This document shows, one piece after another, positions 1 to 64,000 of a DNA stretch of 64,000 bases. This DNA comes from Cellulophaga sp. BC115SP. GTDB lineage: Bacteria > Bacteroidota > Bacteroidia > Cytophagales > Spirosomataceae. The stretch covers positions 1-64,000 of the forward strand of contig NZ_JAAALB010000023.1 in assembly GCF_009905545.1 (NCBI RefSeq), written 5' to 3'. Position numbers and translations under genes: made by a program. The notes under the pieces were generated by a model. The model saw only the letters and a program-made list of their open reading frames with translations. It made no database searches and had not been told where the DNA came from. The number at the start of each line of letters is the position of its first letter. Within the stretch, counting starts at the first letter, position 1.

Positions 1-1112
1 TCTGGATCACCATCACCATCTTGGTCACCTGCTAATGGTACACTTATCGTTACTGTCGCACTAGCACATACTTGTGGAGTCACCAATGTATTACACACTT
101 GGTAAATCACTGTTACATTTGCACCACCCGGCTCCGTCGCTGATGGAGTGTAACTCATGATACCTGTTGTTGGTGCAAACACGACTGTACCACTTGCTGT
201 ACCACCTGTTCTAGTAATCACATTGCTTGCTACTGGTAAGAAGTCATCATTCGATAACACATTTACTGTACTGATTGTACCAAATGGTGCTGTTAAAGCA
301 TCATTAGCTGCTGTAGCAGTCTGTGGATTTGGATCTGTTCCATTTGGATTACCATCCTTATCACAGTCCTTGGTCAACCAAGATGGATCCACATTCGCAA
401 GTACTTGGTCTACCTTGTTGTAACTACATGCATCGTTTGGATCTGTATTGTCTGCTGTTGTCAATGGATCATTATCAGTTCCTGTTGCTTCCTTATAGTT
501 CGTTACCCCATCGCCATCACAGTCTGCATCACGCCAAGCTGTACTGGTATTTGCCAATACTTGACCAGTGCCCCATGAACATGGATTCGTTGGTTGAGGA
601 TCTGTTACATCTGGATCACCATCGCCGTCCGTATCGCCAGTTATGACCGTAATAGACGTCGTACTGTTATCATTTCCGGTAAGGTTACCTATTGTTTGAG
701 GGCCATTAAAACCTAAAGTACCTGTCACAGTTGAAGGACCTCCAATTGTTACCCCTGTATAACCTAATACGATTTGGCTACATTCTCCTGGAAGTATAGG
801 ACTCGTATTTTCTAATCGAATCGTTTGGCCATCGTTTGTTAACACAGTCCAACCGGTCGTCGTAATAGGAACTAGGGTACTCCCTATTAAGTTACTTGGC
901 AAAGTAATCAAGGGACGCAATCTATTCGCCGCAGCACTACGGCTACCGCCATCATTATTACAAATATCTACCGTCACCCGACCCAAGGTTGAACCTTGAG
1001 TCACGGTGGATGGTTGATTGATAATATTGATACTTACATCTTGGGCCTGAACCTTTACACTAACTAGTGCTAAGCAGACCAGAAGAATTACTATTTTTCG
1101 CAAAATGTTCAT
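1..1112 (-). CDS. Secreted calcium-repeat (TSP3-like) protein, 3' end cut by window edge
   Basis: This gene runs off the left edge: 370 codons are visible without a stop, so only the N-terminal part is described. The ATG lies 14 nt after the stop of the 915-residue paralogue, which makes it the third gene of one operon. Residues 1-23 form a signal peptide (MNILRK, a hydrophobic run, likely cleavage after VQA). Residues 24 to about 155 are a beta-rich module almost the same as in the neighbour (VTVDICNNDGG, SQIVLGYTGV). From about 159 come DxDxDG calcium-type repeats with paired cysteines ([33 protein letters not shown]). Residues 267-360 are a cadherin-like (Big_9 type) domain with NVLSNDDF and VIYQVCNT. 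Function is unknown; a surface adhesin or matrix protein is an inference from domain type. The signal peptide and paralogy are directly visible. Confidence 0.85.
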   Translation of the reverse strand, partial: MNILRKIVILLVCLALVSVKVQAQDVSINIINQPSTVTQGSTLGRVTVDICNNDGGSRSAAANRLRPLITLPSNLIGSTLVPITTTGWTVLTNDGQTIRLENTSPILPGECSQIVLGYTGVTIGGPSTVTGTLGFNGPQTIGNLTGNDNSTTSITVITGDTDGDGDPDVTDPQPTNPCSWGTGQVLANTSTAWRDADCDGDGVTNYKEATGTDNDPLTTADNTDPNDACSYNKVDQVLANVDPSWLTKDCDKDGNPNGTDPNPQTATAANDALTAPFGTISTVNVLSNDDFLPVASNVITRTGGTASGTVVFAPTTGIMSYTPSATEPGGANVTVIYQVCNTLVTPQVCASATVTISVPLAGDQDGDGDP

Positions 1113-1126
1113 AATGCTTGCTTTTA

Positions 1127-3874
1127 TTAGTTAGCTGTGATTTTAGTCTCAACGGTGTTGTTACTTACTTTTTCTTCACCAGCTGAACCGTAAATAATAG
1201 TGACTGTAATATTTTGACTTGTGTTGCTTGGTACATCAGTCTTACGTGTGGCAGTAAAACCAACCGTTTTCTTTCCATTCGGTGGTATTACTACTCCTGC
1301 TTTAGCTGTTACTGTAATAAAGTTGGCATTCTCTGTAAATGTCCAATCACTATTACTATTTGCTGTTCCGCCAACAAAGACATCTGAAGTACCTGAGGTC
1401 GATGGATAAGTAATTGTAAAGCCTGAGATTTTAGCAACTCTGAATACAATTGTGCTACCACTCACGTTTGGCTTATTATTAATTTCAAATACATTTACCA
1501 CAAAGTCTCTAGAAGCGCCTGCTGTCAAGAACTCCAAGCTGTTTATCTCAGTCGTTGGTGTTAAGTCTGGCAATAAAGCATCTTTCCAAACATTTGGTAA
1601 ACCATCTACCGGTGTCAAAATACCGTCGCCATCTGGATCACAATTCGTAGAACAATCTACTATACCATTATTATCTGCATCTAAGCTTGGATTCAAACCA
1701 CCTTCGATTAAGTCATAGAATCCATCATTATCGCTATCTAAGTCATAAGGATTTGGTTTATTATCTCCATCTGTATCTAATGCTGTTAATATTAAACCTG
1801 ATCCTGCTGTAGCTGGAATACCCAATAAAGAGATTACACCATCTGCCATACCATCCCCGTCTAGATCAATTCCACTGGCCTCATCTACATCGTTGATACC
1901 ATCGTTATCACTATCTAAGTCTAAGCGGTTTGGAATACCATCACCATCAGTATCTGCACTCAGTTGAGCATTTTCAACTGTATCCAAAATACCATCATTG
2001 TCATCATCCAAATCGTCTACATCTGGTACGCCATCTGCATCAGTATCGGCTGGGACTGTAATATTTACAGTTGCATTAGCACATACACTTGGTATAACTG
2101 AAGTGTTACATACTTGATAAGTTACTGTAACGGTTGTACCTCTTTCAGCAAGCGTAGGAGTATAACTCAAGATACCTGTAGTTGGAACAATTAAAACGGT
2201 TCCTGCTGCAGTACCTCCTGTTTGGGTTATAGTAGTAGTCAGACCTAACAAGAAGTCATCATTTAGTAATACATTAACAGTACTCAAAGAGCCATATCTT
2301 GCTACTAGTGCATCATCTACCGCTGTAGGTACTTGAGGATGAGGATCTGTTCCATTTGGATTTCCATCTTTATCACAGTCTTGTACTTTCCATGATGGAC
2401 TTGTATTAGAAAGAACCTGATCAACAGCATTGTAACTACAACCATCTAACGGATTCGTATTATCTGCAGTAGTAGCTGCGTTATTATCCGTACCAGTAGC
2501 TTCTTTATAGTTAGTAACACCGTCACCGTCGCAATCTGAGTTGCGCCAAGTTGTACTAGTGTTAGCTAATACTTGGTTTGAAGGATTATAGCTACAGCCA
2601 TTTGAATAGTCAGTACCATCGGTAATCTCTTGAGCATTAGTAACGCCATCGCCATCAATATCTGGATTAGCTTCACGATAATCAGGAATTCCATTAGTAT
2701 TACTATCTGGTAAAGCTGGATTATTGGCATCCCCGTAAGTTGCGCTTCCATCAACAAGTGTTACGATACCATCTCCATCTAAATCTGTGATTACATCAAC
2801 TCTTCCATCTTTATTCACATCAAGTGTTGCCGCACTGGCAATACCACTTTCTAATAAATCACTCAATCCGTCATCATCACTATCGATATCTAAATAATCA
2901 GGAAGACCATTGCTATCTGTATTGATTGGCGTAGGGTCACTACTATCTCCTCTAGAGCTACTACCATCGGCAACACCGACAATACCATCTCCATCAGGGT
3001 CTGTGCCATCTACAATACCATCACCATTGGCATCGATTAAGGCAGGATTACCGCTTTCGATAATATCATTAATACCATCATTGTCGCTATCCAAATCATA
3101 AGGATTGGCACGAGTATCTAAATCTGAATCTGGAGGAATTGTTCCAGTCAACTGATTAGCACTTGCTGGGATACCTGTTAGTCCTGAAGTACCATCAGCG
3201 ATACCATCATTATTAGCATCTACTCCGCCTGCTTCAATTACATCATTGATACCATCGTTATCACTATCTAAATCTAAACTGTTAGGAACACCATCTCCAT
3301 CTAAATCGGCAGAGAATTGAAGATCCTCAACAGTATCTAGAATACCATCGTTATCGTCATCTAGGTCAATGGTATCGGCAATAGTATCTCCATCTGTATC
3401 TAAGAATACGGTGATAGAGGTTGTACTAAGGTCGTTTCCTGGCAAGTTACCAAAGGTTGGTAATCCATTAAATTGTAAAGTACCTACTACAGGAAGTGGT
3501 CCACCCACAGAAACGCCTGTATATCCTAATACAATTTGGCTACATTCACCTGGTGCGATAGCTGTCGTATTTTGCAAACGAATAGTTTGACCATCGTTAG
3601 AAATAACTGTCCATCCTGTTACTGTTACTGGAACTACAGAAGTTCCAGTAAGTAAATTTGGAAAACTAATTACTGGCTGTAATTTTCCGATAGCCGCATT
3701 ACGGCTACCCCCATCATTATTACAGATATCTACAGTAACACGTCCCAACGTCGAACCCTGCGAAACAGCGGCAGGCTGGTTTAGAATGTTGATACTAACA
3801 TCCTGCGCTTCCACTTCACATAGCCCTCCACTAATGAGAGCTGTAACGAGCATTAGTTGTTTAATACGTCTCAT
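1127..3874 (-). CDS. Secreted TSP3-like calcium-repeat protein, 915 aa
   Basis: Exported protein of unknown function, second gene of the three-gene paralogue operon (20 nt after the 2170-residue gene, 14 nt before the next). Residues 1-23 are a signal peptide (MRRIKQ, hydrophobic core, VEA then QDV). Residues 24-135 carry the same beta-rich N-terminal module as the downstream gene. About two dozen Asp-rich repeats of the form [11 protein letters not shown] fill roughly 135-510 and 610-770; such repeats bind calcium in thrombospondin type-3 and EF-hand-like proteins. Two cysteine-flanked units ([17 protein letters not shown] and [10 protein letters not shown]) precede a cadherin-like Big_9 domain at about 518-610 (NVLLNDDF, VTYQVCNT). 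The last 140 residues (775-915) form a domain shared with the 2170-residue protein. I recognise no classical T9SS C-terminal signal. Role as a surface or matrix protein is inferred. Confidence 0.88.
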   Translation of the reverse strand: MRRIKQLMLVTALISGGLCEVEAQDVSINILNQPAAVSQGSTLGRVTVDICNNDGGSRNAAIGKLQPVISFPNLLTGTSVVPVTVTGWTVISNDGQTIRLQNTTAIAPGECSQIVLGYTGVSVGGPLPVVGTLQFNGLPTFGNLPGNDLSTTSITVFLDTDGDTIADTIDLDDDNDGILDTVEDLQFSADLDGDGVPNSLDLDSDNDGINDVIEAGGVDANNDGIADGTSGLTGIPASANQLTGTIPPDSDLDTRANPYDLDSDNDGINDIIESGNPALIDANGDGIVDGTDPDGDGIVGVADGSSSRGDSSDPTPINTDSNGLPDYLDIDSDDDGLSDLLESGIASAATLDVNKDGRVDVITDLDGDGIVTLVDGSATYGDANNPALPDSNTNGIPDYREANPDIDGDGVTNAQEITDGTDYSNGCSYNPSNQVLANTSTTWRNSDCDGDGVTNYKEATGTDNNAATTADNTNPLDGCSYNAVDQVLSNTSPSWKVQDCDKDGNPNGTDPHPQVPTAVDDALVARYGSLSTVNVLLNDDFLLGLTTTITQTGGTAAGTVLIVPTTGILSYTPTLAERGTTVTVTYQVCNTSVIPSVCANATVNITVPADTDADGVPDVDDLDDDNDGILDTVENAQLSADTDGDGIPNRLDLDSDNDGINDVDEASGIDLDGDGMADGVISLLGIPATAGSGLILTALDTDGDNKPNPYDLDSDNDGFYDLIEGGLNPSLDADNNGIVDCSTNCDPDGDGILTPVDGLPNVWKDALLPDLTPTTEINSLEFLTAGASRDFVVNVFEINNKPNVSGSTIVFRVAKISGFTITYPSTSGTSDVFVGGTANSNSDWTFTENANFITVTAKAGVVIPPNGKKTVGFTATRKTDVPSNTSQNITVTIIYGSAGEEKVSNNTVETKITAN

Positions 3875-3894
3875 GATTTCAAGTTTAGTTAGTG

Positions 3895-6800
3895 TTAGTT
3901 AGCAGTGATTTTAGTTTCAACAGTGTTGTTGTCTACTTTTTCTTCACCAGCTGAACCGTAAATGACAGTCACTGTAATATTTTGACTTGTATTGCTTGGT
4001 ACACCTGACTTACGTGCTACTGTAAAGCCTATGACCTTCTTCCCATTTTGTGGAATCACGACACCCGGCTTAGCTGTCACCGTAATAAAGTTGGCATTCT
4101 CTGTAAAAGTCCAATCACTATTACTATTTGTTGTACCGCCAAATACATTTGATGTACCTGAAGTATTTGAATACGTAATCGTAAAGCCTGATATTTTGGC
4201 AACTCTAAAACCAATCGTACTACCACTTACATTTGGTACATTATTGATTTCAAACACATTTACCACAAAATCTCTAGGAGTACCTGCTGTTAAGAATTCC
4301 AAACTGTTAATCTCCGTAGTTGGTGTTAAGTCTGGTAATAAAGCATCTTTCCACACATTTGGTAAACCATCTACTGGTGTCAAGATACCATCACCATCTG
4401 GATCGCAGTTCGTTGTGCAATCTACTATACCATCACCATTAGCATCCAAATTAGGATTCAAACCGCCATCCTCTAAGTCTGTAATACCATCATTATTACT
4501 ATCTAAATCATAAGGATTTGGTTTTAAGTCATTGTCTGTATCTGGTGGAGTTAGACCTAAGCCTGCAGTAGATGGAATTCCTGTTGGAGAAACTAGTCCA
4601 TCTGCCATACCATCGCCATCTATATCTATACCATTGGCCTCATCTACGTCGTTAATACCATCGTTGTCGCTATCTAAGTCTAGGCGGTTTGGAATACCAT
4701 CACCGTCGACATCTGCACTTAGTTGAGCATCTTCAACTGTGTCTAAAATACCATCGTTGTCATCATCCAAATCATCGACATCTGGGACACCATCTGCATC
4801 GGTATCTACAGGAACTGTGATTGTTACAGTAGCAGTGGCACATACATTTGGCGTAACTGAAGTATTACACACTTGATAAATTACAGTAACAGTTGTACCA
4901 CGTTCTGTAATCAATGGTGTGTAAGTAAGCATACCAGTCAATGGGTTAAAACTTACTGTTCCATTTGCAGTCCCACCAGTTTTAGAAAGTGATGTTGTCA
5001 AACTTGGCAAGAAGTCATCATTGGCTAAGATGTTAAATCCTGTGGCACTACCATATTTAGCGGTAAACGCATCTGCTACTGCTGTAGGAGTTTTAGGATT
5101 TGGATCGGTACCATTTGGATTACCATCTTTATCACAATCCAATAATTTCCAAGCTGCACTTGTACTACTCAACACCTGATCTACTGCATTGTAGCTACAG
5201 CCATCTAATGGATTAGTATTATCTGCCGTCGTAGCTGGGTTATTATCTGTGCCAGCAACTTCTTTATAGTTGGTTACACCATCACCATCACAATCACCAT
5301 TTCTCCAAGCAGTTGTAGTATTAGCCAATACTTGATTCGGTCCCCATACACAACCATCTGTTGGTGCTGGGTCTGTGTTGTCAGGATCACCATCACCATC
5401 TAAGTCTCCTGCTGCAGGTACACTAATAGTTACCGTTGCCGAAGCACATACATTTGGCGTTACTGCGGTATTACATACTTGATAGATGATAGTAACATTC
5501 GTCCCAGGCTCTGTTGGTGCTGGGCTGTAAGCCAATACTCCTGTAACATTATTGAAAGTATAAGTACCTATAGCGGCCCCTCCTGTTTTAGTAATTGAAG
5601 TAGTTAAACCAGGTAAGAAATCGTCGTTTGTCAATACATTAACAATACTTGATACACCAAACGGAGCGGTTAACATGTCAGCATTTGCAGTTGCAACTTT
5701 TGGATTAGGGTCAGTACCATTAGGGTTACCATCTTTATCGCAGTCTGCGCTCTTCCAAGTAGTTGAGGTATTAGCAAATACTTGATCTGCAACATTATAA
5801 CTACATGGATCTAACGGATTTGTATTATCTGCTGTAGTAGCTGGGTTTCTATCCAAACCATTGATTTCATCTTTGTTTGTTACACCATCACCATCGCAAT
5901 CTCCTGTACTGGTTGCCACTAGAGTTACTTGACTCAAATTCAAACTACAAGCACTCTTAGGATCGGTATTATCAGCAGTAGTTGCAGGGTTTCCATCCGA
6001 GCCAGTTGCTTCATCATAGTTTTTCACACCATCACCATCACAGTCTGCATTACGCCAAGCTGTAGTAGTATTAGCCAACACTTGATTTACGCTCCATACA
6101 CACGGGTCATTTGGTGCAGGGTCAGTACTGTCAAGGTCACCGTCGCCATCACTATCACAAACGTTGATTGTTACAGTAACTACTCCAGAGGCAGGGCTGT
6201 AACAAGTAGCAGTTGCATCATAGTAGAAAGCATAGTAAGTACCTGCTCCTGCAGCTCCAGGAGTACTCAAAGCTGAGCCTGTATGAGCGTTGTTAGTAAA
6301 CCAAACCAAAGTAGCACCTACTGGAGTGGTACTTGTGATAGCACTATTTAGGTTGGCTGTTGTAGCTGGACAAATATTAGAAATTGCTGCTGTAGAGCCT
6401 CCTCCTGATAAAGTTGGAGCTGTAAAGCCTGCTGTTGTTGCAGTACGTAATACGACACCATAAACACGAGTAGTACCTACATTTACACCTACTAGATTAG
6501 AGATTGAAATACGAACCTCATTAAATGGTTTGGTTGTTTTGAATCCTATTACCTGACGAGTAGAACTCAACAACGTAAGTGAAATCAAACCTCCAGCATT
6601 ACTTTCTTGAGCAACCCCATTCAAATAGGTTGTAATAGAAGCATTATTAAATAAGCTAGCTCCTAATAAAGTACTGTTTTCAACATCGTAACCTGCAAAA
6701 GTTCCAGCAGGATAAGTTGAAACTGCATCTTTTACTGAAATAGACCCACTACTGAGTACACCAGCTGTCAAAATAATATCAGCGTAATTTGAAGTACTTG

Positions 6801-9800
6801 CATCCAACACATTTGCTGTATTATTAACAGCACAAGCCACACATGCTGCACCACTGATACCTGTCAAGCTTCCATTCAATACTGCTGGATAAGTAGGAGA
6901 TACAATGTAAGTATCGCCACAAGTCAATGTAGGACCAGCACACAATTTTTGTACAACAAGGTTATATACATTCGTAGTACTAATGATACCCAACAAGTTG
7001 GTCATCTGGAATTGTACTTCGTCAAAGTCTTTGGTCGTTACAAAACCTACTAGTTGATTGCCTGAACCTGTCAACAATGAAGAATTTACAGAAAGTAAAG
7101 TCCCTGTTGTTGATGTTTCTTGCAAAACACCTGCTTTATACGTTTTAATCGTAATACCCGAAAGCAAGTTGGCATTAATCAAACTTGTATTTGCGATATT
7201 AAAACCTGCAAATGAACCCGCAGTATAAGTAGTCAATACATCTTTTACAGAAATAGAAGAAGTACTGCCAAGTGCTGCTGCCATTGTAATAGTAGCAAAG
7301 TCTGAAGTGCTTGAAGTAATTAAGTTTTCAGAATTGTTAATCGAACAACCTACACAGGCAACTCCAGAGATACCTGTATTGGCATCATTAATCACAACAG
7401 GATAAGTTGTGTTAGAAAGGATTGTCTGAGTGTTACAAGTCAAAGCTGTTGGAGCACAGAATTTCTCAATTACTGGGTAATAAACCTGTCCTGAGAATAG
7501 AGCACCAACCAATGTTGTATATTTAATACGAACCTCATCAAATGCAGCTGTTGTTACAAAACCTACTGTTGCTAATCCTGAACCGTCTAGCAAACTAGAT
7601 TCGATACCAATCAAACTAGTTACAACATCTTTGCCTTCTACAAAAGCGCCATTATTATAGGTTTCGATTCTTACACCTGATGCTATACTACCACTAATCA
7701 AGTTAGCTGATCCAATTTTGAAACCTGCATAATATCCTGCTGGATACGTATCAGCTACATCATTATCTTTTACAGCAATAGTAATATTACATCCCAAACC
7801 AGTTAAGCTAAAGCTCACATTGTTTGTCAAGTCAGCATCTACTAAGTTGGAGTTATTGCCTGAAATTAATGGCAAACAAATACCTCCAGTAGATCTAGTC
7901 GCTGATAAGTTTGTATAAAGCGAGTTGGTCCAAGGAGATTTTGTATTACAAGGCCCCCCAGTAGCACCTGTTCCAGAACAAGATGAAATAAATACATCTA
8001 CTGAATTGGATGCAACACTATAACAACCTGTAGTTGCATTATAATAGAATGCATAGTAAGTACCATTGGTAGCTGCCGTAGGCGTTGCGTAAGCCGTACC
8101 AGTATGTGCATTGTTTGTAAACCATACCAAAGTAGTTCCTGACGGAGCAGTACTTGTTACAGCACTATTCAAATTCACCGTTGTTGCTGGACAAGCATTT
8201 AATAAGCTTGTAGAGCTTAGTACTGGAACTGCCAAAGCAGGATCACATGGATCTAAAGGATTAGTTCCATTTGTTTTTTCAGTCGAGTTACTAATACCAT
8301 CACCATCACAGTCAGAAGTATTCCAACTTGAAGAAGGGGTTCTTGTTTGGCTAGCAAGCACAAATGAACAAGCATCAAGTGGATCTGTCCCATCAATACC
8401 CTCTTGACCATCTGTTACGCCATCACCATCAGCATCATCAGACGACACTGCAATAGCAATAGAACAAGTCCCTGTTGCATTAGGAGATGTGATTGTCAAG
8501 GTTCTTGTACCAGCCGTACCACTACCGTCGTAAGTAATAGGAATATCAACAAAAGTTGCCCCCTGTGCAATAGAAGTAGTAAAAGGAGAAGGAGTTGAAA
8601 CAATACCTGCTCCAGAAATAGTCACGGTAAAGGCAGCCTGTCCATTTACAGCACTACTAATAGGAACACGTAAAGTGGAAGTTTGTCCTGTTGTTCCATT
8701 GGCATATAGAGGAGTTCCTACCAATCCTGCCGACGGAGAAGAACAGTTAAATGAGAATGTTGCTGGTACGTTAGTTACAGTAGCACAAGAACCTAAGTCA
8801 CCTAAGGTTACACCAGTAACCGAACCAACATAAGTGGATACACCAGTTGAGGCATTTATTTTCCACAAATCAGTATTACTACCATTGATACGAGAATAAT
8901 AAAAGGAATCTCCAAGGTACGCCAAGCCATTACCTACAGCACCATTACCCATAGTTGGAAACGCACCTGTTGCTGTAACTACTTTGGTAGCAGTCAAAGC
9001 TGTTGGATTAATACGGTACAGGTGAGAAGCATTGGTTTCCATCAAAATACAATAGAGGTTCCCACTGGCATCCACTGCAATATCATTGAGCGTAGTACCA
9101 CTAGTCCATGTTGCATCGCCACTAATTGGACCAACATCAACACCATTACCAGAACCAGTCCATTTAGTTAATTCCTTTAAAGCAATACCATAAACTACAC
9201 CTGAGGATGGATCTGTACCCAAACCAATTGGAGAAGCAATTGTGTTACCTGTAGAGGTTAACGTTGCCGTTGTCGATTGGGCAGGTGCAGTATAAATAGT
9301 ACCACTAGCGTTGTTAACAGATGTTACAAAACGGTTTTGATTTAAATTACCTGGAATAGGACCAAAAGCCATATTACCTTGGTTATTCTGATTTCCTACT
9401 GCAACAAGAGTCGTTGCCAAGGTAGTTAAATCTATACGGTAAATTGAATGAGTACCTGCAACAACTCCAAAAAGTTCATTACAGCTTGGAGCCGTAATAG
9501 GAGTATAAGATTGACAAGACGCTAAATCTAGATTAATATTTGGAGCAGACCCCAAAAACGAAGCAAGCTGAACATTGGTCTTTACTGTACCTTGACCTGT
9601 ATTAGGATTAATCTCGTAGATTCTAGCATTAACATAAGTTGTCAATAAAACAGCACTTGTTACAATTTCTGTAGCATAAATCATCCCGTTGTAGAAGGCA
9701 ATACCCTGAAAGTTTGCAGGAATACTACCGCTCAACTGAATTACCTGAGAAGCTACTTTGGTAGACAAGTTTACTGAATACAAATAACTTGCACTACCAT

Positions 9801-10407
9801 TTTTAACGGGTACATACATTTTACCCACATTATCAAAAAACGCATCATTTGAAATGGTACCTCCAGTCCAAGTAGCATCACCTGTAACTGTGCCCAAATC
9901 CGATGATGGCGAAGGATACACTTTTACCAAATGTCTATCAGAAGTCATTCCATAAACATATCCAGCATTTGCTCCTGTAGTAAGAGGATTGGTAGTTAAG
10001 CCCCCCAAAGCAAGTGGAAGCGTTATACTTGTGCTGGTGTTGTTTTTGTAGACCGTAGAACTAGCCGCTGTTTCAGAAGAAACAAATACTGTAGAACTAA
10101 GGCTCGAAGCATCAGGACCAACGGCCAAGTTACTCTTTCCTGCTGTCATGGTCGTGACTAGCGTCTTAGACCCATCAAGAGCTGAAATAGAATAAACCTT
10201 TCCGTCGTAGCTGTTGAGTAGGAACAAATCTGTACAGTTTTGTCCTAGAACAGGCGAAACAAGGAATACCAATGCAAACTGAAAACCTACTAGAGCTGCT
10301 ATCCTATTAATAAGGATGCTTCCCAAATAGCTAAGGTATTCAGAGAATACATTCGATGCTCCAAACAATTTCCGCATGGCGTGGGAAAATGTAATTGTTG
10401 AATTCAT
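3895..10407 (-). CDS. Giant modular secreted protein with Ig-like, calcium-repeat and threefold-repeat domains, 2170 aa
   Basis: First gene of the paralogue operon. The N-terminus is unusually long for a signal sequence: about 33 residues precede the hydrophobic stretch that ends at LGQ (residue 56); Met11 is an alternative start. Residues about 57-552 look like two related propeller-type blocks (SYDGKVYSI... and [12 protein letters not shown]...). A Calx-beta-like stretch (about 553-655) and calcium repeats (660-725) follow. Ig-like domains of the PKD/Ig_7 type lie at about 726-807 and 1331-1415 ([11 protein letters not shown] in both). Between them, 807-1330 holds three copies of a repeat of about 170-200 residues that I cannot assign (VKD, TYPAG, FAG, VGF, TT motifs). 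Then come Cys-bearing calcium repeats, two Big_9 cadherin-like domains (1572-1659 and 1777-1862), more calcium repeats and the C-terminal domain shared with the 915-residue protein. Likely a cell-surface or matrix protein; function unknown. Confidence 0.88.
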
Positions 10408-11414
10408 CTAATTACTTAGGGGTTAAATTGAATAAAAGGGTTCAATGCAATTGCTTTCTTGGCGAAAGAAAACAATATCTTATACCTCCCCGTAGGAGGT
10501 GCTGTCAATCAGAAAATAATTCGAGAACTCAATCTTTGAGAAGAAGATGGAATTGAATTGCGCAGCAAAATGTATATAGCGTCAAGAAATACGTATTCTT
10601 GAAAAAGTGCATAAATGGCAGAAGTAGTGTTTTTATCATGGCGGATAAATTAAAAATTCAACTATTAGGACGGATAAACTATATCATAATTTTAACTGGC
10701 ATACTCAAAACGCCAGAAACATATAAAAGTCACTACATAAGTATGTAAGGACAATTATTATATATGATAAAGCTTAGAGAAAATTTGAGTAATCACAATT
10801 AAAAGGTTGCTGTACTAGCCAGAAGAATCATAATTAATTATAGAAGACTACTTATGGCTAAACAAAAACCTAGACGTAACACTATGGCGAAAATACTTGT
10901 TAATATATAGTGGTATATTTCATATACTTTGGCTAAGTAAATGCTTAAACATTAGCAAAAAAGATACCAAAAATGTATAATTGATAAACCCCTTAGAAAA
11001 AAAATAAAGAATTACTTAAAAATAAATATTGATTAAGCAGTGGAAAGGAAATCGGAAGTGATTATAATTTAGGTATGAATCTTGTGGCTTTCTTATTAAT
11101 GACCTATATTTAAAAGCCTTGATTTTAATTTCATTACATATAATATGAAGTAATACAGAATTTACATTCGCCAATATTTTAATATCGAAAAGATATAACT
11201 TTTAATTTGTATCTAAACTCTCAATAAAATAAAGCTACCGTAGATTATTATTCTTTAAACTTTCTATTGCTATAGCATGATTTTCGAAAATATGACTACC
11301 CAGTAATGACTCGTATCTCTTCAGGAAACAAAATTGTAGAACATTCTAATCCTAATACTAAATTGGTGACTTTTTCCAATAACCGCAGTCACTACACAAA
11401 TCACAACTCAAGCT
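10408..11414. other. Long AT-rich intergenic spacer between divergent genes
   Basis: About 1 kb without a convincing gene separates the surface-protein operon (minus) from the LytTR regulator (plus). It must contain the promoters of both. The only clear structure I see is a short perfect inverted repeat at 10484-10500. No full Bacteroidota promoter (TTG plus TAnnTTTG) stood out for either gene. The length is notable because most other spacers in the window are well under 500 bases; a long 5' leader for the 2170-residue gene or an unseen small RNA is possible. Confidence 0.6.
10484..10500. repeat. Perfect inverted repeat upstream of the surface-protein operon
   Basis: The arms ACCTCC (10484-10489) and GGAGGT (10495-10500) flank a 5-nt loop. 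The site lies 77 nt upstream of the ATG of the 2170-residue gene. It is GC-rich against a strongly AT-rich background. It could be a protein-binding site or a leader hairpin; there is no T-run, so it is not a terminator. Confidence 0.45.
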
Positions 11415-12107
11415 ATGTTCAAGAAAAAATGTTTAATTATTGAAGACTCAGAAATCGCCATTGTGAATTTAAATATGCAATTGGAGAAGCTTTCTATATT
11501 TGATATTAGCGTAGCACGAAACTACAATCAAGCACGCTCTTTTTTAAGTAATGATAAGTATGATCTCATCTTTTTAGATATAAAACTACATGATAATTCA
11601 GGTTTAGATTTAGTAAATGAGTTTCCAAAACTACCACCAATTATTGTTACAAGTTCCAACGTGGAGTTCGCTATCGATACTTACGAAATAAATTCAATTG
11701 TGGATTTCATAAAAAAGCCAGTAAATGAAGAAAGATTAATAAAATCTATCGATAAAGCCCTAAATAGGCACCAAACATCGAATAGCATGATAGAAAAAAA
11801 TTATGCTTTTATAAAAATTGGTAGACAAGCCATGAAATTTGACTTTGAAGATATTGACTTCATTAACGCTTTCGGAATCTATTCAAAAATTTACACTGAA
11901 AATAAATCAACGGTTGTCAATGAATCTATTGCAACTTTAGAGGAAGTGCTACCGAGTAAAATTTTCAGAAGAATACATAAATCTTACATCGTAAATGTGA
12001 GCAAAGTAACTGGCTATGATCATAAAAGTATCTTTATAAATGATGTAGTACTTCCCATAGGTTTTTCCTATAAAAAAAATATTAACGAGCTCATTCAGTT
12101 CATTTAG
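11415..12107 (+). CDS. LytTR-family response regulator, orphan
   Basis: Two-component response regulator that probably controls transcription. Residues 1-115 are a receiver domain: acidic pocket E10/D11, phospho-acceptor D55 in LIFLDIKL, T79 in IIVTSS, and the conserved K101-P102. Residues about 130-230 are a LytTR DNA-binding domain (DIDFINAFGIYSKIYT, FRRIHKSYIVNVSKV). At 230 residues the length and architecture match the second LytTR regulator at 54527, with which it is clearly homologous. Unlike that one, no histidine kinase is adjacent, so its phosphodonor is unknown. It is transcribed away from the surface-protein operon across a 1-kb spacer and ends at a strong terminator. Regulation of the neighbouring operon is possible but only inferred. 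Confidence 0.92.
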   Translation: MFKKKCLIIEDSEIAIVNLNMQLEKLSIFDISVARNYNQARSFLSNDKYDLIFLDIKLHDNSGLDLVNEFPKLPPIIVTSSNVEFAIDTYEINSIVDFIKKPVNEERLIKSIDKALNRHQTSNSMIEKNYAFIKIGRQAMKFDFEDIDFINAFGIYSKIYTENKSTVVNESIATLEEVLPSKIFRRIHKSYIVNVSKVTGYDHKSIFINDVVLPIGFSYKKNINELIQFI

Positions 12108-12124
12108 AAGATTATATTCCAATA

Positions 12125-12161
12125 AAAAAACCTGTCTTTTTCGTGAAAGACAGGTTTTTTT
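12125..12161 (+). terminator. Rho-independent terminator of the LytTR gene
   Basis: A perfect 9-bp stem, CCTGTCTTT (12131-12139) with AAAGACAGG (12146-12154), has a 6-nt loop and is flanked by A- and T-runs that extend the stem and supply the U-tract. It starts 18 nt after the LytTR stop codon. Confidence 0.9.
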
Positions 12162-12174
12162 ATTTTCTTGCCAT

Positions 12175-12211
12175 AAAATAAAAAAGCACTTATAATTTCT
12201 TATAAGTGCTT
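12175..12211 (-). terminator. Rho-independent terminator of the tRNA gene
   Basis: The inverted repeat GCACTTATA (12186-12194) / TATAAGTGC (12201-12209) has a 6-nt loop. Read on the minus strand it is followed by a T6 run then ATTTTA. It lies just 3' of the tRNA, which makes it the natural terminator of that transcript. Confidence 0.8.
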
Positions 12212-12222
12212 GACAATCAATG

Positions 12223-12296
12223 TGGACCAGCATGGGCTCGAACCATGGACCCCCTGATTATGAGTCAGGTGCTCTAACCAGCTGAGCTACAAGTCC
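12223..12296 (-). tRNA. tRNA with CAT anticodon (elongator Met, or Ile2)
   Basis: A 74-nt cloverleaf can be folded on the minus strand. The acceptor stem pairs GGACTTG with CTGGTCC (one U-U mismatch, one G-U). The D arm is GCTC...GAGC, the anticodon stem CCTGA/TCAGG encloses loop CTCATAA with anticodon CAT, and the T arm is CATGG TTCGAGC CCATG. The discriminator base is A. CCA is not fully encoded. CAT anticodons occur in elongator tRNA-Met and in lysidine-modified tRNA-Ile2; the D-arm and loop fit elongator Met best, but I cannot exclude Ile2. The first base pair is a standard G-C, so initiator tRNA is unlikely. Confidence 0.93.
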
Positions 12297-12397
12297 CTAC
12301 AAATACGCATGTTACTGCTCTTTTGTAATACTGCAAAATTAATGAAATACTCATAATATTGCAAGTGGTAGCAAGAAGAATTCAGCAAATTATCTCC

Positions 12398-12405
12398 TAC
12401 TTTTG
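12398..12405 (+). promoter_or_regulatory. Candidate -7 box for the HD phosphohydrolase gene
   Basis: TACTTTTG matches the Bacteroidota -7 consensus TAnnTTTG. It lies about 90 nt upstream of the start codon. No good TTG -33 element is at the expected distance, so this is weak. Confidence 0.3.
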
Positions 12406-12494
12406 TATTCAATAATTGATAATAAATTCATACTCAGCGAGTAAGAACTTAAGAATATTTTTCGATTTTAATCCTCAATAAGCTTCACAATATT

Positions 12495-13733
12495 ATGAAC
12501 AAACGCAAAATTGTAAATGACCCCGTTTATGGTTTTATCAATATTACCTCTCCACTTATTTTCGATCTCATCGAACATCCTTATTATCAACGCCTACGAC
12601 GTATAAAGCAACTTGGTACTGCCGATTATGTGTACCCTGGTGCTTTACACACGCGATTTCATCATGCACTTGGCGCAATGCACCTTATGCAAGAAGCGCT
12701 CAATGCTCTCAAATACAAAGGACATGATATTTCTGAGGAAGAGTTTGAATCCGCTCAAATGGCAATTTTATTACATGATATTGGACATGGACCTTTTTCT
12801 CATGTTTTGGAACATACAATATTAAATCATGTCCCGCACGAAGAGATTTCGCTCTTACTGATGCATGAGCTCAACAGACAATTCGGAGGTGCACTCGACA
12901 TGGCTATTCAAATGTTTAATGACACCTATTCTCGTAGGTTTTTTCATCAACTAATTTCGAGTCAGCTAGATGTCGACCGTATGGATTATCTCAATCGTGA
13001 TAGTTTTTTTACAGGGGTACGAGAGGGCTTTATTGGAGCTGACCGTATTTTGAAGATGCTAGATATTGTGGACAATGAACTGGTGGTTGAACAAAAAGGC
13101 ATTTACTCTATAGAGAATTTCCTAACGGCAAGGCGATTAATGTACTGGCAGGTGTATCTACACAAAACTTGCATTTGTGCCGAAACCATGTTAATTCAAA
13201 TTATCAAAAGAGCCAAAGAACTGATCAAGCAAGGAGAAAATGTATTTGTCACTCCATCTTTTGGGCTATTCTTACATGAAGCAGTATCACTTGAAGATTT
13301 CAAATCTAATCCAACCTATATTCAAGCATTTACCGAAATGGACGATACTGATGTTTGGGGTTGTATAAAAGTGTGGGCAAAGCATCCTGACAAACTCCTG
13401 TCGAGTATTAGCCAAATGCTTTTAGACCGAAAACTCTATAAAATCATTTTGCTAGATGAACCTATTTCAGATTCTTTTCTTGAAAAAATTCAAATCGATT
13501 TATTAAGTCAAGAAAATGTATATCCAGAGGACATCCCTTATCTAATGGTACAAGGTCATATTACCAATGCGGCTTACCTTTCTGAAAAACAAAGTATTAA
13601 TATTTTGACCAAAGATAAAAAAGTCAAGGATATAGCTGAAGCCTCTGACTTACCCACAATCAAAGCCTTGAGCAACATCGTCAAAAAATATTATATATGT
13701 TGGGCAAAGAATGTATATTTGCAAACTAAATAG
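12495..13733 (+). CDS. HD-domain phosphohydrolase (COG1078 type)
   Basis: Cytoplasmic metal-dependent phosphohydrolase of the HD superfamily, 412 residues. The metal-binding set is visible: H57 in FHHALGAMH, the H94-D95 pair in LLHDIGHGPFSH, and a later Asp in QLDVDRMDYLNRDS. This resembles the dGTPase-like SAMHD1/COG1078 group; the natural substrate is unknown. It sits 91 nt before lpxD and is co-directional, an arrangement I recall as common in Bacteroidota, so it may be the first gene of the lipid A operon. A nucleotide-metabolism role is inferred from family only. The ATG start gives an N-terminus (KIVNDPVYGFI) typical of the family. Confidence 0.88.
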   Translation: MNKRKIVNDPVYGFINITSPLIFDLIEHPYYQRLRRIKQLGTADYVYPGALHTRFHHALGAMHLMQEALNALKYKGHDISEEEFESAQMAILLHDIGHGPFSHVLEHTILNHVPHEEISLLLMHELNRQFGGALDMAIQMFNDTYSRRFFHQLISSQLDVDRMDYLNRDSFFTGVREGFIGADRILKMLDIVDNELVVEQKGIYSIENFLTARRLMYWQVYLHKTCICAETMLIQIIKRAKELIKQGENVFVTPSFGLFLHEAVSLEDFKSNPTYIQAFTEMDDTDVWGCIKVWAKHPDKLLSSISQMLLDRKLYKIILLDEPISDSFLEKIQIDLLSQENVYPEDIPYLMVQGHITNAAYLSEKQSINILTKDKKVKDIAEASDLPTIKALSNIVKKYYICWAKNVYLQTK

Positions 13734-13824
13734 TCCAAAACCATTAATGCAGTAAATAGGTTTCATAAATTTTTGTCTAAAACCACAAGCATAGGTAAAC
13801 GACTTACCACTCATAATTGATTAC

Positions 13825-14850
13825 ATGGAATTTACCGTTGAACAAATTGCTTTTATGCTAAATGGCGAAGTAAAAGGTGACAAGTCACTAAAAGTAAGCC
13901 AATTAGCAAAAATAGAAGAAGGAACTGAAGGAACCATCTCTTTTCTAGCGAACCTCAAATATGAACAGTATCTTTATACTACCAAGGCTTCTGCTGTAAT
14001 TGTAGATAAATCATTTGAGCCTAAAAAAGCATACTCCCCTACCCTAATCCTAGTAGAGAATGCTTATACGGCGTTTACAACACTCCTTCAAGAGTATCAA
14101 AAACTGATAGCTGGAAGCAAAAAGGGTATCGAACAACCAAGCTTTATCTCTGAGGGTTCAACACTTGGAGGTAATCATTATGTGGGTGCTTTTGCGTATA
14201 TCGGTAACAATGTAACGATTGGTGAAAATGTAAAAATTTATCCTCATGCTTATATTGGTGACAATGTGAAAGTTGGAGATAACTCTACCATTTATGCTGG
14301 AGTTAAAATTTATGAAGGCTGTATTATTGGTAATCACTGTACTGTACATGCCAACGCAGTAATCGGTGCAGATGGCTTTGGGTTTGCTCCCCAAAGTGAT
14401 GGGACTTACCAAACAATTCCTCAACTTGGTAATGTAGTCTTAGAAGACCATGTAAGTATCGGTGCCAATACTTGTATTGACCGTGCCACTATGGGTAGTA
14501 CAGTGATTAGAATAGGTGCTAAAATTGATAATTTGGTACAAATTGCTCACAATGTAGAAGTTGGTAAAAACACCGTAATAGCAGCTCAAACAGGTATCTC
14601 TGGCTCTAGTAAAGTTGGCGAAAACTGTATGATTGGCGGGCAGGTTGGTTTAGCTGGTCACCTACAGGTTGCTAATCGCACGATTATTACGGCACAAAGT
14701 GGTATTTCTAAAAATATCAAAAAAGAAGGAACTGTATTGAGTGGCTCTCCTGCCGTAGAAAATGCAGAAAACCTCCGTTCCCATGTTTTGTATCGTAAGT
14801 TGCCAGCTATCGAACAACGTCTTAGAGAAGTTGAAAACAAATTGAAATAA
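13825..14850 (+). CDS. lpxD: UDP-3-O-(3-hydroxyacyl)glucosamine N-acyltransferase
   Basis: Third step of lipid A synthesis: transfers a 3-hydroxyacyl chain from acyl-ACP to the 2-amino group of UDP-3-O-acylglucosamine. The 341-residue length is normal. Residues 1-100 are the uridine-binding N-terminal domain; about 105-300 form a left-handed beta-helix of hexapeptide repeats ([20 protein letters not shown]). The catalytic His is H242 in [10 protein letters not shown], and the conserved GADGFGFAP loop is at 181-189. The C-terminal helix (about 310-341) is the trimerisation/ACP contact region. The gene is 57 nt before lpxC-fabZ on the same strand. It is close to full identity with family expectations and nothing looks broken. 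Confidence 0.96.
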
Positions 14851-14907
14851 AATTTAGAGTTTATCCCAAAACTCCCAAATGAGCACTTTGCTCACACATA
14901 TAGAGAA

Positions 14908-16302
14908 ATGAACAATAAACAACACACTATCAAAAAGTCTGTTACGCTGTCAGGCGTTGGTTTGCACACTGGCGTTGTGTCAACAATGACTTTTTTACCA
15001 GCTCCACCAAACCATGGTTACAAGTTTCAAAGAGTTGATTTACCGGGTCAACCTATTGCAGATGCAGATGTAGACCATGTTGTTGATATTTCTAGAGGTA
15101 CAACTATCGAACATAATGGCGCACGTATCAACACAGTTGAGCACGTATTAGCTGCTATGGTGGGCTGTCAGGTAGACAATGTGTTGATTCAATTAGATGG
15201 TCCAGAACCTCCTATTATGGACGGAAGTTCTATCAAGTTTGTAGAAGCAATCCTCGATGCTGGTCTTGAAGAACAAGATGCAAATCGTAAATTCTTTGAA
15301 TTAACGGAAGAAGTTAGATATAAAGACCTTGAAAGAGGTGTTGAGTTAGCAGCATTACCTCATAGCGATTACCGCTTAACGGTAATGGTTGACTATAACT
15401 CAAAATTTTTGAGTAGCCAACATGCGAATTTGACGCATATTACGCAGTTCAATGAGGATTTTGCAAAATGCCGTACCTTCTGTTTTGTACATGAGCTCGA
15501 AGCGCTTTACAATGCAGGTCTTATCAAAGGTGGTGATTTGTCAAATGCTGTTGTCATTGCTGACCGTGATTATTCAGAGGAAGAATTAGAGCATTTAGCG
15601 ATGGTTTTAGGTAAACCAAAAGTAAGTGTTTCAAAAGAAATTGGTGTACTTAACAACGTAAGTCTTCACTACAAAAACGAAATGGCACGCCATAAATTAT
15701 TGGATATGGTTGGTGACTTGGCACTTGTAGGTCGTCCAATCAAGGCACAAATTTTGGCAGCTCGTCCGGGTCATGCAGCAAACGTTGCTTTGGCTAAAAA
15801 AATCAAGAAATTGATGTTGGAAGCTGACAAAAATCAAGTACCGAAATACGACCCTAAGCAAACACCAATTCTTACACACGAGCGTATTTATCAGCTATTG
15901 CCACATCGTTACCCATTCCAGATGGTTGATAAAATCATGTATTTGGATGACGAAAGCGTAGTAGGTATCAAGCAAGTAACCATGAATGAAAATTATTTCA
16001 TGGGACACTTCCCTAACAACCCAGTTATGCCAGGTGTAATGCAAGTAGAAGCTATGGCTCAAACAGGTGGTATTCTTGTACTTAGCTCAGTTCCAGACCC
16101 TGAAAATTACTGGCCATATTTAGTAGCAATCGAAAACTGTCGTTTCCGTAAAAATGTAACTCCTGGTGACACGGTAATTTTCAAATGTACTCTTTCTTCA
16201 CCAATTCGTAGAGGTATTGCCAAAATGCACGGTACAGCTTACGTCGCAGGACAAGTTGTTTGTGAGGCAGATATGACTGCTAGCTTGGTTCGTAAGAGCT
16301 AA
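14908..16302 (+). CDS. lpxC/fabZ: Fused LpxC deacetylase / FabZ 3-hydroxyacyl-ACP dehydratase
   Basis: Bifunctional enzyme, 464 residues. Residues 1-305 are LpxC, the zinc deacetylase that commits UDP-3-O-acyl-GlcNAc to lipid A: zinc ligands H79 (NTVEHVLAAM), H262 and D266 (HKLLDMVGD), catalytic E78, and H289 near the end of the domain. Residues about 320-464 are FabZ of type II fatty acid synthesis: catalytic H367 in GHFPNNPVMPGV and E381 in QVEAMAQ. The fusion is a known trait of Bacteroidota and couples hydroxyacyl-ACP use to lipid A demand. It follows lpxD by 57 nt. A 301-nt spacer with a weak hairpin separates it from lpxA, so lpxA may be a separate transcript. Confidence 0.97.
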   Translation: MNNKQHTIKKSVTLSGVGLHTGVVSTMTFLPAPPNHGYKFQRVDLPGQPIADADVDHVVDISRGTTIEHNGARINTVEHVLAAMVGCQVDNVLIQLDGPEPPIMDGSSIKFVEAILDAGLEEQDANRKFFELTEEVRYKDLERGVELAALPHSDYRLTVMVDYNSKFLSSQHANLTHITQFNEDFAKCRTFCFVHELEALYNAGLIKGGDLSNAVVIADRDYSEEELEHLAMVLGKPKVSVSKEIGVLNNVSLHYKNEMARHKLLDMVGDLALVGRPIKAQILAARPGHAANVALAKKIKKLMLEADKNQVPKYDPKQTPILTHERIYQLLPHRYPFQMVDKIMYLDDESVVGIKQVTMNENYFMGHFPNNPVMPGVMQVEAMAQTGGILVLSSVPDPENYWPYLVAIENCRFRKNVTPGDTVIFKCTLSSPIRRGIAKMHGTAYVAGQVVCEADMTASLVRKS

Positions 16303-16370
16303 TAAAAACTATAGCAATTAGCAATTGAGAATTTATCTGTAGAAAGTCTTGATTTGAGTTTTTAGCCCAT

Positions 16371-16393
16371 AGTATATTTTTATATACTTTTTC
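16371..16393 (+). terminator. Weak terminator-like hairpin after lpxC-fabZ
   Basis: The 7-bp stem AGTATAT/ATATACT with a TTTT loop is followed by TTTTC. It contains one G-C pair per arm end only, so efficiency would be low; partial read-through into lpxA is expected. Confidence 0.4.
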
Positions 16394-16460
16394 TACGCTA
16401 ATTATCAGGATTTGACTATGATAAACCGTCATAGTACAATTTTATACAGAAAAGATTTAT

Positions 16461-16468
16461 TACTTTTG
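16461..16468 (+). promoter_or_regulatory. Candidate -7 box for lpxA
   Basis: TACTTTTG matches TAnnTTTG and lies about 135 nt before the lpxA start. No matching -33 TTG is at the standard distance. Confidence 0.3.
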
Positions 16469-16603
16469 ACTAATTCTTTTCAAGTCTCAATGCAAAGATT
16501 ACCATAATTACTGAGCCTATCGATTTAGCCACATAGTGGCAGTGTCAAAATTATTAATAAGCACATATATCAAAAGCGAAGTAATTATTCTGAAAACAAT
16601 ACC

Positions 16604-17380
16604 ATGACACAACCGTTAGCATATATTCATCCAAACGCCAAAATCGCAGAAAATGTAGTTGTTGAGCCTTTTTCAACAATTTATCAAGATGTAGAAATTG
16701 GTGAAGGAACTTGGATTGGACCCAACGTTACTATCTTTCCTGGGGCAAGAATTGGCAAAAACTGTCGAATCTTTCCAGGGGCGGTTATTTCTGCTATTCC
16801 ACAAGACCTTAAGTTTGACGGAGAAGAAACACTAACCATTATTGGAGACAACACGACTATTCGTGAATGTGTTACTATCAACCGTGGTACGAAAGATAAA
16901 TTCAAAACCGAAGTTGGCAAAAATTGCCTCTTAATGGCTTATGTACACATTGCTCATGATTGTTTGGTAGAAGATAACTGCGTGATAGCCAATAGTGTAC
17001 AAGTAGCTGGGCACGTACATATCGGCGAATCAGCCCGTATCGGAGGTGCTTGTGCTATTCACCAGTTTGTAAAAATTGGTAAGCATGTTATGATTTCTGG
17101 AGGCTCGCTCATTCGCAAAGATGTGCCACCATTTACCAAATCGGCACGTGAGCCTTTATCTTATGTAGGTGTTAATTCTATTGGATTACGTCGCAATGGC
17201 TTTAATGATGAGCAAGTCAATTTGATTCAAGATGTTTATCGCTATATTTTCCTTAAAGGATTCAATACTTCGGAAGCATTAGCCAATATTGAACAAGATA
17301 TTGCAGCAACACCTGAACGTGACGAAATAGTAGAGTTTATCCGTACAGCTGAGCGTGGTATCATCAAAGGGCCACTTTAA
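16604..17380 (+). CDS. lpxA: Acyl-ACP:UDP-N-acetylglucosamine O-acyltransferase
   Basis: First step of lipid A synthesis: moves a 3-hydroxyacyl chain from ACP to the 3-OH of UDP-GlcNAc. At 258 residues it has normal length. Residues 1-190 form a left-handed beta-helix of hexapeptide repeats. H118 in HIAHDC matches the catalytic His125 of the E. coli enzyme; H115, H137 and H153 (IHQFVKIG) match His122, His144 and His160. G166, in the hydrocarbon-ruler position (E. coli Gly173), is a glycine, which in the family goes with long acyl chains. Residues 190-258 form the helical C-terminal domain (RRNGFNDEQVNLI). It is followed by a terminator-like hairpin that touches the next start codon. Confidence 0.97.
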   Translation: MTQPLAYIHPNAKIAENVVVEPFSTIYQDVEIGEGTWIGPNVTIFPGARIGKNCRIFPGAVISAIPQDLKFDGEETLTIIGDNTTIRECVTINRGTKDKFKTEVGKNCLLMAYVHIAHDCLVEDNCVIANSVQVAGHVHIGESARIGGACAIHQFVKIGKHVMISGGSLIRKDVPPFTKSAREPLSYVGVNSIGLRRNGFNDEQVNLIQDVYRYIFLKGFNTSEALANIEQDIAATPERDEIVEFIRTAERGIIKGPL

Positions 17381-17417
17381 TCAGCTAATTTTGCGATTTT
17401 AGATTCAATTCAAATAG

Positions 17418-17451
17418 GTAAGACAGCTCATGCTGTCTTACTTCTTTTTTT
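17418..17451 (+). terminator. Terminator-like hairpin between lpxA and the ABC ATPase gene
   Basis: A perfect 10-bp stem, GTAAGACAGC (17418-17427) / GCTGTCTTAC (17432-17441), has a TCAT tetraloop and is followed by TTCTTTTTTT. The T-run ends directly before the ATG of the ABC gene at 17452, so a full intrinsic terminator occupies its ribosome-binding region. It either ends lpxA transcription or acts as a leader control element. Confidence 0.75.
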
Positions 17452-18069
17452 ATGGAAATCATCACCGAAAATCTAGGGAAAAAATTCAGAAATGAATGGA
17501 TTTTTAAGTCTGTAAATCTTCGTTTTCAACAAGGACAATCCTATACTTTTACAGGTTCAAATGGTAGTGGAAAATCAACTTTTTTGCAGATTCTTTCAGG
17601 TTTTATTCCCGCTTCAGAAGGAAAAATTCTAGCATTTAAAAACCAACAACCCCTCGAAATTGAGCAAATTTATAAGGAAATCAGCATCGCAGCTCCTTAT
17701 CTTGAACTCATTGAAGAGTTTACACTAGAGGAGCTTCTTCAATTTCATATTCAATTCAAGCCGTTAATTCAGCAGTATTCCATCAAAGATTTTATCGAAT
17801 TTATTGAATTACCCAAAGCACGCCAAAAAGCGATAAAGCATTTCTCTTCTGGCATGAAGCAAAGGGTAAAACTAGGCTTGACGTTTTGGTCAGACACACC
17901 TATATTGATGCTCGACGAACCTTCTTCTAATCTAGATGCAAAGGCTACCAATTGGTATTTAGAAAACGTTCAAAAGTATTCCAAAGATAGAATGCTCTTC
18001 ATTTGCTCAAACCAGCCCAATGAATATGAATTCTGTTCCAACATTTTCAATATTCAAGATTATAAATAA
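17452..18069 (+). CDS. Small ABC transporter ATP-binding protein
   Basis: Stand-alone ABC ATPase, 205 residues. Walker A is GSNGSGKST (residues 35-43), the signature is FSSGMKQRVKLGL, and Walker B is PILMLDEPSSN. The membrane partner is not adjacent. The signature reads SSGMKQ rather than the canonical SGGQ, as in several export-type or gliding-type ATPases. It follows lpxA on the same strand, an arrangement I recall from other Bacteroidota, but the substrate is unknown. A role in exporting an envelope component, or as the ATPase for a distant permease, is inference. The terminator-like hairpin just upstream suggests expression is limited or controlled by read-through. Confidence 0.87.
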   Translation: MEIITENLGKKFRNEWIFKSVNLRFQQGQSYTFTGSNGSGKSTFLQILSGFIPASEGKILAFKNQQPLEIEQIYKEISIAAPYLELIEEFTLEELLQFHIQFKPLIQQYSIKDFIEFIELPKARQKAIKHFSSGMKQRVKLGLTFWSDTPILMLDEPSSNLDAKATNWYLENVQKYSKDRMLFICSNQPNEYEFCSNIFNIQDYK

Positions 18070-18140
18070 CCTTTTGATAAGATTCTATAGAGTTTTATTC
18101 AAAAATTCCTTCAAAATCAAAGGATTACCTAAGCAATTCT

Positions 18141-18148
18141 TATTTTTG
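18141..18148 (+). promoter_or_regulatory. Candidate -7 box for the DUF4920 gene
   Basis: TATTTTTG fits TAnnTTTG and lies 40 nt before the ATG at 18189. No clear -33 element was found at the expected distance. Confidence 0.3.
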
Positions 18149-18188
18149 TAATCATTAAATATTCTCAACAAATCAACTTTTTTTGATT

Positions 18189-18635
18189 ATGAAAAAAATA
18201 GCTATCGTTTTCGCTATCGTACTAGGAATCCAGATTGGAGCAAAGGCCCAAAGTAACTTTGGTGAAAAAATTTCTGAAAAAGGCGCTATCTCTACTACAG
18301 ATTTAGCTAAAAAAATGGACGGAAAAGAACAAGTCAAAGCGAAAGTAACAGGTGTAGTAGAGTCGGTATGTAAAGTAAAAGGTTGCTGGATGAAAGTTAA
18401 GCTAGAAGATGGTTCTAGTATGCGTGTAACTTTCAAAGATTATGGTTTCTTTGTACCAAAGGATATTGATGGAAAAACTGTGGTATTTGAAGGTTTAGCT
18501 CAAGTAAAAACCACTTCTGTTGGTCAATTGAAGCACTACGCTCAAGATGCTGGTAAAAGCCAAGAAGATATTGAGAAAATCACTGAACCAGAAAAGGCTA
18601 TTACCTTCGTAGCTAATGGGGTGATTGTAAAATAA
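18189..18635 (+). CDS. DUF4920 exported protein
   Basis: Small exported protein of unknown function, 148 residues from the ATG at 18189 (a TTG two codons upstream is less likely because MKKIAIVFAIVLG is a natural signal-peptide start). Cleavage is expected after AKA, before QSNFG. The mature part is a small beta-rich, probably OB-like domain; its hallmark is the cysteine pair in SVCKVKGCWMKV, with the KGCWM element typical of DUF4920. The cysteines could bind a metal or form a disulfide, not proven. It is monocistronic, with a bidirectional terminator downstream, and convergent with gldF. Confidence 0.87.
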   Translation: MKKIAIVFAIVLGIQIGAKAQSNFGEKISEKGAISTTDLAKKMDGKEQVKAKVTGVVESVCKVKGCWMKVKLEDGSSMRVTFKDYGFFVPKDIDGKTVVFEGLAQVKTTSVGQLKHYAQDAGKSQEDIEKITEPEKAITFVANGVIVK

Positions 18636-18731
18636 ATGTGAACTTCTTTATTGAGTGAATTGTGATTGAGTGAATGAGTGATTTTCAAAATCTACGTTTC
18701 CCCAATGGGTACCATTTCAAAATATAGTATC

Positions 18732-18771
18732 AAAAAAGGCGGTCGAAATAAGTTTTTCGACCGCCTTTTTT
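18732..18771 (+). terminator. Bidirectional terminator between the DUF4920 gene and gldF
   Basis: The perfect 11-bp stem GGCGGTCGAAA (18738-18748) / TTTCGACCGCC (18755-18765) is preceded by A6 and followed by T6, so it works on both strands. It serves the DUF4920 gene and possibly gldF from the other side. Confidence 0.9.
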
Positions 18772-18803
18772 GATGAATAGCCAATACATACCTAACATTT
18801 GAG

Positions 18804-18855
18804 TACTTTTTCCGAATAGGGTTCGACTTAAGTCGAACCCTATTTGGAAAAAGTA
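18804..18855. repeat. 52-bp near-perfect palindrome
   Basis: The two 26-nt arms meet with no loop at 18829/18830 (centre TTCGACTTAAGTCGAA) and differ at one position only. It lies between the bidirectional terminator at 18732-18771 and the gldF stop codon. There is no T-run outside it, so it is not a standard terminator. A REP/MITE-like element or a large protein-binding palindrome are possible. Confidence 0.85.
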
Positions 18856-18933
18856 TTGTGCCTCTATTGGTGAGGAATAATCTCCCATTGACTCAATCAA
18901 TATCCACTCAGTTAAGTATTTATATCCAACTGC

Positions 18934-19653
18934 TTATTTCTGCGTAACCTTCAACGTAGTTCCCCACAAGGCAATGGCAATAACGGATATGAAATAAAGA
19001 ATATTGCGAGAATCAATTAAACCTCTACTCAAGGCTTCGAATTGATAATCCAAGCCAATCTGTTCAAGAATGTAACCAAACGACCCCATGAATGATAATT
19101 CTGCCAATTTTCCTACACCATAATATAAAATCAAGCACATCACAAATCCAATCACAAAAGCTACGACTTGATTATCTGTCAAGGAAGAGGAAAATACGCC
19201 TAAAGCTGCAAATACACACCCTAAAAAGTACAAGCCAATGTAAGAGGTAATTACAGCAGCAGAATCAATATTTCCTTGCGGATTCCCTAATTGATAAATA
19301 GAATAATAATACAAGAGCGTTGGAAGCAAGGCTAACAAAATCAAAAAGCAACTTGCTAAATATTTTCCAAGAACAATTTCCCAAGCGCCAAGTGGTTTGG
19401 TAAAAAGTAACTCAATAGTTCCTGTTTTAAATTCCTCTGCAAAAGCTCGCATGGTTATGGCAGGTATCAAAAACAAGAAAATAAATGGTGCAACCTGAAA
19501 AAAGGAGGTTAAATCAGCAAAACCATAATCAAGTACATTGTCCTTAAAAAACCAAACAAATAGACCTGTTGCTGTCAAGAATACGCCAATTACGATATAA
19601 CCAATGAGCGAATTAAGAAAGGAATTAACTTCTTTTTGAAAAATTTGAAACAT
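18934..19653 (-). CDS. gldF: Gliding-motility ABC transporter permease GldF
   Basis: Inner-membrane permease, 239 residues with about six transmembrane segments (first at about 17-36, then 51-65, 95-118, 130-155, 160-180, 218-235). The FQIFQKEVNSFLNS start and the ITMRAFAEEFKTGTIELL stretch between helices are typical of GldF. In Flavobacterium johnsoniae it works with GldG and the ATPase GldA in gliding. Here gldG is not next to it: after the stop comes a palindrome and a convergent gene, so gldG must be elsewhere or lost. It is preceded by a hairpin (19701-19748) after the DUF4199 gene, so it may have its own promoter. Confidence 0.87.
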   Translation of the reverse strand: MFQIFQKEVNSFLNSLIGYIVIGVFLTATGLFVWFFKDNVLDYGFADLTSFFQVAPFIFLFLIPAITMRAFAEEFKTGTIELLFTKPLGAWEIVLGKYLASCFLILLALLPTLLYYYSIYQLGNPQGNIDSAAVITSYIGLYFLGCVFAALGVFSSSLTDNQVVAFVIGFVMCLILYYGVGKLAELSFMGSFGYILEQIGLDYQFEALSRGLIDSRNILYFISVIAIALWGTTLKVTQK

Positions 19654-19700
19654 AGTTGATTTAATGTTTTTGCAGTCTGTTTCAACTGAACACTCCTAGT

Positions 19701-19748
19701 AAACGAATTTGCTAGTGAAGAAGTATTTCTCCACTAGCAAATTCGTTT
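19701..19748. repeat. 17-bp inverted repeat between a DUF4199 gene and gldF
   Basis: The arms AAACGAATTTGCTAGTG (19701-19717) and CACTAGCAAATTCGTTT (19732-19748) pair perfectly around a 14-nt loop. It lies 46 nt 3' of the DUF4199 stop (minus strand) and 48 nt 5' of gldF. The T-run (TTTTT) is on the plus-strand side; on the minus strand only TTT follows. It is therefore an imperfect terminator for the upstream gene or a processing/leader hairpin for gldF. Confidence 0.75.
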
Positions 19749-19793
19749 TTATCTCTATAAGCAAATTGTCTTTGCCTATGTTCTAGATACAAT

Positions 19794-20309
19794 TTAATCA
19801 AATATTGGTTTATCTTTCTTTACAAATGCAGCAATAATCAAAGAAAAGACAAATCCCAATAATATACTTCCCACTACTCCCCACACAAACATGGCACCTG
19901 GACTCATAAATACTTTGGACATTTCCATTGCTTGGTCAATCTGCTCAGCCGATAAGCCTTTCTTTTCCATGTCAGCCTCAGCTTTCTTAAAGATTTGATC
20001 CATTACAGAAGGATCTATGAACTTCATATACACAAAGCTATAAGCACTTGAAAGGAGTCCACTCACTGCTGACATTAGGGTTCCAATACCAAGTCCCTGC
20101 CCGTAACTCATAAAGCCATTATTTTCTTTCTTGTAGGCATTCATAGCCATAAATACTCCAATGCCGATAATTATATAAGCAACGAAACCGACGGCTTGAT
20201 TGGCCACTAGCCCCAGTACCATTATTAGTGTACTAAAAACTACACTGAAAATACCGATGATAATACCCCATTTAAGCGCAACTTTTGTGGTAGTTGTTTG
20301 ATTTTCCAT
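19794..20309 (-). CDS. DUF4199 membrane protein (second copy)
   Basis: Integral membrane protein of unknown function, 171 residues from the ATG at 20309; the longer frame begins with TTG and is not convincing. It has four hydrophobic segments: two near the N-terminus (VALKWGIIIGIFSV, VGFVAYIIIGIGV), one central (about 75-95) and one at the C-terminus (VWGVVGSILLGFVFSLII). The motif NGFMSYGQGLGIG and an amphipathic loop between TM3 and TM4 are DUF4199 features. It is the last of three co-directional genes: dihydroorotase homologue, DUF4199, DUF4199. It is a distant paralogue of the gene just upstream. Confidence 0.83.
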   Translation of the reverse strand: MENQTTTTKVALKWGIIIGIFSVVFSTLIMVLGLVANQAVGFVAYIIIGIGVFMAMNAYKKENNGFMSYGQGLGIGTLMSAVSGLLSSAYSFVYMKFIDPSVMDQIFKKAEADMEKKGLSAEQIDQAMEMSKVFMSPGAMFVWGVVGSILLGFVFSLIIAAFVKKDKPIFD

Positions 20310-20366
20310 GATTGATTTGTTAAAGTTTAGACTTTGGTTTAATAGCAAACTAGCGTTTTGCTAATG

Positions 20367-20894
20367 CTATTTAACATACTGTCTACGATAATACAAAGAA
20401 ATCATGATGGATGGTAAAATAGCGATAAGAGGGCGCTGTTTTAGCTCCGTAAATGCAATAGACATAGGATCAATAGCTTTGATACCAGCAATCAAATTAT
20501 TGAAATATTCTAGATTCGTTTCCTTAATAATCTGCTGTCTGGCGGTGGTATATTCCTTCACGGCTTCTACCACAAACTTCGCTAATAACGCTTGTCCATG
20601 CTGTGTTGAGTAAAACAAATACAAACCTCCACCAACAATAGTTGAAGCTGATAAAGCTACCACAAAACATAAAGACAAACCCTCCCAAAAATGAAGTGTC
20701 TCATCTGGGTTATTTCTTCGATAGCTTTTTACAGCCAAAACCGAAGCTATCAAAATAAATATATTACTTGGGAATAACTTACCCGAAATCGGGGTAATTC
20801 CTATTAAATCAAGAATAACGCTATACCCCAAACAGGCAATACCTGCTAAGGCACCAAACTTGAGGCTATTTTTCCAAAATGTATTATTAAACAT
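20367..20894 (-). CDS. DUF4199 membrane protein (first copy)
   Basis: Integral membrane protein, 175 residues, of unknown function. It has hydrophobic segments at about 12-30, 42-55, 72-95 and a C-terminal one (LIAILPSIMISLYYRR). The FWEGLSLCFVVAL stretch in the third helix corresponds to the SYGQGLGIG stretch of its neighbour, which is why I assign both to DUF4199. It starts 13 nt after the stop of the dihydroorotase homologue, so translation is likely coupled. Two different DUF4199 proteins in tandem suggest a heteromeric membrane unit; that is inference. Confidence 0.75.
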   Translation of the reverse strand: MFNNTFWKNSLKFGALAGIACLGYSVILDLIGITPISGKLFPSNIFILIASVLAVKSYRRNNPDETLHFWEGLSLCFVVALSASTIVGGGLYLFYSTQHGQALLAKFVVEAVKEYTTARQQIIKETNLEYFNNLIAGIKAIDPMSIAFTELKQRPLIAILPSIMISLYYRRQYVK

Positions 20895-20907
20895 AAACTT
20901 TTAGATT

Positions 20908-22170
20908 TTATGCAATCACTACCAAAGCTTTGCCTTTGAATGTTTTACCTAAGAATGGCGTATTTTTAGAATTTGAGAGGATAGTAGAATAGGTCCACTC
21001 TTTCTCAGGTTCAAATACGGTCAGGTTAGCCTTCGTACCTTCTGCAATTTGAGGCACGGTTAAGCGTAAAATCTTACGAGGTTGAATCGTTATCTTATCA
21101 ATCAAGTCTTCTAGCGATAGCCCAACATTGTAGGTATTGGCAACACCAAAAAGCGTTTCTAAACCAATAATTCCAAAATCAGCCATATCAAATTCAAGAT
21201 TCTTTGACTCATCATCTTGAGGATTATGGTCTGAGACGATGGCATCGATGGTACCATCCGCCAATCCAGCCCATAAAGCTGCTACATCTTTTTGAGTTCT
21301 TAATGGTGGATTTACTTTAAAATTAGTATCAAAATCCATCAAATCATCTTCTGTAAAACAAAGTTGATGTACGGCAACATCCGCAGAAATCGGTAATCCT
21401 TTCGCTTTAGCTTGACGAATCAATTCTACAGATTCTGCACTAGAAATACAAGCAAAATGTAGTAATGGCAAAGTTGTATCTACTTCAGCAAATGGCGTAT
21501 CAACTACATATTCCAATAGTTTTAAATCGCGCATTACCATGATTTCTTCGGCCATTTTTGGCATTCCTTTCATCCCAATAAGCGTACTTACAGAACCTTC
21601 ATGCATTTGCCCAAAGTGTGTCAAATCAGTATCTTCTGGACGATTAATTAAAAGGCTTCCGATTGGCGAAAGATATTGAAGTGTTTTAAGGAAAATATCT
21701 GGATTTTGAATAGGGTGTTCTCCATCAGTAAATGCTACTGCTCCAGCGTGATGCAAGTCAATCATTTCGGTAAAATCCTTACCTTCACATTTAAGCGTAA
21801 CCGCTGCTAATGGATGAAACTTGATAATATCGCCAGATTTACGAAGATAGTGAACGCTCTCACGAGTCTGAACCGTTGGCTTGGTATTAGGCAACAATGC
21901 GATTTCAGAGAAACCACCCGCAAGGGCTGCTTTTTCTAGTGAATACAAGCTTTCTTTGTGCTCATAGCCTGGGTCTTTTGCGTGTACACGCATATCGATC
22001 CAGCCCAAAGAAACACATAGATTTTCACCTTCAATAATTTCATCAGCTTCGGCAGACAACTGCTCGCCTATTTGGCGAATCACACCGTTTTCGATAAAAA
22101 TATCTCTGACCTGTCCATTGAGGTCAGCCCCTTTTTGGATAATTTTTGCGGAACGAATCAGAATTTTCAT
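20908..22170 (-). CDS. Dihydroorotase homologue with missing metal ligands (probably non-catalytic)
   Basis: Member of the dihydroorotase/amidohydrolase family, 420 residues from the ATG at 22170 (a TTG 13 codons upstream is unlikely). The active enzyme closes carbamoyl-aspartate to dihydroorotate in pyrimidine synthesis and uses two zinc ions. Compared with the usual ligand set, the HxH is RVH here (R61, H63), the third His is R177 (INRPED) and the CHxS histidine is C241 (HFACISS), while D149 and D314 (SDHNP) remain. The substrate-side PHH motif is VHQ. So half of the ligands are gone, although the fold and length are intact and the reading frame is clean. It resembles the non-catalytic dihydroorotase-like partners that hold aspartate transcarbamoylase in some bacteria. 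It is followed after 13 nt by two DUF4199 genes. Confidence 0.88.
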   Translation of the reverse strand: MKILIRSAKIIQKGADLNGQVRDIFIENGVIRQIGEQLSAEADEIIEGENLCVSLGWIDMRVHAKDPGYEHKESLYSLEKAALAGGFSEIALLPNTKPTVQTRESVHYLRKSGDIIKFHPLAAVTLKCEGKDFTEMIDLHHAGAVAFTDGEHPIQNPDIFLKTLQYLSPIGSLLINRPEDTDLTHFGQMHEGSVSTLIGMKGMPKMAEEIMVMRDLKLLEYVVDTPFAEVDTTLPLLHFACISSAESVELIRQAKAKGLPISADVAVHQLCFTEDDLMDFDTNFKVNPPLRTQKDVAALWAGLADGTIDAIVSDHNPQDDESKNLEFDMADFGIIGLETLFGVANTYNVGLSLEDLIDKITIQPRKILRLTVPQIAEGTKANLTVFEPEKEWTYSTILSNSKNTPFLGKTFKGKALVVIA

Positions 22171-22206
22171 TGTGCTATTTACTCGAATCGTACTTCGAGA
22201 TATGGT

Positions 22207-22235
22207 CAAAAAAAAGCCCTGAAAAACAGGGCTTT
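22207..22235 (-). terminator. Rho-independent terminator of gcvH
   Basis: The stem AAAGCCCTG (22213-22221) / CAGGGCTTT (22227-22235) is followed, on the minus strand, by an extended T-run. It lies 21 nt after the gcvH stop and separates gcvH from the dihydroorotase homologue. Confidence 0.88.
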
Positions 22236-22255
22236 ATACAAAATAGTAATCTAAA

Positions 22256-22636
22256 TTAAAGTCCAATGTGTTGTTTGTAAGTATCAACATCCATCAAGGC
22301 TTCTACGTCAGCCAAATTTGATGGTTTGATTTTTACTAACCAACCTTCACCGTAAGCGTCAGAGTTGATAGTCTCTGGTGAGTCTATTACAGTTTGGTTT
22401 ACTTCAAGGATTTCTCCAGCGATTGGCAAGAACAAATCAGATACAGTTTTTACGGCCTCAACTGTTCCGAAAATATCATTTTCAGCTAAAGTTTGACCTA
22501 CCGTCTCGATTTCAACATAAACGATATCGCCCAATTCGCCTTGCGCGAAATCAGTAATACCAACGATGGCAACGTCTCCATCTACCTTAATCCATTCATG
22601 CTCTTTCGTATAGCGAAGTTCTGCTGGGAAATTCAT
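22256..22636 (-). CDS. gcvH: Glycine cleavage system H protein
   Basis: Lipoate-carrying shuttle of the glycine cleavage complex; it moves the aminomethyl group from the P protein to the T protein. 126 residues, standard length. The lipoylated lysine is K63 in GTVEAVKTVSDL. The N-terminus PAELRYTKEHEWI and the C-terminus are typical. It lies downstream of sprA on the same strand, and the order ruvA-sprA-gcvH is shared with other Bacteroidota. A 327-nt spacer separates it from sprA and it has its own terminator, so it is probably its own transcript. Confidence 0.97.
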   Translation of the reverse strand: MNFPAELRYTKEHEWIKVDGDVAIVGITDFAQGELGDIVYVEIETVGQTLAENDIFGTVEAVKTVSDLFLPIAGEILEVNQTVIDSPETINSDAYGEGWLVKIKPSNLADVEALMDVDTYKQHIGL

Positions 22637-22963
22637 CTCTTATGCGTTTACAGTTTGTAATTTGATAATTTTGTTGAAGAATTGTGATGCAATTTACTGG
22701 AAAAACATCAAAATGACAATCTTTCAAACAATGATTTAGTTTCGCTCAAACTAATGCTATAAATCAAAAGTGAACTTATCTAGAATATCTTTCTGATTAG
22801 CAACTCCTTAATAGGACTATACAAAGATTTTCAAACTATTACAGATTTAGAATTTCTGATTTCGGAAATGTAAAAACAGACCTTCATTTTTCACAAAATA
22901 CAGTTCAGAAAATAGGTAACATAACCTTAATTCAATATCTGCAATAGATGATGTTGGTACTGC
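22637..22963. other. Spacer between sprA and gcvH
   Basis: 327 nt without a gene; it should hold the gcvH promoter and the sprA 3' end. I see no strong hairpin terminator. The one recognisable item is a 27-nt element at 22843-22869 that has a near copy at 49269-49295. Confidence 0.5.
22843..22869 (+). repeat. Dispersed intergenic repeat, copy 1
   Basis: A 27-nt stretch, AGATTT then AGA then the 18-mer ATTTCTGATTTCGGAAAT, matches the minus strand of 49269-49295 at 25 of 27 positions (AGA versus GGG). It ends in the short inverted repeat ATTTC-G-GAAAT. It lies 95 nt past the sprA stop. Confidence 0.6.
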
Positions 22964-25900
22964 TTAGTCAGACAAACTAAATCTTACTTGGAAACCAGCA
23001 GCTATCGTTGAGCGATAATACAAGGTAGATACCCACGGGTTATTAAACATCTTGTCGACATACATATTCACATTCAATCGCTTGTTGACATTATAACTTA
23101 CTTGTGGTCTAAATTGAAAATTAACATATCCATTCGTCACCACAGTTTCAGCATCTAGCTTTCTTTGAATAGTTCTTGTATCTCTAATCGTCAAGTTCAT
23201 CTGGAACTTCATATCATTCGGCAATCGTACTTTTCGTCCGTTAACCTTAAATGGCACTAGCATATTCGCCTTTGTAAAGCCCATTCCAAAGGTAAAATCC
23301 TTATTACTTAGCTCGGCTACTTGCGAGTTGGATAAATTTAAACCTACACTTCTGTCCTGAGCATATTCCAAACGAAGTGAGATTTTGTTTTTAGTCGTAG
23401 CGTTAAATCCTATGAATGGTCCAAATTTCTCTTCAAATTTAATCGTACTCATTACATAAACAGGAATCAAATAGCCTTGCTCGTTTACTTTACTAGAAAG
23501 TGGATATAGCATATTATCTATTTTCAGCTCAAATGGATTATCATATTCCAAAGACGAAACAAAGTTACCTACCGAGTAGGTCGAACTATATCGGTGCGTA
23601 ATCGAGATATTCGAGAAACGCTCTTTGAACCAACCAACATTACTCAAACCGTTGTAGTCTAATTGCCAGTTTGGCAATGGAATATTCACAAATGGAGAGA
23701 AGCTCACTTTGTTTGGAGAAATACCACTATACGCCGCAAAGAAAGCGGGAATCAATACATCCTGCGAGTTTATATCGTAGGCTTCATTTCCAGTAATAAC
23801 TCTCGAGGCTTCTAATCTCTGTTTAATGATATTTCTATATGACTTGAATCTGTTAAAAATACCTGAAGACTCATTTGGTGCATTGCTATCAAATGCCGTC
23901 AAAAATGACAGGAAGGTCATCTGATAATTACCCGAACGTACTGGACTTTGATGTTTGTATGCGCCTCCCATTTCTGTTGGACGGTAAAATTCTTGGTAAT
24001 TATCTGTCCTACTCCATTTTCCTTCCAACTGTATTCTAAAGTCTCTAAATGGTTCTATCGAACTACCATAAGTGAAATTTTGTGTTTTGGTTTGGACAAA
24101 AGGCACGTTTTGAACAATACTTTTCGATAACCAACCATTGGCGGCTGCTCTTGTTAATACATCATAGTCTTGGCTACCTGTTACAAAGCCAAAACCTGGT
24201 GCCGAACCATCAGCAGCACTCATCCCCAAAATTCCAGAGCCTGGCATAAACCCTGGCAACGTTGTAGATTCGTTAATGGTATATCTTACATTGATACCTC
24301 GAATAGCCATCATCAAACGGGTTACACTTCGTACGAAAGTTGGCTGAGGTTTGATAATATCTTCATCATCACCTGGGCTTCTTGCCACGTTTTTACGTTC
24401 TACCCTTGGTTGGTTCGCCAGACGTAATGCACGCACACGATTGTATAATGCTACAAAGTCAATCTTGCCATTGATACCTCTTTCACGAGTATTTTTAATC
24501 AAATTTCCTAAAGGAACATCCAACGAGTCACGACTATCGTACGAACTCGCTAAATACTGATAGCCAAATTTATGACTATACTCAGCCGACATCCAGTCGG
24601 TCAGTGGTGACTTATTGAGAGGTAATCTCCAGACAGCACTAAAGTTTTGGTCAAAGTTTTTGGTACGTCCCAAGCTTTTTATGCTTCTCCAAACAGAATC
24701 CTTTTTGGCTTGCGTATCTATGTCACCTTGAGGTTCGTCGATAATAGCACGTGCATTGGCAGCGTAGTTTACAATAACGGATTTGGTCAAATTCCAACCT
24801 AGATTATATTGTCTTGTAAACATCCAATATTTCTCAAACATTGGTGCTACGCCATCGGTAGTTAGATCGGCATTTCGTAATTGAGTTTTTACAAAATTAC
24901 GATCCATATCTGCCCTCACCGTAATAGAGTTAGGCAACGGAGAAAAGTTGATTTCTTTAATCCATCTCAACAAAGGATAATCAGACTTTATTCCTTTAAA
25001 TGGCTCTATCGGTTTACTTGTTCCTGCATAAGCATACATGATACCACCTCTGTGAGAAACTTGTTTATATGCATCTATGAGGGTATTACTTCTAGTCAGT
25101 TCTGCAAACGAGTATGAAATGGCAATATTTTCAATATCCCATAAATGTGCTTTCCCTCCTCCTACTTTTATCTTACGAACATTGGTAAGGTTAATTGCTC
25201 GACGCTCAGAATTATCTTCTACGATTTTCTGAAGCATAGCTCTCTTCGCTGGATCTGTGATATTATTAAGCGATTGCTCCAAAGGAATATCAGGATCAAG
25301 TGGATTAAAATGTGGTGTCGAATTACTTTTGTCATAACTGATATACAAAGGAATTCTTAAACCCCATTTATCTGGGAATAATTTATCCAAATTAATCGTA
25401 GCGGCGATTCCATAGGCATAAGAAGTCTCTCGTGAGCGTTCAGAAATTTTAGATTGTACACCTCCAAAGCCATATCCTTTGTAAGAGGCATTCAAGGTAA
25501 CATTGGCAAAATCTGCCAACTTTAGCCCTAGTTTTCCTACTGCCGCATTACCAGAAGTTTGATCAAATCCATTAGAACGTAATTCGTCGACCCAAATACA
25601 AAATGATTTAGGTAGTTCATCCGAAGACTTTGGATTTCTCACCCCAATCATCAGAGACACCACTGCACTCAAGTCTGGGCGACCCACCACACGTACTCGA
25701 TACAATTGTCCATTATTTCCCACAACACTATCCATAAGATATGGCGTAGTCAAGGCTACTTGTGCCTTATCACGTTTGAGTTTTGCTGCCCGTAAAGCAT
25801 CAAATGGAATATCTATTTCATTTTCCGCAGGCCAAACTTCTGTATCTAAGTATGAGCTTTTTCCTTTAGGTGTAATCGTCAAACCACGCGTTTCAACCTC

Positions 25901-28900
25901 ATAATAGTTATCTGTTTGATCTGTACCAATTCTTACAAATGCTGAAACATCTCCTGTTCTTGTGTTTGCATCATCTGTTTCAGCATGAATAAACATTTTT
26001 AGATTTTTGTAATTCAAGAAATCAAAAACTGTATTCTTAAATACCGCACGCGAATCTCCATCACGCAATCCATCTACACAAAGGGACATAGACTGTTCGT
26101 TCAAAGCAACGTTATTCACCGTTGTTACATCACGGTCACGCTGAAACCCTGGAGGAACTGAGTATGGCACTGTTTTGCCTGCTTTGTTAGCAGGTCCATT
26201 TTCGTCAATATTTACGGTTGAAACCTTAAAATTAGCATCATAAGGCTCTGGAACTTCCTGTAAACCTCTTGGTGTCAAATCTCCAGTATAAGTACGATAC
26301 TGATAACCTGATAGTTGAAAAGAAGCAAAACGAAATACTACAGGAGCTTCCCAATCAGTAGTAAACATTCGGATAAAGCGCATAGACTTAAATCCGTTGA
26401 TATTACCTACTTTATTCGAATAGTTCTTGATAGGGATTCTAAACAAATACCAACTTACGCCTCCCTCTGTGATTTGGTCAACAATATAATTTTGTCCTAC
26501 TGCCATTTTCTCCTTTTTCATATCGAGCTCATACTCGTAATAGGCATCTGTGTCAGTAATGGTATTATCATTGTTCAAATCCTCTCTATCTGGTTGTTGA
26601 TTACTTGCTTCTGTATAACCTGATGCGGTACTTGTTGAAGAAGGTGGTGAGTTATTTTCCAAACCCATATAACTCTTATAACGCTTTACAAGGCTGGAGG
26701 TACTGCTATATCGTTCGTTTAGATAGTGAATAAAATCATCGCCAGAAGGGTCTTCCTCGATTTCAGATTTCATATTTGCATCAATATTCAACCCTTGAAT
26801 CGTGCGAACATAATCAGCGAATTTTGCTTTTTCATTCCAAACATTATCAAAACTTGTTGGGTTGTTTGGTAAACCGTCCAAACCAACATCTTGTTGCTCA
26901 CGACCATTTTGTAAGTCAAAAGCATTGGTTACAAATTGTCGAGTTGGTGCAAGCCCCCAAACAGTTGAGTCTACGTTGGCTAGAGAACCTTGGGTAATTT
27001 TTTGCCCTGTAGGAATACCATTTTCAAAATTGTAACGTCCATCTGGGATAAAGTCTTCAGAAATATCACCAAGGTTGAATACTAACTTTCCACCTGTACG
27101 GTTACGAATCAAACTGGCCTCTTTATCTTTATCGAAATCTCCAGTGGCACGTACAATACCAGTTCTATTACCAGAATTTGCTGTTGCACCTGCATCAACC
27201 TCCGCAAATGGATCCATCATCCAAAACTCTAATGTTTCGATATTGGCATTGTCAAAGTCTGTATCTGAACTAATTGCGCGTGTAATTGCCCCAAAGTTTT
27301 TCTTTGGATTAGCTATAAACTGATCTAACTTAGGGTTGTAATTATACATCCCTCTCTCTCCAGGGAAATACGAAACGTCCAAAATTCCCACAGGAACGTT
27401 GATGTTATTCGCCACCGAACGGTTAGGGAATAAGGCTTGAGACGAAACTACACGTTCATAAGCATAGTTTGCCACGTCTTGCGAGTTGATGCCAACACTT
27501 CCTGTTTCTAAACTACTTGTTCCGTACAAACTATAATCAACTGTATAAGCCGAAATCTTAGCTCTATTAAAATTACTTTCTATTGAGTTAGGAGACGTAA
27601 TTGGCACAATCGTTTTAGGAACCGACCCCGGTCTCCAAGAATTCGCTTGAGTATTAAGGCTAAAGATATTTCTAGCAGATTCAAAATCGTCAATAAAAGC
27701 GTTGCTATTTACAGCACTATTCACACCCGGAATAAGACGAGCAAATTCTCCTTGAAAATCAATGGCAGAGGTTTCTTTGGTCGAAATCAATGGTAGAGCA
27801 TCCACCAGACGAGTCAAAAGCAAAGACTTTTTCTGAATGGCTGCATCCAAGCCAAACATGGTATTATTGATGGGTTCATTACCAATTTGTACCCTTGTCA
27901 AAAAGCTTGGAGGGGTTTCAGAAAGATGCTGTAAAGTACCCCCTAAGTGAATATCCTTCCCTAAAGTATAATCGATGTGTGTTCCTAAAAGTGTACGTAT
28001 TTGATTATTGAATAAATCTGGCTTTTCATAACAAATCCTAATTTCACGTCCTGAATTGGAAATGCCCGAATTAAGGATTTTTACACGACCTACTTGTGGT
28101 TCAACAATGTAGTCTACACCAGGTGTAAGGGCAACACCTCCTGCAGTCACTTGTACGGAGTTACCATCTACCCCCAAAGGTAAATTTACATCACCACCAA
28201 GCGACGACTGATAACTACCTTTCAAGAAAAACTTATTCTTACTTGCAATTTGTTGCGCATCGGCAAGCGTCGAAGTGTACAGTTTATCAAATACATACTT
28301 ATCTACCAATTGAGACTCATCCGCTTCGAATTTCTTTCTAAGTGTACCTCCAAAAGGTTCAAGGACAGGAAAAATGATTTTACCATTTCTGCTATCTACT
28401 GTAACGCCTTCAATAAAGTCGAAATTACCATCAGTCTGACGGTCACCGTTTTGGTTCATTTTATCAAGTCCTAAAACTTGAACCAATGGAATATCTTTCA
28501 CATTTCGACCTTCCAACAAACTTGGATTGTCGATACCTGTATTATCGTCTTTGTAAATAACACGTAACTGAAAACCTGTTTTGGAAATCTGAGAACCATT
28601 TAATGAATAAACGTTCTTCATCATCAAATTCCACATCGGGTGGTTCAATACGTTACGGATGGTCGATGACTTCAAAAGTTTTAACACCAACACTTCATTG
28701 TCTTGGCGGTTTTGGTAATCTTCCGTTAACTCCCCTACCTTGTATTTTTGCCCATTCATGGTATATTCATAAGACACCGCAAGCACTTCATCATTACGAA
28801 GTGGCGTGACCAAGGAGATATAACCCAATTCAGGACTAAAACGATATTCTCTTTCTGTAAGCTTTTTGGCTCCACGCAATACATCAAAGTCGGTACCTTT

Positions 28901-30331
28901 ATCCAAACCATCCGCTACGAGCAAGCTTGTAGTCTGATCAGCCTTACGAATTTCAGCATTTGCCGAATTAGGGTCTAAGTACTTATTGTAAAGCGTATTG
29001 TTTTTGTTATTCACAGGCGTACCTCCATTAGCACCTGAAGCAGCTGCAACCCCATTGTTGGGATTATATGGGTTAGTTGGAGCACCTTCTCCTAGATCCG
29101 AGAAACCTACGATATTGCGTAGAGTTTCAGTATTTTGAGAACGGTTTGTGACATATACTTCCAAACGAGTAATAGTAATACCAGAAGAAATATAGGCAGT
29201 TTCGGTACTCGTAGTACTACGTGAATTTTGTGATAAATCAGTAGACGATGTAGTATTATTGAGTGAGTTCGTTGAAACGCCCGAAGACATCACCGAAACA
29301 TTTTTTAGCGAACTTTCGTATTTGTTACGGAAAAACGTAGATAAGAAAAAGTGTCTATTTTCATCATAGTTATCAGCACGGATTTCGAAAGTTTTACCCT
29401 GAGAGCCACCTTTTAAGGTAATACAATCTTGTTTAGAGCGCTGTTGTGCCGCGACTAAAGTAACATCTACTTTACCAAAACGCATTAAGGTTTTCAAACC
29501 AAATAGGTTTTGAACCCCAGGAATGAGTTGGCTATTAAGAGTCCAAGAGGTATTTCCTACTTCGATGTTTTGGAGTATATCTTCTTCATTTGAACGCCAG
29601 TTGAGTTTGAGTTGATTTTGAAAATTGAAACTTGCCTTGGTATCAAAGTTGGTATTGAGATTAAACTTATTACCAATTTTTCCTTGAAAGTTAATTTGTG
29701 CTTGCTCGTTAAAGTTCAGGTTTCCGATATATCGTTGCTGAACTGGGATGGCTGGGTTATCGATAAACTGTCCGATGTAGCCAATGTCTAGTAAGATATT
29801 GCCGTTAGGTTTAAAGTCAATTTCAGACCCACCAAAAATACGGTCAATGGCTGGAGGGAGCTCTATTTTTGGTAAAATACCCCGCCCTCGGGTTTCATCT
29901 TTTCCATCTTGAGAGGCAGCGTATTTTTTCCAATAGTCTCGCACAAAACGATTTTGTTGTACCTTCTGATACTCCTCAAAAGTCATTTGCTGTGATGGCC
30001 TGTAATTGGCATCTGAGCCTGTCAGTTTTTCATAAACCGTTATACGCCCAGCCGAATCCAATTTGAACTCCGTTGAGGTAGATTTGGTATCCTTTATGAT
30101 AAATGGAGAAGAAGGCGAACGATCAGAGAAACGGTTAGTATAACGATCTTTGATTTTATATTTGGGACGACGCCCAGATTTTTGTACCGTATCGGCGGGT
30201 ACAGAAACGCCTAAAAACGGCTTGCTTGTCCAAAGAGACTCAGGACTACGCAGAGGGAACTCCCACGCGAGTGAAGCAAATACCGATAAAACTAAACTTC
30301 CAGAAAGTATGTAAAACTTTTTCCTTTGCAC
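22964..30331 (-). CDS. sprA: Type IX secretion outer-membrane translocon SprA
   Basis: Giant outer-membrane beta-barrel that forms the T9SS export channel and is also needed for gliding. About 2455 residues from a GTG at 30331, in line with the roughly 2400-residue family. A signal peptide is visible (QRKKFYILSGSLVLSVFASLA). The body shows the family features: LIPGVQNLFGLKTLMRFGKVDV, many aromatic alternating strands, and a C-terminal strand ending RSTIAAGFQVRFSLSD. No ATG occurs before about residue 115 in this frame; GTG at 30331, TTG at 30352 and TTG at 30400 are the options, and I prefer GTG because it gives the most natural signal peptide. It follows ruvA by about 140 nt (with a hairpin between) and precedes gcvH, the conserved order. 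Confidence 0.94.
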   Translation of the reverse strand: MQRKKFYILSGSLVLSVFASLAWEFPLRSPESLWTSKPFLGVSVPADTVQKSGRRPKYKIKDRYTNRFSDRSPSSPFIIKDTKSTSTEFKLDSAGRITVYEKLTGSDANYRPSQQMTFEEYQKVQQNRFVRDYWKKYAASQDGKDETRGRGILPKIELPPAIDRIFGGSEIDFKPNGNILLDIGYIGQFIDNPAIPVQQRYIGNLNFNEQAQINFQGKIGNKFNLNTNFDTKASFNFQNQLKLNWRSNEEDILQNIEVGNTSWTLNSQLIPGVQNLFGLKTLMRFGKVDVTLVAAQQRSKQDCITLKGGSQGKTFEIRADNYDENRHFFLSTFFRNKYESSLKNVSVMSSGVSTNSLNNTTSSTDLSQNSRSTTSTETAYISSGITITRLEVYVTNRSQNTETLRNIVGFSDLGEGAPTNPYNPNNGVAAASGANGGTPVNNKNNTLYNKYLDPNSANAEIRKADQTTSLLVADGLDKGTDFDVLRGAKKLTEREYRFSPELGYISLVTPLRNDEVLAVSYEYTMNGQKYKVGELTEDYQNRQDNEVLVLKLLKSSTIRNVLNHPMWNLMMKNVYSLNGSQISKTGFQLRVIYKDDNTGIDNPSLLEGRNVKDIPLVQVLGLDKMNQNGDRQTDGNFDFIEGVTVDSRNGKIIFPVLEPFGGTLRKKFEADESQLVDKYVFDKLYTSTLADAQQIASKNKFFLKGSYQSSLGGDVNLPLGVDGNSVQVTAGGVALTPGVDYIVEPQVGRVKILNSGISNSGREIRICYEKPDLFNNQIRTLLGTHIDYTLGKDIHLGGTLQHLSETPPSFLTRVQIGNEPINNTMFGLDAAIQKKSLLLTRLVDALPLISTKETSAIDFQGEFARLIPGVNSAVNSNAFIDDFESARNIFSLNTQANSWRPGSVPKTIVPITSPNSIESNFNRAKISAYTVDYSLYGTSSLETGSVGINSQDVANYAYERVVSSQALFPNRSVANNINVPVGILDVSYFPGERGMYNYNPKLDQFIANPKKNFGAITRAISSDTDFDNANIETLEFWMMDPFAEVDAGATANSGNRTGIVRATGDFDKDKEASLIRNRTGGKLVFNLGDISEDFIPDGRYNFENGIPTGQKITQGSLANVDSTVWGLAPTRQFVTNAFDLQNGREQQDVGLDGLPNNPTSFDNVWNEKAKFADYVRTIQGLNIDANMKSEIEEDPSGDDFIHYLNERYSSTSSLVKRYKSYMGLENNSPPSSTSTASGYTEASNQQPDREDLNNDNTITDTDAYYEYELDMKKEKMAVGQNYIVDQITEGGVSWYLFRIPIKNYSNKVGNINGFKSMRFIRMFTTDWEAPVVFRFASFQLSGYQYRTYTGDLTPRGLQEVPEPYDANFKVSTVNIDENGPANKAGKTVPYSVPPGFQRDRDVTTVNNVALNEQSMSLCVDGLRDGDSRAVFKNTVFDFLNYKNLKMFIHAETDDANTRTGDVSAFVRIGTDQTDNYYEVETRGLTITPKGKSSYLDTEVWPAENEIDIPFDALRAAKLKRDKAQVALTTPYLMDSVVGNNGQLYRVRVVGRPDLSAVVSLMIGVRNPKSSDELPKSFCIWVDELRSNGFDQTSGNAAVGKLGLKLADFANVTLNASYKGYGFGGVQSKISERSRETSYAYGIAATINLDKLFPDKWGLRIPLYISYDKSNSTPHFNPLDPDIPLEQSLNNITDPAKRAMLQKIVEDNSERRAINLTNVRKIKVGGGKAHLWDIENIAISYSFAELTRSNTLIDAYKQVSHRGGIMYAYAGTSKPIEPFKGIKSDYPLLRWIKEINFSPLPNSITVRADMDRNFVKTQLRNADLTTDGVAPMFEKYWMFTRQYNLGWNLTKSVIVNYAANARAIIDEPQGDIDTQAKKDSVWRSIKSLGRTKNFDQNFSAVWRLPLNKSPLTDWMSAEYSHKFGYQYLASSYDSRDSLDVPLGNLIKNTRERGINGKIDFVALYNRVRALRLANQPRVERKNVARSPGDDEDIIKPQPTFVRSVTRLMMAIRGINVRYTINESTTLPGFMPGSGILGMSAADGSAPGFGFVTGSQDYDVLTRAAANGWLSKSIVQNVPFVQTKTQNFTYGSSIEPFRDFRIQLEGKWSRTDNYQEFYRPTEMGGAYKHQSPVRSGNYQMTFLSFLTAFDSNAPNESSGIFNRFKSYRNIIKQRLEASRVITGNEAYDINSQDVLIPAFFAAYSGISPNKVSFSPFVNIPLPNWQLDYNGLSNVGWFKERFSNISITHRYSSTYSVGNFVSSLEYDNPFELKIDNMLYPLSSKVNEQGYLIPVYVMSTIKFEEKFGPFIGFNATTKNKISLRLEYAQDRSVGLNLSNSQVAELSNKDFTFGMGFTKANMLVPFKVNGRKVRLPNDMKFQMNLTIRDTRTIQRKLDAETVVTNGYVNFQFRPQVSYNVNKRLNVNMYVDKMFNNPWVSTLYYRSTIAAGFQVRFSLSD

Positions 30332-30417
30332 AGTTGATTGCTTAAAAGTCAAAATCTTGGTGAATTCAAAATGGCACAACAAAGCCAAAACGTCCAACAA
30401 GCTCTTATATTTTGGAA

Positions 30418-30442
30418 CATGGGCTTTTTTTGGAAGCCCATG
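30418..30442. repeat. Hairpin between ruvA and sprA
   Basis: The 9-bp inverted repeat CATGGGCTT (30418-30426) / AAGCCCATG (30434-30442) has a 7-nt loop. Read with ruvA and sprA on the minus strand it lacks a T-run, so it is not a typical terminator. It lies in the sprA leader and could affect co-transcription with ruvA. Confidence 0.65.
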
Positions 30443-30471
30443 CTATAATTGAGGCTGAATTGTCTATTAAA

Positions 30472-31065
30472 TTATCGTAAAGCAAGCTTGATAAGTTGCT
30501 CAACCGATAGGCTGTCGCCTTCTTTCTTGATAATGGTATCCAAACTCTTTTCTGCCACATTTTTAGGAATACCCAGTGTTACTAGTGCTGCGAGTGCCTC
30601 ACCACGCACTCTATTGCCAGAAGGAGCCAATAATGGTGTTTGAGTACCTCCTATTAGTATTTCTTTCTTCAACTTATCTTTCAGTTCGATAATAGCACGT
30701 TGGGCAGTTTTTGCACCAATACCTTTAATGCTCTGAATCGTTTTGACGTCCTCATTTACCAAAGCCTGACGGATTTCGCCAGATGACAATGACGAAAGCA
30801 TAATTAAGGCTGTATTGGGTCCAATACCCGAAACACTGATAAGGTCTAAAAACAAGGTTTTTTCGTCAAACTCCTTAAACCCATAAAGCACATGGGCATC
30901 CTCACGAATGTTGAGATATGTATAGAGCTTACAACGTTCTGTTCCGTCTTGGAGCGCGCTGTAAGTTTGTAGTGATATTTTGATTTCGTATCCTACTCCT
31001 TGGACGTCGATAATAACAAAGGCTGGATCTTTATGCGCAAGCTTACCATCTATATAGGCAATCAT
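30472..31065 (-). CDS. ruvA: Holliday junction branch migration protein RuvA
   Basis: DNA-junction-binding subunit of the RuvAB motor. 197 residues, normal length. It has an N-terminal OB-fold (MIAYIDGKLAHKDPAF), two helix-hairpin-helix motifs at about 70-135 (SVSGIGPNTALIML and IKGIGAKTAQRAI), and a C-terminal RuvB-binding helical domain (EALAALVTLGIPKN). It is upstream of sprA on the same strand, a linkage seen across Bacteroidota. The ATG is in the normal family position. Nothing unusual. Confidence 0.97.
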   Translation of the reverse strand: MIAYIDGKLAHKDPAFVIIDVQGVGYEIKISLQTYSALQDGTERCKLYTYLNIREDAHVLYGFKEFDEKTLFLDLISVSGIGPNTALIMLSSLSSGEIRQALVNEDVKTIQSIKGIGAKTAQRAIIELKDKLKKEILIGGTQTPLLAPSGNRVRGEALAALVTLGIPKNVAEKSLDTIIKKEGDSLSVEQLIKLALR

Positions 31066-31380
31066 AATTCTTTTTGTTTGAATAATAAAGTTTGATATAT
31101 GGCCGAAGAAATACTCCTAGCAAATCAGAAAGAGGTATTTAATGCAGGTTTTAGAAAATATACAACTCAAGTTTTGCTTGTGCTCACACCAAACTTGTAA
31201 TATTACTATACAAAATCATACCAGTTTATTGTATTATGGTTAGCATTTTTTTGTGGCAAAAAACAACTTGGATGATAACTTTCCTTGAGAATTGTATCTT
31301 TCAAAAATACAGAAAAAGTCCGCATAAGCCAAATTGCCTTTATGCGGACTTTTAAATGATTTAATATCAGTGTAAGTAAC
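31066..31380. other. Spacer between ruvA and the transglycosylase gene
   Basis: 315 nt without a gene. It holds the terminator of the upstream transglycosylase gene (31312-31353) and must contain the promoter of ruvA-sprA. No further structure was seen. Confidence 0.55.
31312..31353 (-). terminator. Rho-independent terminator of the LysM transglycosylase gene
   Basis: The perfect 14-bp stem AAAAGTCCGCATAA (31314-31327) / TTATGCGGACTTTT (31340-31353) has a 12-nt loop, with a T5 tail on the minus strand. It lies 28 nt after the stop codon at 31381. Confidence 0.9.
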
Positions 31381-32907
31381 TTAAGATACACGAAGCTTCA
31401 TACCAGCTTTAACAACGTTACCTTTAATTCCATTCATTTTTTTCAACTTTTCTACAGAAATACCTCCATAGCGTTGTGAAATATTCCAAAGGGTATCTCC
31501 TTGTTCAACAGTATGAAACTTTACTTTACCCTTACGAATGTCTTCTTTTTCTCTCACATTTGAGCGAGCGTATTTTTCAGAACTTGTTACTGCTGATTCC
31601 TTGAAAATCACTAAGGTTTGTCCTGTTTGAATACCAGACTTACGCAGTTTATTCCAAACCTTTAAGTCATACACTTCAACATTGAATTTATCAGCAATGG
31701 CAAAAAGATTATCGCCCTTATGAACCTTGTATGTGATTTTTTTAGGTTTACGTTTGATTACCTCCTCTACATCGTCCTCTACTAGTTGTTCAGTAGGTTT
31801 GTTTACTACCACAATAGGTACTGAATCTTCACGCGACTGTTGTTGACCTGCTAATTCTACCCCAGCAGGAACAAGCATATTAGTTGGCATTTTTGAAGCA
31901 GAATCCATAATCATTAAACGATTTGACCTGAAATATGCCAATTCACTTTTAGGGAGTTTTAGCGAGAAATTACGAGTATTATTTGGTAAAATATGAGTCA
32001 GGATATGAGGATTAAGCTTTTGGATGCTTTCCAAATTGATATTAGCCATTGTGGCCAATTTATCTAAATCCAAATAAGAGTTAATCTGAATCGTATCGTG
32101 TTCGATCGCTAACTCATAATTTTCAGGCACAATATCATGAGAGTCTGCATGATTCATCATGTACAAAATACCTATGTATTGTGGCACATACCCTCTTGTT
32201 TCTTTAGGCAAACAGTTATAAATATCCCAAAAAGTTTGTCCTCCATTACAACGACGAATCGCACGACGAACATTGCCAGGGCCTGTGTTATAAGCTGCCA
32301 AAACTAAATGCCAATCTCCAAAAATATTGTACAACTGACGCATATAGCGGCATGCTGCTTCTGTAGCCTTTTCTGGGTCAAATCGCTCGTCTACGTAATC
32401 ATCAATTTTTAACCCAAAATCTATTCTAGCTGTTTTAGGCATAAATTGCCAAAGCCCGCCCGCACCTACACGAGACATGGCTCTTGGATTCAGTCCAGAT
32501 TCAATCAAAGAAAGATACTTTAATTCGTCTGGCAAGCCGTATTTTTTGAGATATTTTTCATACAAAGGGAAATACATATCTTTTCGTTCGAGCATTGTTT
32601 TCGTGAACGAGGGTTTACGAAAAGCAAAATACTCCACAAACTGATGAGTAGTACTATTGTAAGTCAATGGGATTTCTCTTTGAAGCGCTTCTAAACGAGG
32701 CTTAACAATATTAGGGTCAATTAACCATGTAGGTTCTGCAACGGCTGGAGGTGTTGCGGTTTGCGGATACACTGGCTTAACCGAAAGCGTGTCCACTGTT
32801 CCTTGATTTTCGGTAGTCGATGAGGCTGCTGATACCTGTGCTTGACTGCTTAGGGCAACCATTAACAGTGAACCTGCCAAAATCGAGCGAAATGTAGTCA
32901 ATGTCAT
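31381..32907 (-). CDS. LysM-containing lytic murein transglycosylase (MltD-like)
   Basis: Periplasmic peptidoglycan-cleaving enzyme, 508 residues. Residues 1-24 are a signal peptide (ILAGSLLMVALSSQAQ). The SLT domain at about 110-260 shows the catalytic Glu in LSLIESGLNP, then GAGGLWQFMPKTA and LVLAAYNTGPGNV. Two LysM domains, at about 393-440 (KITYKVHKGDNLFAIAD) and about 460-506 (KFHTVEQGDTLWNISQRYG), bind glycan chains; a Lys/Arg-rich linker joins them. The order SLT then LysM x2 is the MltD layout. A C-terminus with LKKMNGIKGNVVKAGMKLRV is normal. It is monocistronic by the flanking promoter and terminator candidates. Confidence 0.92.
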   Translation of the reverse strand: MTLTTFRSILAGSLLMVALSSQAQVSAASSTTENQGTVDTLSVKPVYPQTATPPAVAEPTWLIDPNIVKPRLEALQREIPLTYNSTTHQFVEYFAFRKPSFTKTMLERKDMYFPLYEKYLKKYGLPDELKYLSLIESGLNPRAMSRVGAGGLWQFMPKTARIDFGLKIDDYVDERFDPEKATEAACRYMRQLYNIFGDWHLVLAAYNTGPGNVRRAIRRCNGGQTFWDIYNCLPKETRGYVPQYIGILYMMNHADSHDIVPENYELAIEHDTIQINSYLDLDKLATMANINLESIQKLNPHILTHILPNNTRNFSLKLPKSELAYFRSNRLMIMDSASKMPTNMLVPAGVELAGQQQSREDSVPIVVVNKPTEQLVEDDVEEVIKRKPKKITYKVHKGDNLFAIADKFNVEVYDLKVWNKLRKSGIQTGQTLVIFKESAVTSSEKYARSNVREKEDIRKGKVKFHTVEQGDTLWNISQRYGGISVEKLKKMNGIKGNVVKAGMKLRVS

Positions 32908-33073
32908 TTAATTCTCTAATAAGGATTTAAGGAATATAATATCTTTGGCGTGTTATGCGTGCTCAATCCCGTAGGTAAAATGAGAAGCTTTTGAAACACT
33001 TTATCTTTTCTAAATTCTTATGGGAAGTGTGTTTATCCGTTCTTTCAAATAAAGTCAATGCTTGGACTTTAAA

Positions 33074-33106
33074 CAAAGTTACTGATTTTTAACTAAGTAA
33101 ACCACA
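33074..33106 (-). promoter_or_regulatory. Candidate promoter of the LysM transglycosylase gene
   Basis: On the minus strand a TTG (33106-33104) is followed after 22 nt by TAACTTTG (33081-33074), fitting the Bacteroidota pattern TTG-N19-22-TAnnTTTG. It would give a leader of about 160 nt. Confidence 0.4.
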
Positions 33107-33251
33107 ATTTTATTGTACGACAAAAACAAAGTATTGAATTATTACAAGAAACATTAAGAATACTTCTATTTTAAGGGATTTTCGAAACTCATCCTCTGTG
33201 CGTATCTATAGGGTATAAAAAAATTGTGTAGACTAAAGTATTCTACCAAAC

Positions 33252-33292
33252 AAAAAGTCTAACATCAATCTAGGTTTAGACTAATGTTAGAC
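33252..33292 (-). terminator. Probable terminator of gatA
   Basis: The 9-bp arms GTCTAACAT (33257-33265) and ATGTTAGAC (33284-33292) enclose an 18-nt loop that itself contains the small inverted repeat TCTA/TAGA; T5 follows on the minus strand. It is 58 nt beyond the gatA stop. Confidence 0.7.
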
Positions 33293-33349
33293 CTCTAAAG
33301 TTTATGCTTATCTATGAAATTCTAATCAGTGAATATCAACATCGAAAGA

Positions 33350-34768
33350 CTAATATAAGCTCTTGGCAAAATTCAACAACGCCTCCTCTTGAAATGCCCC
33401 TGCCATAATTTGAAACCCGATCGGCATACCATCATTATCGACACCATTAGGAATAGAAATAGCTGGCAAACCTACTACATTGGCTTGAACCGTAAACAAG
33501 TCACCCAGATACATTTGGATAGGATCTGATGTCTTCTCCCCTATTTTGTAGGCAGTAGTCGGTGTTGTAGGACAAACCAAAAAGTCATATTCAGACAATA
33601 ATTGGTCTGTATAATCCTTAATCAATCTTCTCACTTTTTGTGCCTTGGTATAATAAGCGTCATAATAAGAAGCACTCAATACAAAAGTTCCTAACATAAT
33701 ACGGCGCTTTACTTCCTTACCAAATCCTTCAGCTCTTGATTTTTTGTACATCGACATCAAATCTGTTGCTTGATTGGAACGGTGACCATACTTTACTCCA
33801 TCAAAACGAGATAGGTTTGAGCTAGCTTCAGCCGTTGTTAAAATATAGTAAGTTGGAAGAAAATACTTGATTAATGGAAACTCTACCGCCTCTACCACAT
33901 GACCAGCAGCTTTCAACGCTTCAAGTTTTGCCCAAGTAGCCTCGCGTACTTCTGGTTGAAGACCTGTACTTTCAACGGCTTCTTTCAAATACCCAATTTT
34001 CAAGGTTTTATGGGTTGTATCAAGAGCAGAATATTGAGGAACATCTAAGGTTGAAACAGTACTATCTTGTTCGTCTTTTCCTGCAATTATCTCTAATAAT
34101 ATTGCTGCGTCTTCCACCGATTTAGTAATAGGACCAATACAGTCAAATGACGAAGCATATGCAATGAGACCCCATCTTGACACCCTTGTATAAGTTGGTT
34201 TTAAACCCACCAAACCACAAAAACCTGCTGGCATACGTACAGAGCCGCCTGTATCTGTACCCAAAGAAGCTAAGCACATATCTGCTTGTACTGCCACAGC
34301 CGAACCACCCGAAGAGCCACCCGCTACACGATTTTCGCCAACTGCGTTGAGACAAGCACCATAGGCTGAGTTTTCGTTGGTCGAGCCCATTCCAAACTCA
34401 TCACAGTTTTGTGAACCAATAATGATGGCATCAGCATCGATTACCCTTTGAACGGCAGTAGCATTAAATTGAGATTCAAAACCTTCAAGAATTCTACTTC
34501 CTGCTGCTGAAGGGTGATCTTTATAGCACAACAGGTCTTTAATACCAATCACCATACCTGCCAATTTACCAGCAGTTCCAGCTTTGATTTTTTGATCAAT
34601 TTCATCAGCTTTTGCCAATGCTTCTTGATCAAACACTTTCAGGAAGGCATTTAATTGGGTATTTTTTTCAGTAATATTTTGAAGATAAAATTCTACAAGT
34701 TGGCGGCAGGTAATATCTCCTGCATATAAATCAGCTTGAATACTCTGTAGTGATGTATAATTTTTCAA
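33350..34768 (-). CDS. gatA: Asp/Glu-tRNA(Asn/Gln) amidotransferase subunit A
   Basis: Amidase subunit of GatCAB, which turns misacylated Glu-tRNA(Gln) or Asp-tRNA(Asn) into the correct aminoacyl-tRNA. 472 residues, near the family norm. The Ser-cisSer-Lys triad is K77 (IGIKDLL), S152 (GGSSGGSA) and S176 (TDTGGSVRMP). The start is a TTG: no ATG occurs in frame between the upstream stop and the family N-terminus (KNYTSLQSIQADL), so TTG is real or the first codon is otherwise unusual. gatB and gatC are not adjacent. It has its own terminator downstream. Confidence 0.95.
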   Translation of the reverse strand: MKNYTSLQSIQADLYAGDITCRQLVEFYLQNITEKNTQLNAFLKVFDQEALAKADEIDQKIKAGTAGKLAGMVIGIKDLLCYKDHPSAAGSRILEGFESQFNATAVQRVIDADAIIIGSQNCDEFGMGSTNENSAYGACLNAVGENRVAGGSSGGSAVAVQADMCLASLGTDTGGSVRMPAGFCGLVGLKPTYTRVSRWGLIAYASSFDCIGPITKSVEDAAILLEIIAGKDEQDSTVSTLDVPQYSALDTTHKTLKIGYLKEAVESTGLQPEVREATWAKLEALKAAGHVVEAVEFPLIKYFLPTYYILTTAEASSNLSRFDGVKYGHRSNQATDLMSMYKKSRAEGFGKEVKRRIMLGTFVLSASYYDAYYTKAQKVRRLIKDYTDQLLSEYDFLVCPTTPTTAYKIGEKTSDPIQMYLGDLFTVQANVVGLPAISIPNGVDNDGMPIGFQIMAGAFQEEALLNFAKSLY

Positions 34769-34971
34769 GGTAACAGAAAGTAAATAAAATGGTAATGACT
34801 ATAAAAAAACAAGAGCATAGTCAGGATTGCTATGCAAACCTAACTATGCAATTATGTAAGGTAATAAGTACAGGAAAACAATGTGTTACACACTATTTTC
34901 GGCAATTTGATTATGTTACGATTGGCACTAAGTTTTATCACTCAGTTATACAAATCAAATACGAGCCAATA

Positions 34972-35175
34972 CTATTTTGTATCGTCCAAACCTTTTGTAA
35001 TCTGCTCCTGAACGTCTTTTTGTGCATCTTTGAATTCTTTGATACCTTTACCCAATCCCTTCATTAATTCAGGCAATTTTTTTCCACCAAAGAATAACAA
35101 CATAGCTAAGCCAATCAATAGTAATTCGCCACCACCTAAACCGTTCAAGAATAATAAGATTGAAGTCAGTTCCAT
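34972..35175 (-). CDS. tatA: Sec-independent translocase subunit TatA
   Basis: Pore-forming component of the twin-arginine pathway for folded proteins. 67 residues: a short N-terminal transmembrane helix (about 12-30), then the hinge [10 protein letters not shown] and an amphipathic, Lys-rich helix ([17 protein letters not shown]). This is the TatA/E layout. tatC is not adjacent. It lies upstream of gatA, with about 200 nt between, and downstream of the DUF1232 gene on the same strand (105 nt), so it may be co-transcribed with the latter. Confidence 0.95.
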
Positions 35176-35280
35176 TTCTGTATTGAGTTAAAATTTTTGT
35201 AAATATACTTAATGATTTTGGAATATGGACTTTTCATTACCGATATTTTGGCAATTAGTGTCCGAAGAATTTAGGTTTAC

Positions 35281-35727
35281 TTATTCGATACTAAAGTCTT
35301 GAAAAAGTTGATTTCTTTCCCAAGCTTCAAAGTTCTCGATGTCTTCGTGCAATGCTCTAAATAGCCATAACACAATAGCGAGGTCATCCGTTAAGCCAAT
35401 TATCGGCAAAATATCTGGAATTACATCTATTGGCGACACAAAGTAAATCAAAACTGCTACAATTTTGAGAATTGTTGGCCAAGGTACTATACGGTATTGT
35501 CCCGATACGTATGCTTTTACCATTCTCGACAAAGTTGTTAGCTTGTCCGTTAAGACCTGACCAACCCCTTTATTTTCTTTATCAGCAACATCTTTTGCTT
35601 TAGAAAGCACCTCTCTTAGCAACTCTAAAAGAGCCAAACTTCCCATAGCATATTTGCTAGCTTTTTTGGTTGCACTCTTAAAAAATATTGAATTTAATAC
35701 TCTCGAAGCTAAATCGTCTTGTGCCAT
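35281..35727 (-). CDS. DUF1232 (YkvA-like) membrane protein
   Basis: Small protein of unknown function, 148 residues. The hallmark YFVSPIDVIPDILPIIGLTDD at about 98-117 places it in DUF1232/YkvA. Hydrophobic stretches at about 85-100 and 115-128 suggest membrane association; the N-terminal 80 residues are helical and charged. It is the first gene of a possible pair with tatA, and divergent from mdh across a 482-nt spacer. No function can be inferred from the sequence. Confidence 0.85.
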   Translation of the reverse strand: MAQDDLASRVLNSIFFKSATKKASKYAMGSLALLELLREVLSKAKDVADKENKGVGQVLTDKLTTLSRMVKAYVSGQYRIVPWPTILKIVAVLIYFVSPIDVIPDILPIIGLTDDLAIVLWLFRALHEDIENFEAWERNQLFQDFSIE

Positions 35728-35930
35728 ACTTTTTAATAATTTAACTGAACATGGGCACTATTTTATCTATATTTCGCTTAACATAGTATAGCTAATTTTC
35801 AAAAATTGTTACCCTCAAAATTTACCGAAAGTTAGTAAATTTAATATTGCGGTAAAACATAAAACGCTACAAGCGGCGTTTTTGATATATAAACCGTTTA
35901 AATTATTCATAAATGATGAGATAAATCAAT

Positions 35931-35965
35931 TGATAATCAAAAGATTGTTTATCTTTTGATTATCA
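35931..35965. repeat. Strong 15-bp inverted repeat in the mdh upstream region
   Basis: The arms TGATAATCAAAAGAT (35931-35945) and ATCTTTTGATTATCA (35951-35965) pair perfectly around a 5-nt loop. It is 245 nt before mdh and 204 nt before the divergent DUF1232 gene, upstream of the candidate mdh promoter. It is neither gene's terminator by position, so an operator or an insulator-like element is more likely. Confidence 0.8.
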
Positions 35966-36072
35966 AACATACAAACAAAGTTATTGAGAAGGCAAATATA
36001 CCATTTAGCAACTTTCCTATAAAAAATTTACATAATTTTAGAAATCCATGTTTTCAGAATGCCTAAATGCTT

Positions 36073-36080
36073 TACATTTG
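36073..36080 (+). promoter_or_regulatory. Candidate -7 box of mdh
   Basis: TACATTTG fits TAnnTTTG and is identical to the -7 box before the WG-repeat gene. The -33 region holds only TTTTC, so it is partial. The implied leader is about 120 nt. Confidence 0.4.
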
Positions 36081-36209
36081 TAGGGTCTTGCTACAAAGAC
36101 TAACAATGCAAAAACGTACATGTTTGAGCAAAATTCAAGGCGTTGTTCTCCATTATGAAAGCATTGATTGAATCATTCTATTTAACAAAACAATTAATCA
36201 AAAATCATC

Positions 36210-37148
36210 ATGTCTAAAATAACTGTCGTGGGTGCAGGGGCCGTGGGTGCTACTACTGCCGATAACATTGCTCGTAAAGAATTAGCAGACGAAGTCGTGT
36301 TGCTGGATATTAAGCAAGGGTTTGCAGAAGGAAAAGCCTTAGATATGTTCCAAACAGCTGCGCTATTGGGCTGGGACACAACTTTAACTGGTGTTACGAA
36401 TGATTACTCAAAAACTGCTAATTCAGACGTAGTAGTTATTACGTCGGGGCTTCCACGTAAACCAGGTATGACTCGCGAAGAACTCATTGGAGTGAACGCT
36501 GGCATTGTTAAATCGGTAGTGGACAATATCTTGCAATATTCACCAGATGCCATTTTTGTAATCGTTTCAAATCCTATGGATACAATGACCTATTTGGCAT
36601 TGAAAGCGTCGGGGCTTCCTAAAAACCGTATCATTGGTATGGGTGGTGCTTTGGACTCGGCTCGCTTCAAGTGCTATTTGTCATTGGCCATGAATGTTTC
36701 TCCAAACGACCTTCATGCTACAGTAATTGGTGGTCACGGTGATACTACCATGATTCCATTGAAGCGCCTTGCTACTTGGAACGGTACGCCTGTAGCCAAC
36801 TACTTGGATGGGGCAACACTTGATAAAGTAGCGGCAGATACCATGGTAGGTGGAGCAACACTTACGGGTTTATTAGGTACTTCGGCTTGGTATGCGCCTG
36901 GTGCAGCATCGGCAGCGGTAGTAGAATCAATCATCCGTGATGAAAAACGTGTAATTCCTTGCTCGGTATTCCTCGAAGGCGAATATGGTCAATCTGATAT
37001 TTGTTTGGGTGTACCAGTTGTTCTTGGTAAAACAGGTTGGGAAAAAATCATTGATTACAACCTCAATGAAGAAGAGCAAGCATTGTTTAGCAAATCAGCG
37101 GATGCAGTTCGTAATATGAACAACGTACTTTCAACACTTAGTTTGTAG
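36210..37148 (+). CDS. mdh: Malate dehydrogenase (LDH-like type)
   Basis: Cytoplasmic TCA-cycle enzyme that oxidises malate to oxaloacetate with NAD. 312 residues. The Rossmann motif is GAGAVGATTADN (8-19), D33 at the end of the second strand fits NAD rather than NADP, and the substrate-binding residues are R83 and R89 (GLPRKPGMTREEL) with R152; catalytic D149 and H176 (IGGHGDTTM). Arg at position 83 separates MDH from LDH, which carries Gln. It is monocistronic, with a bidirectional terminator downstream. The start ATG is at the family position (MSKITVVGAG). Confidence 0.97.
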   Translation: MSKITVVGAGAVGATTADNIARKELADEVVLLDIKQGFAEGKALDMFQTAALLGWDTTLTGVTNDYSKTANSDVVVITSGLPRKPGMTREELIGVNAGIVKSVVDNILQYSPDAIFVIVSNPMDTMTYLALKASGLPKNRIIGMGGALDSARFKCYLSLAMNVSPNDLHATVIGGHGDTTMIPLKRLATWNGTPVANYLDGATLDKVAADTMVGGATLTGLLGTSAWYAPGAASAAVVESIIRDEKRVIPCSVFLEGEYGQSDICLGVPVVLGKTGWEKIIDYNLNEEEQALFSKSADAVRNMNNVLSTLSL

Positions 37149-37223
37149 TTGTGTGATTGAGAAATGGGTGATTATTACAAAAACTCATTTCTCTTACTTT
37201 ATTATCGACTAGAAGAACATAAT

Positions 37224-37255
37224 AAAAGGCGACTTCAAATTTGAGGTCGCCTTTT
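37224..37255 (+). terminator. Bidirectional terminator after mdh
   Basis: A 16-bp self-complementary stem with one G-T pair: AAAAGGCGACTTCAAA (37224-37239) and TTTGAGGTCGCCTTTT (37240-37255), with no loop beyond the central bases. It is flanked by A- and T-runs and serves mdh and the convergent gene at 37290. Confidence 0.82.
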
Positions 37256-37289
37256 AATTTTTATTTAAAAAAGATTAAATCGTAAAAAA

Positions 37290-37718
37290 CTATCTTCCTT
37301 CTGGAGCAAAATCTAAACGTGTGACAAAGTATTCCGTATCACCCATCCAAGAAAACTTCATATATCGTTGTTCATAATGCAAACGAACGCGCTTGCCTGT
37401 AAGCATGGCATCTTCTAACTGTTGAACAATTTTTTCGTCGTTATTATCTACCGTAAAAGCCCACATATTATTCACCATATTCCCCACTTGTCCTTGCGCA
37501 CCTACGTTGAGTTCTCCTTCAAAAGTTTTGAACATCACCCCTTTTTTAGAGAATTTTGACACTACCCCTGCTCGCTCTCCTTCAGAATATGAGATTTTTG
37601 TAAGTAAAAAAGACCCAACAACCGCTAAAAGTGCGATACTGATGATACTGATAATTAATTTTCTAAAAAATGCACTAGTGGCTTTTTTTGCGGCGTCGAA
37701 TTGTTCGTTGAATGCCAT
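37290..37718 (-). CDS. Conserved small single-pass membrane protein
   Basis: 142 residues with one transmembrane helix at about 20-42 (IISIISIALLAVVGSFLL), a short cytoplasmic N-terminus and an exported C-terminal part. The SEGERAGVVSKFSKKGVMFKTFEGEL segment is well conserved in Bacteroidota homologues as far as I recall, where they are sometimes mislabelled 6-phosphogluconate dehydrogenase; nothing in this sequence supports that activity. It precedes no obvious partner and is convergent with mdh. Function unknown. Confidence 0.72.
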   Translation of the reverse strand: MAFNEQFDAAKKATSAFFRKLIISIISIALLAVVGSFLLTKISYSEGERAGVVSKFSKKGVMFKTFEGELNVGAQGQVGNMVNNMWAFTVDNNDEKIVQQLEDAMLTGKRVRLHYEQRYMKFSWMGDTEYFVTRLDFAPEGR

Positions 37719-37906
37719 ACTTGTTTGGACGTTTTGGGTGAAAATTATCTTGCTGTTTATGAAGCTGACACTATCATTTTAAAAGCATCAACTGTACTTC
37801 TTATTGATTTCTTATTCTGTGAAAAGACCATTATTATAGTCTTTTCAAATTTGCGAAACTTTAAGAAGCTTTACAATACATCAGACGAGATAAATTCAAA
37901 AGGACA

Positions 37907-39148
37907 CTATTTTGAACGAATCGCGGTAACAGGGTCCATTCTGGCAGCCGACCATGCAGGAATAATTCCTGATAAAACACCAATGACTGTTGAGGTAAAC
38001 AAACCCCAGAAAATATTTTTAAAGCTCAAAATCAAGGTCAATGAGCCTAACGGTAAAAGGGAGATGAGCCACACAATGCCAATACCTACAAAGCCACCAA
38101 TCAAGCTTAACAAGACCGACTCAAAAAGGAATTGAAACAAAATAAAATAGTTTTTAGCTCCTAGCGATTTTTGAATACCGATGATATTAGTACGCTCTTT
38201 TACCGACACAAACATAATATTGGCAATTCCGAAACCTCCCACTAGCAAGGAGAATAACGCAATAAAAAAGCCGCCAACGTTGAGTTGAGCAAAAATCGAA
38301 TCGAAGAATTTCACTGCACCATCGAGCCTATTAATAGAAAAATTTTCCTCTTGTGCGGGTTTTAAACCTCTTCGTCCACGCATCAAACCCGTAACCTCAC
38401 CTTCGAGTGTTTCTTGTCCAGCATCCCAATCAAAAGCTTTGATAGCAATATCTGGCTCAGGTTGATCTTTCTGGAAAACATTGGCATAGGTAGTATATGG
38501 GATATACGCTCTATCGTCGGGCGAACCGCCCAAGCTAATCAAGTCTTCTCCTTTGAGATTCATCGTTCCGATTACTCTAAACTTGATCCCATTCACTTTG
38601 ATTTCCTCTCCAATCACATCGCTTTGGTTCGGGAATAAAGCCGCTTTTACCTTTGCACCCAAAATAATAGAGAAAGCAGAGTTATCTGTTTCACTTGGCA
38701 TGAAATATCGCCCTTCGCCCACTGGCACATCCGAAATAGCATTATAGTCATAGCTCACGCCAGCCAATCGCACCTCCATACTATTGCTTTTGCGTTTTAG
38801 GGTTGTCATACGCCCATCCATAATAGAAATTGCTTGCGCATTTTCTAAATTATCCTTCAAATACTGGTATTCGGCATACTTCATATTAGGACGATTGATA
38901 TACTTCCACCAAGGATAGCTATTACTCATAATCCAAGGCCATTTTCCTACATAAACTACGCCTTTTCCAAATGAATCAATTTGGCTCCTGATGTTCATAT
39001 TCATTGAATCTACCACAGTAAATACGGCTACAATAGAAAATATACCCACAGTTACACCCAACAATGACAGGGTTGTACGTAGAAGATTTGTGCGTAAAGC
39101 TTGCCATGCGAAGCGAAAGCTTTCAAAAATTTGTCGAAGAAACTTCAT
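37907..39148 (-). CDS. MacB/FtsX-type ABC transporter permease
   Basis: Inner-membrane permease, 413 residues. TM1 is at about 22-42 (TTLSLLGVTVGIFSIVAVF), a periplasmic MacB-type domain occupies about 50-270, and three TM helices follow near the C-terminus (about 285-305, 335-360, 375-395) in an FtsX domain. The C-terminus reads GIIPAWSAARMDPVTAIRSK, the MacB signature for this family. The cognate ATPase and membrane-fusion protein are not adjacent, so the substrate is unknown; export of a peptide or lipoprotein is the usual role. It is divergent from the YdiJ-like gene. Confidence 0.9.
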   Translation of the reverse strand: MKFLRQIFESFRFAWQALRTNLLRTTLSLLGVTVGIFSIVAVFTVVDSMNMNIRSQIDSFGKGVVYVGKWPWIMSNSYPWWKYINRPNMKYAEYQYLKDNLENAQAISIMDGRMTTLKRKSNSMEVRLAGVSYDYNAISDVPVGEGRYFMPSETDNSAFSIILGAKVKAALFPNQSDVIGEEIKVNGIKFRVIGTMNLKGEDLISLGGSPDDRAYIPYTTYANVFQKDQPEPDIAIKAFDWDAGQETLEGEVTGLMRGRRGLKPAQEENFSINRLDGAVKFFDSIFAQLNVGGFFIALFSLLVGGFGIANIMFVSVKERTNIIGIQKSLGAKNYFILFQFLFESVLLSLIGGFVGIGIVWLISLLPLGSLTLILSFKNIFWGLFTSTVIGVLSGIIPAWSAARMDPVTAIRSK

Positions 39149-39444
39149 ATATGCTACAAGATGAATAAACGTACGAAGACACCCTTTAGAGTTTTCTCAT
39201 AAATGGTAATTTAAAATTACGAGAGTGTACTTCGAAATCAAATCAAGAAATGACCAATAGCACTTTCTGACAGCATGAGTGGCAATATAAGTTTAAGACT
39301 GGAAATAAAGTTGAAAACTTTGTTCATTATTGTAACATCAAATCCTAAATTTACGGACGGTTTTACCTACTCACTAACCGATTCTTTCATAATTGTTCAA
39401 ATGACATGAAAGATTAGTTATTCTAATCCTAATGGCTCAAAGGC

Positions 39445-42400
39445 ATGTCAAAAAAGCTTACGATTTCTAATTTCCAAGACTTGCAAGTCAATTTTGCAGG
39501 CGAGTTGTACTATGATAATTCGGCAGAGCACCAAGCTCAGAAGTTGATCTATTCGACCGACGCCTCTGTTTATCAAGAAAAACCTATCGCAGTGGCAGTG
39601 CCCAAAAATGCAAGCGATATTCAAACTTTGATTCGTTTTGCCAACGAATATCACCTGACGCTGATTCCTCGGTCGGCTGGAACATCGCTGGCTGGACAGG
39701 TAGTTGGGAAAGGTATTATCGTGGATATTTCGAAATATCTCAATCAGGTTTTGGAAGTCAATGTGGAGGAACGTTGGGTGCGAGTGCAACCTGGTGTAAT
39801 ACGTGACGACCTAAATGCTTATCTCAAGCCCTACGGTTTACTTTTTGGTCCAGAAACCTCCACGTCTAGTCGTGCTATGATTGGAGGTATGATAGGTAAT
39901 AACTCTTGTGGGCTTCATTCAATCGTGTGGGGCGATACCCGTACGCATTTGCTTGAAGCAAAAGTGTTATTGAGCGATGGTACAGAAGCCGAATTTAAAG
40001 CTCTGGATAGACCAAGTTTTTATGAGAAAGCAAGGCTCAAAACCTTAGAAGGGCATATTTACCGTGAAGTCCATCGTGCCCTCAATAATCCTTTTATTCA
40101 AGAGTCTATTGAAAAAGCTTTCCCCAACAAAAATCTAACACGACGCAATACAGGATATGCTTTGGATATGCTGAGCGACAACGAGATTTTTCAACCTCAA
40201 TCCACAAAACCATTTAACTTTTGCCAATTACTCTCTGGCTCTGAAGGAACACTGGCATTTGTGACGGAGGCTAAAATCAATCTTCTTCCCCTACCTCCTA
40301 CCGAATCGGCATTAGTATGTATTCATTGTAACTCGATTGGCGAATCGCTTCATGCCAACTTGATTGCACTGAAACACCGACCAATGGCTTCAGAATTGGT
40401 AGATAAATACATCCTAGATTTTACCAAAGGACACCACGAATATCATAAAAATAGATTTTTTATTGAAGGCGACCCTCAAGCTATCTTGATGGTTGAATTT
40501 ATGGCAGATACGCAGGAACAGCTTTCCAAACTGTGTGATGCCATGATTAAAGATTTGAAAGAGGCTAATTTGGGATATGCGCATCCAATCATCAGAGGCG
40601 CCGATACCAAACCCGCTTGGGACGTCCGCAAAGCTGGACTTGGATTGATTCGAAATCTACCGGGAGATACCCAGCCAGTCAATCTTATCGAGGACTGTGC
40701 CGTAGCTCCAGAACACTTGCCTGCTTACATTGAAGAACTTCATGCCTTATTAGAAAAACATGGATTGAATGCTTCTTATTATGCCCACGCAGGTGCTGGA
40801 GAATTACACGTAGAGCCAATGATTAACCTCAAAACTGAGGAAGGAAAGCAATTATTTAGAACCGTATTGGCCGAGACCGCAGCTTTGGTCAAAAAATACG
40901 ATGGTTCTTTGAGTGGCGAGCACGGCGACGGTCGTTTACGTGGTGAGTTTATTCCTTTTATGATGGGCAAAGAAGTCTATGATTTGTTCAGAGAGATTAA
41001 AGGAATTTTTGACGAGAAAAAGATTTTTAACGCCAATAAAATTGTAGATACTCCTCCAATGAACGAATTCTTGCGATATGACGCAGGAAAAGTTCCTAAC
41101 AAGGTAAATACTATTTTCGATTTCAGTAAACAGGAAAGCATTTTACGATTAGCTGAAAAATGTTCAGGCTCAGGCGATTGCCGTAAAACCGAAGTTACTG
41201 GTGGTACCATGTGTCCAAGTTATATGGCAACTCGACAAGAAAAAGATACCACGCGTGCAAGAGCCAATATTTTACGTCAATTTTTAACTAATTCTACCCA
41301 AGAAAATCCATTTAATCATCCAGAAATCAAGGAAGTAATGGATTTATGTTTGTCTTGTAAAGGCTGTAAAGCAGAGTGCCCATCACAAGTAGATATTGCC
41401 AAGATGAAAGCTGAATTTCTTCAGCACTATTATGATGTCAATGGTATTTCTTTCAGAACCAAAATGATTGGTAGTTTTACCAAATCACAGGCATTAGGAA
41501 TGGCATTTCCAAGAGTATATAATTTCTTTGCTCAGAACGCTGTAACAAGTAAATTCATCAAAAAAACCTTAGGGTTTGCCCAAGAAAGAAGTTTGCCTAC
41601 GCTCGGCAATATAACCCTGCGTAACTGGCAATTGAATCGCTTGAAAACACAAGCCAAACGCCAGAAAAATAGCATCAAGCCTTTTAACGGAAAACCAAGT
41701 AAGGTTCGAAAACAAGGAAAAGTATATCTATTCTGTGACGAGTTCACCAATTATAATGATGTCGAATTAGGCAAAGTGACTATCAAATTGTTGACAGCAC
41801 TGGGCTACGAAGTTCATATTCCAGAACATATCGAAAGTGGACGTACCTATTTGTCAAAAGGTATGGTCAGAAAGGCACAAAAAATTGCGATTCAGAATGT
41901 AAAACTGTTGGCAAAAGCTCTCGAAGACCAAAGTCCTATCATTGGAATAGAGCCATCAGCGATTCTAACATTACGTGATGAATATCTCGATTTGGTACCT
42001 GCTGAATATCGTGCAGAGGCGGAGCTGGTTGCTGATAATACTTATTTGATTGACGAATTTTTGGCACAAGAAATAGATAAAAAACATATTTCGCCAGATT
42101 GGTTTACGAAAGAAAAGCGCTTAATAAAATTGCATGGTCACTGCCATCAAAAGGCTTTATCTTCGCTAATTCCTACCAAAAAACTTCTTTCGTTACCTAA
42201 AAACTTCGAAGTGCAACTCATTCCTTCGGGTTGTTGCGGAATGGCAGGTTCGTTTGGTTATGAGGAAGAACATTATGAAACTTCCATGAAAATTGGCGAG
42301 TTAGTACTTTTCCCAACAGTGCGTCAACAACCAGAAGAGGTAATCATTGCAGCACCTGGTACTAGTTGTCGTCATCAAATCAAGGATGGTACAGGCAGAA

Positions 42401-42450
42401 CCGCATTACACCCTGTCGAAATTTTATGGAATGCTTTGAATGAATCCTAA
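39445..42450 (+). CDS. FAD/Fe-S D-2-hydroxyacid dehydrogenase (YdiJ-like fusion)
   Basis: Single-chain flavoenzyme, 1001 residues, combining a GlcD-like FAD part and a GlcF-like iron-sulfur part. Residues about 50-290 are a PCMH FAD-binding domain (PRSAGTSLAGQ, GNNSCGLHSI); about 300-550 is the FAD oxidase C-terminal domain (HAGAGELHVEP, SGEHGDGRLRG). Cysteine clusters follow at about 572-590 (CSGSGDCRK...MCPSY) and 634-648 (CLSCKGCKAECPS). Two CCG-type domains end with HGHCHQKAL (about 896) and GCCGMAGSFG (about 929). E. coli YdiJ has this layout and oxidises D-2-hydroxyglutarate; lactate or glycolate are alternatives. The electron acceptor is probably quinone. It is monocistronic, with a strong terminator. 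Confidence 0.9.
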   Translation: MSKKLTISNFQDLQVNFAGELYYDNSAEHQAQKLIYSTDASVYQEKPIAVAVPKNASDIQTLIRFANEYHLTLIPRSAGTSLAGQVVGKGIIVDISKYLNQVLEVNVEERWVRVQPGVIRDDLNAYLKPYGLLFGPETSTSSRAMIGGMIGNNSCGLHSIVWGDTRTHLLEAKVLLSDGTEAEFKALDRPSFYEKARLKTLEGHIYREVHRALNNPFIQESIEKAFPNKNLTRRNTGYALDMLSDNEIFQPQSTKPFNFCQLLSGSEGTLAFVTEAKINLLPLPPTESALVCIHCNSIGESLHANLIALKHRPMASELVDKYILDFTKGHHEYHKNRFFIEGDPQAILMVEFMADTQEQLSKLCDAMIKDLKEANLGYAHPIIRGADTKPAWDVRKAGLGLIRNLPGDTQPVNLIEDCAVAPEHLPAYIEELHALLEKHGLNASYYAHAGAGELHVEPMINLKTEEGKQLFRTVLAETAALVKKYDGSLSGEHGDGRLRGEFIPFMMGKEVYDLFREIKGIFDEKKIFNANKIVDTPPMNEFLRYDAGKVPNKVNTIFDFSKQESILRLAEKCSGSGDCRKTEVTGGTMCPSYMATRQEKDTTRARANILRQFLTNSTQENPFNHPEIKEVMDLCLSCKGCKAECPSQVDIAKMKAEFLQHYYDVNGISFRTKMIGSFTKSQALGMAFPRVYNFFAQNAVTSKFIKKTLGFAQERSLPTLGNITLRNWQLNRLKTQAKRQKNSIKPFNGKPSKVRKQGKVYLFCDEFTNYNDVELGKVTIKLLTALGYEVHIPEHIESGRTYLSKGMVRKAQKIAIQNVKLLAKALEDQSPIIGIEPSAILTLRDEYLDLVPAEYRAEAELVADNTYLIDEFLAQEIDKKHISPDWFTKEKRLIKLHGHCHQKALSSLIPTKKLLSLPKNFEVQLIPSGCCGMAGSFGYEEEHYETSMKIGELVLFPTVRQQPEEVIIAAPGTSCRHQIKDGTGRTALHPVEILWNALNES

Positions 42451-42493
42451 GATAGGCTTGGTCTCAAAAGAATATTGACATGTTATTACTAAA

Positions 42494-42554
42494 ACATCTT
42501 TGGGTAATACAAATGGTTTCTCAAGCATTTGTATTATCTTTAAAGGTGTTTTTT
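42494..42554 (+). terminator. Strong terminator after the YdiJ-like gene
   Basis: An inner 13-bp stem (42503-42515 / 42526-42538) is extended by an outer 8-bp stem (42494-42501 / 42542-42549), each with one G-T pair and a small internal loop, followed by T6. It starts 44 nt after the stop. Confidence 0.82.
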
Positions 42555-42569
42555 AGAAACGTATAAGAC

Positions 42570-42600
42570 TTGTCCCATAAACGTCATTTACTTACATTTG
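42570..42600 (+). promoter_or_regulatory. Candidate promoter of the WG-repeat gene
   Basis: TTG (42570-42572), 20 nt, then TACATTTG (42593-42600) fits the Bacteroidota TTG / TAnnTTTG promoter on both elements. It lies just after the upstream terminator and about 138 nt before the start codon. It is the best promoter match in the window. Confidence 0.5.
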
Positions 42601-42737
42601 TAAGAGGATAACGCTCAAAATCAAGTTTTTTTGCGCAATACTTAATACAAAAGTGCTTTACCCATTATTTTAATTGCCCCTTAAACACAACATCACTATC
42701 GAAAACCCGACCCTTAAGTATAGAAGCCCTAATTAAG

Positions 42738-44885
42738 ATGAAAAAAAAATTACTCCTAACGCTATTACTCAGTTATTGCCACTACAATTTTGCTCAACAA
42801 GCCATTTCGGCAGCCAAAAAAGACTCAACCAATACCTTTATTGGTGATATGCGCGTAACCGAACGACTAGAGTCCGTCGGTACGGCTCGTAAGCAAACGG
42901 TGAATATACTTCGTTCAAAATTAGAAGTATTGGAAAAAAATAACCGAAATCCTTTAGTTGTAGAACTCTCTTCCGTGTCTAGCTCCGCAGACAAATCCAC
43001 GTCAACCGAAACATTCGCCAGTCTTATTGCCAAGTTAGACAAAAAATATAAAGCGGATATTCGTAGCATCGAAACAGACAACATCAGAGATATTTTTCAG
43101 ATTGAACAAAAAAGCGAAATCAAAAGTCGCCATTCTGCAGTGGTTTCGGCACAATGCTTTTCTGCAAAGAATGATGGGAATTTTGTAAAAATGAATGACC
43201 TTGACGGAGAGGAAATTGTAGGATTCCCGCTCGAATCGTTCAAAGGAAACTCTCGCTACGGATTGGTAGAAAACTACCATCAAGGTTTTGCTCGTATCAA
43301 GAAAGACCAAGTGTTTGGATACTTGAATTACTGTGGCGACGAAGTGATTCCATGTCAATTTGAAAAAGCAGAGAATTTTAACGACGGAAAAGCACTCGTT
43401 AAAAAATTTGAATGGTATTTCATAGATGTATATGGCAATGAAAGTGAAGCCCTCGAAAATGTTGTAGAAGCAAAAGCTCTCAAATATGGTATTAGTGTTG
43501 CGAAATTCAAAAATGGCAAATTTGCCCTTATCGACAACTCTTACGACCAATCTAAAAAAGTATTATCTGAATACTATGATGAAATTTTAGCCTTCAATCG
43601 TGAACTCCTAAGAGTTAGGATTGGTAAGTTCTTTGGACTTATCAAATACGACGGTACAGTCAAAATTGACCCTATTTACGATAACCTTAGCGCAACTACC
43701 GAGCAAGGCAAATGGATGATTATTGAACAAAATAAGAAAATGGGTTTGATGGATACCGAAGGTAATATTCGTCTAAAACCTATTTTTGAAAGTATCATTC
43801 CTATGCCTGTTGACCCAAGTATTGCTACTGTAAATTTGGGTTTAGCCAAAGATGAAACAGGCTTTAAATTAGTAGATTTCAAAGACCTTCGCACTAGTAA
43901 ATCGTATCTTTCTATAGGAGAATTTAACCGCTTTGGACTAGCTCCTATTAAGGACGGGAAGTATTTTGGTTTTATCAATACTGACCTCAAAGTAGTGATT
44001 GACCCTGTTTATCGTAGTTTGGGAAGTTTCAACCAATACGGTTTGATTTCAGCTTGTAAAGATGTAAGCAATGCTGTTCGTTGTGGTTATATCAAACATG
44101 ATGGAACAGAAGTAATTCCATTGGCTTATGACGAAGTTGCCAATTTCAATAAATTTGGGTTGGTAGTTGTACGTGAAAATGCCAAAAACTGTAGCATTCC
44201 ATCTGGTAACTGTAAAGTAGATATGGTTTATGATAAGAATGGAACAGTAGTAATTGGAAAAACAAACGAAGTAGCTCCTATTGGCATCAGATATGCCACA
44301 ACAGATACTATTTTCAATGGAAACTATGTGGTAGTAAAAACTTTTACACCCAACAAAGATGGTGATGAAGAAATGGAGTTTAACTTGGTAGAACGTGCCA
44401 ACGCTCGTCGTATCACTGCACAAGGATACAAGTCTATTCGTAAATTTGATGCCAACCAGTTATTCCCAGTATTGAAAGAAGGCAAATGGGGACTTATTGA
44501 TACTTCGGGTCGTGTAGTTGCAAAACCAGCCTACAAAGAAATGTTGTATTCGACGGAAGGTTTATACGGTGTAAAATTTGATAATGGTAAATATGGTTTT
44601 ATCGATAAAAAGGGAAAAGTCCAAATAGCCTTCGACTATGACGAAATACGGCCTTTCAATAATGGTTTGGCTGTCGTGTCAAAAGGCAATGGAAAGCTTG
44701 GAATTATCAATAAATTCAATGCTAAAATTGCTCCATGTTCCTTTAATGAAATCAATATTTTGCCCGCTACCAAGCAATTCGAACTCATAGACTCATCGGG
44801 AGGAAAGTTCATTCTTAACAGTAGCGGAGATTGTGTTACCAATTGTACGAAATTTGACGAAATCCGTAAAATGGCAAACCAATAA
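42738..44885 (+). CDS. Exported WG-repeat protein
   Basis: 715-residue exported protein of unknown function. The first 19 residues are a signal peptide (KKKLLLTLLLSYCHYNFAQ). Residues about 20-150 are a non-repeat N-terminal region. From about 175 to the end there are successive WG-type beta-repeats: YGLVENYHQGFARIKKDQVFGY, FFGLIKYDGTVKIDPIYD, KWGLIDTSGRVVAKP, KYGFIDKKGKV. Each has the G-L/F-I-D/N-x-x-G form and is around 35-55 residues long. WG repeats form solenoid beta structures in surface or periplasmic proteins. The neighbouring DUF4286 gene follows a terminator, so the gene is monocistronic. Confidence 0.88.
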   Translation: MKKKLLLTLLLSYCHYNFAQQAISAAKKDSTNTFIGDMRVTERLESVGTARKQTVNILRSKLEVLEKNNRNPLVVELSSVSSSADKSTSTETFASLIAKLDKKYKADIRSIETDNIRDIFQIEQKSEIKSRHSAVVSAQCFSAKNDGNFVKMNDLDGEEIVGFPLESFKGNSRYGLVENYHQGFARIKKDQVFGYLNYCGDEVIPCQFEKAENFNDGKALVKKFEWYFIDVYGNESEALENVVEAKALKYGISVAKFKNGKFALIDNSYDQSKKVLSEYYDEILAFNRELLRVRIGKFFGLIKYDGTVKIDPIYDNLSATTEQGKWMIIEQNKKMGLMDTEGNIRLKPIFESIIPMPVDPSIATVNLGLAKDETGFKLVDFKDLRTSKSYLSIGEFNRFGLAPIKDGKYFGFINTDLKVVIDPVYRSLGSFNQYGLISACKDVSNAVRCGYIKHDGTEVIPLAYDEVANFNKFGLVVVRENAKNCSIPSGNCKVDMVYDKNGTVVIGKTNEVAPIGIRYATTDTIFNGNYVVVKTFTPNKDGDEEMEFNLVERANARRITAQGYKSIRKFDANQLFPVLKEGKWGLIDTSGRVVAKPAYKEMLYSTEGLYGVKFDNGKYGFIDKKGKVQIAFDYDEIRPFNNGLAVVSKGNGKLGIINKFNAKIAPCSFNEINILPATKQFELIDSSGGKFILNSSGDCVTNCTKFDEIRKMANQ

Positions 44886-44905
44886 GATTTTTTACTGTAA
44901 TTTTG

Positions 44906-44945
44906 CAAAATCCATTATCCTCCACGATAATGGATTTTGTTTTTA
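44906..44945 (+). terminator. Terminator of the WG-repeat gene
   Basis: The perfect 14-bp stem CAAAATCCATTATC (44906-44919) / GATAATGGATTTTG (44926-44939) has a 6-nt loop and is followed by T5A. It begins 21 nt after the stop. Confidence 0.88.
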
Positions 44946-44980
44946 TCAATAGTCAATCTTTGTAAAAGGTCAGAAGAATC

Positions 44981-45289
44981 ATGTATTTGCAAAATGTAAC
45001 TTTCAATATCGATACACAAGCCGAGGTAGAGTTTTTGTCATGGATGAAATCTCAACATATTCCCGAAATCATGGCGACAGGCTTACCAACCAATTTCAAA
45101 ATCTTAAAATTATTGACTGAAGTACACAATGGTGGCGCTACTTATTCATTTCAGTATGCTTTCGAAACTAAGCAACATTATGATATTTATGAAGCAATCC
45201 ATTTTGATGAATTTATCGCTAAAGTAGATGCTCGCTACAAAGGTAAATATGTATTCTTTGCTAGTTTACTGCAAGAAATGGATGCTTAA
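44981..45289 (+). CDS. DUF4286 family protein
   Basis: Small cytoplasmic protein, 102 residues, of unknown function. The ATLPTNFKILKLLTEVHNGGATYSFQY-type core, here with GLPTNFKILKLLTEV and GGATYSFQYAF, is DUF4286. It looks like a ferredoxin-like alpha/beta dimeric fold by length and pattern (inference). It follows the WG-repeat gene after a terminator and is convergent with the TlpA-like gene across a shared terminator. Confidence 0.85.
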   Translation: MYLQNVTFNIDTQAEVEFLSWMKSQHIPEIMATGLPTNFKILKLLTEVHNGGATYSFQYAFETKQHYDIYEAIHFDEFIAKVDARYKGKYVFFASLLQEMDA

Positions 45290-45323
45290 TTCCATATTTA
45301 GTGATTGCGTGATTATTCTCTAG

Positions 45324-45350
45324 TAGAGACGCAATGCTTTGCGTCTTAAG
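45324..45350. repeat. REP-like palindrome (AGACGCAA/TTGCGTCT)
   Basis: The 8-bp arms AGACGCAA (45327-45334) and TTGCGTCT (45339-45346) surround a TGCT loop. The TAGAGACGCAATGCTTTGCGTCT form resembles palindromic elements that occur in many copies in cyanobacterial and Bacteroidota genomes. It has no T-run and lies before the real terminator, so I read it as a dispersed repeat. Confidence 0.5.
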
Positions 45351-45377
45351 CGGAGTCAAACATAGCATAGTGGTATT

Positions 45378-45417
45378 AAAAAAAGCGCTCGAAAAATAAT
45401 TGTCGAGCGCTTTTTTT
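45378..45417 (+). terminator. Bidirectional terminator between the DUF4286 and TlpA-like genes
   Basis: A 15-bp perfect stem, AAAAAAAGCGCTCGA (45378-45392) / TCGAGCGCTTTTTTT (45403-45417), has a 10-nt loop. The A- and T-runs lie inside the stem, so it acts in both directions. Confidence 0.9.
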
Positions 45418-45547
45418 AATGAAATTTATAGAACCATCCTAATTTCAACATTCGGTTTGGCACATCTCTAGATGCAAGGGATCGCGGCTCTATTGGCGTA
45501 TTTAGCATAACTCTTTCACGCACTCACCAATCACTCAATGCTGGAAT

Positions 45548-46996
45548 TTATTTCTCTTCTAGTAATTGTATCAACTCTCCCAAAGTTCGTGGGTCGCTAG
45601 GACGTTTGGCGTTTTCGTAAACAATTTCCCCCTTTTTATTGATAATCAAATACCTAGGAATCGCTTGCAATTTAAAGCGTTTGGCGGCTTCAGAGTACCA
45701 TCCTCCTTTTGAAAACAAATTAAGTCCTTCCATTAAAGCATGTTTTTCAACACCCTTTTTCCACAATTCTTCTGTATCGTCTACCGAGATATACAAAAAC
45801 TCAATATCTTTTTTGAATTTGCTCGGTATAGATTGCATGAGTTTTTTGGAATAAGGAAACTCCTCAATACATGGTTTACACCACGTTGCCCAAAAATCAA
45901 TATACAAAATTTTACCTTTCAGACTCGACAACGCAACACTATCCCCCTTTAGATTTATAGCTCTAAACGAGCCATCCTTTGCTTCTAGTACTTTCGCTAT
46001 TTCGGCGTCTTTTGCTCCTAAAATAACTCCACACTTATCTTTAATTACTTTTGACCAAGCATCGGCAGTAGAGGAGACAGACAAAGCAGCAAAGGTATTA
46101 CGAGCTACAGAAGGCAACACTTTGTCACAATTATTATAAAGCAAATACGCCAAATAATACTGATAACTTAGCAAGGGCAAATGTTCTCTAGCAAAATTAT
46201 GCTTATCGGTCATTGACTTACTTTGATCTTTGTACTTTTCAAAATCGTGTGCTTTTGAGTTAAAATAGGTCACATAATAGCTCAAAAAGCTTCGATATGA
46301 GTCCGAAAGTAAGGCATCGTCTTGCAGTTTTTTGGTATCCAAATCGGCCACCAAAGTATTTGGCAAGGCCATTACCTTAGTGAGAGCGGTATTTGTATTG
46401 CCTTTGACAATAGGATATGCCAACAAGTAGTTCCAATAATTCCAGCGAATTTGGTTTTCAATATATTGCTTAAATTTTGGTGAAAACTTCTCCAATCCTG
46501 TGGCTTTTTTATAAAAATCGGATTGCGCTTTCTTAGCATCAAATAATGTCATTTCCAATGAATCTATCGGGATTTCAGCCATTTGAGCAAATACTTTTGT
46601 AGCATTGAAATTATCAGCAAATTTTTCATTGAATTGCTGTAAAAAAGCATTTTCAGCATTTAATGAGCCCTCTATCTGAAGCGATTTTGGCCAATCTTTA
46701 CCATCAATTTTAATCTTTACTTGATTTCCCCTTTCCAAATACAGATGAAACACTTTTCCTCTAAAATTCAAATCTACAATTCCTTCGTCTGCTATCCCAA
46801 ATTGAATGGCATCAGATATACCAGAGGCTGCCACAAAAAAGTCTTTCCTCACTTTTGCTCCAAGAAACAGTGGATCATACGAAAGGTATAAGGTATCTTT
46901 TCCTGTATTGGTGAGTTCGAGAGATACTACAGACTGCTGTGCCAGAGTACCAAACGAACAACATAAAAGAATTAAAACACGCAAGATTTTTTTCAT
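45548..46996 (-). CDS. Exported TlpA/ResA-like thioredoxin-domain protein
   Basis: Periplasmic thiol-disulfide oxidoreductase, 482 residues. It has a signal peptide at 1-19 (LRVLILLCCSFGTLAQ). Residues about 20-330 are a family-specific N-terminal part; its first 110 residues resemble the DUF4369-like beta domain often fused to such proteins. The thioredoxin fold at about 340-480 carries the redox motif WCKPC (about residue 370) in DFWATWCKPCIEEF, then cis-Pro in IPRYLII. The role is probably reduction of cytochrome c apoproteins or other envelope disulfides. It follows ung by 63 nt on the same strand and may share its transcript. Confidence 0.87.
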   Translation of the reverse strand: MKKILRVLILLCCSFGTLAQQSVVSLELTNTGKDTLYLSYDPLFLGAKVRKDFFVAASGISDAIQFGIADEGIVDLNFRGKVFHLYLERGNQVKIKIDGKDWPKSLQIEGSLNAENAFLQQFNEKFADNFNATKVFAQMAEIPIDSLEMTLFDAKKAQSDFYKKATGLEKFSPKFKQYIENQIRWNYWNYLLAYPIVKGNTNTALTKVMALPNTLVADLDTKKLQDDALLSDSYRSFLSYYVTYFNSKAHDFEKYKDQSKSMTDKHNFAREHLPLLSYQYYLAYLLYNNCDKVLPSVARNTFAALSVSSTADAWSKVIKDKCGVILGAKDAEIAKVLEAKDGSFRAINLKGDSVALSSLKGKILYIDFWATWCKPCIEEFPYSKKLMQSIPSKFKKDIEFLYISVDDTEELWKKGVEKHALMEGLNLFSKGGWYSEAAKRFKLQAIPRYLIINKKGEIVYENAKRPSDPRTLGELIQLLEEK

Positions 46997-47059
46997 AATA
47001 AACTGTATAAGCGAGAGTTATGAATTGCGAATACACTCACAATTCTACATGAACATTTG

Positions 47060-47725
47060 TTACCACACAATGGGTTGTTGTCCTCTGTTGAGCAAATAAG
47101 CATTGGTCTGTGAAAAATGTTTATTACCAAACCATCCGCCTTGATTAGCCGACATTGGTGAAGGGTGCTTGCATTTCAACACCAAATGCTTTTTAGTATC
47201 TATCACAGCACCTTTATCTTGAGCATATTTTCCCCAAAGCAAAAATACCACACCTTCTTTTTCATCGGACAAACATTTGATTACGGCATCGGTAAACTGT
47301 TCCCAACCTTTTTTTTGATGTGAGCCAGCGCTATTAGCTCGCACAGTCAAAGTGGCATTCAACAATAATACACCTTGAGTTGCCCAGCGCTCCAAATTTC
47401 CAGATGCAGGCATATCTGTACCTAAATCGTCTTTAATTTCTTTGAAAATATTGATTAAAGAAGGAGGAAAAGCAATTCCATCGTTGACTGAGAAAGATAA
47501 TCCCATCGCTTGATTAAGGCCATGATAAGGATCCTGCCCCAAAATAACTACCTTTGTTTGGTCGAAAGGACATTTATCAAAAGCGTTGAAAATGAGTTTT
47601 CCAGGAGGATATATCTTTTGAGATTGGTATTCTTCTTTTACAAATGATACTAATTGAGTAAAATACGGCTTTTCGAACTCACCCGCCAGTCTGGTCTTCC
47701 ATGAAGACTCTATTTTTACATCCAT
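47060..47725 (-). CDS. ung: Uracil-DNA glycosylase, family 1
   Basis: Removes uracil from DNA in base-excision repair. 221 residues, standard length. Motif GQDPYHG (residues 64-70) holds the water-activating D65; LLNATLTV (121-128) gives the uracil-binding Asn; the HPSP motif (187-190), in KHPSPMSANQGGWFG, has the catalytic H187 and the leucine loop, where Leu is replaced by Met (HPSPMS instead of HPSPLS). That is tolerated in family 1 but less usual. Divergent from apaG across 208 nt. Confidence 0.97.
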   Translation of the reverse strand: MDVKIESSWKTRLAGEFEKPYFTQLVSFVKEEYQSQKIYPPGKLIFNAFDKCPFDQTKVVILGQDPYHGLNQAMGLSFSVNDGIAFPPSLINIFKEIKDDLGTDMPASGNLERWATQGVLLLNATLTVRANSAGSHQKKGWEQFTDAVIKCLSDEKEGVVFLLWGKYAQDKGAVIDTKKHLVLKCKHPSPMSANQGGWFGNKHFSQTNAYLLNRGQQPIVW

Positions 47726-47787
47726 ACGTTCTTGGTGTTTTACAGAAAGTATTTAATTATTCTAAAAATTGATCTATGCTTTTTTAA

Positions 47788-47795
47788 CAAAACTA
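47788..47795 (-). promoter_or_regulatory. Candidate -7 box of ung
   Basis: TAGTTTTG on the minus strand fits TAnnTTTG. A TTTG at 47815-47812 upstream is only 16 nt away, shorter than ideal. Confidence 0.3.
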
Positions 47796-47817
47796 CACAT
47801 TTTCACATTTTCAAACC

Positions 47818-47825
47818 TAACTTTG
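47818..47825 (+). promoter_or_regulatory. Candidate -7 box of apaG
   Basis: TAACTTTG fits TAnnTTTG and lies 108 nt before the apaG start. No -33 TTG is at the usual spacing. Confidence 0.3.
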
Positions 47826-47933
47826 TATTTGTTAATACAGTAGCAAAATCGGAATTATATTTATTTTTACGCTGTTAAAACATAAAGAATTTTGCACCAC
47901 TTGTAAATTCATCATACCCAAATTGTAAAAAAC

Positions 47934-48320
47934 ATGGTCTCGGCAATTACACATGGCATTAAAGTAACTGTAGAAACAGAGTATCAACCACAATACTCTA
48001 ATCCATCTCATGCCCATTTTGTTTTTTCTTATCGTATAAAAATCGAAAACGAAAGCGAATATACTGTCAAGCTACTTCATCGCCATTGGATTATTGTCGA
48101 TGCCAATGGGCTAGAGCGACAAGTGTCGGGCGAGGGCGTAGTGGGTCAACAACCTATCATCGAACCAGGGCATTCGCATGAGTATTCGAGTGGTTGTAAT
48201 TTCAATACCTCTATTGGCAAAATGAAAGGTAGTTATACCATGGAGCGTGTATTTGATGGGAAAAAGTTTAATGTTGCCGTTCCTGACTTTACGATGACAG
48301 TGCCTTATCGTTTGAATTAA
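47934..48320 (+). CDS. apaG: ApaG protein
   Basis: Small single-domain protein, 128 residues, with an immunoglobulin-like beta fold. The family is linked to Co2+/Mg2+ handling and diadenosine polyphosphate stress, but the molecular role is unclear. The hallmark segments are visible: VFSYRIKIENES, LLHRHWIIVDANG, and the nucleotide-type loop GEGVVGQQPIIEPG. It lies 3 nt before the methyltransferase frame, so the two are translationally coupled. The ATG at 47934 gives the normal N-terminus. Confidence 0.93.
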   Translation: MVSAITHGIKVTVETEYQPQYSNPSHAHFVFSYRIKIENESEYTVKLLHRHWIIVDANGLERQVSGEGVVGQQPIIEPGHSHEYSSGCNFNTSIGKMKGSYTMERVFDGKKFNVAVPDFTMTVPYRLN

Positions 48321-48323
48321 TTC

Positions 48324-49166
48324 TTGATTATTTTGATTCTATCTTATCTAAAATACCTTCTAAAAGCAGGTGATGAACATTCGGTTCATTCGCCATTTGT
48401 ATTTGATTTATATTACCGTGCCATCAAATCACGCGATGGTCGTTATTTGCAATTAGTCCGTGTTGAGCCTCCCGATGCCAACGCACCAAAGCGCATTCAA
48501 AACGATCCCGAACATATCCTATCGATTGAATCACTTCGTGAAGCCCTAAAGTCAGATTCCAGAACTATAGAAATTACAGAATTGGGTGCAGGCTCAAAAA
48601 TTCATTCTGGCAATCAACGAAACATATCAGACTTAAATAATACTGCTCAAAAACCAACTAAATATGCACAGCTTTTGGCTCGATTAGTTACCTATTTTCA
48701 GCCATCTACCATTTTAGATTTAGGGACTTCGCTAGGACTAACCACTGCCTACATGGCATTGAGTGGTCAAAATGCCAAAGTGTACAGCTTTGAGGGATGT
48801 CCTCAAACAGCTGCGATTGCTCAAGAAAATCTGGCAAAATTGGGTATTAATAATGTTTCAATCATCAAAGGGAACATCGACCATACGCTTCAAGAAGTTG
48901 TCAGTAAACTCTCCTCACTTGATTTTATCTTTGTCGATGCCAACCATCGCAAAGCTCCTACCCTTTCCTATTTTGAAATTTGTTTGCCCAAAGTTCATGA
49001 AAATTCGATTATGATTTTCGATGATATTTATTGGTCTAAAGAGATGACCGAAGCGTGGGAACAAATCAAACAACATCCCAGTGTCGGTATAAGCATCGAC
49101 TTATTTCAGTTTGGTATCGTACTTTTTAGAAAAACACAAGCCAAACAGCATTTTGTGTTGAAATAA
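48324..49166 (+). CDS. SAM-dependent methyltransferase, TTG start
   Basis: Class I methyltransferase, 280 residues. The SAM motif I is LDLGTSLGLTTA at about 133-144, followed by YSFEGCPQTAAIA and the acidic FIFVDANHRKAP and IMIFDDIYW motifs, similar to O-methyltransferases. The N-terminal part (SVHSPFVFDLYY) is family-typical and helical. There is no ATG upstream of it: the frame opens with TTG at 48324, three nucleotides after the apaG stop, so coupling with apaG is likely. Substrate unknown. It is the last gene before a convergent MFS transporter. Confidence 0.85.
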   Translation: MIILILSYLKYLLKAGDEHSVHSPFVFDLYYRAIKSRDGRYLQLVRVEPPDANAPKRIQNDPEHILSIESLREALKSDSRTIEITELGAGSKIHSGNQRNISDLNNTAQKPTKYAQLLARLVTYFQPSTILDLGTSLGLTTAYMALSGQNAKVYSFEGCPQTAAIAQENLAKLGINNVSIIKGNIDHTLQEVVSKLSSLDFIFVDANHRKAPTLSYFEICLPKVHENSIMIFDDIYWSKEMTEAWEQIKQHPSVGISIDLFQFGIVLFRKTQAKQHFVLK

Positions 49167-49268
49167 GCAATAAGCACGTCATGAATAGATAGTTTACAAA
49201 GGCTGGCAAAAATCTGCTATGGCGGATATTGGATTGCGGAGGTAGAACATTTTATAAAAATCTTCAAT

Positions 49269-49295
49269 ATTTCCGAAATCAGAAATCCCAAATCT
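49269..49295 (-). repeat. Dispersed intergenic repeat, copy 2
   Basis: On the minus strand this 27-nt stretch matches 22843-22869 at 25 of 27 positions. It overlaps the last bases of the MFS stop codon (TAG at 49296-49294). A related GGATATTGGATTGCGGA stretch lies close by, at about 49218-49234. Confidence 0.6.
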
Positions 49296-50436
49296 ACAAT
49301 TGATTGTACTTTACTTTTCTTACAAAATATAGCCCGATTAAAATGATGATTACTTCAAAAATCACAAGAGCACGAACAATGCCCAAGGCATCAGATAAAT
49401 AGCCAAGGAAAATAGCAGGAATGCCAAATCCGATGTATCCAACAAACATAAATCCCGAAACAGCTCGTGCTCGTTGTTCGCCACCAATATTAGCAATAAT
49501 AGCTAATCCTCCCAAATATGAAAACCCATAGGCTGCCATTCCAATAATAGAAGCCCCTATCAAAATAATCAGTAAGACAGATAGATAACACCCTAAAATC
49601 ACTAAACCAAAACCCAAAGGAATCAATAGATAGCCAATTTGTACAGCTTTTTTAGGATTAAAGTTTCGGATAAATGGTTGCAAAAATGCACCAGTCCAAT
49701 TAATTAAAACCAAACAAAAGCCAGCGTATGTAGTCAAGCCAATCAACGCCAACTGTCCAGGAATAATAGCAATGACAATACCTGTCACCGCCCAGCAAAC
49801 ACCTATCCCAATATTGACAGGAAGTGCATTTTCTGGAAAATAAGGCAAACGCATCACCTTTCCTCCTTGGGGCGGCAAATCTGGTAAAAACAACATCAAT
49901 AATACACCTATAATAGTTAACCCAATCAAAACGGGATAACTCAGCGGCACCAACGTAAACTCATGGATAATAAGCAAGGTGGTGGTAAGTGCTCCTCCAC
50001 TAAAACCGATCGCCGTAGAAAAAGACGCTATATTGGCCGCTTGCGTGGCTGGATGTTCTTCTTGATTAAGCGTCAGTATTTCTGTTAAATAGGCTGTTCC
50101 TGTACCCATACTCAAGCCAAGGGCGATTCCCTGACAAAAACGAGCTATTATCAAAGTATATACCGCTGGATGAAACGTTATCACTGTTGTAGAAGCCAGA
50201 GAAAATAACACACTCAATAGCATGATTTTTTTGCGACCTATCCTATCTGAAATACCTCCCAAAAAAATGTAACAAGGCAGCATCCCCACAATATAAGAAG
50301 CCAACACCAAGGCCGTTTGTCCATTACTTAAGCCTTCATTTTGGGCATAAACCCTAAATAATGGCATCGAAACATTCACGGCGAGGGTGACTAATAGCAA
50401 TGCATAGGCAATAATATATTTTGCATTCTTTTTCAT
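49294..50436 (-). CDS. MFS transporter
   Basis: Major facilitator superfamily carrier, 380 residues from the ATG at 50436 (MKKNAKYIIAYALLLVTL); a longer frame to 50547 adds an unlikely hydrophilic N-terminus. About twelve TM helices are visible. The cytoplasmic loop between TM2 and TM3 has GGISDRIGRKKIMLLS, the MFS motif A. The helix after it carries VITFHPAVYTLIIARFCQGIALGLSMG. This resembles drug or small-metabolite exporters, but the substrate is unknown. It is convergent with the methyltransferase gene; no regulator is adjacent. Confidence 0.92.
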   Translation of the reverse strand: MKKNAKYIIAYALLLVTLAVNVSMPLFRVYAQNEGLSNGQTALVLASYIVGMLPCYIFLGGISDRIGRKKIMLLSVLFSLASTTVITFHPAVYTLIIARFCQGIALGLSMGTGTAYLTEILTLNQEEHPATQAANIASFSTAIGFSGGALTTTLLIIHEFTLVPLSYPVLIGLTIIGVLLMLFLPDLPPQGGKVMRLPYFPENALPVNIGIGVCWAVTGIVIAIIPGQLALIGLTTYAGFCLVLINWTGAFLQPFIRNFNPKKAVQIGYLLIPLGFGLVILGCYLSVLLIILIGASIIGMAAYGFSYLGGLAIIANIGGEQRARAVSGFMFVGYIGFGIPAIFLGYLSDALGIVRALVIFEVIIILIGLYFVRKVKYNQL

Positions 50437-51609
50437 TTTTTCAGGATATACGAAAAATTTTGTACATGGTTTAAGAAAATTATCAAAAAGCGTAAAAATT
50501 ATTTTAAATTCTTGTAATTTAGCACTCATACCCATCCATAAAACCATTGAACATTTCTGCTGTAAGAAACATCTATTTATTTGATTTTTTTGAAAATATT
50601 ATTTTATAGATGTTATGTAAAATCGCAACACTTCTAGGAATATTAACGCTTGATGTTTTCACATCTTTACTATTTTTGTCTGTACCTCGCTTTTCTGGTA
50701 CAAAAAGTATTTTGTCATAATATTTGTATATACATTTAATTTGAATACTTTCATTGTCAAAATTCAATAAAATTGTGAGTAAAAACATAGAAATAATTAA
50801 AGATTACAAGAAGATGCACGATTTTTGCTAATGATTTTCTCAAAGACTATTGCCAAATTATTGAAACCCTTGAAACAACATATATATTCTGATTTTTCAA
50901 CCAGAACCATCTTCTCTATGCACTCTTCATACGAGAAAGTAAAGGGAAAATCTTCATTAGTCAATAATCTCTGAGAGTAAGGTAATGTAAGGCTGACGCC
51001 AAAATCCTTAATTTGAAACCCATAAAAAAACAGTCATCCATACACAAATACCTCATCACACTGATATAATCTTGAGAAAATATAACTAAATTTTGCTTAG
51101 ACAAAGTTCAGGAAAAGAGATTGGTGTTGCTTAATATAAATTGCTAAAGATATCATAGCTTTATCTTTCTGATAAACCCAGCAGAAAATAAACCGTCAAG
51201 AAGAAGTAGACTCTAATTTAGGATAAGACCATCGTCATTCAATTCTTGCTTGATATTGAACCCGAATCTAACAGATTACTTAACCATATTGTAACTTCAT
51301 TATATTTCATCCACTTATGAAAAGTATAGTTTTTACAAATTTTCTCGAAAAAGCTGAAGCTCGTTCTGGCTAAAATCATCGCTTTGTTCAGGACACTGAC
51401 CCCTGATACTTAATTACCTCGTTTTGATACTCAAAAGATTACTGATGAGCATTTCGTGCTAATTTATCATTCAAACCGCAGAATGGGAGACTTTGCACTT
51501 GGACTGTTCCTAAATTGCTTAGATCATCACAACCCCAAAGCAGATATTCAAATCTCACAATTTAACGAAAGAAGGCTGCATAGTGCGTTTTGAAATTATA
51601 GCTAAATAA
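50437..51609. other. Long AT-rich spacer before the hybrid kinase
   Basis: About 1.17 kb between the MFS gene (minus) and the hybrid kinase (plus). A 71-codon open frame on the minus strand (50573-50788) has no signal peptide or recognisable motif and I do not call it a gene. No hairpin or full promoter stood out. The length leaves room for a leader or small RNA but nothing positive is seen. Confidence 0.5.
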
Positions 51610-54525
51610 ATGAATACTAACGAAATAGAGCTACTAAAAACGAAACTTGAGCGTGAAAGAGCCGCTCGTATTCAAGCTGAAACAATCTTGGACGAAAAGG
51701 CTATGGAGTTATTTGAGTCTAATCAAAATCTGATTCGACTTAATCAGCGCTTAGAAGCTCAAATCAACGAAAAAGTTTCTGAACTCAGTAAAAGTGAAAT
51801 CCGCTACAAACAACTTATTGAATCTGTTCAAGACATTATATATAAAATTTCACCTGACGGATATTTCACCTTTGTCAATCCTATCATTGAACAGAGACTG
51901 GGGTATCTAGATAACGAAATCGTAGGGCGACATTTTACAGAATTGGTACTTCCTGAATATCGAGAATCACTCGTCAATTTTTATTACGAGATGGTAGCAA
52001 CGAAAAAAGAAAGTACCTATAATGAGTTTCCAGTATTTCATAAAGATGGACATATCATCTGGATTGGTCAGACGGTAAGATCAATTTTAGAAAATGGTGA
52101 AATCAACGAACTGGTAGCTGTTGCTCGTGATATTACCGACCGTAAATCAACAGAAGAGATTCTTAAAAGTACCCAAATTCGTCTTTCAACCCTGATTTCA
52201 AATATGCAGTCAGGTATCTTAGTTGAAGACGAAAGTAGACATATCATTTTAGTAAACCAGTTTCTCTGTGATACTCTCGGCTTCAATACTTCTCCAGAAT
52301 CACTAATAGGCATTGACTGCGAAAGCGCACTACAGGATCTTAAAAACTATTTTAGTGAGCCTGAAGAGTTTGCTAGTCGTGTCAATACCTTAGTCGAAGA
52401 ACAAAAGCTGGTAGTCAACGAAAAGGTTCGAACAGCCGACGGACGAATATTGGAGCGTGACTATATTCCAATATTCATTGATGAACACTATACAGGGCAT
52501 CTTTGGAGATATAATGATGTTACCGAAAATTTCAATACCCAAGAAACGATTCGTAAAAGCGAGGAAAAATATCGCGGCATTATGAACAATATGGAATTGG
52601 GATTGCTAGAAGTAGATAACGATCAAACCATTATACGAGCTTATGATAAGTTTTGTAAAATGGTAGGATATACAGAAGCCGAACTCTTGGGAAAAAATGC
52701 GATGGAGCTATTTCTTCCTAAAGAATTTATCACAGTTATTGAGGAACAGCAAAATCTTCGAAAAATTGGAGGAAGTAGTTCTTATGAATTGCCTATCCTT
52801 AAAAAAGATGGAGAAATCCTATGGACACTCATCAGTGGAGCCCCGATTATTGACGAACATGGAGTCACTGTAGGTTCTATCGGGATTCACTATGACCTAA
52901 CTGAGCGCAAAACGCTAGAACAAGAATTGAGTTTGGCAAAACAAATTGCCGAAGATGCTCGTCAAGCTGAAAAGCAATTCTTAGCCAATATGAGCCACGA
53001 AATTCGTACGCCTTTGAATGCAATCATTGGTATGGCTCACCTATTGTTTGACACCCATCCTACCAATCAACAAGTAGAATACCTTGAGATTTTGAGAAGT
53101 TCAGCAGACTTCTTGCATAGTCTCATTTCTGACTTGTTGGATATGGCAAAAATCGAAGCAGGTAAAATTGAAGTAAACCATAAGGAGTTTGACCTCGTAG
53201 GTTTATTAAAGACGGTTCAGAAGGTATTTGAAATTAAAATTGGAAATCGTCCGCTTGAAGTAAATGTCATGATTGACTCAAAAATTCATGGTGCTTATAT
53301 CGGCGATGACTTATTGCTCAATCAGATTCTATTAAATATCATAGGCAATGCAGAGAAATTTACCGAAAAAGGCGAAATCAATATCACAGTTCGTCAAATA
53401 AAAGAAATTGCCAAAGATGAAGTATTATTGGAGTTCCAAATTGCAGATACGGGTATCGGCATTTCTCCTGAGAAGCTAGAACTGATTTTCCAAAAATTCA
53501 AGCAAATCAATCACCAAGGGCATAAGCATAAAGGAACAGGCTTGGGCTTGGCCATTACCAAAGAGCTTATCGAGCTTCAAGGAGGCGATATTCATGCAAC
53601 AAGTGTAGAAGGAAAAGGTACAACTTTTATTTTCTCATTACCTTACAAAAGAAGCGACAATATTATTATTACAGCGCCAGCGCCAAGTAGTAAACTTTCA
53701 GAAACTAAGGATTTTGAAAATGGACATATCTTGGTTGTTGAAGACAATTTGATGAATCAAAAGTATATTTCAAGTCTTTTAAACAAATGGAATCGCCACT
53801 TTACGGTAGTTTCGGATGGGCGACAAGCTGTAGAACAAATTCATAAACACAAGTTTGATATTATTTTCATGGACCTTCAGATGCCACACATGGATGGCTA
53901 CGAAGCTACTATTGCTATTAGAAGTACCCAAACACCTAATCAACATGTACCTATCATTGCCCTTACGGCATCGGCTATGCTCGACCAAAAAGTGAAGGCT
54001 ATGGCAGTAGGTATGAGTGATTTTTTACCAAAGCCGTTTGCACCGAATCAATTATTTGAAATGCTACAAAAATATAGAAAACTCTCTAATGAGGAAACTG
54101 AAGATGATTTTGAAGAAATCAGAACAGTTCATATTACCGAACCCCCAACACAGCAAACAACTACCGTGGAAAACCCTATTGACTACGAGCGACTAGATGA
54201 GATGTATGAGGGAGATGTCGAATATCAAGCCGATATGTTTGATACCTTTTTATCTGATGTTTATCCCGAATTTAAAGATTTGGCGCCATTTGTGGAGCAA
54301 CAAAATTTTCCAGAATTGAAAAAATTGGCTCATAAGCTCAAGCCAACCTTAGGGATGGTAGGTTTAACTCAGCTCGAAAAACAACTTGTCGAAATTGAGC
54401 GTAGAGCCTTAGACAAACCAGAGTATTACGACCTTAAAGCTAAGGTAGATCAATTGCTGAAGGCGTTGAACCAAATTCATCCAATTTTAGAAAAAGAGTT
54501 GCAACGCTTACAAAACCTCCAATAA
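51610..54525 (+). CDS. Soluble hybrid sensor histidine kinase with PAS, receiver and HPt domains
   Basis: Cytoplasmic hybrid kinase, 971 residues, without a transmembrane segment. Residues 1-62 are a coiled coil. Three PAS-type domains follow, at about 65-180 (SPDGYFTFVNP), 190-310 and 320-435 (YTEAELLGKNAMELF), each ending in the PAC-like 'DITDRKS' form. The dimerisation domain has phospho-H463 in NMSHEIRTPLNAI; the ATPase domain has N-box NIIGNAEKFTEKG, DTGIGIS and GTGLGL. A receiver domain at about 706-825 has D755 in IIFMDLQMP, and a C-terminal HPt domain carries H908 in KLAHKLKP. The chain His-Asp-His allows phosphorelay to the LytTR protein whose ATG is 1 nt after this stop. Confidence 0.95.
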   Translation: MNTNEIELLKTKLERERAARIQAETILDEKAMELFESNQNLIRLNQRLEAQINEKVSELSKSEIRYKQLIESVQDIIYKISPDGYFTFVNPIIEQRLGYLDNEIVGRHFTELVLPEYRESLVNFYYEMVATKKESTYNEFPVFHKDGHIIWIGQTVRSILENGEINELVAVARDITDRKSTEEILKSTQIRLSTLISNMQSGILVEDESRHIILVNQFLCDTLGFNTSPESLIGIDCESALQDLKNYFSEPEEFASRVNTLVEEQKLVVNEKVRTADGRILERDYIPIFIDEHYTGHLWRYNDVTENFNTQETIRKSEEKYRGIMNNMELGLLEVDNDQTIIRAYDKFCKMVGYTEAELLGKNAMELFLPKEFITVIEEQQNLRKIGGSSSYELPILKKDGEILWTLISGAPIIDEHGVTVGSIGIHYDLTERKTLEQELSLAKQIAEDARQAEKQFLANMSHEIRTPLNAIIGMAHLLFDTHPTNQQVEYLEILRSSADFLHSLISDLLDMAKIEAGKIEVNHKEFDLVGLLKTVQKVFEIKIGNRPLEVNVMIDSKIHGAYIGDDLLLNQILLNIIGNAEKFTEKGEINITVRQIKEIAKDEVLLEFQIADTGIGISPEKLELIFQKFKQINHQGHKHKGTGLGLAITKELIELQGGDIHATSVEGKGTTFIFSLPYKRSDNIIITAPAPSSKLSETKDFENGHILVVEDNLMNQKYISSLLNKWNRHFTVVSDGRQAVEQIHKHKFDIIFMDLQMPHMDGYEATIAIRSTQTPNQHVPIIALTASAMLDQKVKAMAVGMSDFLPKPFAPNQLFEMLQKYRKLSNEETEDDFEEIRTVHITEPPTQQTTTVENPIDYERLDEMYEGDVEYQADMFDTFLSDVYPEFKDLAPFVEQQNFPELKKLAHKLKPTLGMVGLTQLEKQLVEIERRALDKPEYYDLKAKVDQLLKALNQIHPILEKELQRLQNLQ

Positions 54526-54526
54526 A

Positions 54527-55219
54527 ATGAAGTTACGATGTATCATTGTTGACGATGAAATCATGGCCAGGAAATCCCTGCAAAAGCTATGTGAACAACA
54601 TAGTGCTTTAGAGTTGGTGGCCATTTGTGAAAACGTCCAACAAGCCCTTAAAGTACTAGAACAAAACGAGATTGATTTGATATGGCTTGATGTTGAAATG
54701 CCTGAAATGACAGGGTTTGATTTATTAGAAAAAATCACCACCACTACCACACAGGTGATTTTGACAACATCAAAAATCGAATATGCTTACGATGCGTTTC
54801 AATACCAAGTAACAGATTATCTGAAAAAACCCATTACAGGTCCTAGATTTAATCTTGCTGTAGAAAAAGTCTTGGACTTACGACAGAAAAAAGATAGTCC
54901 ATTACAGCAGCATAACGAGATTTATATTAAGCATGAAGGTAGGTACATTAGGCTCCCCTATTCAGATATTCAGTTTGTAGAGAATATTGGAGATTATGTA
55001 AAAATCTATACCAGCAAGCAATCGTACGTGATTCATACTACGATGAAATCTTTGGAAGAAAAGTTAGGAAAGCAGTTTTTACGAGTCCATAGGTCATTCA
55101 TTGTTCATCTCGATAAAATTGTAGACATTGAAGAAAACAATTTAGTGATTGCCAATAAAGTTATTCCTATTAGTAGAGCCAACAAATCAGAATTGATGAA
55201 TAGACTCAATATGCTTTAA
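54527..55219 (+). CDS. LytTR-family response regulator, kinase-linked
   Basis: Response regulator of 230 residues. Receiver domain 1-115: D9/D10 and phospho-acceptor D55 (LIWLDVEMPEMTG), K98 in LKKP. LytTR DNA-binding domain at about 130-230 (DIQFVENIGDYVKIYT, FLRVHRSFIVHLDKI). The start is 1 nt after the stop of the hybrid kinase, so the two are translated together, and the HPt domain of the kinase is the likely phosphodonor. It is the end of the operon, marked by a 16-bp hairpin terminator. Its target genes are unknown. Confidence 0.95.
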   Translation: MKLRCIIVDDEIMARKSLQKLCEQHSALELVAICENVQQALKVLEQNEIDLIWLDVEMPEMTGFDLLEKITTTTTQVILTTSKIEYAYDAFQYQVTDYLKKPITGPRFNLAVEKVLDLRQKKDSPLQQHNEIYIKHEGRYIRLPYSDIQFVENIGDYVKIYTSKQSYVIHTTMKSLEEKLGKQFLRVHRSFIVHLDKIVDIEENNLVIANKVIPISRANKSELMNRLNML

Positions 55220-55264
55220 AAATATAACGCCCTCAAGATTTAATACTCCTCCTTAAAAAATATA

Positions 55265-55307
55265 AAAAGTGGTAAGTTTTCATCTGAAAACTTACCACTT
55301 TTCTTTT
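55265..55307 (+). terminator. Bidirectional terminator between the two signalling operons
   Basis: A perfect 16-bp stem, AAAAGTGGTAAGTTTT (55265-55280) / AAAACTTACCACTTTT (55287-55302), has a 6-nt loop and T-rich flanks on both strands. It serves the LytTR gene and perhaps the convergent FIST-kinase operon. Confidence 0.9.
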
Positions 55308-55490
55308 ATACAGACCTACAGTTAGTGACAAAATTAAAATAATTTTACCCGCATTAAGCTCTTGGTTTTATGCTGAAGCTAAAAGTTGAAAAGAATTTCT
55401 CTTGAAATAATTTAAGCTTTTTTGCCTAATGCCTACGGCTTACTGCCTAAAACGTATTAAGGCAATTTTATTTTGCATTAATACTTAACA

Positions 55491-57011
55491 TCAAGAACCA
55501 CGATGACTATATTTTCCAATTTTTTGGAATAACTCTTTTGGATTAAATGGTTTTGTTACATAATCATTCATTCCAACTTCAAAAGCTCTATCTTGATTAT
55601 TGAGCGTTGCTGAAGCTGTTAATGCAATTATTGGAATGGTTGGATTAAGTTCACGAATACGTAAAGTTGCGGTATAGCCATCCATTTCTGGCATCAACAA
55701 GTCCATCAAAATTACATCATACTTGCCATTTTTGTATTTTTCAACAGCTACCAGACCATTTTCAGCTACATCAAAATCAATTTCCCAACGTGTTAAAAAC
55801 TTCGACGCTACCTTAACATTGACTGGATAATCCTCCACCAATAGCACTTTCACTCCTTTCAAACTTACTTCATTGATACTTTCAGCAACAGGAGCTTGAA
55901 TAGTTTTGATACCATTACCAATTTTTAGTTTTAAGGTAAAATAAAACTTCGCACCTTTTCCTTCTTCACTTTCTAGTTGAATTTTACTACCATGAAGTTC
56001 AAGCAACTTTTTGGTAATGACAAGCCCCAATCCTGTACCTCCAAACTTACGAGTTGTTTCGGAATTGGCCTGTGTGAATTGTTCAAAAATCAATTCTTGC
56101 TTATCTGGAGGAATACCAATACCTGAATCTTTTACCGATACATAAATCTGGGCTTCTTCGTCAGTTTTGCTAACCAAAGAAATTTCTAAGGAAATACTAC
56201 CATTGATTGTAAACTTAACCGCATTCGAAACCAAATTGGATAAAATTTGTCCCAAACGAAGAGGGTCTCCAATTAATGAATCAGGAATATCATCATCCAC
56301 CATCAGACGAATTCTATTACCTTTTTCCTCAGCCTTTACCTGATTGGCTCTTTTAATATTAGATACTAATTGCTTGAAATCAAATGGAGTGGCTTCCAAA
56401 TCAACTTTTCCTGCTTCAATTTTACTAAAGTCAAGAATATCATTGATAAGTACATGTAGATTATCCGTAGAAAACTGAAGGGTCTTTAAGTTGTCAGCCA
56501 TCGTAGGAGAACATTCCTCTTGTTGCATAAGATAGGTCATCCCTACAATGGCGTTGAGTGGCGTTCTGATTTCGTGGCTCATCATTGACAAAAACTCAGA
56601 CTTCGCTTGAGTAGCTTTTTCGGCAGCATCCTTTGCCTGACGAAGCTCAGTTTCCATTTTTTTACGATTGTCAATTTGCTTCTGCAAATAGTCAACCAAA
56701 AGCAACAAATTATCGGCGTCGAATGAAGGTAAAGAATTGTCTGTTTCAAGCGAATGAATTGCCTCAATCAACTTCTCAATCGAGCGTCTGCGTTGACCTA
56801 TTTCATCTTTGAGGCGAATGTTTATTTCGGCGTATTCTTTTTCATTAAGAGACGAAGAGTGCTCAAAAAGCTCCTTATCTCTATCAAAGTTTACGTAGGA
56901 GTCACTAACTACTTTCAAAAATTTCACCACATCCTCTCTTCCTTGCGATTCTGTATCAAGAAAGCGATTTACCTGTTTTGAAAGTAGTTTATGTAATTGA
57001 TCGTTTTGCAT
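55491..57011 (-). CDS. Soluble hybrid histidine kinase-receiver, linked to the FIST protein
   Basis: Hybrid kinase, 506 residues from the ATG at 57011, without a transmembrane segment. Residues about 1-130 are helical with coiled-coil character (EINIRLKDEIGQRRRSIEKL, RQAKDAAEKATQAK). The phospho-accepting H146 lies in MMSHEIRTPLNAI; the ATPase has SNAVKFT, DSGIGIP and GTGLGL. The C-terminal receiver domain has D437 in VILMDLLMP and ends with FNPKEL; no output domain follows, so signal must go to another protein. It starts 5 nt after the FIST stop, which places the two in one operon, and the FIST protein is the likely sensor input. Confidence 0.95.
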   Translation of the reverse strand: MQNDQLHKLLSKQVNRFLDTESQGREDVVKFLKVVSDSYVNFDRDKELFEHSSSLNEKEYAEINIRLKDEIGQRRRSIEKLIEAIHSLETDNSLPSFDADNLLLLVDYLQKQIDNRKKMETELRQAKDAAEKATQAKSEFLSMMSHEIRTPLNAIVGMTYLMQQEECSPTMADNLKTLQFSTDNLHVLINDILDFSKIEAGKVDLEATPFDFKQLVSNIKRANQVKAEEKGNRIRLMVDDDIPDSLIGDPLRLGQILSNLVSNAVKFTINGSISLEISLVSKTDEEAQIYVSVKDSGIGIPPDKQELIFEQFTQANSETTRKFGGTGLGLVITKKLLELHGSKIQLESEEGKGAKFYFTLKLKIGNGIKTIQAPVAESINEVSLKGVKVLLVEDYPVNVKVASKFLTRWEIDFDVAENGLVAVEKYKNGKYDVILMDLLMPEMDGYTATLRIRELNPTIPIIALTASATLNNQDRAFEVGMNDYVTKPFNPKELFQKIGKYSHRGS

Positions 57012-57016
57012 ATAAA

Positions 57017-58156
57017 TCAAATCTCTGTAAATGTCGTAATAGTCATGGTTTGATTGTGAAGGTCACACTTGGCTTCGGCCATCAACGGCGATATTTCCCC
57101 ATACGAGTAAAATCCTGTAATACAGGTCTCAGGACCAAACACCTCACGGGCTGCTTCTAGTTCTTCTTCGGTTCGGTATCCTAAAACTAATCGGCGACCA
57201 ACACAACTAATCAAAATCGCTAATTCAGGCTTAAATGAAAGCGATTGAAGCGCATTTTCAGCTGCTTCAGAGGAGGCATCAAGTAGATTATCGAAATTAG
57301 CCTTCATAAAGCGAATCAAAGCACCTTTAGGAATTTCTCCAGCAAAGGTCATACTCTGTTGTTTTTCGTCAATAGAAAGGATAGTACGCACAACTGGTGC
57401 TGAGTCGGCATCTACTCGCATCGACAATGGAAACAACAATGCTGCTCCAGGCAAGTCTTTTGCGTATTTGCCTAAATATTCTTTGTAAAGCTCAAGCGCA
57501 GGTTTTCCTCCAATTGAGTACAGTACATTATATTGTGATTGAGTAATCTCACGCTCAGGACCAAAAACATCCCAACCTCCCATCGTTCCGTGTCCTATAC
57601 GTAGGTGGCTTCCATAAAAGCCAATTCCAATGATTTTTCCTTCGGAAGGTTCGGCATTTAGCCCCACTAAAGTCTTCTCAAATCTATCATCATCGCCAGC
57701 CAATCCACCTGTAACAGTAACATGTGGAGATGTATGTTCGTTGAGTGCACGCACTAACGCACTACCATTTACCACACCACCATCAGATATAACCATGATA
57801 TGCACCAAATCATCGGCTTGTAAAGCCTCTACCAACTGGCAAGCGGCTTGATAACTCTCACTGGTATCACTAATGCTGATTTGTGTTGTTTTGATTTGAG
57901 TATTCTCAAATTGTAGAGCAGTAACCACAATAGTTTGTGTTTCGACCCCTGTATTAAAAATCTCTCCTGCAGTAGAGTTAATCACTATTTCAGCATGTGG
58001 AAAATCCTCACGTACTTTCGAATAAACTTGCATTTGTTCGAATAACTTACGTTCTCCAAATACGATGACTAATTGTGCTTTTTCTGAAGAGAAACCTTCA
58101 TCGATTCTTATACTCTCCCAAGCGTCTGAGCGATAGGTACTTTGACAAATTTTCAT
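57017..58156 (-). CDS. FIST-domain sensory protein
   Basis: Soluble FIST protein, 379 residues. Residues 30-220 show the FIST N module (FGERKLFEQMQVYSKV, EIVINSTAGEIF, GGLAGDDDRF) and about 225-370 the FIST C module (YNVLYSIGGKPALELYKEYLG, ISCVGRRLVLGYRTEEEL, TCITGFYSYGEISP). FIST proteins bind small ligands such as amino acids and feed signalling proteins (family knowledge). There is no signal peptide or membrane segment, so it should act in the cytoplasm. The kinase that follows 5 nt downstream is the likely partner. Confidence 0.92.
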   Translation of the reverse strand: MKICQSTYRSDAWESIRIDEGFSSEKAQLVIVFGERKLFEQMQVYSKVREDFPHAEIVINSTAGEIFNTGVETQTIVVTALQFENTQIKTTQISISDTSESYQAACQLVEALQADDLVHIMVISDGGVVNGSALVRALNEHTSPHVTVTGGLAGDDDRFEKTLVGLNAEPSEGKIIGIGFYGSHLRIGHGTMGGWDVFGPEREITQSQYNVLYSIGGKPALELYKEYLGKYAKDLPGAALLFPLSMRVDADSAPVVRTILSIDEKQQSMTFAGEIPKGALIRFMKANFDNLLDASSEAAENALQSLSFKPELAILISCVGRRLVLGYRTEEELEAAREVFGPETCITGFYSYGEISPLMAEAKCDLHNQTMTITTFTEI

Positions 58157-58660
58157 TGTGTTAGAGAGATTAGATAATGCAGTTTAATGAGTTGGCGAGG
58201 AGCATTACTACACTTTGCTTTTACTTGTGGTATTAGTGTTGGTAAAATAATGGTCGAATCTAAATAAGCTTTACTCACAACTTTGTACAATTAATTCTAT
58301 ACATACTACTGTTACTTCTTAAAATACCCACAACTTAAATGCCAATTTATGTCATTAAGGAAAAGTTTCTGTGGTTTTGTTTTATTACTAAAATTTTAAG
58401 AGTGGTTAGGTAGTTTCGGCAAGACCGAAGAATTTTTATAAAGTGGTTAGGTTGCTTATCTATATCTATTGTAATCTAATGCTATTGCTAAGAAAGTGTC
58501 GTCGTTGTTTTTGACCCTTGATTGAACAAACTTACTTAATCTAGGTGGATTCAACCAATAATTTCGATAAACTGTAGTTTTTGGGCTTTTTTTGGTGAAA
58601 AACTAACTGTATCATAGGTGTAGAACATATTTATTGTGAATATCTTCGTGCACTTAGCAC
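58157..58660. other. Spacer between the DPP IV gene and the FIST operon
   Basis: 504 nt without a gene; it must hold the FIST promoter and the 3' end of the peptidase transcript. The visible structure is an 11-bp direct repeat (58401-58411 and 58442-58452) with a small hairpin between, at 58415-58429. No standard promoter was found. Confidence 0.5.
58401..58452. repeat. Direct repeat AGTGGTTAGGT with hairpin between
   Basis: The 11-mer AGTGGTTAGGT occurs at 58401-58411 and 58442-58452, 41 nt apart (start to start). Between the copies sits a small hairpin TTCGG/CCGAA (58415-58419 / 58425-58429) with a T-run after it. Two spaced identical words upstream of an operon fit a regulator site, but the spacing of about four helical turns is only suggestive. 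Confidence 0.6.
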
Positions 58661-60838
58661 TTATTTTCCGCCCGGAGGACAATATTTTCTCAGATAATTA
58701 GTGTAAAGTGTTGAAAGGTGTTTGCTCGTTCCTTCTCCTTCACTAATACCATGTGAACGGTTTGGATAAGCCATAAACTCGAATTGTTTATTGTACTTAA
58801 TCAATTCATTCAATAGCATTTCTGCATTTTGATAATGTACGTTATCATCACCTGTACCGTGGATGTACAATAAATGTCCTTGCAAGTTTTTAGCATGAGT
58901 AATTGGTGATCCATTCACAAAATCTTCTTTATTTTCTTGTGGTAATCCCATATATCGCTCCTGATAAATATTATCGTAAGTCAACTGGTTGCCTACCGCA
59001 GCTACCGCAATACCTGTTTTGTATATTTGAGGATATTGGAACAATAGGTTTAGCGTAGTAGAACCTCCACCACTCCATCCCCAAACTGCTACACGAGAGC
59101 TATCCATATAAGGTCTTTTCAACAAATAACTCGCCCCTGCTGCTTGGTCTGCAATATTGATTTGACCAATCTTACGATAAATTGCCTTACGCCACGCACG
59201 TCCTTTAGGAAGTGGCGTTCCACGTCCGTCGATAGATACATAGATATAGCCATCTTTACCCATATCACCTTGATAAAGGTTATTACGACCTGTATAATAT
59301 TCGTCTTTGGTTGTGGCTCCTGCTGGCTCAGTGTACACATAAAACACCACAGGGTATTTTTTGGTAGAATCGAAGTTAACAGGTTTTACCATCCAAGCGC
59401 TCAATTTCACGCCTCCTTCTATCGGAATATCAAAAAATTCGATTGGACGTTGAGCCAAGCGTACCTTTGAAAGTTTAGCTTCAATTCCTTCTTTGCCACC
59501 CGCCACACTGTGGTCAGGAAGATTAACCACCTCACTCATACGGCTAATTTGGCTTGAATTGAATGAATGAAAAGCCATTTTTTGATCTGGTGAAATTTCA
59601 TACGAGTGTGTACCACTTTGTGTCATTGGTGTAATACGAACACTTTTGCCTTGTCCGTCCAAAGTTGTACTAAACAAATAACGTTGACGAGGGTTATCCG
59701 GTGAAGCAGTGTAATACATTTTATTATTTTGCTCGCTATAACTCAAAATGTCAATCACATCAAAATCTCCAGGCGTCAACAGTTGTTCTTTTCCATCCAA
59801 AGTAATTTTATAGGCATGATTCCAACCATCTTTTTCAGATATCCACAAAAACGATTTTCCATTGTCTAACCAATCCCAACCTACGCTTTCGCCTGAACGA
59901 TTGTTAAATTCGACCCAAGCTTCATCTGTTTCTTTATAAATAGCTGTGGTAGCAGCAGTTTGTGCTTCAGCTATAAACAAAGTAGATACATTTTGCTTAC
60001 GATTCAATTGTTGAATAATCAGCTTATTGGTATTAGGTACCCACTCCATTTTTGGAATGTAGTTATTATTAGTAGCCCCAGGAAGTTTCATCCATTTGGT
60101 TTGCGATGTTGCCAATAACACTACGCCTATACGACACGAAGAAGGTGTTTGACCAGCCTTCGGATATTCAACTGGGACAATTTTTGAATAAACTGAATCA
60201 GTATTATTAATCATGTAAAAGTCTCTAATTGTATTAGCATCTATTTGCCAATAAGCAATCGACTTACTATCAGGACTCCAACGGAAGCCATCTCTACACG
60301 AAAACTCTTCTTCATAAGCCCAATCAAATGTACCATTGATGAGTTTTTTTGTACCATCCTTAGTCAAAGAAGTGATTTTATGCGTTGCGATATTTTCTGC
60401 ATAAATATTGTTTTTATAAACATAAGCTACAGATTTACTATCTGGTGAAATTTTGGCAAACATCAAAGAAGAGGTATCAAATCCTTTTCCTAGTTGTGAA
60501 AGCTGGTTGGTTTTGAGGTCCAGAATCCAGTAGTCTCCTTTTGTATCATAACGCCATACTCTTTTAGTGTTAGTATAAATAAGAACTTTTTGGTTGTCTT
60601 CCGAAAAGCTGTAACTACGAACTTTGAGTTCGTCATTGGCACCTTTAGGAGTAAGTAAATTTTTGGCAATTACCACATCTTTTTGTCCAGTAATGGGGTT
60701 GATACGAACGATCTGATTCGCTTCCAAAGTAGTATAATCGCTTCCACCTTTGTTCCAATTAATAGACTGCTGAGCCGTGGCGGGAAAAAGTAAACATAGG
60801 AGTGCAAGAGCACTCAGTAATCGATGAAGTTGTTTCAT
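58661..60838 (-). CDS. Dipeptidyl peptidase IV-type serine peptidase (S9)
   Basis: Exported prolyl dipeptidyl peptidase, 725 residues. A signal peptide is visible (LHRLLSALALLCLLFPATAQ, residues 4-23). The N-terminal beta-propeller contains the DWAYEEEF motif, which in DPP IV anchors the substrate N-terminus. The C-terminal alpha/beta-hydrolase domain shows the catalytic S589 (GWSGGG), D664 (HGTGDDNVH) and H696 (SHGIS). It would release X-Pro dipeptides from peptides outside the inner membrane. It lies downstream of susCD, separated by their terminator, so it is probably transcribed from its own promoter. Confidence 0.95.
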   Translation of the reverse strand: MKQLHRLLSALALLCLLFPATAQQSINWNKGGSDYTTLEANQIVRINPITGQKDVVIAKNLLTPKGANDELKVRSYSFSEDNQKVLIYTNTKRVWRYDTKGDYWILDLKTNQLSQLGKGFDTSSLMFAKISPDSKSVAYVYKNNIYAENIATHKITSLTKDGTKKLINGTFDWAYEEEFSCRDGFRWSPDSKSIAYWQIDANTIRDFYMINNTDSVYSKIVPVEYPKAGQTPSSCRIGVVLLATSQTKWMKLPGATNNNYIPKMEWVPNTNKLIIQQLNRKQNVSTLFIAEAQTAATTAIYKETDEAWVEFNNRSGESVGWDWLDNGKSFLWISEKDGWNHAYKITLDGKEQLLTPGDFDVIDILSYSEQNNKMYYTASPDNPRQRYLFSTTLDGQGKSVRITPMTQSGTHSYEISPDQKMAFHSFNSSQISRMSEVVNLPDHSVAGGKEGIEAKLSKVRLAQRPIEFFDIPIEGGVKLSAWMVKPVNFDSTKKYPVVFYVYTEPAGATTKDEYYTGRNNLYQGDMGKDGYIYVSIDGRGTPLPKGRAWRKAIYRKIGQINIADQAAGASYLLKRPYMDSSRVAVWGWSGGGSTTLNLLFQYPQIYKTGIAVAAVGNQLTYDNIYQERYMGLPQENKEDFVNGSPITHAKNLQGHLLYIHGTGDDNVHYQNAEMLLNELIKYNKQFEFMAYPNRSHGISEGEGTSKHLSTLYTNYLRKYCPPGGK

Positions 60839-60947
60839 AAATTTAGTTTTTATTTTAAAGGGTGAATTTCTTACAAATATTGGAAGGAAAAAATGAATTT
60901 ATGATGATTGGCTTCAAGATTGAGCCAAAATCTGTTCATTTAGCTAC

Positions 60948-60984
60948 AAAACAAAAGAGGCTACCCTTTCGGATAACCTCTTTT
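60948..60984 (-). terminator. Terminator of the susCD operon
   Basis: On the minus strand a 14-bp stem with two G-U pairs (60984-60971 / 60966-60953) is closed by a GAAA tetraloop, followed by a short T-run interrupted by a G. It lies 19 nt after the SusD stop. Confidence 0.82.
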
Positions 60985-61002
60985 AAATTATTACTCACCA
61001 AA

Positions 61003-62499
61003 TTATGGGTTTGGTAAACAATCTTTATTTACGTTAATCTCTGTCTGAGGAATTGGCCAAATATATGCTGGCGAAGTTGTTGGAATCGCAGCAACAGTTG
61101 GTTTAGCAGGAAGAGCTAACAAATTACGTTGTAAATCAATCGAACGGAATCCTTCACCTAAGAACTCGATGTTTCTTTCTGTTAAGATTGCACTTACTAA
61201 AGCTGTACCTGTTGCAATATCAGCAGCAGCATAAGCTGTAGTAGAACGGCCACGTACGGCATTTAACAATGCTAATGCAGAAGCATCAACAGCAGTACCA
61301 GCCAAACGAGCTTTCGCTTCTGCCAAGTTCAACAACACTTCTGAGTAACGAATTACTGGAACGAAATCTTTGTGAACAGGTCCCGTAGGGAATTTAAGCA
61401 AACGGATACGACCACCATCACCAGCGATATCATTTTTGATAAAATTGGTTCTACGAGCATCAGTTGCAGTAAACGCAGGGTTTCCTACAACACCAGCTGG
61501 ATTCAATGAATAGTCACCAATACCAGTTACAGGAACATAGTAACTATGCAAACCATTTTGAGTACCTGGAAGGTCATTATCACCCATTGGGAATGAGAAT
61601 ATAGACTCCACTGTTGTATAAGGAGCTGCAAAAACCGAAGCAATATTTGCTTGAAGCGCATTTGCTACACCTGTTGATGCTTTGAATGGAGAAGTTGTTG
61701 AAACGATTTTATTAGCTTCAGTTACTACATCACTCCATCTGCTCATTTGTAAGTAGATACGAGTCTTCAAAGCAATAGCAGAGTTTTTATGAGCACGAGT
61801 TGTGTTCAACAATGCAGATGAATACGAAGCTGGCAAGTTTTGCTCTGCAAAGTTCAAATCATCTAAAATTTGAGCATATACTTCAGCTACTGTACTTCTT
61901 TTCAAATTGTTGTTTCCGCTACCAACTTCACCTTTCAAACGCAAAGGTACACCAAGACTAGCACCTGCATCTTTATTGAAAGGTTGAGCATAAGTATTTA
62001 CTAAAGAAAAATAAATCAATGCTCTCAAGAAACGTGCTTCTGCTTTGTATTGAGAAGTCGTTGTTGCATCTACTACATTTGGATTTTTATCCAAACCTTC
62101 GATAAACAAGTTTGCACGGTTTACAGCAAGATAGGCTGCATTCCACATGTTAGTCGGCTCGTTTGAAGACGAGTTGTTGGTGTGGTTCCAAGTTTGTAAA
62201 CCAGTCACACCATTTGATGTAACGTTCAACCAGTTTTCGCCACGGATTTCGTTATAAATTAAATAACGACCTCCAAACAACTGACCAGACTTAGCACTAC
62301 CATACAAGCCATATACTTGAGCCAAAATACGGTCAGGTGTTGCAAATGCCTGTAAATCAGACAATGATGTAATAGGAGTTGGTTCAAGTAACTCTTTTTC
62401 AGTACAAGAAACCGTTACCGTCAACATCATGAGAGCAGCCACAGATACTTTTAGTGTCTTCCCTGCATTTTTAAAAGCTACGTTTATATATTTTTTCAT
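61003..62499 (-). CDS. SusD/RagB-type surface lipoprotein
   Basis: Lipoprotein partner of a SusC-type TonB-dependent receptor, 498 residues. A lipobox-type signal ends at C32 (LTVTVSC), after which the protein is anchored to the outer membrane outside face. The helical SusD fold is visible in the TPR-like repeats at about 130-300 (QYKAEARFLRALIYFSLVNTYAQ) and the C-terminal YSEVLLNLAEAKAR and ERNIEFLGEGFRSIDLQR motifs. It captures the substrate for the SusC pore; whether glycan or peptide is not shown by sequence alone. It starts 18 nt after the susC stop, and the operon ends at the terminator just downstream. Confidence 0.95.
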   Translation of the reverse strand: MKKYINVAFKNAGKTLKVSVAALMMLTVTVSCTEKELLEPTPITSLSDLQAFATPDRILAQVYGLYGSAKSGQLFGGRYLIYNEIRGENWLNVTSNGVTGLQTWNHTNNSSSNEPTNMWNAAYLAVNRANLFIEGLDKNPNVVDATTTSQYKAEARFLRALIYFSLVNTYAQPFNKDAGASLGVPLRLKGEVGSGNNNLKRSTVAEVYAQILDDLNFAEQNLPASYSSALLNTTRAHKNSAIALKTRIYLQMSRWSDVVTEANKIVSTTSPFKASTGVANALQANIASVFAAPYTTVESIFSFPMGDNDLPGTQNGLHSYYVPVTGIGDYSLNPAGVVGNPAFTATDARRTNFIKNDIAGDGGRIRLLKFPTGPVHKDFVPVIRYSEVLLNLAEAKARLAGTAVDASALALLNAVRGRSTTAYAAADIATGTALVSAILTERNIEFLGEGFRSIDLQRNLLALPAKPTVAAIPTTSPAYIWPIPQTEINVNKDCLPNP

Positions 62500-62517
62500 C
62501 GTATAATCAATTTAAAA

Positions 62518-64000
62518 TTAGAAATTAAGCGAAAGACCTACTGTGTAAGTACGCGCCTGTGGCGTAGAGTTACGGTCAACACCAGGAGCAATGTTTGAAC
62601 CACGGTTAGTTGAGATCTCAGGGTCAGCACCTGTGTAGCCAGTAATCAAGAATGCATTTTGTACTTGAGCATACAATCTTGCACTAGAGATTTTAGCTTT
62701 TTCTAACAAACCTTTCTTGAATGTGTAACCCAAAGAGATATTACGCATACGAATAAAGTCTCCTTTTTCTACGTTTTCAGAAATAGGGTTTGCAGAACCG
62801 TTAGATACGTTATCACCGAATACCAAACGTGGGATGTTAGTCACATCTCCAGCTTTTTGCCAACGGTTTAAGATTTCAGTGTGGTTGTTCCATGCACGTT
62901 GATCACGCAAACCAGCTTTAGTACCATTGTAAATATAGTTACCTCCTGAGAATTGCATGAACACGCCTAAATCAAATTGCTTATACTTGAATGTATTGTC
63001 GAAACCACCGAAGAAAGTTGGCATACCAGTACCCCATACTTTACGGTCAGAACCTGTGATAGCTGGAGCAGTAGAGCCATCTTTCACATAAGTCCATTTT
63101 CCTGGGTGAGAATACTGTACTTCTTCACCTTTTGCGTTAACAAAAATACGTTGACCGTTTGCAGGGTTAACACCTCTTGTTTCGATTACGAAAATACTAC
63201 CTACAGGATATCCTACACGAACGATATTTGAACTTTCCAAACCACCAGTTGATGCAATAATGTCAGCGTTATTATTAGCCAACGCCAAAACCTCGTTTGA
63301 GTTAGTTGAGATATTAAGGTTAGCATTCCAAGTGAAGTTTTTCTTCTCTAACACCAAAGCGTTCAAAGTAAATTCGACACCTTTGTTTACCATCGAACCA
63401 ACGTTTGTGTTGATTGAGTTGTTTGGTACACCACGTGAAGGAGCTTGTGGCTCAGCCAATACTAGGTCTGTGATATTGTTTTGGTAGTAGTTCAATTCAC
63501 CAGTGATACGGTCTTTGAACAAACCATAGCTAATACCTACGTCAACTTTAGTACTTTGTTCCCATCTCAAGTTAGGGTTACCTGCTTGTGCAAATGCCCA
63601 TGTTGGAGTAGAACCATATAAACCAGAACCAAATAAACTCAAAGAAGCGAAATCACTTACACCTGTATTACCTACACGACCCCAGCTACCACGCAATTTC
63701 AATTCATTGATTGTGTTGCTGATTGAAGAACCTTTCCAGAAAGCTTCTTCTGATAAACGCCATCCTAATGATGCACCAGGGAAACTACCCCATTTGTTAC
63801 CTACTGCATAAGCAGAGTAACCATCGCTACGTAATGTAAATGAAGCTAAGTATTTCTTGTCGAAGTCATAGTTCAAACGACCGAAGTAAGACAATAAACC
63901 GTTTTGTGATTGGTAGTTGCTACCTACTACGTTGTTTACAAAGCTACCTTGGAATGAAGTAAAGAATGGATCAGATACTCCTGTACGACCAGCACCCCAA
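62518..64000 (-). CDS. SusC/RagA-type TonB-dependent receptor, 5' part outside the window
   Basis: Outer-membrane receptor, C-terminal about 494 residues seen; the frame is open to the right edge (WGAGRTGVSDPFFTSFQG...), so the N-terminal plug and TonB box are not visible. The visible part is the last third of the barrel, with alternating strands (YFGRLNYDFDKKYLASFTLR) and the closing strand TYTVGLSLNF. The motif GASLGWRLSEEAFW is common in SusC proteins. It forms the SusC-SusD import unit with the next gene. Confidence 0.93.
   Translation of the reverse strand, partial: WGAGRTGVSDPFFTSFQGSFVNNVVGSNYQSQNGLLSYFGRLNYDFDKKYLASFTLRSDGYSAYAVGNKWGSFPGASLGWRLSEEAFWKGSSISNTINELKLRGSWGRVGNTGVSDFASLSLFGSGLYGSTPTWAFAQAGNPNLRWEQSTKVDVGISYGLFKDRITGELNYYQNNITDLVLAEPQAPSRGVPNNSINTNVGSMVNKGVEFTLNALVLEKKNFTWNANLNISTNSNEVLALANNNADIIASTGGLESSNIVRVGYPVGSIFVIETRGVNPANGQRIFVNAKGEEVQYSHPGKWTYVKDGSTAPAITGSDRKVWGTGMPTFFGGFDNTFKYKQFDLGVFMQFSGGNYIYNGTKAGLRDQRAWNNHTEILNRWQKAGDVTNIPRLVFGDNVSNGSANPISENVEKGDFIRMRNISLGYTFKKGLLEKAKISSARLYAQVQNAFLITGYTGADPEISTNRGSNIAPGVDRNSTPQARTYTVGLSLNF

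Follow-up and report, generated by a model that had tools for sequence, protein, structure and literature searches.

A gene whose product ends in a C-terminal domain of about 145 aa (Cdom), followed by a gene whose product begins with an N-terminal module of about 133 aa (Nmod), forms a recurrent cassette in relatives of the genome studied here. This arrangement was absent from the preliminary description of this DNA. The matching end domains, placed in gene order, suggest that one product is attached to the cell surface by docking to the other.

In the window, the whole stretch of DNA that we analyzed (positions 1-64000 of the 93,325-bp contig C123), the ORF list places three large-protein genes in tandem at one end, all on the minus strand. 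Gene A (3895..10407, 2170 aa) has TSP3 and Big_9 parts and ends in Cdom (3898..4332, aa 2026-2170). Gene B (1127..3874, 915 aa) carries both domains with calcium-repeat-like parts between them; its Nmod (3407..3805, aa 24-156, AF2 pLDDT 91.2) directly follows an apparent signal peptide, and its Cdom (1130..1567, aa 770-915, AF2 pLDDT 90.9) closes the protein. Gene C (3..1112) has Nmod at 645..1043 (aa 24-156) and is present as its first 370 aa, an open frame that runs off the contig end because the window starts at position 1 of C123. The motif DxDxDGxx[DN] occurs 14 times in A, 14 times in B and three times in the C fragment. The ORFs bear out the tandem set as first described, with gaps of 20 and 14 nt and with modules in different combinations, Cdom being common to A and B and Nmod to B and C. 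We call the set an operon on the basis of gene spacing, and its products secreted on the basis of apparent signal peptides seen by eye.

The rest of gene C, which the preliminary description proposed to obtain, was not found in this genome. We searched the genome for a repeat of this gene class and found no contig able to carry the rest, and the contig-end overlaps of C123, C201 and C181 also lacked a continuation. Three contigs with a gene encoding a T9SS C-terminal domain (CTD) near an end were considered as candidates and dropped when contig-end comparison gave no continuation. Elsewhere in the window lies a gene at 22964-30400 that we take, from its sequence, to be sprA. A divergent LytTR response regulator gene (11415..12107, plus strand) adjoins A-B-C and is a possible regulator. 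Such a gene adjoins three loci of this genome, where the background is 36 LytTR matches, and LytTR accounts for 8 of 101 neighbors of 33 loci. It was not found beside the A locus of F. longus or in locus L023, and we dropped it as a fixed part of the system.

We examined how often Cdom and Nmod genes adjoin in 222 genomes of the family. Among the matches listed, 52 of 62 Nmod sites have a same-strand Cdom ending 77-247 bp upstream, a count that took in 102 Cdom places (the 78 strong sites plus selected weaker ones). The ten remaining Nmod sites comprise three B genes of the C163 type that stand alone, three loci in which Nmod comes first (genomes G061, G088 and G059), an arylsulfotransferase case (G186), G167, and fragments in G162 and G179. 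Counted from the other side, and again among the matches listed, Nmod lies within 250 bp after 49 of the 78 strong Cdom sites and is missing there from 29; the modest size of this share is a point against docking. The two domains are also co-inherited. Nmod is present in 36 of the 37 genomes with a strong Cdom among the matches listed, and in the sole exception (G180) both Cdoms lie near contig ends. Across 51 cognate pairs, Cdom and Nmod distances correlate (r = 0.86), a value attained by 10 of 2000 shuffles that re-paired them within genomes. Co-divergence also arises between linked genes whose products do not bind, which counts against docking.

The order extends to distant loci, which we hand-picked from the listed matches in two tests. 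In the first, with loci picked by Cdom alone, five of six were followed by a gene of 345-373 aa whose product has a CTD-like end; Nmod was matched in three of these (E = 4e-14, 6e-8 and 5e-7) and weakly, at E = 0.07-0.09, in two. In the second, of 20 further Cdom loci, seven had a detectable Nmod gene next (one without a CTD), three had an adjoining CTD protein of about 360 aa without detectable Nmod, and in one a protein of this kind is encoded about 1.4 kb past the second Cdom gene. The broadened Nmod profile used there included five partners from the first test, and the original profile gives E<=0.002 for all seven positives. The other nine loci had no such neighbor on that strand, a further point against docking, as is the lack of specificity of weak Nmod matches, since the profile also hits some Cdoms. 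Cdom followed by Nmod is kept in Membranihabitans and in G297, which belongs to a different family. In profile searches, Nmod was found in 1 of 395 genomes of the class, this genome itself, and Cdom in at least 28 of 390 genomes of the order, all in this family among the matches listed. Cdom was further found in 6 of 395 genomes of the phylum and, with a broadened profile, in 7 of 360 of the class.

Proteins of the B type, with Nmod and Cdom, hold the middle place in Flectobacillus, Runella and a further genus (G047), giving the series A-Cdom/Nmod-B-Cdom/Nmod-C. Departures from this layout occur. The B-type genes at C163 and its orthologs stand alone, the region upstream of B in L065 gave no Cdom gene, and L093-L095 are reversed, with the Nmod gene first and two Cdom genes after it. 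Cdom and Nmod numbers are unequal at several loci (for example 3:1 in L070). All of these departures count against docking.

Both domains hold fixed positions. Among the matches listed, and using those that reach the profile end for Cdom or the profile start for Nmod, Cdom ends 0-6 aa before the stop in 77 of 78 proteins, and in all 58 Nmod proteins the module begins between aa 20 and aa 48. All 21 distant Cdom sites end within 9 aa of the stop. The remaining parts of Cdom proteins are diverse and unrelated, and include matches to choice-of-anchor C (4) and ice-binding (2) proteins; Cdom thus occupies a place that could be an anchor's. In an arylsulfotransferase (L087), Cdom instead lies near the N-terminus (aa 76-219), and the next gene still encodes Nmod. 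Placement at the extreme C-terminus also fits a sorting signal, a point against docking.

The main alternative is that Cdom itself is an unrecognized C-terminal sorting or anchoring domain of the T9SS or another outer-membrane system, with the Nmod protein a second, independently exported subunit. Its position, its CTD-like size as a beta sandwich of about 145 aa, and the orphan Cdom genes noted above all favor this. So does the failure of known sorting models to match Cdom proteins. Neither A, B nor the C fragment matched a T9SS sorting model of Pfam or NCBIfam, TIGR04183 and PF18962 included, at E<=1, in agreement with the preliminary description, which had seen no classical signal and proposed this search; type B (TIGR04131) was not matched in A or B. 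Among 66 Cdom proteins (the 78 less 12 that were near-duplicates or incomplete), none matched a known sorting model, with TIGR04183 and PF18962 scored at E<=0.01 and TIGR04131 also absent. Sorting domains were found in 36 of 40 Nmod-only proteins (32 TIGR04183, type A; 4 CVP-CTERM), these being 42 less one disrupted frame (481 aa) and one fragment (77 aa). This genome has 37 TIGR04183 matches above cut-off, but the 810-aa relative in this genome (L012) has none; CVP-CTERM had no match in the genome, in a search whose control gave no match either. The Flectobacillus anchors end in an uncharacterized 265-aa domain or are incomplete, so that the window shows no T9SS anchor, which also counts against docking.

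A sorting function for Cdom leaves its position before most Nmod sites, and B proteins with both domains, unexplained, and L087 has Cdom at the wrong end. The structural matches listed for Cdom include no solved T9SS CTD, which does not count against a sorting function. Type B substrates have a cognate PorP/SprF shuttle gene downstream (PMC12618676). That source describes a similar-sized C-terminal domain, a partner often encoded immediately downstream, cognate pairs and adhesin-like cargo, all of which resemble the system here; in contrast, Cdom lacks TIGR04131, and its partner is a secreted protein, usually with its own type A CTD, rather than an outer-membrane shuttle. We found no PorP/SprF in the 25 commonest families shown of 76, covering 101 neighbors of 33 loci (one of 34 gave none; proteins above 900 aa and open frames were set aside). 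On balance, we consider it unlikely that Cdom is such a signal.

The predicted folds bear on a second alternative, in which both domains cap the ends of CnaA/CLIPPER/CARDB-type stalks that spread as the operon was duplicated, their order reflecting common descent with no specific pairing. For both AF2 models, which have a predicted CnaA-like fold, the best Foldseek hit was CLIPPER 9ifr (E = 4.1e-6 for Cdom and 6.8e-6 for Nmod), with VIA Z scores of 10.9 and 12.4, although many other sandwiches score alike. The CLIPPER (DUF11) stalk domains occur as tandem repeats (PMC12617251), whereas Cdom and Nmod occur once each, at the ends of two different proteins. At E<=1, neither A, B nor the C fragment matched PF01345 (DUF11); a PDB sequence search gave no match for Cdom at E<=1 and chance-level ones for Nmod. 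A published Lys/Asp/Asn bond, in which an acidic catalyst serves a Lys-Asn isopeptide link, is known from CLIPPER domains (PMC12617251). Lys46 is invariant in Cdom (77 of 77), but is missing in three distant relatives (L140-L142), which reduced an isopeptide bond there to a weak idea.

Profile comparison of Cdom with Nmod detected no homology (hhalign probability 0.1). However, their predicted strand order is similar and the Nmod profile matches Cdom at 5e-6 in the distant L143, so that a common origin is likely. This hint and evident duplication suit the stalk-cap explanation. Duplication alone does not predict the matched order, which is kept in Membranihabitans, in G297 and among Cdom genes that otherwise have unrelated parts, and we regard this explanation as improbable.

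The preliminary description had read the locus as a surface-antigen family that recombines and produces variants by swapping modules, with the C-termini of the 2170- and 915-residue proteins close to identical. We find 86% protein identity over 305 aa. At the nucleotide level, A and B are 78% identical, and their longest stretch of identity is 30 nt (486 codons; pS 0.54, dS 0.95, dN 0.13); a permutation test detected no A-B conversion tract in the window (P = 0.18). The same order, with genes of near-equal length, is seen in F. longus (2170 and 915 aa, with an incomplete third gene) and in Flectobacillus sp. BAB-3569 (2175 and 914 aa, the third gene again incomplete), so three Flectobacillus genomes agree. 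On the other side, BAB-3569 has a tract of about 229 bp that gene B at one locus has in common with gene A at a second (0 of 2000 shuffles). Cdom DNA identity between A and B within a genome (0.83-0.86) is also about that of orthologs (0.81-0.91), and therefore Cdom evolves in concert within the genus. The C201 copy has an internal 671-bp repeat at 93%. The proposal thus keeps some synonymous-site sharing and loses variable order at this locus, and as an explanation of the locus it is very improbable.

We therefore return to docking, which we favor tentatively. Clients would be diverse proteins that start with an apparent signal peptide, end in Cdom and lack a recognized T9SS sorting domain. 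The anchor would be the next gene's product, with Nmod as its mature N-terminus and usually a type A or other putative sorting domain at its end. Cdom of the upstream product would dock onto Nmod of the downstream product, and the client would be displayed through the export and attachment of its anchor. In Flectobacillus, Runella and G047, B would be the middle link of an ordered chain, here A-B-C. Client and anchor may come together in the periplasm, with piggy-back export, or only outside.

A functional parallel is the cellulosome, in which diverse clients carry a terminal module and a scaffold carries receptor modules. Cohesins are among the Nmod structural matches (Z 11.5-11.9), as are many other sandwiches. 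In contrast to cohesin-dockerin pairs, Cdom is a beta sandwich, and dockerin is absent from the 20 Pfam families matched by at least one of the 66 Cdom proteins (E<=0.001); a fold in common is no evidence of function. The C- and N-terminal docking domains of modular synthases, whose genes lie in operon order, likewise bring the end of one product to the start of the next, but their folds and function are unrelated and the Cdom/Nmod system is extracellular.

In the titles and abstract openings that we surveyed, we found no description of Cdom/Nmod pairing. The T9SS substrate classes described in PMC10202324, PMC12618676 and PMC12617251 carry their own C-terminal signal. A more specific proposal, possible yet doubtful in our judgment, is a two-component T9SS display in which signal-less proteins, some above 2000 residues, would cross the outer membrane or stay at the surface solely by docking of Cdom to Nmod of a dedicated CTD-bearing carrier, extendable to an A-B-C chain whose sequence follows that of the genes. 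If signal-less secreted proteins are indeed paired with a CTD-bearing neighbor, T9SS cargo lists made by CTD search would miss a class, and the pairing would provide a modular means of displaying proteins on Bacteroidota.

Three neighbouring genes on the - strand open contig C123 of the source genome (7.08 Mb, 206 contigs); this contig is 93,325 bp long, and its first 64,000 bases form the window. The tandem was found as the preliminary description had claimed, with ORFs for gene A (3895-10407), gene B (1127-3874) and gene C (3-1112) separated by gaps of 20 and 14 nt. Its modules are also shared as described: a domain of ~145 aa (Cdom) terminates A and B, and one of ~133 aa (Nmod) opens B and C directly after an apparent signal peptide. 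Gene C ends in repeats, open at the contig end, and no continuation was found in the source genome.

The C-termini of A and B had been called close to identical. They share 86% protein identity over 305 aa, but their DNA is only 78% identical, with dS ~0.95 and identical runs of at most 30 nt (486 codons). No A-B conversion tract was detected in the window (permutation test, P = 0.18), and B and C show an identity of 0.63 over their first 480 bp, Nmod included, without homogenisation. In Flectobacillus sp. BAB-3569, a ~229-bp tract is common to gene B of one locus and gene A of another (0 of 2000 shuffles). Compared in 50-bp windows across 750 bp, as far as one contig reaches, the C genes that follow the tract-bearing genes show 98-100% identity, and this stretch may be an assembly error. 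Within-genome A-B identity of Cdom DNA is at least as high as some orthologue identities (0.846 for A-B of Flectobacillus longus; 0.809 for A of F. longus to A of BAB-3569).

The source genome carries Cdom at five places: A, B, contig C201 and loci on contigs C1 and C163. On C1, a 2099-aa Cdom gene precedes an 810-aa Nmod gene, and on C163 an 880-aa gene with both domains stands alone. The C201 counterpart of gene C also ends in repeats at a contig end, and no continuation was found. Within the second, Nmod-type gene of C201, a 671-bp stretch is repeated at 93% identity (L011, 4794-6214), a recent repeat expansion. The right end of contig C181 (L014) and the left end of C201 (L011) have a common repeat, ~98% identical over 135-176 aligned bp; the C201 Cdom gene may thus be the continuation of a very large C181 gene, the contigs being unjoined. 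A LytTR regulator adjoins each of three Cdom loci of this genome (window 11415-12107; L012, 11084-11863; L013, 3448-4203), in which LytTR has 36 matches. LytTR proteins make up 8 of 101 neighbours at 33 cassette loci, but the F. longus loci L121 and L023 had no detected LytTR neighbour.

Cdom homologues include those of F. longus and BAB-3569, and a Cdom-ending gene followed by an Nmod-starting gene is usual in the named Flectobacillus, Runella, Dyadobacter and Membranihabitans genomes. Among 222 family genomes, profiles matched Cdom in 69 and Nmod in 38. A same-strand Cdom ends 77-247 bp upstream at 52 of 62 Nmod sites, and Nmod lies equally close downstream at 49 of 78 strong Cdom sites. Among the matches listed, Nmod accompanies a strong Cdom in 36 of 37 genomes; in the sole exception (G180), both Cdoms lie near contig ends. 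We fetched 40 loci and, with our own and the named ones, examined 54. In 77 of 78 proteins the end of Cdom is no more than 6 aa from the stop; the first residue of Nmod falls at 20-48 in all 58, and intergenic distances range from -4 to 165 nt (53 pairs). Three-link chains (Cdom gene, gene with both domains, Nmod gene) were seen in the Flectobacillus window, in Runella and in genome G047. Exceptions to this order are lone genes with both domains, as on C163. A Runella gene of that type has no detected Cdom gene upstream (L065), three loci have the Nmod gene in first position (L093-L095), and the numbers of the two domains are unequal at some loci. At a Dyadobacter luticola locus (L027, 9788-10429), a 213-aa protein, as called, has hardly anything besides an apparent signal peptide and Cdom; no Nmod gene was found in that locus.

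T9SS sorting models matched none of 66 Cdom proteins (E ≤ 0.01), in line with the earlier statement that no classical T9SS C-terminal signal is seen. The remainder of these proteins varies (among others, Big_9, ice-binding, choice-of-anchor C and arylsulfotransferase). Of 40 complete proteins with Nmod but no Cdom, 32 carry the type A sorting domain TIGR04183 and four, all from Runella, CVP-CTERM. The other four are a 364-aa G047 protein and three 810-aa Flectobacillus proteins with a 265-aa end domain (LKVFLKGAYN...). This end domain (protein at L012, 1269-3701) had no Pfam or NCBIfam match, is single-copy in the source genome and is present in F. longus and BAB-3569; perhaps it is another terminal anchor.

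AlphaFold2 models of Cdom (pLDDT 90.9, pTM 0.88) and Nmod (pLDDT 91.2, pTM 0.85) are confident. Both are predicted to fold as beta sandwiches, and for each the top Foldseek match is the CLIPPER domain 9ifr (VIA-align Z 10.9, rmsd 2.6, 117 aligned for Cdom; Z 12.4, rmsd 2.4, 116 aligned for Nmod). CLIPPER is defined in PMC12617251. VIA-align gave similar Z for many other sandwiches, e.g. integrin legs, pilins, CARDB and cohesins, and the modelled matches thus identify a fold but assign no function. Asp21, Lys46, Asn72, Trp75 and Asn137 are invariant across 77 Cdoms; with distant relatives included, only Asn72, Trp75 and Asn137 remain so (23/23). Nmod Cys28 and Cys88, each in 49 of 58 sequences, could form a disulfide.

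Distance matrices of Cdom and Nmod correlate (r = 0.86, 51 pairs; within-genome re-pairing, mean r = 0.80, observed value reached in 10 of 2000 shuffles), for which physical linkage alone is a sufficient cause. A first test of the pair rule took six loci whose Cdom is weak or comes from outside the family. Five have a downstream 345-373-aa gene with a type A CTD-like end. Nmod matches are clear in three (two G297 loci, from another family, and one G151 locus), while two partners reach only E 0.07-0.09, which is unspecific because the Nmod profile can also match Cdoms. At the sixth (L142, 7178-9499, genus g33), two opposite-strand ORFs of 249 and 517 aa lie directly downstream of the Cdom gene, where one might look for a partner gene; the pair resembles an IS21-type element.

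A second test covered 20 loci with 21 Cdoms, 14 loci being from g33, the genus containing Spirosoma telluris. Every Cdom lies within 9 aa of the stop. A detectable Nmod gene comes next at only seven loci, one of these without a CTD. At three, the adjoining gene encodes a CTD protein of about that size in which no Nmod was detectable, and at L171 such a gene lies ~1.4 kb past the second Cdom gene. At nine, all g33, no such gene was found on the Cdom strand. These data indicate a strong pair rule for Flectobacillus, Runella and Dyadobacter, but only a weak one for g33, many of whose Cdom genes are orphans.

Such orphans favour the main rival to docking, in which Cdom would be a sorting domain that has escaped recognition; we consider this rival less likely than docking. 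At L087, in a g33 genome, Cdom occupies residues 76-219 of a 718-aa arylsulfotransferase, close to the N-terminus, and the next gene begins with Nmod. A C-terminal sorting signal should fail from that site, whereas a docking domain could work there. This single case and the proteins with both domains favour docking.

No account of Cdom-Nmod pairing appears in the listed titles and opening lines of abstracts, drawn from a library that lacks most subscription papers and all preprints. A review distinguishes type A, B and C T9SS CTDs (PMC10202324), and PMC12618676 describes cognate shuttles for type B substrates, the nearest analogue of the Cdom/Nmod pairing. We tentatively favour putative docking: the Nmod protein would be exported as an anchor, and the Cdom of the upstream product would dock onto its Nmod.
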